This document shows positions 1-30,972 of a stretch of 30,972 nucleotides of DNA, piece by piece (position 1 is the stretch's first letter; the number at the start of each line of letters is the position of its first letter). Below the pieces are notes generated by a model, which worked only from the letters and a program-made list of their open reading frames with translations, did not search any database and had not been told where the DNA came from. This stretch comes from a virus: positions 1 through 30,972 of IMG/VR virus record IMGVR_UViG_3300042549_008293; one strand, given 5' to 3'. The translations under genes were made by a program, and so were the position numbers.

Positions 1-90
1 CGCGCCGTGGCCTTTCAGCGCCTCCACAATCTCTGCGTGGTTTGCGTCTTTCTTTGCGCCGTACTTCACGGTTGCCTTTCGTGATGCCAT
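1..90 (-). CDS. VRR-NUC-like nuclease, N-terminal fragment
   Basis: This reading frame starts with ATG at 90 and runs off the window edge, so only about 30 residues are visible. They begin MASRKATVKYGAKKDANHAE and continue IVEALKGHGA. The basic start followed by DANxxEIVxALxxxGA resembles the N-terminus of small phage VRR-NUC (Holliday-junction resolvase-like) nucleases, which normally continue with a PDLLVG motif that lies outside the window. It follows the NinB gene in the same leftward operon, where lambdoid phages keep recombination nucleases. The family call rests on a short stretch and is tentative. Confidence 0.5.
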   Translation of the reverse strand, partial: MASRKATVKYGAKKDANHAEIVEALKGHGA

Positions 91-115
91 GCCCGCGCGC
101 CACGCGCCGCCGCTT

Positions 116-502
116 TCAAGATGGCACGTTCTCAGCGGCCCACGCATCGACAAACGCCAACAGGTCGCGCATCTCCGCCTGCGTCATCTGCGACGTGCGC
201 CTAAACACGATGTCTACCCCGTGCCCGTCCAGAGCCGGCAGCAGTTCGACCGCCTCGCCCTGAACGCGCGTCCATGCGGCCACCAGCAGGCGCTTCCACA
301 CCTCAATGCTTCGGTGCTTGCCTGCCCACGGCACAGCAGCGGCGATTTCCCCCAGCTTTGCGTGCAGGGCTGCATTGATGTCGGCGCCGCGCCGGGGCGG
401 GCTGCACTCAATGCGCCAGCCTTCCGGGGCCTCGCGCTCGATCCACTGCACGGCACTGCGCCGGCCTTGGCCTGCCAGGATGAAAAGCCGCTTGTCGCTC
501 AA
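116..502 (-). CDS. ninB: NinB-like recombination protein
   Basis: The protein of 128 residues resembles lambda NinB (Orf), a single-strand DNA and SSB-binding protein that helps phage recombination. Matching features are a core with a W-G-K-H-R-S-I-E-V-W-K-R block near the middle and the C-terminal RRTSQMTQAEMRDLLAFVDA helix region. Lambda NinB is 146 residues, so the size fits. The start chosen is TTG at 502, which overlaps the stop of the upstream gene and gives the usual N-terminus (SDKRLFILAG); longer starts would run through the upstream gene. It sits between a small zinc-type protein and a nuclease gene, the normal nin-region context. Confidence 0.8.
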   Translation of the reverse strand: MSDKRLFILAGQGRRSAVQWIEREAPEGWRIECSPPRRGADINAALHAKLGEIAAAVPWAGKHRSIEVWKRLLVAAWTRVQGEAVELLPALDGHGVDIVFRRTSQMTQAEMRDLLAFVDAWAAENVPS

Positions 503-696
503 TTCGTCACCCTCTCGCTCATCCTCTGCCGCTGCACCATCCGCAGCCGAACCCAGTGCTCGCAAACCGCCACTCCGCTTTCCAGCCTGGCCGCAGGCTC
601 CATGCGCCCGCGCTCGCTCATGCGGTCGCAGCGGATGCACAGACCGAGCAGCCCTTTTGCTGCGGTGCTGTGCTTGCCGGGGCAGAGGTCAGCCAT
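499..696 (-). CDS. Small cysteine-containing phage protein
   Basis: This 65-residue protein starts at ATG 696 (MADLCPGKHS). It has cysteines in the pattern CPGKH...LCIRCDR and a later CEHW, suggesting a small zinc-binding fold. Such proteins are frequent in phage nin-like regions, but I know of no established function. It overlaps the preceding gene by 8 bases and the following ninB start by 4 bases, so it is probably translated by coupling. A longer reading frame to 831 exists in this frame, but the upstream part is the out-of-frame region of the neighbouring gene. Confidence 0.6.
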   Translation of the reverse strand: MADLCPGKHSTAAKGLLGLCIRCDRMSERGRMEPAARLESGVAVCEHWVRLRMVQRQRMSERVTN

Positions 697-853
697 TTGC
701 GGGCACTTTCGCCGGCTTGATCGGCTCGGGCTGGTCTTCCCCCGGGGGGCATAGCCGCTCGCTGGGTTCGTGGTCTTGCAGCGGCGGTGCGTGGTAGTGG
801 GCGCAGGACTCGCGCCGTTTGCACCAACCACCGGCGCATTGAACGAGGCTCAC
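689..853 (-). CDS. Small Cys/His-rich zinc-binding-type protein
   Basis: This 54-residue gene starts with GTG at 853, overlapping the TGA of the upstream gene (GTGA), and ends at 689. The sequence begins VSLVQCAGGWCKRRESCAHY and then has HAP, EPSERLC and PPGEDQPEP segments. Cysteines at about 6, 11, 17 and 35 with histidines 19 and 21 suggest metal binding. The C-x4-C-x5-C-x-H-x-H pattern plus 'SERLC' recurs in small phage proteins of unknown role. It closes what would otherwise be a gap between two coupled genes, which supports it. Confidence 0.65.
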   Translation of the reverse strand: MSLVQCAGGWCKRRESCAHYHAPPLQDHEPSERLCPPGEDQPEPIKPAKVPANG

Positions 854-1182
854 GCAGCCCTCCGCAGCTTCCGCGCCAGTTCCAGCACAGCGGCTGGCGG
901 CGGCACAGCCTTTGCAGCCTGTTCATCCATGCGCTTTAGCTCGGCGTTTGCCGTCGCCACTTGCGAGGCAGTTACGCCCTTGTCTCGCAGCGGGAACACG
1001 TCACGCCATGAATTCATGATCGACTGGTCTAGGCAGGCTTGCGGGTCGTTGCCGGCGCTCTTGAGCTTCACAAGCTCCCGAATCACCAGCTTCTCGGCGT
1101 AGGGCGTCAGCGGGGCTTTGATGGCCTTGCGCATAGCCTTGAAGGCTCCCCAGCTTTCGGGGTCAATCCATGCGGGGATCAT
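850..1182 (-). CDS. Replication-type phage protein (conserved C-terminal-like domain)
   Basis: The 110-residue protein begins MIPAWIDPESWGAFKAMRKA at ATG 1182. The pattern W...MRKAIKAPLTPYAEKLVIRELVKL..AGNDPQACLDQSIMNSWRDVFP matches a helical region often found at the C-terminus of phage replication or primosomal proteins. Here it stands alone as a short protein. The start overlaps the TGA of the upstream gene (ATGA). An upstream extension to 1434 in the same frame is a shadow of the neighbouring genes. A role in replication is inferred from resemblance and operon position only. Confidence 0.65.
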   Translation of the reverse strand: MIPAWIDPESWGAFKAMRKAIKAPLTPYAEKLVIRELVKLKSAGNDPQACLDQSIMNSWRDVFPLRDKGVTASQVATANAELKRMDEQAAKAVPPPAAVLELARKLRRAA

Positions 1183-1382
1183 TGCTTCTGTCCTTTCGCG
1201 TGAACGCACATCGGGCAGCGCATCGGCAGCTTTCCTTGCCACTCGCCACCAAGGCGCAGGCCCTTGTGATGCGGGCCGTTGTTCGGCTCTCGGCACATGT
1301 ACTGGATGAGATGCGGCCCCGTGGGGGTGGCGATGCGCAGCGTGCTGGTCACGTCGCGCGTGCTGCTGTAGCGCTCGCTCAT
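1179..1382 (-). CDS. Small protein with C-terminal CxxC motif
   Basis: The 67-residue protein starts MSERYSSTRDVTSTLRIATP and ends with MRCPMCVHAKGQKQ, a CPMC pair that could bind zinc together with the HLIQYMC segment. The ATG at 1382 lies just after the methyltransferase stop and overlaps the TGA of the alternative-frame ORF (1379-2230). Its own stop overlaps the next start. Small proteins of this type sit next to replication genes in many phages. The function is unknown. Confidence 0.6.
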   Translation of the reverse strand: MSERYSSTRDVTSTLRIATPTGPHLIQYMCREPNNGPHHKGLRLGGEWQGKLPMRCPMCVHAKGQKQ

Positions 1383-2230
1383 GCCGACACCTCACACGCT
1401 TCCGGCAAGCAGTCGCCAGGCTGCGGCGGCGCATTGCGGGACTTGCCCGTTCCCAATGGCTTTAAGTCTGTCCACCCGAGCGGCCACCCCATGAGCCACT
1501 CGACCCACGTCGGGTTCAGCGCTCCACCAACCTGCGCCGCCAATGTCGGCGTGTTGCGCTCGTACTCCGAGGCGTGTGCGCCCTCTTTCGCGTTGTGAGC
1601 AGTCGGCCAGTAATGAACAAGCCTGGCAAGGCCCATTGACGCGCTCCCGTTTGGCGTCTTCCGACGAGGCTTCCCGTGCTTGTCCATGTAGACAGTCGCA
1701 CCGCCCGTCATCTGCTCCGTTTTCGCGTCGAAACACACTGGCGTCGGTAGCAACAAGCCAAAAACGGTCGCGTTGATGGGGGGCGCCCACATCGGCAGCT
1801 CCCAGCACAGTCCACCGGCAGTCATACCCGAGCGCGGCCAAGTCACTGAGCACTCTTCCGAGTCCCCGAGTAACGAGGGCTGGGCTGTTCTCCACGAAGA
1901 CGAAGCGGGGTCGAACCTCGCCAACGATCCGCGCCATGTGCGCCCACATTCCGCTTCGGGCTCCATCGATGCCGGCGCCTTTGCCTGCGACGCTGATGTC
2001 TTGGCAGGGAAACCCGCCAGCCACCACGTCAACAATTCCTCGCCACGGTCTGCCGTCAAATGTCCGAACGTCATCCCAAATCGGGAAAGGCGGGAGAAGG
2101 CCGTCGTTTTGTCGCTGGGCAAGAACAGCGGCGGCGTAGGGCTCCCACTCAACAGCGCACACGCATCGGTGTCCGAGGGATTGGCCCGCGAGTAAGCCTC
2201 CACCAGCGCCCGCGAATAAATGAAGCTCAT
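1379..2230 (-). CDS. Alternative-frame ORF overlapping the methyltransferase (possible dual coding)
   Basis: A 283-residue ORF in a second frame spans the whole methyltransferase gene on the same strand. It starts MSFIYSRALVEAYSRANPSD at ATG 2230, directly after the upstream TGA, and ends with TGA overlapping the ATG of the next gene, the spacing typical of this operon. Near its end it reads NPTWVEWLMGWPLGWTDL, which looks like a conserved phage protein motif to me. The similarity could also be a passive echo of conserved methyltransferase DNA. I rate expression as possible, not shown. Confidence 0.3.
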   Translation of the reverse strand: MSFIYSRALVEAYSRANPSDTDACALLSGSPTPPLFLPSDKTTAFSRLSRFGMTFGHLTADRGEELLTWWLAGFPAKTSASQAKAPASMEPEAECGRTWRGSLARFDPASSSWRTAQPSLLGDSEECSVTWPRSGMTAGGLCWELPMWAPPINATVFGLLLPTPVCFDAKTEQMTGGATVYMDKHGKPRRKTPNGSASMGLARLVHYWPTAHNAKEGAHASEYERNTPTLAAQVGGALNPTWVEWLMGWPLGWTDLKPLGTGKSRNAPPQPGDCLPEACEVSA

Positions 2231-2234
2231 TCAC
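1392..2234 (-). CDS. C5 cytosine-specific DNA methyltransferase
   Basis: The 280-residue product has the motifs of Dcm-type enzymes that transfer a methyl group from S-adenosylmethionine to cytosine C5. These are the N-terminal AdoMet loop LFAGAGGG (motif I), GGFPCQDIS with the catalytic Cys (motif IV), FVENSPAL (motif VI position, ENS rather than ENV), QRDRFW (motif VIII) and GNGQVPQCAAAAW (motif X). It is near the short end for the family, so the target-recognition region is compact. The start is GTG at 2234, overlapping the TGA of the upstream gene. Phages use such enzymes to evade host restriction. A long second ORF covers the same DNA. Confidence 0.9.
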   Translation of the reverse strand: MNELHLFAGAGGGLLAGQSLGHRCVCAVEWEPYAAAVLAQRQNDGLLPPFPIWDDVRTFDGRPWRGIVDVVAGGFPCQDISVAGKGAGIDGARSGMWAHMARIVGEVRPRFVFVENSPALVTRGLGRVLSDLAALGYDCRWTVLGAADVGAPHQRDRFWLVATDASVFRRENGADDGRCDCLHGQAREASSEDAKRERVNGPCQACSLLADCSQRERGRTRLGVRAQHADIGGAGWWSAEPDVGRVAHGVAARVDRLKAIGNGQVPQCAAAAWRLLAGSV

Positions 2235-2413
2235 GCTTCCCCCATCGGGGTGCTGGCGTTTGCCACACCCCCACGGCTGGCAGTCTGTGCAGCCGGCTCG
2301 TCAGGGTGCCCAATACATTCATGGACACGCGCCGCCTCAGCCCTTGCAGCCTCGAAAGAAATCGGGGCGGGGCGGGGTGCGCTCAGGTTGTGCGCGGGGA
2401 TGGCGTAGGTCAT
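2231..2413 (-). CDS. Small phage protein, unknown function
   Basis: This 60-residue ORF starts MTYAIPAHNLSAPRPAPISF and contains an alanine/glutamate-rich helix (EAARAEAARVHECIGHPDE). It is held in place by its neighbours: its ATG directly follows the upstream TGA, and its own TGA overlaps the GTG start of the methyltransferase. No recognisable domain is present. Confidence 0.5.
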   Translation of the reverse strand: MTYAIPAHNLSAPRPAPISFEAARAEAARVHECIGHPDEPAAQTASRGGVANASTPMGEA

Positions 2414-2890
2414 TCAGGCTACCTTGCTCAAAGCTGCGACGACGCGAGCGAACCTGTCCGCCTGCTCCGCCTGCTTACGGAGCGCCCGCTTAACAGCGGT
2501 CTTTTTGCGCGCCTCTTTTGTCCGACTCGGGCAAATGAAAGAGCGCGCGAAATCTCGGCGGGCCATCTGCTCGATGAGCGTCACAGCGCTCCCGTAGTGC
2601 AAGCCGGCGAACAACTCTTTGCCGACGAGAGGCTGAGCGAGAACACGGCAGCGCTCCAGAACCTTGCGCTCCACGTCATGCCGGAAAGCCTTTCCGGTGA
2701 TGAGCGTTGCGTGAGCCTTGACGGCGCGGCGCCGATAGTGACCGCAGAGCGCAGGGACGCGCGCCGAGGGGTTCCATGTGACGCCGATCTTTACGGAGCC
2801 GTCATGGAACTCGACCGCGTAGAGATAGTCGCCCTTCGTGGTCTTGTGGTCAGGGAGTGCCGCGCTCAATGGGTTCCGCTGTCTTTTCAT
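2414..2890 (-). CDS. T5orf172 / GIY-YIG-like domain protein
   Basis: The 158-residue protein starts MKRQRNPLSAALPDHKTTKG at ATG 2890. The segment DYLYAVEFHDGSVKIGVTWN followed by PSARVPAL resembles the T5orf172/Mug113 branch of the GIY-YIG nuclease superfamily (YxVxF.DG..KIG.T..P..R). The C-terminal third is lysine/arginine-rich and probably helical. Such proteins may be DNA-cleaving or DNA-binding; catalysis is not shown. The start overlaps the stop of the cro-like gene by ATGA. Confidence 0.65.
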   Translation of the reverse strand: MKRQRNPLSAALPDHKTTKGDYLYAVEFHDGSVKIGVTWNPSARVPALCGHYRRRAVKAHATLITGKAFRHDVERKVLERCRVLAQPLVGKELFAGLHYGSAVTLIEQMARRDFARSFICPSRTKEARKKTAVKRALRKQAEQADRFARVVAALSKVA

Positions 2891-3150
2891 GCGGCCCCCT
2901 TCGCCTTCATGCGAGCGGGCTTGCGTGCAGGCGTGCCGCGCAGCACATACCACGACACATCGGGCCGCAGTTCTTCGCAGCGCACGCCGGTTGCCCGTTC
3001 AATGTCCGGGCAGTGGTCGGCGGGAACTCGGCCGCGAGCAATCCACATTGCCGGGGCGTTGAGGGCTAAGCCGCATTCTCTGGCAAGCTGCGACGAAGAC
3101 CCCGCGCATGAGATGGCACGCCGTAGCGCATCAAGTTGTCTCTGCTCCAT
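2887..3150 (-). CDS. Cro/YdaS-like helix-turn-helix regulator
   Basis: The 87-residue protein starts MEQRQLDALRRAISCAGSSS. A helix-turn-helix of the YdaS/Cro kind runs from about residue 6 to 62: LRRAI..AGSSSQLARECGL...AMWIARGRVPADHCPDIERATGV.CEELRPD. The ending ERATGV..EELRPD is typical of YdaS-like phage Cro proteins. It is the first gene of the leftward early operon and sits directly beside divergent promoters, the position of cro in lambdoid phages. It probably binds operators in 3151-3230 and perhaps 3637-3674. The C-terminus is lysine-rich. Confidence 0.8.
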   Translation of the reverse strand: MEQRQLDALRRAISCAGSSSQLARECGLALNAPAMWIARGRVPADHCPDIERATGVRCEELRPDVSWYVLRGTPARKPARMKAKGAA

Positions 3151-3156
3151 GCCGCT

Positions 3157-3184
3157 AGCATATCACTCCGGTGAGAGCGTGCAA
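3157..3184 (-). promoter_or_regulatory. Leftward early promoter for the cro operon
   Basis: On the minus strand a -35 like TTGCAC (3179-3184) and a -10 TATGCT (3157-3162) are separated by 16 bases. The TGA before the -10 gives an extended -10 (TGnTATGCT). The predicted start of transcription lies almost at the cro ATG, so the mRNA would have little or no leader. The spacer contains the inverted repeat TCACTCCGGTGA (3163-3174), a candidate operator. Confidence 0.5.
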
Positions 3185-3200
3185 GTGTTTTTTGCGGGGC

Positions 3201-3229
3201 TTGCGCGGTGTAGGGTTTGCACCTATCAT
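3201..3229 (+). promoter_or_regulatory. Rightward promoter ahead of attenuator
   Basis: TTGCGC (3201-3206) and TATCAT (3224-3229, 5 of 6 consensus bases) are separated by 17 bases. A transcript would begin near 3236 and enter the structured terminator region at once. It is divergent from the cro promoter. Confidence 0.5.
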
Positions 3230-3241
3230 CTGAGCTGTCGA

Positions 3242-3334
3242 TGCGGCCACGTCGATTCAGCCTGAGCCCTGACTCATGCGTTCTCCCCTCGGGGTTGGTG
3301 TGGCCGCACTAGAACGCAGCAGTCAGGGCTTTTT
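3242..3334 (+). terminator. Terminator with competing antiterminator helix (leader attenuator or terminated sRNA)
   Basis: The terminator stem pairs AGCCCTGACT (3265-3274) with AGTCAGGGCT (3321-3330), continued inside by GCGTTCT (3278-3284) with AGAACGC (3311-3317) and capped by CCCCTCGGGG (3285-3294). A T run follows (3330-3334). A second helix pairs 3242-3255 with 3295-3308, 14 consecutive pairs with 4 G-U pairs and the core GCGGCCAC/GTGGCCGC. Its two strands interleave with those of the terminator, so both cannot form fully at once. This is the architecture of a transcription attenuator; alternatively it is the 3' end of an sRNA of about 100 nt. The stems are read directly from the sequence and the switching is inferred. 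Confidence 0.7.
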
Positions 3335-3649
3335 GCGTTTCTGGACGGGTAGCGCGGCGGCCTTCTTGACACTCACAGCTAGCGGGCTTGCATCGGCCCC
3401 CACCGCAGAACAGACCGGCCCTCGTACCCCCGAGGCGTTGCCGTGGAGCCTTTCAGCGAGGGACTCCGGATGTTGCGTGGTCAGCGGGTGAGACAAGCCA
3501 CGCAGCGGAAGTGAATCGCTGCCTCCTGGGTGTGCTGGCGCTAAGGCGTGGGCAGGGTGTGTGAGCAGTCATCGGCTGTCACCCCTTGGGGAACCTATGG
3601 CTAAGGGTTACTACGGGTAAAAAACCCTGCTTTTCACTCACGCTTGCCG
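3335..3649 (+). other. Non-coding control region with further hairpins
   Basis: No convincing gene is present. TGCGTGG (3474-3480) can pair with CCACGCA (3498-3504). The adjoining GCAGCG (3502-3507) can pair with CGCTGC (3517-3522) and shares three bases with the previous stem. CCCC-TT-GGGG is at 3582-3591. These stems suggest a structured leader RNA upstream of the plus-strand operon. Confidence 0.4.
3604..3634 (+). terminator. Weak intrinsic terminator-like hairpin
   Basis: AGGGTT (3604-3609) pairs with AACCCT (3623-3628) across a 13-base loop, and TTTT follows at 3631-3634. It lies just upstream of the promoter for the plus-strand operon, where it could insulate that promoter from upstream transcription. 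Confidence 0.35.
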
Positions 3650-3674
3650 TTGACACGGCACTCACGTGCGTGAG
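3637..3674. promoter_or_regulatory. Operator-like repeats (CTCACG / CGTGAG)
   Basis: The palindrome CTCACG-TG-CGTGAG (3661-3674) overlaps the promoter spacer, and another CTCACG half-site is at 3637-3642, 24 bases upstream. The same half-sites form CGTGAG-TG-CTCACG (12514-12527) in the promoter of cassette C15. This is a candidate binding site for the phage Cro-like or another regulator. Confidence 0.4.
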
Positions 3675-3679
3675 AGACT
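3650..3679 (+). promoter_or_regulatory. Plus-strand early operon promoter
   Basis: A consensus -35 TTGACA (3650-3655) is followed 18 bases later by GAGACT (3674-3679), a poor -10. It is the best candidate promoter immediately upstream of the first gene of the plus-strand operon at 3720. The weak -10 and the overlapping palindrome suggest regulated use. Confidence 0.4.
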
Positions 3680-3719
3680 TCTTCCCATGCGCTGAGAGGT
3701 TCAGCGCGAAAGGGAAGCG

Positions 3720-4157
3720 ATGCAAACCACCCAAGCCCGAGCCCTCGCGCACTACACCCAGCTTGCCAGCCAAGCCGCGTGCTGGGCCTCGCAAGCCGCC
3801 AACGAAGCCGCAGCAGTCGCAGACGCAGCCGACGATGACGACGCAGCCCTTGAGAGCGTGGCCGATGACGCGGCAGACGAACTGCTGACGGAAGCCGGCG
3901 AACTGCCGCTGTACATGGCCGAAGACGACAAGCCCACCGGCACGCGCTACTACAAGGCGTGGAACGGCTCGCAACTGCGCGAGGGGCTGACGTGCGATGA
4001 GATCGTGGAGGCGTGCATTTGGGCCCCGGCCGGGGCTGATCTGCGCCACGCCATGTATGTGCTGCGCGAGAAGCTGCGGGCCATTGCGCACGACAAGCAC
4101 GCGGCAGAGGTGACGAAGATTGCGCGCAGCCTCATCGCTGAACAGGGGGAAGCATGA
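3720..4157 (+). CDS. Hypothetical early phage protein
   Basis: The 145-residue product is the first gene of the plus-strand operon. The N-terminal half is very alanine-rich and acidic, with a long predicted helix (about residues 5-60, including AADDDDAALESVADDAADEL). The C-terminal part (YYKAWNGSQLREGLTCDEIV, then EKLRAIAHDKHAAEV) is more mixed. A purine-rich AAAGGGAAG ribosome-binding site precedes the ATG. Its TGA overlaps the next ATG. I do not recognise the family. Confidence 0.65.
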   Translation: MQTTQARALAHYTQLASQAACWASQAANEAAAVADAADDDDAALESVADDAADELLTEAGELPLYMAEDDKPTGTRYYKAWNGSQLREGLTCDEIVEACIWAPAGADLRHAMYVLREKLRAIAHDKHAAEVTKIARSLIAEQGEA

Positions 4158-4324
4158 GCTACCCCACAAGCCGCACCTTCCCCCGCACGCTGGCGCAAGC
4201 CTTCCCGCGCGACTACGCAGCCGCCATCACGCACTACCGCGCCCCGCTGGGCACTGTGGCTCGCGCTGTTGTGTGTGTCGCCTGCTGTGTCGTTATCGGC
4301 CTTCTGATCGGAGCAAGCCTGTGA
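4154..4324 (+). CDS. Small single-pass membrane protein
   Basis: This 56-residue ORF begins MSYPTSRTFPRTLAQAFPRD and ends with a hydrophobic helix (VARAVVCVACCVVIGLLIG). It is linked to both neighbours by 4-base overlaps (ATGA upstream, GTGA downstream). The function is unknown; it is probably an inner-membrane protein made early in infection. Confidence 0.55.
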   Translation: MSYPTSRTFPRTLAQAFPRDYAAAITHYRAPLGTVARAVVCVACCVVIGLLIGASL

Positions 4325-4590
4325 GCCTCTGGACAACCCCCCGCCGCCAAGACATCAACCCTTGGGCCGTCACGCGCTTTGCCGACACCGACGAAGCATG
4401 GGAGCTGAACGACATGGCACGCCAAGCCGCAGACGAGCGCGCAGCCTCTGCCCGCTACCACCAAGCCGCAGAGGCTGCTAGCGAGTTTCAGGGCGACGAG
4501 CCGGCCGATGATTTCGACTTCGCGCGGGGCCTGCTGCTTGCCATCGCGGTTACGGCTGTGCTGGCTTCTATCGTGGTGGTGCTGCTGTGA
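4321..4590 (+). CDS. Small membrane-anchored phage protein
   Basis: The start is GTG at 4321, overlapping the upstream TGA, which gives 89 residues. An acidic, alanine-rich cytoplasmic-type part (DTDEAWELNDMARQAADERA) is followed by a C-terminal membrane helix (GLLLAIAVTAVLASIVVVLL). It is coupled to the next gene by GTGA. A longer upstream reading frame is a shadow of the previous genes. Confidence 0.55.
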   Translation: MSLWTTPRRQDINPWAVTRFADTDEAWELNDMARQAADERAASARYHQAAEAASEFQGDEPADDFDFARGLLLAIAVTAVLASIVVVLL

Positions 4591-4700
4591 GCCTGCTGCG
4601 CGAGTTTCTGGCCGTCTATTGGCTCTACAGGGCGGCGCATGGCCGCATCTACGCAACCAAGACCGCATGGCGCATCGCTGTGCAGGGAGTACCGTTTTGA
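4587..4700 (+). CDS. Short basic phage protein
   Basis: This 37-residue ORF starts with GTG at 4587, overlapping the preceding TGA. It reads SLLREFLAVYWLYRAAHGRI and ends AWRIAVQGVPF. The pattern of an aromatic helix, then R-A-A-H, then AWRIAVxGxPF recurs in very short phage early proteins. Its TGA overlaps the TTG start of the ERF gene. The function is unknown. Confidence 0.5.
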   Translation: MSLLREFLAVYWLYRAAHGRIYATKTAWRIAVQGVPF

Positions 4701-5338
4701 AGGTCTATCAAGCAATCAATGCTGTGCAAGGCGCGCTGTCCGTCGAAGGCATCGGCAAGACGCGCAAGAACACGCAAGGCAGCGGCTACATGTTCCGGGG
4801 CATTGACGAGGTTTACAACGCCCTGTCACCGCTGCTGGCGAAGCACGGGCTTGTCATCATCCCGCGCATGATCGGCCGCTCTTGTGAAGAGCGGGCCAGC
4901 AAGGCGGGCGGCGCGCTGTTCTATGTCACGGTGGAAGCCGAGTTCGATTTCGTGTCCGCAGAGGATGGCAGCAAGCACACCGCGCGCACGTTCGGCGAAG
5001 CGATGGACAGCGGCGACAAGGCCACCAACAAGGCCATGAGCGCGGCCTACAAGTACGCGGCGTTTCAGACGTTCGCCATCCCCACCGAAGGCAACCCGGA
5101 CGCCGACGCGGAAACGCATGAGGTGCAGGGCCGCCAGCAGCGCGGCGAAGCGCAGCCCGACATGAGCCCCAAGGCTCGCGCCGAGCGCATCAAAGTGGGC
5201 GTGGCTGCTGGCGATGCCGCAGGCGCTGCGGAGGTGCTGGCCTCGCTGCCAGAGGCGGAACTTAACGCAATCTGGGCGCTGCTCGATGAGAAGACCGCCG
5301 ACAAGCTGAGCGCCGCTTGGCCTAAGGTGGCAGCATGA
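4697..5338 (+). CDS. erf: ERF-family single-strand annealing protein
   Basis: The 213-residue protein matches the ERF recombinase family (P22 Erf), which anneals complementary single strands during phage recombination and genome circularisation. Visible blocks are VYQAINAVQGALSVEGIGKT, YMFRGIDEVYNALSPLLAKH, VEAEFDFVSAEDGS and FGEAMDSGDKATNKAMSAAY, followed by KYAAFQTFAIP, the most characteristic family segment. The start is TTG at 4697, overlapping the previous TGA. The C-terminal 60 residues after about position 140 are variable. It pairs naturally with the following Gp157-like gene. Confidence 0.9.
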   Translation: MKVYQAINAVQGALSVEGIGKTRKNTQGSGYMFRGIDEVYNALSPLLAKHGLVIIPRMIGRSCEERASKAGGALFYVTVEAEFDFVSAEDGSKHTARTFGEAMDSGDKATNKAMSAAYKYAAFQTFAIPTEGNPDADAETHEVQGRQQRGEAQPDMSPKARAERIKVGVAAGDAAGAAEVLASLPEAELNAIWALLDEKTADKLSAAWPKVAA

Positions 5339-5829
5339 CCGCGCTTCACTTCCTTGCGGCTGAGTACCGCAGCACCGCCCTTGCGCTGGCCGACCTTGAC
5401 CTTCCGCCCGAGGCTGTCCGCGACACGCTGGAAGGCGTCAGCGGCGACCTAGAACACAAGGCGCAGAACGTGGCCTTAATGGCGCGCAGCCTTGAGGCAG
5501 ACGCCGCTGCCGTGAAGCAGTGGGCAAAGGACGCCAACGAGCGCGCAAAGGCCCTGCAAGCCCGTGCCGACAGCCTGCGGGACTACCTCGCGCGCTGCAT
5601 GTTGGACTGCGGGATTGAGAAGATCACAGGCCCCGGCGTGTCTCTCAGCTTCCGCGCGTCATCAGCGGTTGTGATTGACGAGCCGGCGCTGATCCCGGTG
5701 GAGTTCCTGCGCACCCCGCCGCCGCCTGCGCCAGAGCCCGACAAGACCGCGATTGCCGCCGCCATCAAGGCAGGGCGGGAAGTGCCGGGGGCGCATGTCG
5801 AGCAGCGCAAGAGCTTGCAGGTCAAGTGA
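5335..5829 (+). CDS. Siphovirus Gp157-like protein
   Basis: The 164-residue product is mostly a long coiled coil (about residues 15-90: DLDLPPEAVRDTLEGVSGDL, then a KAQNVALMARSLEADAAAVK region). A beta-rich tail follows with LSFRASSAVVIDEPALIPVE. This arrangement is typical of the Gp157 family found beside single-strand annealing genes in many phages; it has been linked to phage resistance in streptococci. The ATG overlaps the ERF stop (ATGA). Confidence 0.75.
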   Translation: MTALHFLAAEYRSTALALADLDLPPEAVRDTLEGVSGDLEHKAQNVALMARSLEADAAAVKQWAKDANERAKALQARADSLRDYLARCMLDCGIEKITGPGVSLSFRASSAVVIDEPALIPVEFLRTPPPPAPEPDKTAIAAAIKAGREVPGAHVEQRKSLQVK

Positions 5830-6125
5830 TGCCCAGCTACTTCAAGGAACCCACGCACCGCAGCACCGCCTGGCTTAAGGCTGTGGCCTCGCTGCCGTGT
5901 GTGCTGTGCTACCGCGAAGGCATGACGCAAGCGGCGCACAGAAACGAAGGCAAGGGCATGGCTCTCAAAACTCACGACTGCTGGACAGCCGCGCTGTGTG
6001 TGGACTGCCATGCGGAAATCGACAGCGGGAAGAACCTGAGCCGTGAGGAGCGCCGCGCCCGCATGGACGTAGCCATTCTGCTGACTCTGAAAGAGTTGGC
6101 GAACCAAGGAAGGATTAAGGCATGA
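5829..6125 (+). CDS. YbcO-like (DUF1364) HNH-type nuclease
   Basis: The 98-residue protein starts MPSYFKEPTHRSTAWLKAVA. A zinc-site pattern follows: PCVLCYREGMTQAAHRNEGK...CWTAALCVDCHAEIDSGK. C-x2-C with C-x2-CH plus AAH matches the YbcO family, and the ending KELANQGRIKA matches the family's KEGVIKA-type ending. These are lambdoid-region nucleases predicted to cut branched DNA. ATG 5829 overlaps the preceding TGA (TGATG); a GTG at 5826 is the alternative start. Confidence 0.75.
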   Translation: MPSYFKEPTHRSTAWLKAVASLPCVLCYREGMTQAAHRNEGKGMALKTHDCWTAALCVDCHAEIDSGKNLSREERRARMDVAILLTLKELANQGRIKA

Positions 6126-6805
6126 GCAAGACCGAGGCCGGGCCGGTGGCGCAAGACTGGCTGAAGGCGCGCATTGACGAAGAGATGGCGGAATACAGCG
6201 CCGGGGCCTACGCCGACCACGGGGGCGCCAGCGACCAGCTTGCGCTGTTTGCCGCTGACCTGATGCTCGCCGCCCACCCGCCCGCACAAGAGCAGCAAAG
6301 CGCAATCTCGCCTAAGGATTGCGTTTGGGCTCGCAACGGGCATCAGGTGTGTCCTTCAGCAGCGCCCGCACAAGAGCAGCCGGCGCCCGGTGGAATGCCG
6401 AACGGCTACGAGGCCATGACTACCTGCTACAAGCGGTACGTCTCGCCTGCGCAGTACGCCGCCTTCTCGCCCGGGGTGCAGAAGTGGTATCGGCCTTTCT
6501 GGACTGCCACCCACCCCGCGCCAGCCGAGCGCGCAGAGCCGGGGTGCCGCAGCCCAGCACAAGACTTGATGCTCTGCCCGAACTCTGCGTGTGGATGGAT
6601 GGGGCGCTGCCTCGCTGCCGAGCCGTTCCAGCCAGCCGAGCGCGCAGAGCAGCCCCCGCGCGATGCCGTGCAGCAGGGGCTGACGGATGAGCAGATTGAT
6701 GCACTGTGGCGCCAAGCCACATCCGCAGACGGATTCACTACGGCGCAGTTCGTGCGCGAGTTCGCCCGCGCCATCGAGCGCGCCACCCTGAAAGGCCAGC
6801 CATGA
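6122..6805 (+). CDS. Mosaic early phage protein
   Basis: This 227-residue protein is built of short recurring blocks: HPPAQEQQSA, APAQEQPAPGG, HPAPAERAEPG and FQPAERAEQPPRD. It ends with LTDEQIDALWRQATSADGFT and EFARAIERA, a C-terminal module common in mosaic phage early proteins. Cysteines cluster at LCPNSACGWMGRC, a possible zinc knuckle. ATGA couples it to the YbcO-like gene. It is the last conventional gene before the cassette array; its stop at 6803-6805 is 14 bases from the first attC half-site. Confidence 0.65.
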   Translation: MSKTEAGPVAQDWLKARIDEEMAEYSAGAYADHGGASDQLALFAADLMLAAHPPAQEQQSAISPKDCVWARNGHQVCPSAAPAQEQPAPGGMPNGYEAMTTCYKRYVSPAQYAAFSPGVQKWYRPFWTATHPAPAERAEPGCRSPAQDLMLCPNSACGWMGRCLAAEPFQPAERAEQPPRDAVQQGLTDEQIDALWRQATSADGFTTAQFVREFARAIERATLKGQP

Positions 6806-6819
6806 GCGGCGGGGACAGT

Positions 6820-6849
6820 GCAGGTCGGGGGCTGAGCGAGGGGTTAGGC
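6820..6849 (+). repeat. attC right half-site (array left boundary)
   Basis: The 30 bases ending in GTTAGGC (6843-6849) equal the right end of the attC at 13205-13309. No left core is found before it. An ATG at 6802, overlapping the previous TGA, opens a frame through the half-site (MSGGDSAGRGLSEGLGR) but is out of frame with the C1 gene. Confidence 0.75.
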
Positions 6850-6878
6850 CGCTTGCCGAAGACGCGGCAAGGCTTGCA

Positions 6879-7091
6879 GTGGAAGCCTGGCTTGATGAGC
6901 ATGCGCCTGGCTACCCTGCCTACACGCTGGCCGAGGACGGCGAAGATGGCTGGGCCTTCTGGATCGTGCCGCAGGACACCACGAGCTACGTTGGGCCAGA
7001 CCTGCGCATTCAGTGGCTCGGCACTGGATGGCCGGACAACTACAGCTATGACGGCCTGACCGGCAGATGGCTGGAAGTTGAGGCGGCCTAA
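6879..7091 (+). CDS. Cassette C1 protein
   Basis: The 70-residue product starts at GTG 6879 and includes MEAWLDEHAPGYPAYTLAED, then a GWAFWIVP segment and IQWLGTGWPDNYSYDGLTGR. It is an acidic, aromatic-rich small protein of phage character with no known function. Coding-like residues continue upstream in this frame to the attC core (PLAEDAARLAV), suggesting that the original N-terminus was cut off at the recombination point. The TAA stop lies in the left core of the following attC. Confidence 0.55.
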   Translation: MEAWLDEHAPGYPAYTLAEDGEDGWAFWIVPQDTTSYVGPDLRIQWLGTGWPDNYSYDGLTGRWLEVEAA

Positions 7092-7185
7092 CGTGGGAGC
7101 TACGGCCGACGCAAACGGCGCCGGGCTGTAGCCACAGAGACAACGTGACCGCCGTTTGCGGTCGGCCTTGAGCGACGGGTTAGGC
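7086..7185 (+). repeat. attC site of C1
   Basis: 100 bp from GCCTAAC to GTTAGGC, with arms GAGCTACGGCCGACGCAAACGG and CCGTTTGCGGTCGGCCTTGAGC that pair almost fully (each arm shown here is 22 or fewer bases and includes unpaired bases). Confidence 0.85.
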
Positions 7186-7204
7186 CCGTTGGTGGAGAAA
7201 CGCA

Positions 7205-7396
7205 ATGACCGAGTATTACCACACCCTGATTGAAAAAGGCGGCAAAGTGCTGCGCAGCTATGGCGATGTGGTCCTGGAAACGGACTACCAGATTCTGGGC
7301 CACAAGGACAACGAAGCGCAGAGCCCACCCGACAAGCAATGGATCGGCTGGAAAACGGTCCCGTACCCGGCGCCGACTTTTGTTCGCTTGCCTTGA
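7205..7396 (+). CDS. Cassette C2 protein
   Basis: The 63-residue protein is preceded by GGAG at 7 bases from the ATG. It reads MTEYYHTLIEKGGKVLRSYG and then DVVLETDYQILGHKDNEAQS, ending PYPAPTFVRLP. It is probably a compact beta-rich fold of unknown function. This is one of the few cassettes whose stop (TGA) comes just before, not inside, its attC. Confidence 0.6.
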   Translation: MTEYYHTLIEKGGKVLRSYGDVVLETDYQILGHKDNEAQSPPDKQWIGWKTVPYPAPTFVRLP

Positions 7397-7398
7397 GG

Positions 7399-7494
7399 GC
7401 CTAACGTTTGAGCTAAGCCGGCACTGCCGGCACAGGAGTTGAAATGACCACAGAAAGTACGCCGGCAGTGCTCGGCTTGAGCGAGGGGTTAGGC
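7399..7494 (+). repeat. attC site of C2 with internal start signal
   Basis: 96 bp from GCCTAAC to GTTAGGC; arms GAGCTAAGCCGGCACTGCCG and CGGCAGTGCTCGGCTTGAGC pair. The loop holds AGGAG followed by an ATG at 7444, which opens the C3 reading frame. Confidence 0.85.
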
Positions 7495-7788
7495 CTCGAC
7501 CGCGAAAGGCTAGCAGACGATGCTATGCGCCGAAGGGCAGAAAGGTTTGCCCACAGAAACCATAAAAGGTTCGCTGTTGATTGGATTGGAGAGGCAACGC
7601 AGAACACCCGGATTGTGTCGGCCGACACTCCGCGCGAAGCGGCTGTTATCGTGGCTGGCGTTGATTGGGCAAAGATAGGGCCGCCCAAATGGAGCAGCAA
7701 TCCAACATACGCGGGCACATACCTTGTCAACTGCTACGAGGTGGATGGTTGTTTCGGGCGTCGGATGATCGTGACTGAAGAGGCCTAA
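7444..7788 (+). CDS. Cassette C3 protein, start inside the preceding attC
   Basis: The 114-residue product starts in the attC loop (MTTESTPAVLGLSEGLGLDR). The ribosome-binding AGGAG lies just upstream and the core site is read as SEGLG. It then contains AERFAHRNHKRFAVDWIGEA and WSSNPTYAGTYLVNCYEVDG. No good internal start with its own ribosome-binding site is visible, so the cassette seems to depend on the attC start. The stop TAA is in the next attC core. Function unknown. Confidence 0.65.
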   Translation: MTTESTPAVLGLSEGLGLDRERLADDAMRRRAERFAHRNHKRFAVDWIGEATQNTRIVSADTPREAAVIVAGVDWAKIGPPKWSSNPTYAGTYLVNCYEVDGCFGRRMIVTEEA

Positions 7789-7848
7789 CGCTTGAACTAA
7801 AGCGGACCGGCACGCAGTGACGGGTCCGCGTTCAGTGAAGGGTTAGGG
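7783..7848 (+). repeat. attC site of C3
   Basis: 66 bp from GCCTAAC to GTTAGGG. It matches the attC at 9513-9578 at 65 of 66 positions. The only difference is the last base of the right core, which lies beyond the G^TT crossover and so belongs to the next cassette. Confidence 0.85.
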
Positions 7849-7894
7849 CGCCAGAGCCGAAGCGAAAAATAGTTTGCGTGTTACAAAATAGTTG

Positions 7895-7922
7895 TTGACG
7901 CTGGCGGCTGCTGTGCTACATT
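7895..7922 (+). promoter_or_regulatory. Promoter carried by cassette C4
   Basis: TTGACG (7895-7900) and TACATT (7917-7922) are separated by 16 bases. It lies inside the long leader of C4, whose sequence differs from that of most other cassettes. Confidence 0.55.
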
Positions 7923-7958
7923 AACACCCATCGCAACACGCAACCCGGAGCAAGCAAC

Positions 7959-8168
7959 ATGACCACTCAGCAAACCTTCACAGTGGCCACGATCCACGCG
8001 CCTTTCGTCAAGTCCGCTTTGCGCGCGCAAGCTGTCGCGCAAAAGCAAGGCAAGCCGGCCTACGTGGTGCTTGGCTGCAAGGCGCAGGTTTATGGCCGCT
8101 TCCCCGGTGTGTGGTGCCATCGAGTGCATGCAGACGGTCGCGTCGATTGCTGCGTGATTGAAGCATGA
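7959..8168 (+). CDS. Cassette C4 first protein
   Basis: The 69-residue protein reads MTTQQTFTVATIHAPFVKSA, then RAQAVAQKQGKPAYVVLGCK and CCVIEA at the end. The alternating hydrophobic pattern suggests a small alpha/beta fold. The leader CGGAGCAAGCAAC supplies the ribosome-binding site and closely resembles the leader of C15. The TGA overlaps the ATG of the next gene. Function unknown; its own promoter and paired arrangement recall cassette-borne stability modules but do not show it. Confidence 0.55.
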   Translation: MTTQQTFTVATIHAPFVKSALRAQAVAQKQGKPAYVVLGCKAQVYGRFPGVWCHRVHADGRVDCCVIEA

Positions 8169-8347
8169 ACGACAAAAGCAAAGGGGGGCGACCCCCCGCA
8201 CCACCCGGCCTGCGCCGGGTAAACGTGCCGCTGCGCCTGCCCACATGGCAGGTGCAGTGGATGGCGCAGCAGCCCGAGACGCCTGCGGAGTTGATCGAAG
8301 CCGCGCTGCTGAAGGCGCACAAGCTGCGCCCGCCGCGTGCGCCCTAA
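8165..8347 (+). CDS. Cassette C4 second protein, basic
   Basis: The 60-residue protein reads MNDKSKGGRPPAPPGLRRVN, then VPLRLPTWQVQWMAQQPETP and ends in a short helix ELIEAALLKAHKL. The basic N-terminus followed by a V-x-L-R-L-P-x-W strand and two helices is compatible with a ribbon-helix-helix type DNA-binding protein. It is coupled to the preceding gene by ATGA and stops in the left core of the attC. Confidence 0.5.
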   Translation: MNDKSKGGRPPAPPGLRRVNVPLRLPTWQVQWMAQQPETPAELIEAALLKAHKLRPPRAP

Positions 8348-8426
8348 CGATAGTTTGAGCAGCGCCCGCGTGGCGCTGCCGGAGTGAGCTACGCCGCTGG
8401 GCGTCTGCTCGAAACGCGAGTTATGC
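8342..8426 (+). repeat. attC site of C4 (diverged cores)
   Basis: 85 bp from CCCTAAC to GTTATGC. Each core has one mismatch to the attC consensus. GAGCAGCGCCC pairs with GGGCGTCTGCTC with one unpaired base, the bulge pattern expected in attC hairpins. Confidence 0.65.
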
Positions 8427-8459
8427 AGCGCCCTGGTGGCGCACTACAGGAGATGGAAG

Positions 8460-8741
8460 ATGGACAGGAAAACTGCGAACAGAGAATGGCGCGACGTAAC
8501 GCGCGGCGCTCCCGAAGGCGCACCGACCGGGCGCACCGTACATGCGTTTGCGCAGCGCGTTGAGGCGCTGGCGATTGCCGGCTGCGACAAGCGACACGCT
8601 GCCACTAAGGCTGTGGGCGGCCAGCTTAGCGATGTGGCCTTCAATCTCGCGCAGCGCGTGGGTCAGCCGCTCAGCACACACGACGCCGAGATTCTGGACA
8701 AGCTGCGGCGCGAGTGGGACGCGGCTGTTGGTGCTGCATAA
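8460..8741 (+). CDS. Cassette C5 protein
   Basis: The 93-residue protein starts at ATG 8460 with AGGAG 7 bases upstream; a GTG at 8436 is a weaker in-frame alternative. It reads MDRKTANREWRDVTRGAPEG and is helical and charged in the C-terminal half (LSDVAFNLAQRVGQPLSTHD, LDKLRREWDAAVGAA). Function unknown. It ends with TAA in the attC core. Confidence 0.6.
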   Translation: MDRKTANREWRDVTRGAPEGAPTGRTVHAFAQRVEALAIAGCDKRHAATKAVGGQLSDVAFNLAQRVGQPLSTHDAEILDKLRREWDAAVGAA

Positions 8742-8839
8742 CGTTCGAGCTAACCGCGACCGCTGCGGCGCTGCGGAGTAGGCAGAAACACAGGATCGGC
8801 CCGCCGTAGCGGGTCGCGGGGTTCAGCGAGTAGTTAGGC
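8736..8839 (+). repeat. attC site of C5
   Basis: 104 bp from GCATAAC to GTTAGGC, identical base for base to the attC at 10676-10779. Confidence 0.8.
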
Positions 8840-8861
8840 CTGGCGGCCGGAGAAGAAGACC

Positions 8862-9122
8862 ATGACCGACGAAGACATCAAGACAGCCGCGAGGGCCGCT
8901 GAGTTGGCCGATGAGCAAGACTGGTACGGGAAAAAGATCGTTTGCGCGATGTGGGCGGAAGACGTGGATTTGCTGCCTGCATTGCGAAGATTCGCAGCGG
9001 CCGTCGAAGCCGCAGAGCGCGAGCGGTGCGCCAAGCTGTGCGAGAACTACGCCCAGCGCGGAGGCCTGACCGTGGCCGAGGAACTGAGTGCAAAGCGCCT
9101 GGCGGATGCCTTGAGGGCCTAA
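8862..9122 (+). CDS. Cassette C6 protein with ERERCAKLCE motif
   Basis: The 86-residue product starts MTDEDIKTAARAAELADEQD after a GGAGAAGAAG ribosome-binding site. It contains a helix ending AAVEAAERERCAKLCENYAQ and finishes SAKRLADALRA. The ERERCAxLCE helix followed by a short helix ending in xxLRA or xxIRA is a recurrent module of small phage early proteins. The same module occurs in C7 and C16. Function unknown. The stop is in the attC core. Confidence 0.65.
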   Translation: MTDEDIKTAARAAELADEQDWYGKKIVCAMWAEDVDLLPALRRFAAAVEAAERERCAKLCENYAQRGGLTVAEELSAKRLADALRA

Positions 9123-9236
9123 CGTGCGAGCTAAAGCCGACCAGCACGGCGCAGAGGAGCAACGATGACCACAGAGCACACGAGCCCAGACCAAGACACC
9201 CGCCGTGATGGGTCGGCGCTGAGCGAGGGGTTAGGC
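9117..9236 (+). repeat. attC site of C6 with internal start signal
   Basis: 120 bp from GCCTAAC to GTTAGGC. AAAGCCGACC pairs with GGTCGGCGCT. The loop carries GAGGAG and the ATG at 9165 that opens C7. The first 60 bases are nearly identical to the attC at 11807-11926. Confidence 0.85.
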
Positions 9237-9518
9237 CCGCTGCAGGCCGAAGCCAAGGCGCAGGCGTTTGCGGAAGCCTTGCGCGGCATAGCTGACGGCC
9301 TAGACCAGCGCCGCTGGTGGTGCCGGCCCGACGCGCTGGTGATGAGCACGCTGCGGCGGGCGGCCGACGAGCTGGAAAAAGCAGGCAAGGCCGCTGCTGA
9401 AGAGCGCGAGCGGTGCGCGAGGTTGGTGGAAACGATGGACACCACCGGGCACGATGGCTACATCGAGACGACCGCAGACCTGTGCGATGCCATCGCGGCG
9501 CGCATTCGTAGGGCCTAA
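9165..9518 (+). CDS. Cassette C7 protein, start inside the preceding attC
   Basis: The 117-residue protein begins in the attC loop (MTTEHTSPDQDTRRDGSALS, then EGLG from the core). The cassette part has AFAEALRGIADGLDQRRWWC, an ERERCARLVETMD helix of the ERERCA type and a terminal DLCDAIAARIRRA. The next in-frame ATG is about 60 codons further and lies inside conserved-looking sequence, so the attC start appears to be the functional one. The TAA stop is in the next core site. Confidence 0.7.
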   Translation: MTTEHTSPDQDTRRDGSALSEGLGPLQAEAKAQAFAEALRGIADGLDQRRWWCRPDALVMSTLRRAADELEKAGKAAAEERERCARLVETMDTTGHDGYIETTADLCDAIAARIRRA

Positions 9519-9578
9519 CGCTTGAACTAAAGCGGACCGGCACGCAGTGACGGGTCCGCGTTCAGTGAAGGGTTAGGC
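9513..9578 (+). repeat. attC site of C7
   Basis: 66 bp from GCCTAAC to GTTAGGC. AGCGGACC and GGGTCCGC pair. It is the twin of the attC at 7783-7848. Confidence 0.87.
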
Positions 9579-9603
9579 GGCTTTTGGAGAAACGGAGAGA
9601 CCT

Positions 9604-9903
9604 ATGAGCGAGCTGAATTTCGAGTTTGAGCACGAAGGACGCACGGTGAGGCCAGGCCAAGTGCTGCACGTTCACCCCTCCGCGTGGCGGAAGGTGGGGC
9701 CCACTGCAAAGGTGGAGCGCTACTACGGCGACAGCGTGATGCTCCGCGCCGACAACGGCGCCGTGCCGACCGTGCCGCTGCACTGCCTTTCTTGGGAGCC
9801 ACACCCTGAAACGGTGGCAATGGAGGGGCTGCACAAGGCGGGGTTCCCTTGCCCGACAAGCCGTGATGTTGCCGTGTGGATGGCAGCGCGCGGGGCCGCC
9901 TAA
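9604..9903 (+). CDS. Cassette C8 protein
   Basis: The 99-residue product reads MSELNFEFEHEGRTVRPGQV, then LHVHPSAWRKVGPTAKVERY and DSVMLRADNGAVPTVPLHCL. The glycine-spaced strands from about residue 12 to 66 look like a small beta-barrel (SH3/Tudor-like), followed by a short helical tail ending VAVWMAARGAA. It has its own GGAGAG ribosome-binding site. Stop in the attC core. Function unknown. Confidence 0.6.
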   Translation: MSELNFEFEHEGRTVRPGQVLHVHPSAWRKVGPTAKVERYYGDSVMLRADNGAVPTVPLHCLSWEPHPETVAMEGLHKAGFPCPTSRDVAVWMAARGAA

Positions 9904-9998
9904 CGGTCGAATTCAGCCGGCACCAACGGCTGCACAGGAGCATGAAGATGAGCAATTCTGACCAGCCGTGGGGGCTCGGTTGCAGTGAGGGGTTAGAG
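9898..9998 (+). repeat. attC site of C8 with internal start signal
   Basis: 101 bp from GCCTAAC to GTTAGAG (last core base atypical). AGCCGGCACCAACGGC and GCCGTGGGGGCTCGGTT pair partly. AGGAG at 9936-9940 and an ATG at 9948 lie in the loop. Confidence 0.75.
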
Positions 9999-10328
9999 CC
10001 CACGCGATACGCCTGCGGGCAGGAGCTGTATTGGGAATGGAGCGAATACAGCAGCCGCAAGAACACCGGAGAAATGGTCACGATAACCAAAGTCGGGCGC
10101 CGCTGGCTGGAACTCAGCAACCGCTACCGGGTTGACCAAAGCACGCTGGTCGCAGACGGAGGCCCATACTCGCCGCCTGGGCGCTGCTTTCTGAGCCGCG
10201 AAACGCGAGAGGCTGAGCGCGCACGCGATGCCGCATGGGCCGCGTTGCGCAACCGGATGCTGCACCAAGCACCAGACAAGGTGAGCGCGGACGACATTGC
10301 GCACGCTACCCGGTTGCTTGGGCTCTAA
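9948..10328 (+). CDS. Cassette C9 protein, start inside the preceding attC
   Basis: The 126-residue protein starts at ATG 9948, seven bases after AGGAG, both in the attC (MSNSDQPWGLGCSEGLEPTR). The body contains VTITKVGRRWLELSNRYRVD, then ADGGPYSPPGRCFLSRETRE and a helical arginine/alanine-rich end. The V-G-R-R-W-L-E-L...YRVD...GRCFLSR pattern recurs in small phage proteins of unknown function. It is in frame with the attC start without any gap. Stop TAA in the next attC. Confidence 0.68.
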   Translation: MSNSDQPWGLGCSEGLEPTRYACGQELYWEWSEYSSRKNTGEMVTITKVGRRWLELSNRYRVDQSTLVADGGPYSPPGRCFLSRETREAERARDAAWAALRNRMLHQAPDKVSADDIAHATRLLGL

Positions 10329-10391
10329 CGTCCACGGTAAGCGGGGCGCCCCGGCTTGCCGGGGCGACTCCGCTTGACCACGATGTTAGGC
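10323..10391 (+). repeat. attC site of C9
   Basis: 69 bp from CTCTAAC to GTTAGGC. The long stem AAGCGGGGCGCCCCGG / CCGGGGCGACTCCGCTT contains the expected unpaired bases. Confidence 0.8.
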
Positions 10392-10427
10392 GGCTTGGTT
10401 GATGAAGCAAAAGGAAGAGGCATGAAG

Positions 10428-10673
10428 ATGGATACAAGCATTGGCGCAACGATGGTGCTGTACGCGGCGGTGTTTTTTGCCTGCGGCTGGGGATGGGGCC
10501 AATGGTGGAACGAGCGGCAGGTACGCCAAGAGCGCCGCGCTCTTGAAGCCGGGCGCGTGACTGTGAGCCTGCCGGCAAACGCGGAGGACGCGGCAACGTC
10601 GCTGGAATTGGTGGCCGAGCTGGTACGCAAGGCCGAGGCACAGCGCAAAGCAAAAGCCTCGGCTGGCTACTAG
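10428..10673 (+). CDS. Cassette C10 small membrane protein
   Basis: The product has 81 residues from ATG 10428 (83 from ATG 10422), with AGGAAGAGG upstream. It begins MDTSIGATMVLYAAVFFACG with one membrane helix, then a charged stretch WWNERQVRQERRALEAGRVT and a helix ELVAELVRKAEAQRKAKASA. It is probably an inner-membrane protein with a cytoplasmic coiled tail. It stops with TAG just before the attC. An in-frame ATG in the preceding core (10383) lacks a ribosome-binding site. Confidence 0.6.
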   Translation: MDTSIGATMVLYAAVFFACGWGWGQWWNERQVRQERRALEAGRVTVSLPANAEDAATSLELVAELVRKAEAQRKAKASAGY

Positions 10674-10675
10674 AC

Positions 10676-10779
10676 GCATAACGTTCGAGCTAACCGCGAC
10701 CGCTGCGGCGCTGCGGAGTAGGCAGAAACACAGGATCGGCCCGCCGTAGCGGGTCGCGGGGTTCAGCGAGTAGTTAGGC
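10676..10779 (+). repeat. attC site of C10
   Basis: 104 bp from GCATAAC to GTTAGGC, identical to the attC at 8736-8839. The similarity continues about 20 bases into the leader of the next cassette in both places. Confidence 0.8.
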
Positions 10780-10800
10780 CTGCGGGCCGGAGAGGAAGCA

Positions 10801-11016
10801 ATGGCAAAAGTACGCTTTTACGTGGACGTACCCGAGTACCGGATGAGCGGGTTTTGCCTGTACGCAACCACCGCGCCGAGCGGGGCTGTGTGCGCTGGTT
10901 ACAAGCGCGTGGCGTTCGATGTGGGCATGCCGCCAGAGGTCTGGAAGTCGCACGACGTTTCGGCGCCAGTGACGATGGTGGCGGTAGTTGAAGAGCCAGA
11001 AGCAGAGCAGGCCTAA
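10801..11016 (+). CDS. Cassette C11 protein
   Basis: The 71-residue product reads MAKVRFYVDVPEYRMSGFCL, then YATTAPSGAVCAGYKRVAFD. The pattern KVRFYVDVPE...LYATT.P.G....GYKRVAFDV resembles a small phage beta-sheet protein seen in early regions. GGAGAGGAAG precedes the ATG. TAA in the attC core. Function unknown. Confidence 0.65.
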   Translation: MAKVRFYVDVPEYRMSGFCLYATTAPSGAVCAGYKRVAFDVGMPPEVWKSHDVSAPVTMVAVVEEPEAEQA

Positions 11017-11097
11017 CGCCAGCTTAAAAGGCGGCGCACAGGTTTAGGAAGTTGAGACGGCGCCGTTGCGCCGTCCTTTTTGAAGCGACAGTTAGGC
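11011..11097 (+). repeat. attC site of C11
   Basis: 87 bp from GCCTAAC to GTTAGGC. AAAAGGCGGCGCA pairs with TGCGCCGTCCTTTTT. The T-rich right arm could also act as a terminator in the plus strand. Confidence 0.82.
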
Positions 11098-11124
11098 GTC
11101 TTGGTGGCGCTGCAGGAGAGATTG

Positions 11125-11319
11125 ATGAGCAAAAAGATTCGTTACTGGTGCGATAGCGGCGCAAACATTCACTCGATGCGCGAGGGCACGACCACGCTAG
11201 ACGAGATTGGCATGACCGAGGCCGAGTGGCTGGCGTTGACCGACGATGAGCGAGACGACCTAATGCGTGCGATTGCCTGCGAGCGCTTGGATTGGGGCTA
11301 CTCGCTTGAAGACGCCTAA
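11125..11319 (+). CDS. Cassette C12 DUF7167-like protein
   Basis: The 64-residue protein reads MSKKIRYWCDSGANIHSMRE, then TTTLDEIGMTEAEWLALTDD and ERLDWGYSLEDA. The KIRYWCDSGANIHS opening with a W-rich helix and the ending RLDWG is a widely distributed phage early protein (as I recall, DUF7167). AGGAG lies six bases before the ATG. It is the clearest case of a known phage protein packaged as an integron cassette. The stop is in the attC core. Confidence 0.75.
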   Translation: MSKKIRYWCDSGANIHSMREGTTTLDEIGMTEAEWLALTDDERDDLMRAIACERLDWGYSLEDA

Positions 11320-11368
11320 CACCTAATTCCCCCGCCCGCAGGGTCGGGGGTGCTATGAGGGGTTAGGC
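11314..11368 (+). repeat. attC site of C12 (shortest)
   Basis: 55 bp from GCCTAAC to GTTAGGC. TTCCCCCG pairs with CGGGGGTG around a short loop. Confidence 0.8.
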
Positions 11369-11387
11369 CCCACGAGGAGAAGCAGGC

Positions 11388-11858
11388 ATGACAGTGATGG
11401 ACAACGAAGGCCCGGCCAATCCGAGCGTGCATGAGCCGCGCGTGACGGGGAGCCCCGAGGCCATTTGGCTGGTGTACGGGGAGCTTGAGCACGACGATAC
11501 GCACGTCGAACTGTGCAGCCACGAGGGCGTGACGTGGTGCGAAGACGCGCAGTTTGCTACTGACGTGCGGTACACGCGCACGGACCTTGCGGCAGAGCGT
11601 GTGTTTTCCGCCGTGGCCGCAGAGCGCGAGCACGCCCACAACGCAGGATTCGTGGAGGCTTCGCGGCTGCACGGCGCAGAGATTGAACGGCTGCGCGCCG
11701 TTCTTCGCGTTGCGCGCGAGGGCTACGCCAGCGAGGCCGCGACAGGGCTGCCGGTGCTGCCGCAGTGGCGCGAGCGCACGGTTGCGCTGATTGATGGGGC
11801 TCTGGGGCCTAACGTTCGAGCTAAAGCCGACCAGCACGGCGCAGAGGAGCAACGATGA
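11388..11858 (+). CDS. Cassette C13 protein
   Basis: The 156-residue protein reads MTVMDNEGPANPSVHEPRVT and has the phage-type block IWLVYGELEHDDTHVELCSH...WCEDAQFATDVRYTRTDL, followed by a helical AAEREHAHNAGFVEASRLHG segment. GAGGAG lies eight bases upstream. Its frame does not use the attC TAA: it reads on into the attC and stops with TGA at 11856-11858, overlapping the attC-borne ATG (ATGA). Function unknown. Confidence 0.68.
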   Translation: MTVMDNEGPANPSVHEPRVTGSPEAIWLVYGELEHDDTHVELCSHEGVTWCEDAQFATDVRYTRTDLAAERVFSAVAAEREHAHNAGFVEASRLHGAEIERLRAVLRVAREGYASEAATGLPVLPQWRERTVALIDGALGPNVRAKADQHGAEEQR

Positions 11859-11926
11859 CCACGGAACACACGAGCACAAACCAAGCCGCCGGCCCCTTGG
11901 GGTCGGCTTTGAGCGATGGGTTAGGC
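11807..11926 (+). repeat. attC site of C13 with internal start signal
   Basis: 120 bp from GCCTAAC to GTTAGGC, a relative of the attC at 9117-9236 with a diverged right loop. GAGGAG and an ATG at 11855 in the loop open a 43-codon frame (MTTEHTSTNQAAGPLGSALS...) ending at 11986. It is out of frame with the C14 gene and overlaps its start. Confidence 0.85.
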
Positions 11927-11954
11927 CGCCCGCTACAACCTTGGAGAGCAAACA

Positions 11955-12374
11955 GTGAAGAAGCCAAAGACAGTGATCGAAGCTGAGGCCGCGCTGAGCG
12001 CCAAAGCCGCCGAAGTTGCCGCAGCGAGGGACACGCTGAAGCGGCTGGAAGCCGAACACGGCGCCGCCTATGCCGCTGTGCGCCAAGCGCAGACCGAGGC
12101 CGACGCTGCGCTGCCGCAGTGCCGCATGGTGCGTGTGCGGCGCTGGCGAAGTGGCAACGAAGAAGACGCGGGCCGCGTGGTGATTGTGCGGCGCACACCG
12201 GGCGGCATGCTTGTTGTGCGCCATGTTGGGGCGCCTGCGGGTCACGAATACAAATTCAAGTGGTCCGAGCACTCGCACAAGTTCCGGAAGGCAGAGCGGG
12301 TCGGCTACACCATCGACACCAGCGAACTGCGGGACGTGCCGGCCGAGTACCTGCCAAGTGCCCAAGCGGCCTAA
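11955..12374 (+). CDS. Cassette C14 coiled-coil protein
   Basis: The 139-residue product starts with GTG at 11955, six bases after GGAGAG. The N-terminal part is a coiled coil (VIEAEAALSAKAAEVAAARD, TLKRLEAEHGAAYAAVRQAQ). It is followed by a beta-rich domain (RMVRVRRWRSG, GGMLVVRHVGAPAGHEYKFK). The attC-borne frame ends 30 bases inside this gene, so translation could be coupled by re-initiation. The stop TAA is in the next core. Function unknown. Confidence 0.62.
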   Translation: MKKPKTVIEAEAALSAKAAEVAAARDTLKRLEAEHGAAYAAVRQAQTEADAALPQCRMVRVRRWRSGNEEDAGRVVIVRRTPGGMLVVRHVGAPAGHEYKFKWSEHSHKFRKAERVGYTIDTSELRDVPAEYLPSAQAA

Positions 12375-12468
12375 CGTGGGAGCTACGGCCGACGCAAACG
12401 GCGCCGGGCTGTAGCCACAGAGACAACGTGACCGCCGTTTGCGGTCGGCCTTGAGCGACGGGTTAGCC
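12369..12468 (+). repeat. attC site of C14
   Basis: 100 bp from GCCTAAC to GTTAGCC. It matches the attC at 7086-7185 at 99 of 100 positions. The single change is in the right core, beyond the crossover point. Confidence 0.85.
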
Positions 12469-12510
12469 CGCCCCACCCGAGGCGCGCAGATGTAACAGTG
12501 CAAATAGTGC

Positions 12511-12539
12511 TTGCGTGAGTGCTCACGATGATGGATAGT
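12511..12539 (+). promoter_or_regulatory. Promoter with palindromic operator in cassette C15
   Basis: TTGCGT (12511-12516) and GATAGT (12534-12539) are 17 bases apart. The palindrome CGTGAG-TG-CTCACG (12514-12527) overlaps the -35 and spacer, an ideal repressor position. It uses the same half-sites as the palindrome at 3661-3674. Confidence 0.45.
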
Positions 12540-12571
12540 TCAACCCATCGACACGCCAACCGGAGCAAGCA

Positions 12572-12760
12572 ATGACCTACTTCCAACAAACCGCCGCTGC
12601 CGCGCAACGCATGGAGCAAGCCCGCGCCGCCCGCAAGACCTGGGTTGTGACAATCCCGGGGAAGATTGAGCTGTACGAAGCGCCCAGCCAAGCCGCCGCC
12701 GAAGCTATGCTGACGCGCTCTCTGCGCAAGGCTGGATATGTGGCGATGCCGAAGCAATGA
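12572..12760 (+). CDS. Cassette C15 first protein
   Basis: The 62-residue protein reads MTYFQQTAAAAQRMEQARAA, then TWVVTIPGKIELYEAPSQAA and a helix EAMLTRSLRKAGY. The helix-strand-strand-helix pattern suggests a compact fold. The leader CCGGAGCAAGCA is nearly identical to that of C4, and the first residues (MT..QQT) also agree. The TGA overlaps the next ATG. Confidence 0.55.
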   Translation: MTYFQQTAAAAQRMEQARAARKTWVVTIPGKIELYEAPSQAAAEAMLTRSLRKAGYVAMPKQ

Positions 12761-12927
12761 GCATTGCCAAGACACCGGCCCAGCGCCAGGCCGAGCGCAA
12801 GGCCCGCGAACTAGCCGCAGGCCGCGTGCAGTGGAAGCGCTGGGTTCACCCTGACGATGTGCCAGCGCTGACGGAGTACGCCGAGAAGCTGGCACGCAAG
12901 AGAGCCCGCAGTGAGAGAGCGGGCTAA
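12757..12927 (+). CDS. Cassette C15 second protein, small basic
   Basis: The 56-residue ORF starts with ATGA overlap at 12757. It reads MSIAKTPAQRQAERKARELA, then AGRVQWKRWVHPDDVPALTE and a lysine/arginine-rich end. The pattern AERKARxLAxGRVxxxRWVHPDDVxALxEYAxKLxRKR resembles small ribbon-helix-helix-like phage proteins (strand, then two helices). With the preceding gene it forms a promoter-equipped pair. A toxin-antitoxin role is possible but unproven. Confidence 0.5.
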   Translation: MSIAKTPAQRQAERKARELAAGRVQWKRWVHPDDVPALTEYAEKLARKRARSERAG

Positions 12928-12945
12928 CGCTTGAGTTTAAGGCCA
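12922..12945 (+). repeat. attC left half-site
   Basis: GGCTAACGCTTGAGTTTAAG matches the left arm of canonical attC sites with one extra T, but no right arm or GTTRRRY core follows before the next gene. C15 and C16 are therefore fused. Confidence 0.6.
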
Positions 12946-12967
12946 TGTAACCGGAGCGAGGAACAAC

Positions 12968-13210
12968 ATGCAAACTGACAGAGAAAAAGCGATTGAAAAG
13001 CTGTGGCAGAACAGCGAATACAGCACGCGCTGGGCCTCCGTTGCGGCGGCTTATGACGCTGGTATGGCCGCCGCAAACGCCGCGCATGAGCAGGCATTGG
13101 CGGTAGCTTTGGCAGACGCACGCATGGTGGAGCGCGAGCGGTGCGCTAGGTTGTGCGAGGAAAACGCCTACGAAGTCGGTTCCGCGCTGGCGGCGATTCT
13201 TAGGGCCTAA
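12968..13210 (+). CDS. Cassette C16 protein with ERERCARLCE motif
   Basis: The 80-residue product reads MQTDREKAIEKLWQNSEYST, then AAYDAGMAAANAAHEQAL and ARMVERERCARLCEENAYEV, ending SALAAILRA. It is helical and shares the ERERCAxLCE...A.xLRA module with C6 and C7. GAGG precedes the ATG by six bases. TAA in the attC core. Confidence 0.65.
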   Translation: MQTDREKAIEKLWQNSEYSTRWASVAAAYDAGMAAANAAHEQALAVALADARMVERERCARLCEENAYEVGSALAAILRA

Positions 13211-13309
13211 CGTTCGAGCTAACCCCGACAAGGAGGCGAGACCATGAAAGACGAAGCGAGCCCAAGCCACAACGCCGACGCAGGTCGGGGGCTGAGCGAG
13301 GGGTTAGGC
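13205..13309 (+). repeat. attC site of C16 with internal start signal
   Basis: 105 bp from GCCTAAC to GTTAGGC. AACCCCGAC pairs with GTCGGGGGCT. AGGAGG and an ATG at 13244 are in the loop and open C17. The last 30 bases equal the half-site at 6820-6849. Confidence 0.85.
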
Positions 13310-13495
13310 GCGAACGCGGAGCCAACGAGCGCCGAAGACCGCGCCTTCTGGGCAAACCTCGTAATTGCCAACGTTTGGTTCGCTACAGGCGACGGAGTGC
13401 TAGGGCCTTGGCCTGGTCTTTTGCACCTTTTAATTTGCTTCAGCATTCGTTGGCCGTACTGGCAGCGCCAATACTTTGCAGCCAAGAGCGCCTAA
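13244..13495 (+). CDS. Cassette C17 membrane protein, start inside the preceding attC
   Basis: The 83-residue protein begins in the attC (MKDEASPSHNADAGRGLSEG) after a strong AGGAGG. The cassette part is AEPTSAEDRAFWANLVIANV followed by WPGLLHLLICFSIRWPYWQR, with one or two membrane segments. The frame runs unbroken from the attC start. No internal start with a ribosome-binding site is visible. TAA in the next core site. Confidence 0.65.
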   Translation: MKDEASPSHNADAGRGLSEGLGANAEPTSAEDRAFWANLVIANVWFATGDGVLGPWPGLLHLLICFSIRWPYWQRQYFAAKSA

Positions 13496-13590
13496 CGCAG
13501 AGCTAACCGGAAACCCCGGCAGCTACTGCAAGTGACGAAGCGCGCGAGCGCTGCCCTGCCGGGGGTTTCCGGTTGAGCGACGAGTTAGCC
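13490..13590 (+). repeat. attC site of C17
   Basis: 101 bp from GCCTAAC to GTTAGCC. AACCGGAAACCCCGGCAG pairs with CTGCCGGGGGTTTCCGGTT, an unusually long near-perfect stem. Confidence 0.85.
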
Positions 13591-13617
13591 GGCGTGTCCG
13601 GCGCGAAAGGAACGAGG

Positions 13618-13899
13618 ATGAGCGACAGAGGAACAGGAACCACGACACGCCAGATGACCGAGGCCCCGGTGGGAGCGGTCTTTGTGTGGTGCAACAGCCG
13701 CACCGCGTACCCGCAGGAACTGGCGAAGAAGCTAGGCCGCGATGACCTAGTGGTGCGCCCGATGTCGTGGCTGGAGCCGCGCAACGTGATGGGCCGCGAC
13801 TTCCCTGGCGTGATCGTGGACCACGCCGCGCAGCCGGACAGCGAGGGATACGCGGCGCTGCACTACCTGCGCACCCGTGGCGTGCTGGTAGCCGGCTAA
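13618..13899 (+). CDS. Cassette C18 protein
   Basis: The 93-residue protein reads MSDRGTGTTTRQMTEAPVGA, then VFVWCNSRTAYPQELAKKLG and VVRPMSWLEPRNVMGRDFPG, ending ALHYLRTRGVLVAG. The alternating strands and helices (VFVWCN, DDLVVRP, GVIVDHAA) give a small alpha/beta look. Starts: ATG 13618 after AAAGGAACGAGG, or a TTG in the attC (13573) in the same frame. The stop is in the attC core. Function unknown. Confidence 0.62.
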   Translation: MSDRGTGTTTRQMTEAPVGAVFVWCNSRTAYPQELAKKLGRDDLVVRPMSWLEPRNVMGRDFPGVIVDHAAQPDSEGYAALHYLRTRGVLVAG

Positions 13900-13980
13900 C
13901 GTGGAGTTGAGCGGCGGCCCGCTCGGCACTTCAACAACCAAGGACGGCCGTGGGCCGTCCGCTCGAACGCAGGGTTAGGC
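13894..13980 (+). repeat. attC site of C18
   Basis: 87 bp from GGCTAAC to GTTAGGC. GGCGGCCCG and TGGGCCGTCC pair around the loop. The left core has one mismatch. Confidence 0.78.
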
Positions 13981-14004
13981 GTCATGTGGACAGGCAGAGA
14001 ACAA

Positions 14005-14175
14005 ATGAAGGCGGCTTTTATCGTGGTGGCGCTGATCGTCATTGCGATCACGCTAACAGGCGCAGTGACGGCAAAGGCCGACTGCGAGGCCAAGGGTGGG
14101 AAGCGGCTGCGGGGCACTTGGGCGTGGGAAGGCTTCCAGTGCTACGACGCCCGCACGCTGAAGGTGCTGCCTTGA
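14005..14175 (+). CDS. Cassette C19 small exported or membrane protein
   Basis: The product has 56 residues from ATG 14005, or 63 from ATG 13984. An N-terminal hydrophobic helix (MKAAFIVVALIVIAITLTGA) looks like a signal peptide or anchor. The rest, ADCEAKGGKRLRGTWAWEGF plus QCYDARTLKVLP, has two cysteines that could form a disulphide in the periplasm. It resembles small phage envelope proteins. The TGA stop lies one base before the final left core. Confidence 0.6.
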   Translation: MKAAFIVVALIVIAITLTGAVTAKADCEAKGGKRLRGTWAWEGFQCYDARTLKVLP

Positions 14176-14176
14176 C

Positions 14177-14196
14177 GCCTAACGTGTTTTAGCCCA
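14177..14196 (+). repeat. attC left half-site (array right boundary)
   Basis: GCCTAACGTGTTTTAGCCCA has the left core but no matching right arm or GTTRRRY core downstream. It marks the end of the array. Confidence 0.6.
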
Positions 14197-14227
14197 CACC
14201 CGCAACAACTCTGCACAAGTTTTAAGC

Positions 14228-14512
14228 ATGCTGCGATACGGACACAACCGCGCCACATGGGCCGGCAGTCACCGCGACGAGATACCGAGCAGAGAGCGCC
14301 CGGTTGTTGATGCGTGGGTGCCGTACATCGGGCGCGTGCTGGTGGATTTGCCGGGGTACGGGCTAGACCTGACGTTGCGGCAGGACAGCCGCGATCCGCG
14401 CAGGTTTCGGGCTATTGACCTAGACGGCATACAGCACGCGCACGCAGCGCCGCGCGAACTCATGCGGCAGCTTGCGCTGATCGTGCCGCAGTACGGGGCT
14501 AGACAGGAGTGA
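14228..14512 (+). CDS. Hypothetical phage protein downstream of the array
   Basis: The 94-residue ORF reads MLRYGHNRATWAGSHRDEIP, then WVPYIGRVLVDLPGYGLDLT and RRFRAIDLDGIQHAHAAPRE. Its composition is coding-like, but no clear ribosome-binding site precedes the ATG. Its TGA lies within the ribosome-binding region of the next small gene. Function unknown. Confidence 0.5.
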   Translation: MLRYGHNRATWAGSHRDEIPSRERPVVDAWVPYIGRVLVDLPGYGLDLTLRQDSRDPRRFRAIDLDGIQHAHAAPRELMRQLALIVPQYGARQE

Positions 14513-14514
14513 CC

Positions 14515-14625
14515 TTGGACGACTTGACCCCTCAAGAACTGGCAGACCTGACAAGCTGCAAGAAGCCCGAGCGCCAGGCCGCCGCGCTGGTGGCCTTGGG
14601 GATTCCGCGTACCGCTTCTGCATAG
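14515..14625 (+). CDS. DUF4224-like fragment
   Basis: This 36-residue ORF starts with TTG at 14515, five bases after AGGAG. DLTPQELADLTSCKKPERQA resembles the N-terminus of DUF4224 (LT..ELAELTG.K.P..Q...L...GIP). The frame ends soon after ALGIP; reading the next bases two positions on gives YRF, the usual continuation, so a frameshift is possible. DUF4224 genes commonly precede a phage integrase; none is here. Confidence 0.4.
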   Translation: MDDLTPQELADLTSCKKPERQAAALVALGIPRTASA

Positions 14626-14675
14626 CGTGGGCCAGAGCCGCACACAAGCGGGCGATTGTGGCTTATGATTGCGGG

Positions 14676-14842
14676 GCATCTTCAGATCAGCGGCGGCGTG
14701 GAAAGCAGACACGCGGGCAGTTGCTTAGTGGTAGAGCCCCGGCTGAGAGCCGGTGGTCGCGGGTTCGATTCCCGCCTGCCGTCTTCATAAAGCCCTGGGC
14801 CCGGGGCAAGCAGGAGTAGCGCCCTGCCCGCCCTGAAGATGC
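14676..14842. repeat. 10-bp inverted repeat enclosing the tRNA
   Basis: GCATCTTCAG (14676-14685) and CTGAAGATGC (14833-14842) are perfect complements around the tRNA-like gene. A third copy of the left arm core, CGCATCTTC (14910-14918), can compete for the same right arm. Confidence 0.5.
14714..14782 (+). tRNA. tRNA-like gene, anticodon GAG by position (degenerate)
   Basis: A cloverleaf can be drawn. The D arm is GCTT-AGTGGTA-GAGC (14723-14737). The anticodon loop is CTGAGAG (14743-14749), with T33 at 14744 and anticodon GAG at 14745-14747. The T arm is GCGGG-TTCGATT-CCCGC (14759-14775). The acceptor has only five good pairs (GGCAG/CTGCC), there is no encoded CCA, and the variable loop is short although GAG would be a leucine anticodon (leucine tRNAs normally have a long arm). 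It is a divergent phage tRNA, a pseudogene or a tRNA-like element. Confidence 0.5.
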
Positions 14843-15123
14843 GCCTTCACGAAACCGCGCCCAGGGTCGGCGTGGCGTGGCCGGGCCGCCCTCTCCTAGA
14901 ATTTAGCCTCGCATCTTCTGGCCTGCGTCCGCGTCGGCAAAAACTGAGGCCGTCGATTTGCCTGTAGGGCAAAGCGCGGGGGCAGGCCAGAGGGTGAATG
15001 CGCAGGCTGATGCGCAGGCGTCAACCGCTTAAACGATGCCAGGACGCGCAAGCGTTGCGGAACCGCCGGGGGATCGTGGGTAAGACCCGGAAGCCGGAAA
15101 CTTCAGCACCGGCCGCCCTCTCC
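14833..15123 (+). ncRNA. Candidate large structured RNA
   Basis: There is no convincing ORF here. A 15-bp helix with two G-U pairs joins 14912-14926 and 14982-14996 (core CTGGCCTGC/GCAGGCCAG). Inside it are CGGC/GCCG (14935-14938/14949-14952) and TTTGCC/GGCAAA (14957-14962/14968-14973), forming a three-way junction. Beyond it lie GGGT-AAG-ACCC and GCCGG/CCGGC. GGCCGCCCTCTCC occurs twice (14884-14896, 15111-15123). The strand is uncertain. It lies between convergent operons next to a tRNA. Confidence 0.45.
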
Positions 15124-15129
15124 CAACTG

Positions 15130-15240
15130 TCAAGGAATCCTTGACCGCTGCCACACATCCCTAAGCAGCACCGCCAGGCCGATGCACGCCAGCGCGAACG
15201 CCAGTGGGATCGTGAGCACCCAGCAGAGCGCGCGGATCAT
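15130..15240 (-). CDS. Short single-pass membrane protein of the lysis module
   Basis: The 36-residue ORF starts with ATG 15240, overlapping the holin stop (ATGA). It reads MIRALCWVLTIPLAFALACI and then GLAVLLRDVWQRSRIP: one membrane helix and a basic end. It is the last gene of the late operon. It could be a small accessory lysis protein; no lipobox or Rz-like coiled coil is seen. Its stop codon lies within the palindrome TCAAGG-AAT-CCTTGA (15130-15144). Confidence 0.5.
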   Translation of the reverse strand: MIRALCWVLTIPLAFALACIGLAVLLRDVWQRSRIP

Positions 15241-15626
15241 CGCGCCACGCGCTGAGTCTTTTCGTAGGTCCGCAGCGCGCCTAGGCCAAGCATGCCCATA
15301 AGCACCGGCAGCATCTCAGTGAGGTCGGCAGGCTCCAGCGTCAGCGAGGGGCCGCCCCAAACCAGCAGCGCCGCCTTAGCAATCGGAAGCCCGATCCAGT
15401 TCCACGCGCAGGCAGCGCCGCAGACCCAGCCGATGAAGGGGCGCCAGCCGGCAACGAAGACCGACGAGGAGCCCGCCTCAGCCTTGTTCACCTCTAGCTG
15501 CCCTTGCACCACCAGCATGGCCGCCTGAAGCTCTGCGCGCTCCTGTTCGCTCTTGTTCGGCCAGAGCCGATCTATCACCGACTTTCCGAGTTCGGCCACG
15601 CTGCCGAGTCCTGTGAGGTCGCTCAT
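15237..15626 (-). CDS. Holin, three-transmembrane GTA-type
   Basis: The 129-residue protein starts MSDLTGLGSVAELGKSVIDR at ATG 15626. The block VFVAGWRPFIGWVCGAACAW, a further hydrophobic segment (GLPIAKAALLVWGG) and MLPVLMGMLGLGALRTYEKT are characteristic of the 3-TM holin family (Holin_3TMs), which makes the membrane lesion that releases the endolysin. It overlaps the endolysin stop by ATGA, a normal lysis cassette arrangement. Confidence 0.85.
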   Translation of the reverse strand: MSDLTGLGSVAELGKSVIDRLWPNKSEQERAELQAAMLVVQGQLEVNKAEAGSSSVFVAGWRPFIGWVCGAACAWNWIGLPIAKAALLVWGGPSLTLEPADLTEMLPVLMGMLGLGALRTYEKTQRVAR

Positions 15627-16105
15627 GTCACCCCCTGAAGAAGATCCGCCACGCGCCGCGCCCAGCCCTTGCCGAACGTTTGCCACGTTGAAAGATCCGT
15701 CATGAACCGCAGCCGCTGGCCGAGCATGTTCGCTGCCAGTGCCTGCGGGTCGCGCTCACGCACAGCCGCCAAGGTCACAGGCCCGATAACGCCATCGTCA
15801 GCCACGCCGACAGCCCTTTGCAGCCACCGCACCGCCTGCCGCACGCCGCTATTCACTGCCGCGTCAAACACGGCATAGCGCACAGCGGGGGGCAGTTCTT
15901 CAGCCCGTACAGCCGTCCAGTAGCGCGCGCGGTAGGTGCGCTGCGCAAGGTCTAGGGGTAGCTCGCGCATGTCGCCGCGATAGCCCACCTCGCGCGCTAC
16001 TGCCTCAGTGACACCGAAGCGAGTTGCGCCGCCCGGGTCTGCGGCGTGGTCGGAAAAATCGCCTTCGTGGCCTAGCAGCTTGGCGAATGCAGTCTCAAAG
16101 TTCAT
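15623..16105 (-). CDS. GH108 family endolysin
   Basis: The 160-residue enzyme starts MNFETAFAKLLGHEGDFSDH at ATG 16105. LGHEGDF..HAADPGGATRFGVT is the glycoside hydrolase 108 signature, with the catalytic Glu in HEG. The second half (FDAAVNSGVRQAVRWLQRAV, GVADDGVIGPVTLAAV) is the accompanying peptidoglycan-binding domain. It cleaves the glycan strands of peptidoglycan. No signal peptide is visible, so it depends on the holin. The start overlaps the stop of the XhlA-like gene; upstream extension to 16204 is unlikely. Confidence 0.88.
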   Translation of the reverse strand: MNFETAFAKLLGHEGDFSDHAADPGGATRFGVTEAVAREVGYRGDMRELPLDLAQRTYRARYWTAVRAEELPPAVRYAVFDAAVNSGVRQAVRWLQRAVGVADDGVIGPVTLAAVRERDPQALAANMLGQRLRFMTDLSTWQTFGKGWARRVADLLQGVT

Positions 16106-16410
16106 GCGACACGCGACAGGTGAACAAACAACGTGCCGAGCAAGCCGACTGCCGCGCCGATGGCCGTAATCATCACCGCGACTCGCGTAATGGTCTGAAT
16201 CCACGCGGCGGGGGAGTTGTCCGCGACCTTCTTTTCCAGCGAGTCAACGCGGAAAGCCAGCGCGTTGTGATCGGCCTTGGAAACCATCGCCTCCACGTCT
16301 GCTTTTGTCGGCAGACTTTGCAGAGTGCTTTTGATTTCCTGCATGGTTCGCATGACGTGCTCCATATCTCTGCCCAAGGCAGAGAGTTGGGCCACTTGAT
16401 CCTCCGTCAT
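16102..16410 (-). CDS. XhlA/holin-like coiled-coil membrane protein
   Basis: The 102-residue protein has a coiled coil from about residue 5 to 65 (LGRDMEHVMRTMQEIKSTLQ, FRVDSLEKKVADNS) and one C-terminal membrane helix (VAVMITAIGAAVGLLGTLFV). This is the architecture of XhlA-type haemolysin/holin partners. It overlaps the endolysin start. It probably assists membrane disruption. Confidence 0.65.
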   Translation of the reverse strand: MTEDQVAQLSALGRDMEHVMRTMQEIKSTLQSLPTKADVEAMVSKADHNALAFRVDSLEKKVADNSPAAWIQTITRVAVMITAIGAAVGLLGTLFVHLSRVA

Positions 16411-16778
16411 TTCCCTCTCCCCCGTAACTGGAAACCTTGACAGTGCGCCAGCAGAAAAGCCACAGCAACGATGCCAAACGCGCCTAGATCAATGCCCAGC
16501 TTTGCCGAGCAGATAGCCTGCCCAGGCGCTACGGTCCACGGCTCCACCGCGTACCAAGCCGAACACACCACAACCTGCATTTCTTCCCACGCCCACCAGG
16601 CAAACAGCGGCCACCACGCGGGCGAATACAGCCGCCACAGCAGGTAGAGGATTGCCACGGCCCCTAGAGCCTTGGACGCCATCCCCGCGAACTCTGGCGG
16701 GAACACGCCCCAGCCGTAGTGCCTCAACGCACCCACTGCCAGGAGCAAGGCCGCGTCAGAGCGGCTCAATCGGGCCAC
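16407..16778 (-). CDS. Multi-pass membrane protein near the lysis genes
   Basis: It encodes about 123 residues if started at GTG 16778; a TTG at 16769 is possible and the frame is open further upstream. Hydrophobic segments are ALLLAVGALRHYGWGVF, KALGAVAILYLLWRLY, WPLFAWWAWEEMQVVVCSAW and GAFGIVAVAFLLAHC. The W-G-V-F-P-P-E-F and W-x-EE motifs recur in phage membrane proteins at this position. The stop overlaps the XhlA-like start. It may be a holin or antiholin; function unproven. Confidence 0.6.
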   Translation of the reverse strand: MARLSRSDAALLLAVGALRHYGWGVFPPEFAGMASKALGAVAILYLLWRLYSPAWWPLFAWWAWEEMQVVVCSAWYAVEPWTVAPGQAICSAKLGIDLGAFGIVAVAFLLAHCQGFQLRGRGK

Positions 16779-16848
16779 CGCCGCCGCGCAGCCCTCGCGC
16801 GATGCGCTCAAGCAAGCCGGCCAAGGAATCACGGAGTTTCTTCAGCAT
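16756..16848 (-). CDS. Thirty-residue amphipathic peptide ORF
   Basis: ATG 16848 follows AAGGGG directly after the tailspike stop. The peptide MLKKLRDSLAGLLERIARGL continues RGGGGPIEPL. It overlaps the start of the next membrane protein. A cationic amphipathic helix is predicted by eye. It could be a real small gene or a translational entry point for the following gene. Confidence 0.4.
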   Translation of the reverse strand: MLKKLRDSLAGLLERIARGLRGGGGPIEPL

Positions 16849-16857
16849 GTCAGCCCC

Positions 16858-19143
16858 TTAGAACGTGTTAACCGCTGCGGTCTTCGCCACACCCGCCACG
16901 CCGCCGCTCACATGGCTGCTGCGCGTGTTGACCACAGAGGCGATGCCGTTCGTCGCCGTGCTGCTGTTGATCGTGGGCTGTGTCGTTGGGCGGAAGTCGG
17001 TGATGTTGCTGAACTCATAGAACTGAGCAGCCGCCGCCAGGTTCCAAAACGGCACCGAGCAAGCCCCGTTACCACGCCGAACCGCGTTCTTCACCGCCCA
17101 GCGAGAGGAAGCCACCAGCGAACCATGCCGGCAGAAACTCGCGCCGAAGTAGTCAAACCCGTCAATCACCACGTCATCACCCACGCCCTCGAAAGCGGGG
17201 TAGCTGCTTGACAGGCCATCAGGCGTCACGATCTTCAGTCCCTTGATCGTCATGCTGTCCGAGGTGAACAGCGTGAGATAGGGCCGGGTTGCGCTCAGGT
17301 AGCCGGTGCTGATGCCCGCCGCGTCGATGGTCACATCTTCAACCACCGATTCGCCGCCGAGCCCCTTGCCGCTGCCGAACTCCACCAGCGCGCCGGTAGC
17401 GTTGAAGCCTGCGTAAGAGGTTGACGTGAAGCGGAAGCGCGAGCCGCGCAGGACGTTATTCGTGCCCTCGACCTTTACGTCTGCGTTCTGGGTCACGACA
17501 CCAGAGATGAACCACCCGCCCGTGCTGTCAGCCGCCGCGCTCGCACGGATGGCCGCGCAGTTGTTGCCGCTGCCGACGATCTGGAAATCGTCAATCACCA
17601 TGTTGCTCTGCGTGCTGGGAGCGGTTCCGGTGGTCAGGAATCCCCGGTCGCTGCACGCGCCGATCTTCACGTCCTGCACCACCATGCCCGCCATCGGCAC
17701 AGCGCCGGCCGAGGTCAACTCAACGCCGACTTTCGCGTGCCCGCAGGTAATGCCGCGCACACCGAAAGACAGGGGAAGGTTCGCCATGTCGCCGCTGTTC
17801 GCCAGCGTGGCGACCTTCAGCACGGGGAGCGCGCTGGAAGTGATGAGGCGGATGTTGTCCGCCCAGCAGCCGTTTACGAGGTCAATCGGCGTGCTCATGC
17901 CGTAAGCCCCAAGGCTCGCCACGATGGTGCTATCGCTGAACGTGCCGCCGCTAGCCCGCAGCTTCACCGCGCGCTTGCTGACGTTGCGGAACGTGCAGCC
18001 GGTGATGTCCACATACAGCCGCTTCGCGCCGGCGCCTTCAATGGTGCGGATGCCGTCGCCATCGTCGTAGAGGCTTACGTCGTTGTCAGACAGGCCCGTC
18101 GCAAGGATCGTCTTGATCGTGTCGAACTGGCTGTTTGAGATGATGCCTTGCGAGGGCGTAGCCTGAGATGCGGCCGGGTCGCTGCCGTCTTCCGTGTTGA
18201 AGTAGACCCCGCCGACGAAGCCAAAGCCCACGGTTTGCGGGACGATGGAGCCATCGTTCAGCTTGCGCAGGTTGCGGAACTCGCAGCCTTCCACCTCGAA
18301 GCCGACCACCCCGTAAGGGTTGATGTTCAGAGCGGCCATCTGGTTCACCAGCGTTGTGCCGGTGGCCGTGCCGTACATGTTGACGAACTTGCAGCGCCGG
18401 AACTTGGGCCGCAGCACATCAGCCGCGACGTAGACCAGCGAATAACGGGGCTGTTTGTTGTTGCCGTCGAAGGTCACGCCTTCAAAGGTCACATCCGAGC
18501 CGGTGATGTCGCACAGGCGCGAGGTGATCGGGCCATCAAACAGCAGCCGCGCGTTGCGCAGCGTGATCGGCGCGGAGAAGGTGATTTTGCTCACAAGGCG
18601 GAAGGTGCGCCCGTCGCCGTCTACCACCGCCCGCCCAGACACCGCCGCAGCAGCTAGAGCCGCAGAATCGTCCGTGGTGCCGTTGCCCGCAGCGCCGAAG
18701 TTCATCAGGCTGGCCGTGTCTTCGTTCTTGTCCTGCTGCGTGCGAGCCACAGAACCAGGCGCCGCGCCTTGCGTGCCGACGATGGCCGCGCCCTTGCCCG
18801 TTGCAGCGCTCAGAATGTCCGCGCGCAGGGTTTCCACGGCTAGGCCGTTGTTGACCGCAGCCGCCGAGCGCGCGTAGAACACTTGCACCCCTGCGGCGTT
18901 CTTCACCGTCATGGAGTAGTCGCCCGACAGGTAAACCGGCGCCGCCGTGCCGCTGCGCACGATCAGGCCATTCTTCGTCAGCAAGGGCTGCTGCGCCGGC
19001 TGCGTCAGGGCTTCGTCCCAATACACCGAAGCCGGAGAGGTTTCGGGGTTTTGGTTCGGCTCGCCAATCCAGACAGAGCCGTTGTTGAGCGGAAGCCCGG
19101 TGATGTCGAAGAACTGCGGCAGAGGGGCGACGATGGCGGTCAT
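16858..19143 (-). CDS. Tailspike with P22-like head-binding domain and beta-helix
   Basis: The product has 761 residues. The N-terminal 105 resemble the P22 tailspike head-binding domain (PQFFDITGLPLNNGSVWIGE, SVYWDEALTQPAQQPLLTKN, YSMTVKNAAGVQV). NFGAAGNGTTDDSAALAAAA then marks the start of a pectate-lyase-type right-handed beta-helix, with repeats such as FEGVTFDGNN, FRRCKFVNMYG and FEVEGCEFRNL. Such proteins form trimers that bind and often cleave host surface polysaccharide. The ATG overlaps the stop of the upstream gene. The C-terminus (VNTRSSHVSGGVAGVAKTAA) is not P22-like. Confidence 0.85.
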   Translation of the reverse strand: MTAIVAPLPQFFDITGLPLNNGSVWIGEPNQNPETSPASVYWDEALTQPAQQPLLTKNGLIVRSGTAAPVYLSGDYSMTVKNAAGVQVFYARSAAAVNNGLAVETLRADILSAATGKGAAIVGTQGAAPGSVARTQQDKNEDTASLMNFGAAGNGTTDDSAALAAAAVSGRAVVDGDGRTFRLVSKITFSAPITLRNARLLFDGPITSRLCDITGSDVTFEGVTFDGNNKQPRYSLVYVAADVLRPKFRRCKFVNMYGTATGTTLVNQMAALNINPYGVVGFEVEGCEFRNLRKLNDGSIVPQTVGFGFVGGVYFNTEDGSDPAASQATPSQGIISNSQFDTIKTILATGLSDNDVSLYDDGDGIRTIEGAGAKRLYVDITGCTFRNVSKRAVKLRASGGTFSDSTIVASLGAYGMSTPIDLVNGCWADNIRLITSSALPVLKVATLANSGDMANLPLSFGVRGITCGHAKVGVELTSAGAVPMAGMVVQDVKIGACSDRGFLTTGTAPSTQSNMVIDDFQIVGSGNNCAAIRASAAADSTGGWFISGVVTQNADVKVEGTNNVLRGSRFRFTSTSYAGFNATGALVEFGSGKGLGGESVVEDVTIDAAGISTGYLSATRPYLTLFTSDSMTIKGLKIVTPDGLSSSYPAFEGVGDDVVIDGFDYFGASFCRHGSLVASSRWAVKNAVRRGNGACSVPFWNLAAAAQFYEFSNITDFRPTTQPTINSSTATNGIASVVNTRSSHVSGGVAGVAKTAAVNTF

Positions 19144-21002
19144 GGCGGGCTTTCTATGTCAGGTTGCGCGGCTTGGCCTGCGCTCATGATTCGTTTCAGC
19201 AGCGCAGCTTCCTCTGCGCTGCCTGGTTTTGTGGCGGCCATTCGGATCAGCATCCCGCGCATCGGCTTAGATTCCAACACTCGGGCTATGCCACCAGACG
19301 TAATAGCCCCCGCCGTGGCTGCACCAGCGCTGCCCAGCATATCAGCGAGAAAGGCCCCGCCGAAAAACGGCACAGCCTGCACGCCTGTAGGAGGAGCCGC
19401 CGAAGCCTCGCCCGCACGCTGAGTAGCTATGAGAACCCGGCGCAAGCCCTCAACCTTTTCCCGGTCAGCCTCGGGGAAAAAGATTCCGACCTGATCGCCC
19501 AGCTTGCGTAGTTGGTTTGCGAACAACTTAGGGCTCAGGTTGTCTAGGCCGTCGCGTGCCGCGTCTTGCAGCGCTTTTTGCAAAACTGCTGCTTGCGCGA
19601 CCTGCCGACCTTGCGGAGTCAGGTTGCGATACAAAGCGCGCATGTCGCTGGGTTTGGTGCTGAACAGCAGAGCCCGCACGGTTTCCGGCGTCTCGCTGCC
19701 AGTGTTCAGCGCTAGTTTTAAGCGGCCGTTGTCAGCCTCGCGCATAAGAGATGAGAGCGAGCCATTCGCCACCGTCCATTCACGCGCGGCGCGGTCGCCG
19801 CCCTGCTGCTTAATGTGCTCGGCCATATCCTGCCGAAGCGCGGCATAGACGCGAGATGGGATCTTGGCCGCGAGGTCGCGCGGCACGCCGAGTTGCGGGC
19901 TAGTGATCTGATCGCCAAGCAGTTTACGCACCTCGTCAAGCCGGGCGATAGGTTGCCCCTGTAGCGATGCCTTGAAGTCTTCTAGCAACGACACAACGCC
20001 AGTTCGCTCGGCCGCCGGACCCATCGCCGCCAAGTCGGCTAGTTCTTTGTCGATTTGTGCAACAGCACGATTGACCGCGACAGGCTCAGTTCCAGCCGCT
20101 TGTATTGCGCGCTGTTTCATGTCGGTGTAACGCGTCAGCAGGCCGCCACGCTTCTTTAACAGGTCCGCCGCCACTTGCTCGTCAAACTTGGTGCCAACGT
20201 CAACACCGAAATCTTCAACGAGGTTTTTGACCGCCGCTTGCCGGGCTTCTTGCTGTGCGCTGCGCATGCCACCGGTGCCCGCAAATGGGATTTTCTCGCC
20301 CATTGCCTGCATAAACCGCCCAGCGAACGTGCGCGGAGGTACAACGTCAGAGGCCATCAACGGCACCCCCGCCGCTTCAGCCTCGCGCACGATGGCGGGC
20401 GCAGGAGTCCGAGCGGCCATACGCTGCCCAAGCGACGCTGCGCCGGAACCGGCCACGCCGCCAGCAAGACCTGCCGCCAGTTGTGCCGCAGCCCCACCGC
20501 CCATTTCCTGCGCCGTTTGCGCGCCCACGCCCGCGCCCGCAGCGCCCGCGACTTGCTGCAATGGCTGTGACGCGAGTTGTCCCGCTACGTTCTGCCCAAC
20601 AACGCCGAGGCCGCCGGCAAGGCCTCTTGCAGCCGCGACAGTTCCGCCAGCGCCAGCCATTGACTCAACCGCTTGGCCGACAACGCGCTCAACTGGCGTC
20701 TCAGGTGATGGCAGCCCCAGCACGTTTGCCAACTGCGCGGCAAGATCGCGCGCTCGCGCAGCCTTGGGGGCGTCTTCCGGCGTGATCGTGTTTATGAGAC
20801 TAGCAACCGGGTCGCTAAAAAGCCCGACCAATCCACCAAGACCCTGCACGCCAGCGCGGGCGGTCAACCCAACCTGACGCGCGGCAGATTGCATCAGACT
20901 GCGCTTAGGCGATTGTTCTTGGCCGGCATCAAGCACGAAGCCGGCAGGCAGCGCGGGCGGCTGGTCTAGGGTGAAGCCCGGTGGGAGCGGAGGCGTGCTC
21001 AT
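19140..21002 (-). CDS. DNA ejection protein (P22 gp16 position)
   Basis: The 620-residue protein starts MSTPPLPPGFTLDQPPALPA, with a second copy of a proline-rich short motif (PPGFTLDQ / PAGFVLDA). It is followed by long alanine/glycine-rich hydrophobic stretches (QEMGGGAAAQLAAGLAGGVA) and a helical C-terminal half. Size, composition and place directly upstream of the tailspike match P22 gp16-type internal virion proteins that are ejected with the DNA across the envelope. Sequence identity to gp16 is not obvious. The ATG overlaps the preceding stop. Confidence 0.65.
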   Translation of the reverse strand: MSTPPLPPGFTLDQPPALPAGFVLDAGQEQSPKRSLMQSAARQVGLTARAGVQGLGGLVGLFSDPVASLINTITPEDAPKAARARDLAAQLANVLGLPSPETPVERVVGQAVESMAGAGGTVAAARGLAGGLGVVGQNVAGQLASQPLQQVAGAAGAGVGAQTAQEMGGGAAAQLAAGLAGGVAGSGAASLGQRMAARTPAPAIVREAEAAGVPLMASDVVPPRTFAGRFMQAMGEKIPFAGTGGMRSAQQEARQAAVKNLVEDFGVDVGTKFDEQVAADLLKKRGGLLTRYTDMKQRAIQAAGTEPVAVNRAVAQIDKELADLAAMGPAAERTGVVSLLEDFKASLQGQPIARLDEVRKLLGDQITSPQLGVPRDLAAKIPSRVYAALRQDMAEHIKQQGGDRAAREWTVANGSLSSLMREADNGRLKLALNTGSETPETVRALLFSTKPSDMRALYRNLTPQGRQVAQAAVLQKALQDAARDGLDNLSPKLFANQLRKLGDQVGIFFPEADREKVEGLRRVLIATQRAGEASAAPPTGVQAVPFFGGAFLADMLGSAGAATAGAITSGGIARVLESKPMRGMLIRMAATKPGSAEEAALLKRIMSAGQAAQPDIESPP

Positions 21003-22336
21003 TTCAGCGGCACCCATTGCCCGTTGCGCAGAACGATCTTTTCGCCGGTCTGCGGGTTTGTCGCCACTAGCTCATTGGCTTTTGTCGCAGGCGATGCGGT
21101 CGGTTTCGGGCGCACGTTCTGCACAAACAGCGCAGCCGTCTCGCTGCTCTTTGCGGCGCCCTCCAAGAGGCGCTTGCTCTGGTCATACTGCGAATTCGCA
21201 GCGCGCTCCGCGACGCCAAAGATGGTGTCCAGTTCGGCGCCTGTGAAGTTGATACTGCCGCTGCGCGCCCGCTCCAAAAGTTTCTGCTCGCCCTCGGTGA
21301 TTTGCCCCTGCCCGGTAAGCATAGACCGCGATTGCAGAGTCATTTCTGCCAAGCCCTGCACCAGCGTAGCGGTTGCTTTCACGCCTTCGTCGCCCGCCCA
21401 GCCTAGCGCGCTGGCAACGCGCGCAGCAGTCAGCCGCTGCTCTGCAAGCGGGCCAGTGATAGCGCTTTTGATTGCCGCCCTGTAACGGGGGATGTCGTTC
21501 AACTGGCCGGCCGCAGAGTTGGCCTGCGAGTACAGGTCAGGCACCAGTTTGGCAAGCTCGCCTTGCGCCCCGCGCTCAAGATTGGTGATGCCGATTTTGG
21601 TGACAGGCTGGGAAAGCCGCCTCAAGCTTCGGAAGGTTTCCTGCTCCTCTGGAGACAGGTTGAGGAAGTCCAGCGCCTCTTGCACTGCTGGCGCCAGCTT
21701 GCCTCGCCTGCTTGCTTTTGCTTCCGCCTCTTTAATCTGCGCGTTCGCCTCTGCCTCGCGCAGTTCAGCGGGAGCCTTGGCAGCGTCGCGCACGTCCTTG
21801 AACCGCGCATTCAGCGCTTCAATCGCGTCTTTCCCGCCCGGCAGCACCGCAATGCGTGCCATTGTTGCCGTCAGCGCCGCCTGCGGGTTCGTCTTCACGA
21901 GGTCGATCATCTTGCCGATCTCGTCAGCCGCTTGGTTGTCGCCTTGCTCGCGCAGCAGACCCTGCCGGCGCTCGTAAATGCCGACCGCCACCTCTGGGCT
22001 GCCAGAGGCCAGCGCCGCCGCAACCTCGCCATTGCTTTGCAGCATGCCTTGCGCCTGCGCCGCCGTCGCCTCTTTGACGCCAAACGAAAGTTTCTGCGCA
22101 AGCTCTGGGTACTTAATCATCAGCGCCGGGACAAGCCGGATCGGGTCGCGTGACGCCGCTTCTAGCTCTGCGTTGATGAGAGCTTGGCGCTCCGCTTGTG
22201 CCGCTGCGGCGGCTTGCGCCTGCTGCTGCGCCTGCGCCTGCTGCTGTAGTTGGTTGATCTGCAAGCCCTGCCCTAGCCCTTGCAGCAGCATCTGCGACGG
22301 GTCAGGCCCGCCAATCCCATACTGAATTGGACCCAT
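20999..22336 (-). CDS. DNA ejection protein (P22 gp20 position)
   Basis: The 445-residue protein has an N-terminus MGPIQYGIGGPDPSQMLLQG followed by a glutamine/alanine-rich helix (QQQAQAQQQAQAAAAAQAER). A long helical body and a C-terminal ATNPQTGEKIVLRNGQWVPL segment follow. Position and size (P22 gp20 is about 471) fit the second ejection protein. The start overlaps the upstream TGA (TGATG). Confidence 0.6.
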   Translation of the reverse strand: MGPIQYGIGGPDPSQMLLQGLGQGLQINQLQQQAQAQQQAQAAAAAQAERQALINAELEAASRDPIRLVPALMIKYPELAQKLSFGVKEATAAQAQGMLQSNGEVAAALASGSPEVAVGIYERRQGLLREQGDNQAADEIGKMIDLVKTNPQAALTATMARIAVLPGGKDAIEALNARFKDVRDAAKAPAELREAEANAQIKEAEAKASRRGKLAPAVQEALDFLNLSPEEQETFRSLRRLSQPVTKIGITNLERGAQGELAKLVPDLYSQANSAAGQLNDIPRYRAAIKSAITGPLAEQRLTAARVASALGWAGDEGVKATATLVQGLAEMTLQSRSMLTGQGQITEGEQKLLERARSGSINFTGAELDTIFGVAERAANSQYDQSKRLLEGAAKSSETAALFVQNVRPKPTASPATKANELVATNPQTGEKIVLRNGQWVPLK

Positions 22337-23700
22337 CAGAAACCCCCGTTCAGGCCGGCGTAAAGGCCAAGCGCGTTGGTAATCGCGCCGATGTAGCCCA
22401 ACTGCGTGCGGCCCTGCGCCAGAGCCCCGCCAGCCGCCGCCGCGCCCTGCTGCTGTAGGAGGTTGGACGTGTTGTTGGCCGTGCCGAGCGTGGCCGTGCC
22501 GACACCCGCCGCCGAGTTTTGGCCGACTTGCACAAGCCCGCCGAGACGGCTGTATTGCTGGTTGATCGTGTCGGCCAGCAGCGCCGGGGAAAACTGAGCC
22601 AGCGCCGCCTGCACGTTGCCGCCGCGCAGACCGCCAGTTGCGGAGGCATTCGCCAGAATCCGCTCCTCGCCTAGCTGCTGCTGTGCCGTGAATTGGGGCG
22701 ATGCTTGCAGGGCAGCGATTGCCGCTTGTTGCGCCTGCGGGCCGTTCAAGCCGGCCAGGTCTTGCTGCGCCTTCAGTGCGCCGGGGCCTGCCTGCGTGTA
22801 GGGCGAGAGGTCGGCGCGAACCTGCTGCAATGCCTGCTGCTGCGCCGTGATCCCTTGTTGCGCTGCGGCCTGTTGTGCCGCTGCTGCCGCCTCTGCCGCC
22901 TGGCCCTGTTGGTAGCTGCCATACAGTCCAGAGGCAAGCTGCGCCGCCGTAAGGTAGTTGCCCATCGTCATACCGCCCCCTGCTGCGGCTGGGGCCGCTC
23001 CAATGCTTGAGCCGAGCCCCGGGGTAACGAAGCTCGCCCCGGCCGGCGCGCTCGCGCCCGCGATGGTCAATGCGCCAGTTCCCGCGCCCGCAGCCGCAGC
23101 ACCGCCGCCAGAGCCCGCGATAGTCAGCGGGGCAGAGGCAGGCACCGCGCCGCCAGTAAGCAGGCCGCCGCCAGTGAAACCGCTACTCGCTGTAGCTGCG
23201 GGGGCGGTTAGCCCAGTGCTGCCCGCAGGGATAAAAGCGCCACCCGCAGCCGGGGCAGCCGTGCCGCCCGCAGCCGCGCCGGCTCCAGCAAGCTGCGAAA
23301 GCCCATAGGCGCCGCCAAGCACCGCGCCGACAAATGGAATGCCAGCCTCTGCCGCGTCTCTGAAGTTCTCGCCGCTAGAAATCTGGCGAGTCTGGGCGGG
23401 GCCGCCCTCCATGACGTATTCGCCGGTCGCAGGATCAAGCCGATACACCGCGCGGAGGGTGTCGTACTTGTGCATCCCCGGGTTTTGGAACGTCAGCGCA
23501 TACCGGCCATCACCCAAGTCTTCCGGCCAGTTGTACTTCGATTGGAAAGGGGCAAGCGCGCCGCTAAAAATCCCCGCGTTGATACCAAGCGACGACATCT
23601 CCGGCGTGTATACGTCGCCAGACGTATAAGCCGGGATTACTTGGTTCTGAAACGTGCCGGCCGGAAGCCGCGCAAGTGCCGCATAGGGATCGGTCGCCAT
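22336..23700 (-). CDS. Glycine/alanine-rich virion protein (P22 gp7 position)
   Basis: The 454-residue protein has a structured N-terminus (MATDPYAALARLPAGTFQNQ; KYNWPEDLGDGRYALTFQNP), a very Gly/Ala-rich middle (residues 130-270) and a Gln/Ala helix region (QQGITAQQQALQQVRADLSP). By synteny it occupies the gp7 slot of the 7-20-16 ejection set but is about twice as long. A good minus-strand promoter lies upstream (23766-23795). Confidence 0.55.
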   Translation of the reverse strand: MATDPYAALARLPAGTFQNQVIPAYTSGDVYTPEMSSLGINAGIFSGALAPFQSKYNWPEDLGDGRYALTFQNPGMHKYDTLRAVYRLDPATGEYVMEGGPAQTRQISSGENFRDAAEAGIPFVGAVLGGAYGLSQLAGAGAAAGGTAAPAAGGAFIPAGSTGLTAPAATASSGFTGGGLLTGGAVPASAPLTIAGSGGGAAAAGAGTGALTIAGASAPAGASFVTPGLGSSIGAAPAAAGGGMTMGNYLTAAQLASGLYGSYQQGQAAEAAAAAQQAAAQQGITAQQQALQQVRADLSPYTQAGPGALKAQQDLAGLNGPQAQQAAIAALQASPQFTAQQQLGEERILANASATGGLRGGNVQAALAQFSPALLADTINQQYSRLGGLVQVGQNSAAGVGTATLGTANNTSNLLQQQGAAAAGGALAQGRTQLGYIGAITNALGLYAGLNGGF

Positions 23701-23765
23701 GAAAAGCCTTCTCTCCCATGTCTGGGGGCTTGGCTGCTGGCGGGCCGAAACTCAGCGTTGGTTTG

Positions 23766-23795
23766 ATTGTAGCCGCGCGGGTATACCGCTGGCAA
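23766..23795 (-). promoter_or_regulatory. Internal late-operon promoter
   Basis: Minus strand: TTGCCA (23790-23795) and TACAAT (23766-23771), each 5 of 6 consensus bases, are 18 bases apart in the gap before the three ejection-type genes. It could boost these genes independently of late read-through. Confidence 0.45.
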
Positions 23796-23806
23796 ACCCC
23801 GGAGGG

Positions 23807-24148
23807 TTATGAGTACAGGGTGCCGCCTGCTTCGTGGACAGTGATAACGCTGCCAGTAGCTGCAAACCCTCGCAATGTGTCCCCCGCGCGCATAGTCGGC
23901 AAGTCCAAGTCAATGGAAGCGTTCGCAGCGATGCTCACCGCAGAGAGAAACATATTGCCGGCAGCCGAGGGGGCCGCTGCTGCGTCAGCGTACAGAGTAG
24001 CCGCGACAGCCGATGCCGAGGTATTTGTAAGCCGGATGCGCCCATTCTTCAGCACCGTTGTTGCCGGGGTCGCGGGCACGGTGTAAAGCACCCCCGACGA
24101 TGACGGAAGCTGAAAAGGCGTAAAAAGCTGCGTGATGGTCAGTGCCAT
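23807..24148 (-). CDS. Small virion-associated protein
   Basis: The 113-residue protein reads MALTITQLFTPFQLPSSSGV, with alternating beta-strands (GRIRLTNTSASAVAATLYAD, IDLDLPTMRAGDTL). This beta-sandwich-like pattern with LTNTSAxAVxxTLY is common in small proteins encoded among tail genes of podoviruses. Exact function unknown. About 100 non-coding bases follow it before the next gene. Confidence 0.6.
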   Translation of the reverse strand: MALTITQLFTPFQLPSSSGVLYTVPATPATTVLKNGRIRLTNTSASAVAATLYADAAAAPSAAGNMFLSAVSIAANASIDLDLPTMRAGDTLRGFAATGSVITVHEAGGTLYS

Positions 24149-24151
24149 GAT

Positions 24152-24466
24152 TCACCTCTGCGCCAGTAATAGCGACTCAAGTTCAGAAACCCGCTTTTCC
24201 AGCGCGGAGATATTCGCCGAGCGCTGCGTCAGCAGGATATTGCCTAGATTTTCTATCGCATCAGCCAGCCGCAGCGCATCGGAGCGCGCCGCAGTCGCTG
24301 TGTCTGCTGCCACCTGGGCGCCCGCCGCAACCTCGTCAACAATGGCTTGCAGCGCCAGGGTATCGCCTGGCACAGCCTCAAACAGCCGCTCAAACGCACG
24401 CAGCGTTCGCTGATCGCGGATGAACGAGGCAAGCTCGGCCCGGGTCGGTGGCTGCGGGCTAGTCAT
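24152..24466 (-). CDS. Coiled-coil protein next to the gp10-like gene
   Basis: The 104-residue helical protein reads PPTRAELASFIRDQRTLRAF and then a C-terminal coiled coil (NISALEKRVSELESLLLAQR). The P-T-R-A-E-L..FI.D.RT.RAFE.LF pattern is frequent beside podovirus tail genes. It overlaps the stop of the gp10-like gene by 8 bases. Function unknown. Confidence 0.6.
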   Translation of the reverse strand: MTSPQPPTRAELASFIRDQRTLRAFERLFEAVPGDTLALQAIVDEVAAGAQVAADTATAARSDALRLADAIENLGNILLTQRSANISALEKRVSELESLLLAQR

Positions 24467-25862
24467 TCAAAGCCTCTAGACGGGCTTCTAGCCGTGCCAT
24501 TGCGATATGGGCGTCACTTGTGCCCCTGAATCGCAGGGTGCGCCAGTTCGCCAACCGGCCTTGGCTGCGCCATGCAATCCGCTTGCCACGGTCGCCGCGA
24601 ACACCCGCAGCGGTCGGGCGCTCTTGGGAGTATGTAACGCCGTCGTTACTGTAGCTGTGCCATACCACCGGGCGCGCGTTCACGTTTACTTGCCCCGTCC
24701 GTGCAACTAGCTCTAGGTCGTGAACCAAAGCCCCGCGCCCTTCGTTATAGAGCGCCACAGTTTCAAACTGCCAGCCATTCACCGCGCCATAGTGGGTGGA
24801 GATTGTCTCATCTAGGCGACATATTGCAGTCCCCGCAGGATCGGCCGCCGTCCACTTATCGTAAGCCCACAGGAAATCGCGCGCCCGGTACTGCCCACGG
24901 TCAACGATACTCGTCGTCAGGGTATACCAAACCGGCTCGCCTACCACCTTGCTCATCGCAGAATCAAAACACAGCGTCTGATCTGTAAGGTGGATATACA
25001 GCACGCTCGTTGCCTGCTGAACCCTGCACTCCACGATAGCCGCAGCCAGTTCGGCCTCGGTATATTCCTGCAAGGTGGCCTCAATACCCGGCGTTGAGAT
25101 TCGCTGAGAATCCCCGGGCAGCGTGAGAAACACGCCGATGGCCTCATTCCGGCCCGAGCCCATAAAGGCGAAGGTTTCCAGATACTTGCAGAAGGTATGC
25201 GTGCCGACAGGCCCGCGAGGCACCGCCGCACCTTCGATGCGCTGGAAGGGGAAAGCGTTACCACCCACGTTCTGGAAGGGCTCGATACTGTTGCGGTTGA
25301 AGGCGTAAAGCTCGTTTCGCAGTTCATCCACGCCGACGATGGGGTCCGGATCAAACTCGCTGGAGCCGTAGCGCAGGGGGTTTACGGATAGCGGGTCCGT
25401 CAGGTCTGTGACGATAAGGTTTGTGCCGTCCGTGAAAGCGTAATACCCCGCAATCCACACCACGTCCAGCACGTTGCCGGCGTCTGTGTCCGTCACCTTT
25501 TCGAGCGCCGAGCCCGTCCAGTAGTACAGGGAACCCCCCGAGGCAACAGCAAGCCGGCCGTATCCGTAGTCAAGCGATGCCTGTGCCCCCGGGCCTACGT
25601 CAGCCAGCACCGTGATTGAGCCGGTGGAAGACTGCTCGCACAGCTTGGAGCCCATCACGCGATAAGCGCGCCCTTCCCACACGATGCCGCCGCGTGGTGT
25701 GCCAGGCCCCGAGCCGATGCCCACAAGCCCCGGAGCCGGCCGAAGGTATCCGTTAGAGATGCCCTGATTCGTCGCGGTCGGCGTCAGGTTCCGGGGGTAA
25801 GCCGGCCGGAAGTCGGGCGCCTCGTTGGTGTAGATGCCGCTCAGGATGGGGATTTGTGCCAT
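24459..25862 (-). CDS. P22 gp10-like packaged-DNA stabilisation / tail protein
   Basis: The 467-residue protein (P22 gp10 is 472) follows the family along its length: SNGYLRPAPGLVGIGSGPGT, GRAYRVMGSKLCEQSSTGSI, WIAGYYAFTDGTNLIVTDL, YSNDGVTYSQERPT and the final LANWRTLRFRGTSDAHIAMA. gp10 forms the ring between the portal/gp4 and the tail needle, closing the DNA channel after packaging. It lies downstream of the gp4-like gene as expected. Confidence 0.85.
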   Translation of the reverse strand: MAQIPILSGIYTNEAPDFRPAYPRNLTPTATNQGISNGYLRPAPGLVGIGSGPGTPRGGIVWEGRAYRVMGSKLCEQSSTGSITVLADVGPGAQASLDYGYGRLAVASGGSLYYWTGSALEKVTDTDAGNVLDVVWIAGYYAFTDGTNLIVTDLTDPLSVNPLRYGSSEFDPDPIVGVDELRNELYAFNRNSIEPFQNVGGNAFPFQRIEGAAVPRGPVGTHTFCKYLETFAFMGSGRNEAIGVFLTLPGDSQRISTPGIEATLQEYTEAELAAAIVECRVQQATSVLYIHLTDQTLCFDSAMSKVVGEPVWYTLTTSIVDRGQYRARDFLWAYDKWTAADPAGTAICRLDETISTHYGAVNGWQFETVALYNEGRGALVHDLELVARTGQVNVNARPVVWHSYSNDGVTYSQERPTAAGVRGDRGKRIAWRSQGRLANWRTLRFRGTSDAHIAMARLEARLEALND

Positions 25863-25864
25863 GT

Positions 25865-26710
25865 CTAAATGATCTGGAATACATCGCCCTGCGCGTTGAT
25901 CGCTGCGCTGCGGGTTGATGCGTTGATGAGTCGGATGGACACTTGAGAGCCGTTCCGCAGGTAGCCGATAGGCACGTTGTCTGCCCCCAACACCAGCGGG
26001 AACAGTTCGCCCGTTTTCACGCGCAGACCGAAGCGGGGGATTGCCAAGACCTGTTCAGTAACAGGGGGCGCCGGCAGCGCAGCAAAGCCAACCACCAAGG
26101 CGCCGCCAGCAACCAGCACGCCGCTTGTGCGGTGCGTGGCAATACGCGCAGAGCCGGCGATAAGCGCCCCAGCGCCCGCAAGGCTGCCCGTGGTTGCGTG
26201 CGCGACAGGAGCGCCGACGCGCGCAGCAGAGCCAACAACGACAGCGCCAGCCCCCAGAAGCACACCGCTAGTTGGATGCACCCGCGTCCTGGCAGCAGAG
26301 CCCGCCAGCGCGGCCCCTCCGCCGATCAAGTCGCCAGCGGCAACCTTTACGCCAGGCGCAGCCCGCGCGGCAGAGCCAACAACAGCCGCGCCCGATCCTG
26401 CCAGCGCCCCGCTTGTCGGATGCGCCCGCGTGCGTGCAGCAGATGCCGCGATAACCGCGCCAGCGTTTGCAAGCGTGCCGCTGGTGGCGTGCGCGCGTGT
26501 TCTCGCAGCAGAGCCCGCAACGACAGCGCCAGAGCCCGCCAGCGCGCCCGTAGTGGCGTGATTCGGGATGCGGTTCGCAGAGCCCGTGAGCGTTGAGGCA
26601 GAACCGACAAGCGCGCCGGTTGTGTCATGCGTTATCGGGCCGCCGCCAGCCGCGACATCAGGCCCCAGCCCGAACGGAGTTGTCCCGAGCGGGGAGAGCC
26701 CGAGACTCAC
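25865..26710 (-). CDS. Tandem-repeat virion protein
   Basis: The 281-residue protein starts MSLGLSPLGTTPFGLGPDVA. It then has about eight repeats of roughly 23 residues of the type H-x-TSG-x-LAGSGAVVxGSAARxRA (residues ~28-205), followed by a non-repetitive C-terminal domain (EQVLAIPRFGLRVKTGELFP, SQVSIRLINASTRSAAI). The repeats are read from 25865-26640 and the underlying DNA is also repetitive. It may be a fibrous or spacer element. Repeat number could vary between relatives. Confidence 0.65.
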   Translation of the reverse strand: MSLGLSPLGTTPFGLGPDVAAGGGPITHDTTGALVGSASTLTGSANRIPNHATTGALAGSGAVVAGSAARTRAHATSGTLANAGAVIAASAARTRAHPTSGALAGSGAAVVGSAARAAPGVKVAAGDLIGGGAALAGSAARTRVHPTSGVLLGAGAVVVGSAARVGAPVAHATTGSLAGAGALIAGSARIATHRTSGVLVAGGALVVGFAALPAPPVTEQVLAIPRFGLRVKTGELFPLVLGADNVPIGYLRNGSQVSIRLINASTRSAAINAQGDVFQII

Positions 26711-27220
26711 TTAGACCTCGGGCCAGCCGGTGGTGAGGTTGTAGGCGGCCAGTGCCTCGAAGGTCGCCAGCGCGTCGATGGCGTCACGGTGCTTGCCGTC
26801 TGCGCCGCCGATGGCCGCCTCTGCGGCTGCGAAGCTGGCCGAGTTGGCTGCTACGCGGGCCATCATTGCCGCCAGCGTGATGCCGCGCGCTTGGGCCTCC
26901 ATGGAAAGCAGCGGGGCGTCGGCGGCGCTTCCGGTCTGGGCGTAGCGCAGGGCTTCGTCCCGCTTGATCGGCCACGAGGCCATCTCGCCGGGGCTGATCG
27001 CGGCCACTACCTTGTCGCGCAGACTCTTGGCAATGGCGAGGCTTTGCGCCTTCTTCACAGCCTTGGCTTGCGCCAGGGTGTAGCTGTCGATGATGGCCTG
27101 CACTGCGGACTCTTGGCCGGGGCCGGTCTTCCACGCGTTACCCTCTTGCCAGAGAGACAGGCCGGCAGCGGCAATGGCGTTATGCAAGCCATTGCCTTTT
27201 TCGGTGTAGTTGATAGCCAT
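26711..27220 (-). CDS. Phage protein with tail-assembly-like C-terminal domain
   Basis: The 169-residue protein starts MAINYTEKGNGLHNAIAAAG at ATG 27220, overlapping the upstream TAA. The C-terminal half (MASWPIKRDEALRYAQTGSA, PLLSMEAQARGITLAAMMAR, YNLTTGWPEV) resembles the helical domain shared by phage tail-fibre-associated and DUF4376-type proteins. Its exact role is unknown. Confidence 0.55.
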   Translation of the reverse strand: MAINYTEKGNGLHNAIAAAGLSLWQEGNAWKTGPGQESAVQAIIDSYTLAQAKAVKKAQSLAIAKSLRDKVVAAISPGEMASWPIKRDEALRYAQTGSAADAPLLSMEAQARGITLAAMMARVAANSASFAAAEAAIGGADGKHRDAIDALATFEALAAYNLTTGWPEV

Positions 27221-28077
27221 TACACGCATCTCACGCCAAGAACGGGCCGCCAAGCAAAAACAACGTCAGTAAATGGCGAGGCCCAAGAGCTAGGGAACGT
27301 GGTCCCGCTGCCGTCTTTGGAAACAATGCCCACGGTTTCAAGGTTGGTGTTGAAAAACCCTAGGTGTCCGCCATTAACTCCAGAGGGCGTGCCGTAGACG
27401 GTCAAAGACGAACTGGTGATTACAGCTACAAAGAATCTTTGCGGAGGGCGGAAAGCCGTGAACGTCAGTGATTTAAGGCCGGTAGTGGCGCCGTCTTCCG
27501 TTCCAGACAGCGCAAGCTGTACGTCAGGAAGCCCGTCTGCCCCGATGCTGTAAATAGCTCCTCGCATCAGAGTTCCGCCAGGGCCTGCCGTAGTCACGCG
27601 CACCAGCACAGCATCTATTTCATTTGCAGCCTGTGCAGAAAAAGGCATTGCAAAGCCGCGACCGCCGGCAGTGACGTAGCCGCCGCCAGAACCAAAGATC
27701 AGGTTGCCGTCGCCGTACCCTTTAACTGCGCTGCTTGTGCCAAATGCCCCGGCTGCAACACTTTGCGTTGACGCCGCAGAAACCGCACAAATAACCCGCT
27801 TCGTACCCGCAGCCAATGACACAGCGGCAGGCGTGGTGTTATCGAACGTGCCCGAAACCATCGTGCATTCGATGCGCTCACGCACCAGCGCGCCGCCGCT
27901 CAGATAGCCCATGCCTGACTCGATTGGTGCGGCTGTGGCGTCGTCAAGCACTTGGTACTGGAAGCGCTCCCCGGCCGCGAACTCATCGGCGAAAGTCGGA
28001 TACCCCGAGACAGGAGACAGGGTGAGGGGGCCGGTGCCGGTCGTCGTCGTGGTCTGTCTGATCCAGTTGCCGAACAT
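27220..28077 (-). CDS. Virion/tail protein, unknown function
   Basis: The 285-residue product starts at ATG 28077 (MFGNWIRQTTTTTGTGPLTL), overlapping the previous TGA (TGATG). It is threonine/glycine/serine-rich with many short strands (YQVLDDATAAPIESGMGYLS, RVICAVSAAST, FFVAVITSSSLTVYG). The beginning resembles short 'ring-type' podovirus accessory proteins, and the C-terminal part looks like a beta-sandwich. Function inferred only from its place in the tail gene cluster. Confidence 0.6.
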   Translation of the reverse strand: MFGNWIRQTTTTTGTGPLTLSPVSGYPTFADEFAAGERFQYQVLDDATAAPIESGMGYLSGGALVRERIECTMVSGTFDNTTPAAVSLAAGTKRVICAVSAASTQSVAAGAFGTSSAVKGYGDGNLIFGSGGGYVTAGGRGFAMPFSAQAANEIDAVLVRVTTAGPGGTLMRGAIYSIGADGLPDVQLALSGTEDGATTGLKSLTFTAFRPPQRFFVAVITSSSLTVYGTPSGVNGGHLGFFNTNLETVGIVSKDGSGTTFPSSWASPFTDVVFAWRPVLGVRCV

Positions 28078-28382
28078 CAGCGCATCTCCGGGGGAAAGTG
28101 GTGGCGCGTCAGCTCGCGCAGATACGCTTGATGGCAATGGCCGATTGCATCGGGCCGGATGCGCTGCCAGAAGAACAGGCCGTCAATGATCGGCATCCAG
28201 ACCTTTCCCCACGGCTTGCCATCGCGCCACGTTCTGTAAGCCCGACAAGAAAGCGTTTCGTCAGCCCACGTCCCCAGCCACGCAAGCGGGAAGAACAGCG
28301 CAAGAGTGGCGTGCGCGAACTGGTCAAACGCAATCCACCATTGCCCGAACACATGCAGGAAAGCGCGCCACCAGTGCTTCAT
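28077..28382 (-). CDS. Conserved small phage protein (DETxSxRAYR type)
   Basis: The 101-residue protein reads MKHWWRAFLHVFGQWWIAFD, then a hydrophobic segment (HATLALFFPLAWLGTWA), ADETLSCRAYRTWRDGKPWG and GHCHQAYLRELTRHHFPP. The DET.S.RAYR....G..WG pattern with a terminal H-C-x-x-A-Y is found in many podovirus and siphovirus late regions. Such proteins are often unassigned. It may be membrane associated. Confidence 0.65.
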   Translation of the reverse strand: MKHWWRAFLHVFGQWWIAFDQFAHATLALFFPLAWLGTWADETLSCRAYRTWRDGKPWGKVWMPIIDGLFFWQRIRPDAIGHCHQAYLRELTRHHFPPEMR

Positions 28383-28385
28383 GGC

Positions 28386-28775
28386 TCAAGCCGGAAGCGC
28401 GGTGTAGGTCAGCGACGAGCAAGACACCGTGTCGCCGTTCGCCACCGTCAGACCGTTCGTCATGTTGATATCCGAACCCGATGCAGCTACCGCGCAATGG
28501 ATAACCACCGTGCCGCCGCTCGTCTCAAGCGTTGCCGTTGCAACAGGCGAGGCGTTGCCTGTTGCGTTGGTGTCGCTCGTGATGGCGTTTGCCGTGGCCG
28601 TGCCGCTGCTTGACGCGCCGAAAGCCGTAGCCGACAGCGCGAGGTTGGCAACCGAGGTGCCGGGGCTGCCGACCGTGCCCGAGAGGCGAAAGCGCAGGCG
28701 CCCGCTAGTCCCGATCAGGGCTGTTACTGCGTCCGTCGCCGCGTTGCGCGCTGCCGTCGAGTGAGTCACTGCCAT
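28386..28775 (-). CDS. Small beta-rich virion protein
   Basis: The 129-residue protein reads MAVTHSTAARNAATDAVTAL, then LRFRLSGTVGSPGTSVANLA and a serine/threonine/alanine-rich strand region. It starts after a GGAGCAAAC ribosome-binding site. Similar short proteins sit among podovirus tail genes. Its first 70 coding bases overlap the end of the upstream small gene. Confidence 0.6.
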   Translation of the reverse strand: MAVTHSTAARNAATDAVTALIGTSGRLRFRLSGTVGSPGTSVANLALSATAFGASSSGTATANAITSDTNATGNASPVATATLETSGGTVVIHCAVAASGSDINMTNGLTVANGDTVSCSSLTYTALPA

Positions 28776-28899
28776 TTGTTTGCTCCTTCGGCGGGTTTAC
28801 ATAGCCCACCATTTCCACTGTTTCTACCTTGCCGGTCGCTGCCCTTGTGATTTGCAGCGTGAACCGGATTTCTGCGGGTTGTCCTGCTAGGTCAACCAT
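28705..28899 (-). CDS. Short phage protein overlapping two genes
   Basis: The 64-residue ORF starts at ATG 28899 (MVDLAGQPAEIRFTLQITRA), overlapping the upstream TAG/TAA region, and runs 71 bases into the next gene. The first 40 residues (IRFTLQITRAATGKVETVEM, VGYVNPP) look like a small beta domain. The low-complexity end over the overlap may not be constrained. Confidence 0.5.
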   Translation of the reverse strand: MVDLAGQPAEIRFTLQITRAATGKVETVEMVGYVNPPKEQTNGSDSLDGSAQRGDGRSNSPDRD

Positions 28900-29354
28900 T
28901 AGCCCACCCGATACCAACCACGCGACACGCCGTCATAGCGCATCTGGAAGAAGCCACCGGCGGCGAGAGATGTCGGGGCGCCCGAGACAAGCGCCGCGCC
29001 GTTGCCGCTCACAGTCGCCGAGGTAACCGCCTGCGTGGTGTGCAGCAAAACGCGCTGCGAGTTCGTCGGGTTGCTGGGAAGAACAATCGTGCCGGCCGCG
29101 TAGACAGCCAGAGGCGAGAGAATCACCCAGACGTTGCCGCCCGCGACAAACGGCGCCACCGTCACGGTAAAGCCCGTCGCGCTAGGTGATTGGTACTGCG
29201 TGACAAAGCCGTCGTCCTGCACCTCTTGCTGGGCCAGAAGCGCGGCAAGGTCCGCGACTGAGGATCGACGGTCCGAGCCGTTGTTGGGGTCGTAGAACGG
29301 CAGCGATGACGCGAGGGTCAACGTGCCTTGGTTCAGCTTTTGAATGGCGCTCAT
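28899..29354 (-). CDS. Virion accessory protein
   Basis: The 151-residue protein reads MSAIQKLNQGTLTLASSLPF, then YDPNNGSDRRSSVADLAALL and a beta-rich C-terminal half (VTVAPFVAGGNVWVILSPLA, RVLLHTTQAVTSATVSGNGA). The N-terminal 'SSLPFYDPNNGSDRRxSVxDLxALL' is a recurring start of podovirus tail-region proteins that read like needle or fibre adaptors. The start overlaps the gp4-like stop. Confidence 0.6.
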   Translation of the reverse strand: MSAIQKLNQGTLTLASSLPFYDPNNGSDRRSSVADLAALLAQQEVQDDGFVTQYQSPSATGFTVTVAPFVAGGNVWVILSPLAVYAAGTIVLPSNPTNSQRVLLHTTQAVTSATVSGNGAALVSGAPTSLAAGGFFQMRYDGVSRGWYRVG

Positions 29355-29356
29355 GG

Positions 29357-29845
29357 TCACCCCGGGAAAATGAGGTCGCCGCCCTGCGCAATCGCAAGCG
29401 GGTCAGAGGATGGCTCGGGGAAGAAAATCCCCCGGTAACCGTAGTGCGGCGAATTGCCCGCGCCCACAGGCAGCCCGTTCTTGAACTGCTGCTCTTGCGG
29501 GAAAGCGGCGCACGTCAAGAGGTCGTCATATGCCGCTTTCGCAAGGGCAAGCGTCTGAGGGGGCAGGTTTTTGCCCTTACTGGCAGCGAGCCGAACCTGA
29601 AGATTCAGCTCCACAGCCTCAATCGCAACGTCAGGCAGGCCCGAATCGCTGTTCAGGTCGCTATCGCCGGGGCTAGACGGCAGCAGGTAGCCGAGGCGGA
29701 TTCCGCGCGACTCCCACTGCGCCACCATCGCATCCATGCGACGAAGGGCGAGCGCCTTTTCCTCGGGCGTGATGTCGAACTCATAGCCGGCCAGTGCCAA
29801 GCCATCAAATGCTTGCTCGACAATTTGCGCCTTGGTCCAAGCCAC
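29357..29845 (-). CDS. P22 gp4-like tail accessory factor
   Basis: The 162-residue protein (P22 gp4 is 166) matches the family: IVEQAFDGLALAGYEFDITP, ALRRMDAMVAQWESRGIRLG, DVAIEAVELNLQVRLAASKG and PVGAGNSPHYGYRGIFFPEP. gp4 binds beneath the portal and is the first protein added after DNA packaging; P22 gp4 also has peptidoglycan-hydrolase activity. It precedes the gp10-like gene as in P22, though several small genes intervene. Confidence 0.82.
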   Translation of the reverse strand: MAWTKAQIVEQAFDGLALAGYEFDITPEEKALALRRMDAMVAQWESRGIRLGYLLPSSPGDSDLNSDSGLPDVAIEAVELNLQVRLAASKGKNLPPQTLALAKAAYDDLLTCAAFPQEQQFKNGLPVGAGNSPHYGYRGIFFPEPSSDPLAIAQGGDLIFPG

Positions 29846-29847
29846 GG

Positions 29848-30150
29848 TTAGCCCCTTGCGGCGATGCGCTCGATCAGCTTTTCATCGCTGGTGCGAGCGT
29901 TGAAACCAATGCCCAGCGCTTCGGCCTCGGCCTCAAGCTCTGCGCGTGTGACAGGTGAAGGGGCAGGCGTGGGCATGGAACGGGGCTCAGGCGCCGGAGT
30001 CGGCATCGGGACAAGCCCTGCCGCTTCCTCCAGCGTTTCAGCCCAGCCATCGGCCCGTGCCTGCTGTGCGTCCGCGAATTCGCGCTGGTCGTAGAGGAAG
30101 CCTCGCGTCGTGTGGCGAAGCTCACCCGGACAGCGGTACATCGTCGGCAT
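29848..30150 (-). CDS. Small protein with C-terminal HeH/LEM-like domain
   Basis: The 100-residue protein reads MPTMYRCPGELRHTTRGFLY, then a proline-rich linker (PMPTPAPEPRSMPTPAPSP) and a C-terminal helix-extended-helix unit (TRAELEAEAEALGIGFNART). Such HeH domains occur in phage head-tail region proteins. Its ATG directly follows the endonuclease stop. Role unknown. Confidence 0.6.
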   Translation of the reverse strand: MPTMYRCPGELRHTTRGFLYDQREFADAQQARADGWAETLEEAAGLVPMPTPAPEPRSMPTPAPSPVTRAELEAEAEALGIGFNARTSDEKLIERIAARG

Positions 30151-30945
30151 TCAGTGCTCCAAAAAACGAGGGCCGGAGCCCTCTAAACCCGTTACGGCAA
30201 CTTCTTGGCGCAGGGCGGCGAGCCGTCCTTCACTGATCTTGCGGCCACGTTCAGCGCGCTCCTCCGGCGTCATCGACGCATGCTTCAGCTTTGCGGCTTC
30301 GGCCATCTTGCGGCGGGTTTCTTCGGAAGCCGGTTGACGAATACGCTTTTTGGCCGCCTCGCTCATCCGCTGGCGGGTTTCTTCCGAAAACTCGCGGGCG
30401 GAAAGTTTGGCGCGATGTTCGGGCGACATAACCCAACCGTCCGCCACTTTCTTGCGCCATGCTGCGGTCAGCGCCGCAACGTGTCGCGCCCTGACTTCAG
30501 GCTTTTGATAAGCCGCGCGGATTTGCTCGCTTACCCTAGCCTGATACTCCGGAGAACTCCACATGGCCTGCATTGCCTGACTCATCAGCGCCTTTGTCTG
30601 CGCGCTAGCTTTGCGGCCAGTCGCTTTCTCCGCAATCTTCGCGGCAACGGATGGCATCTTACTCGGCGCGGTATCCCCGCCGATACTGACGTTGTAGCCG
30701 TTGGGAGACATGGTTTTGTGCTCGTCAATCAGGCGCCGCTCGGCGTCGTTCAGTTCGTCTTGAGTTTGGCACGCACAGAGAATCGAAACTTCCGGCTCTC
30801 CGTGCGCCCTCCATGCGCAGTGTACGGCCAACATACTTCCAAGCCGAACACTTTGCCTGTGTTGAGTAACCCTGACCTTCAGTTTCCGGGAGGTTTGCCC
30901 TATGTAGGACTTCCCGCCCGGAAACGTCAGCTTGTAGACGATCAT
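30151..30945 (-). CDS. GIY-YIG homing endonuclease with NUMOD3 repeats
   Basis: The 264-residue protein starts MIVYKLTFPGGKSYIGQTSR. IVYKLT...KSYIGQT gives the GIY-YIG motifs, and the catalytic Arg follows in SRKLKVRVTQHRQS. The conserved Glu-rich segment DELNDAERRLIDEHKT is also visible. After residue 110 come several NUMOD3-type DNA-binding repeats (KASAQTKALMSQAM, LSAREFSEETRQRMSEAAKK, PASEETRRKMAEAAKLKHAS). This is a free-standing homing endonuclease (T4 Seg-like) placed between virion genes; it would spread by cutting relatives lacking it. Confidence 0.85.
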   Translation of the reverse strand: MIVYKLTFPGGKSYIGQTSRKLKVRVTQHRQSVRLGSMLAVHCAWRAHGEPEVSILCACQTQDELNDAERRLIDEHKTMSPNGYNVSIGGDTAPSKMPSVAAKIAEKATGRKASAQTKALMSQAMQAMWSSPEYQARVSEQIRAAYQKPEVRARHVAALTAAWRKKVADGWVMSPEHRAKLSAREFSEETRQRMSEAAKKRIRQPASEETRRKMAEAAKLKHASMTPEERAERGRKISEGRLAALRQEVAVTGLEGSGPRFLEH

Positions 30946-30972
30946 ACTAAGCCCCCTTAAGGGCCCAGTATA

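Follow-up and report, generated by a model that had tools for sequence, protein, structure and literature searches.

Positions 3201–3334 (plus strand) of a P22-like short-tailed phage could well form an attenuator-type short transcription unit beside cro, in which a 5′ segment of the RNA transiently pre-empts the terminator; we put this reading forward tentatively. The window, meaning the whole stretch of DNA analyzed, covers the 30,972 bases of a virus record, and the unit in it would consist of a promoter, a structured RNA of ~95–100 nt, and an intrinsic terminator (Table 1). The sequence holds two long helices that exclude each other geometrically, and the same plan is conserved in an RNA family of related phages. 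For 3201–3334, we infer from these features that the promoter is active, that transcription terminates, and that the unit switches; its controlling signal and its target operon are likewise inferred.

Table 1 Features of the putative transcription unit and of its neighborhood in the window.
Feature	Position	Strand	Basis or remark
Cro-like gene, YdaS family, 87 aa	2887–3150	−	Pfam PF15943, E 1e-17; phrog_35 transcriptional repressor
cro promoter-like site, TTGCAC-16-TATGCT	3184–3157	−	By eye; cro ATG about at +1 (expected start site)
Promoter-like site: −35 TTGCGC (3201–3206), 17-nt spacer, −10 TATCAT (3224–3229)	3201–3229	+	Sequence inspection
5′ hairpin SL1: 7-bp stem, 6-nt loop CGGCCA (3244–3249)	3237–3256	+	Folding
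Rival helix, strand 1 (UGCGGCCACGUCGAUUC)	3242–3258	+	17-bp pairing with 3292–3308
Terminator stem P1, 5′ arm (11 bp, 2×2 internal loop, 7 bp)	3264–3283	+	Folding
Inner hairpin 1, CCC(CUCG)GGG	3284–3294	+	Folding
Rival helix, strand 3, partner of 3242–3258	3292–3308	+	Pairing and minimum-energy folds
Inner hairpin 2, UGGUGU(GGCC)GCACUA	3296–3311	+	Folding
Terminator stem P1, 3′ arm	3312–3331	+	Folding
T-run of the intrinsic terminator, T5	3330–3334	+	Sequence
First plausible gene of the plus-strand operon, 145 aa	3720–4157	+	No family; leads on to erf
erf (ERF superfamily)	4508–5338	+	Same operon as gene 3720

A terminator and a rival helix that exclude each other

The terminator stem P1 pairs 11 bp (3264–3274 with 3321–3331) and, beyond a 2×2 internal loop, 7 bp (3277–3283 with 3312–3318), and as in intrinsic terminators this GC-rich stem (3264–3331) has a T-run directly after it. 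The first-pass annotation had described a 10-bp terminator stem with inner helices and a T run; all of these were found at that place, the stem being actually 11 bp plus 7 bp. Folded alone, 3262–3334 reached −39.9 kcal/mol (z −5.2), a value that none of 200 shuffles equaled, and in a scan of the whole window P1 stood out as the clearest noncoding candidate among long closed hairpins of terminator type. The minus strand was rejected as the functional strand, as it folds more poorly (z −2.96), has no T-run, and loses the G-U pairs of hairpin 2.

The rival helix begins with nine consecutive Watson-Crick pairs, which are followed by a stretch with several G-U pairs, and its duplex energy is −27.3 kcal/mol. 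At least nine consecutive Watson-Crick pairs occurred in 0.05–0.25% of dinucleotide shuffles, and an equally strong duplex in 0.1–1.5%. The 14-bp helix recognized earlier (3242–3255 with 3295–3308) is thus real and longer than had been thought, with 17 bp that go beyond the shuffled controls. Its strands do interleave with those of the terminator, as had also been claimed: in the order 1-2-3-4, strand 1 pairs with 3 in the rival and 2 with 4 in the terminator. Since the connecting stretches of 5, 9, and 3 nt are too short to bridge helices of 17 and 18 bp, the full rival and the full terminator are mutually exclusive.

The folding path of growing transcripts, computed as a thermodynamic and not a kinetic simulation, started with SL1; the rival was the minimum-energy fold for 3′ ends at 3308–3324, and the terminator took over from 3328. 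The rival helix is thereby predicted to form first and to exclude the terminator, as in an attenuator. At full length, the fold with the rival enforced had −31.0 kcal/mol versus −45.8 kcal/mol for the terminator fold, and with a terminator more stable by 15 kcal/mol termination could be simply constitutive. By inspection, the SL1 loop CGGCCA is also complementary to UGGCCG (3301–3306) in inner hairpin 2, and this 6-bp contact is a possible milder alternative, compatible with the terminator.

In the mechanism that we propose, polymerase would leave the promoter and the 5′ segment would pair first with the interior of the future terminator, giving the 17-bp rival helix and excluding the terminator. 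As the arm 3312–3331 emerges, the more stable terminator stem would displace the rival, and transcription would stop at the T-run. Transcription speed or a bound protein or RNA could hold the first fold and so allow read-through. Termination with release of a short RNA would be the default, and read-through towards gene 3720 and the erf operon the regulated outcome. The design of a transcription-attenuation switch, which the first-pass annotation had proposed, draws support from the minimum-energy path and from related phages, which have an RNA family built in the same way whose exclusive pairings covary.

Classical ribosome-mediated attenuation was considered and is not supported. The leader has just 28 nt, and a 23-codon open reading frame (ATG at 3241; 3241–3312) would be nearly leaderless. 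As a leader peptide this frame finds no support either: it does not repeat any one type of codon in a row, and the related RNAs lack a corresponding frame.

Promoter-like sites and genomic neighborhood

The divergent promoter that had been placed before the leader is plausible by eye, where TTGCGC-17-TATCAT and TTGCAC-16-TATGCT stand back-to-back, with a predicted transcription start at ~3236 on the plus strand. However, neither of the divergent sites was reported by a consensus scan at 9 of 12, the plus-strand one lying under its threshold.

The cro gene is oriented divergently to the terminator unit, and protein family scans showed that its strand also carries an O-like replication gene and genes for NinB and a cytosine methylase; the plus strand carries the Erf/Gp157 operon. 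A CI-type repressor gene was not found in window 3150–3720, where most Cro relatives carry a divergent one, and the window proteins scanned included no recognized integrase. The Cro-like gene is separated by 570 bp from 3720, the first plausible gene of the plus strand. No plausible gene start lies within 300 nt past the T-run, and RNA structure in 3335–3660 was no more stable than expected on either strand.

A separate TTGACA at 3649, accompanied by repeated CTCAC/GTGAG motifs, may be a promoter element serving gene 3720. These half-sites recur at 3165–3177, 3372, and 3635–3675, near the cro promoter and near the TTGACA upstream of gene 3720, and are possible Cro operators.

Further along the erf operon, about a dozen integron attC-like sites (GGCCTAACGTT.GAGCTAA...GTTAGGC) lie between small ORFs (window 7085–14177, plus strand), an array that would represent integron gene cassettes within the phage genome. 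Clusters of attC sites in phages have been reported previously (PMC9892861). A tRNA-Leu (anticodon GAG; 14713–14784, plus strand) sits at the array's end, and a GIY-YIG-type homing endonuclease (30151–30945, minus strand) lies at the contig end.

A conserved RNA family in related phages

Searches with the intergenic region by blastn and nhmmer gave zero matches in phages, plasmids, and 160 fetched loci. The exact P1 arm pattern did not occur in IMG/VR, and the loop-pair pattern TGCGGCCAC..GTGGCCGCA occurred there in 27 places, none of them with a stem and a T-run. As no homologue of the window element was found, its own pairings are without covariation support.

Loci were also fetched around relatives of the Cro-like protein and, separately, of Erf, and the Erf loci led to a family that we call type A. 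It was found by scanning these loci for long closed hairpins with T-runs, followed by pattern searches, and comprises 105 distinct sequences. The majority come from IMG/VR, and at least two are in bacterial assemblies (L321, a Burkholderiales MAG, and L335, Polynucleobacter); other examples are L082/MW202462, L148, and L196. The carriers are aquatic phages.

A type A RNA consists of a 5′ hairpin with the loop UUGGCG just after a −10 box, a spacer, an 18-bp P1, and a U-run. Its P1 encloses hairpin A, a linker CGCCAA, and hairpin B, which usually has a GNRA-type loop. Two long-range pairings are interleaved with P1, one between the SL1 loop and the linker and the other between the spacer and the loop of hairpin A. 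In an alignment of 18 sequences, 97.9% of the cells were paired, and 34 of the 42 pairs, interleaved ones included, had changes on both sides. The covariation score of these sequences was 0.625, versus 0.187 when shuffled and at most 0.106 when slid, and 35 diverse sequences gave 0.614 versus 0.175. In one member (L105), two loop-linker pairs are changed on both sides (UUGGUC/GACCAA). Spacer and loop of the same RNA were complementary over 5.9 bp on average, versus 3.75 bp when swapped between sequences.

The spacer directly abuts the 5′ arm of P1, so the spacer-loop pairing cannot coexist with the full P1. Both exclusive pairings are kept, which is the signature expected of a switch. Type A members had no match in Rfam, where permissive thresholds brought up chance matches only, and type A is apparently a previously undescribed, strongly conserved phage RNA family. 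We regard it as a more valuable outcome than the window element itself.

A TANNNT box was present in 96 of the 105 type A sequences, mostly ending 5–10 nt before SL1 (15% in controls). In 97, an ATG located nearly always 16–21 nt past the start of the U-run begins an ORF of 40 codons or more. The 5′ neighbor is a small Cro-like gene in many cases and another small gene in the remainder. The proteins encoded downstream are mainly replication-initiation or primosomal proteins, then HNH endonucleases and ParB-like proteins; among 64 of them, for instance, matches to a single primosomal phrog numbered 25 and matches to an O-like phrog 22.

Terminator-type hairpins enclosing at least two hairpins were also seen in L103 (1461–1557, minus strand), L133/L136 (3470–3574, plus strand), and L409 (10447–10543, plus strand). 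These have a complementary 5′ leader segment and differ from type A in sequence; the L103 and L133 elements scored weakly against the type A covariance model (14.7 and 15.3 bits), and elements of this kind were too few for a model of their own.

Relation of the window element to type A

Like type A RNAs, the window element has a −10 box, starts with a 5′ hairpin, and ends in a U-run; its P1 of 18 bp likewise encloses two hairpins, and a 5′ segment is able to pair with the P1 interior, interleaving with the stem. TATCAT in the window ends 7 nt before SL1, inside the type A range of 5–10 nt. In sequence, the P1 arms resemble those of type A (P < 0.001), though stems of the AGCCC..GGGCT type are common among terminators. 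In the whole window, the type A covariance model ranked the element first and second, once per strand, with 16.9 bits (E 0.03), where true members score 86–92 bits and GC-rich control DNA up to 16.1. Membership in type A is not claimed, as 16.9 bits is hardly above this control.

The window element lacks the UUGGCG loop and the CGCCAA linker, in place of which it has the loop CGGCCA with its partner UGGCCG in hairpin 2, and it lacks the start codon 16–21 nt after the U-run, its first gene being 386 nt downstream. The hairpin outside the long-range pairing is the 5′ one in the window element and the 3′ one in type A, and the order of the inner hairpins is reversed. The window interior resembles type A interiors solely in the reverse orientation (P 0.047 versus 0.87). 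This weak evidence suggests that the interior may have been flipped by an inversion between the inverted-repeat arms of P1.

It is conceivable, though we consider it rather doubtful, that the window element and type A belong to one undescribed superfamily of phage RNA switches, in which a 5′ segment would engage the interior of an 18-bp terminator and so pre-empt it, letting CI-less phages meter early or replication genes much as plasmids meter rep.

Alternative explanations

The unit could instead be a stand-alone small RNA gene, whose terminated RNA of ~97 nt would act in trans through loop-loop or antisense contacts with RNA of the host or phage or by binding a protein, an explanation that we find somewhat unlikely. 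In that case the 5′ hairpin and P1 would stabilize the RNA, and its folding would involve the rival helix or the 6-bp loop-loop contact. This would fit a unit with its own promoter-like site and terminator, a 5′ hairpin at the predicted start, and no gene right after the terminator, and type A RNAs are likewise compact promoter-RNA-terminator units between genes of varied identity. However, no complementarity of at least 13 nt to any other transcript of the window was found, which deprives the small RNA of a phage target of this kind and leaves the earlier label of an anti-repressor RNA unsupported. Rfam gave no match above the gathering score, permissive thresholds yielding chance matches only. 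In addition, type A elements stand nearly always immediately before a start codon, which favors a leader function there and counts against a small RNA. If the plus-strand operon had an antitermination element of put or nut type, this would be a suitable place for it, just behind an early-operon promoter, and HK022 putL likewise lies just downstream of PL. However, a put RNA, made of two stem-loops of ~70 nt, suppresses terminators located at a distance and is not a terminator hairpin itself (PMC9378689). The window proteins scanned included no recognized N-like protein, and we consider such an element highly improbable. No boxA or boxB was noted, short of a dedicated scan, and the nut site once suggested for this place lacks support.

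Nearly all the Cro-relative loci examined have a divergent repressor-type reading frame within ~100 nt; it is absent in the window, L017/L018, and MW202462. The terminator might then be an ordinary insulator that replaces the absent repressor gene and keeps residual transcription that starts at the divergent promoter from reaching the erf operon; the rival helix would be a matter of chance or a by-product of folding. A strong, thermodynamically dominant terminator would suit this role. Yet the rival helix is improbable by chance, P1 is about twice the length that a terminator needs and encloses two hairpins, and covariation in relatives shows this unusual layout to be conserved there; we judge simple insulation unlikely.

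Comparison with known systems

The early regions of phages are under the control of a small number of well-studied RNA devices (nut, put, and the P4/P1 antisense RNAs). To these would be added a terminator that is pre-empted when its interior pairs with the 5′ end, an arrangement maintained through compensatory changes in more than 100 aquatic phage sequences and located before replication-initiation genes; it would link phage and plasmid replication control.

The attenuators in the rep leaders of pT181 and pIP501 share with the window element a leader with two exclusive pairings, one of which is an intrinsic terminator (PMC5703833). The order of type A loci (in many a small HTH gene, then promoter, leader, poly-T, and replication gene) is also similar to that of cop, leader, and repR (PMC5703833). 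In pT181, however, the pre-emptor has the terminator's own 5′ arm as its partner (PMC5703833), whereas strand 1 of the window element pairs with the terminator interior. Unlike in these plasmids, an antisense RNA was not found here, and no gene follows the window terminator directly.

Among phage RNAs, IsrK of prophage Gifsy-1 likewise combines a phage promoter, a short RNA, a leaky terminator, and a downstream gene; both its short and its read-through RNAs matter, IsrK acting in trans to control how its read-through transcript is translated (PMC4825925). The likeness to the window element is one of layout, with no sequence relation known. The put RNA of HK022 is likewise a structured RNA just downstream of a lambdoid early promoter, but it acts on RNA polymerase and suppresses later terminators (PMC9378689), whereas the window element forms a terminator hairpin of its own.
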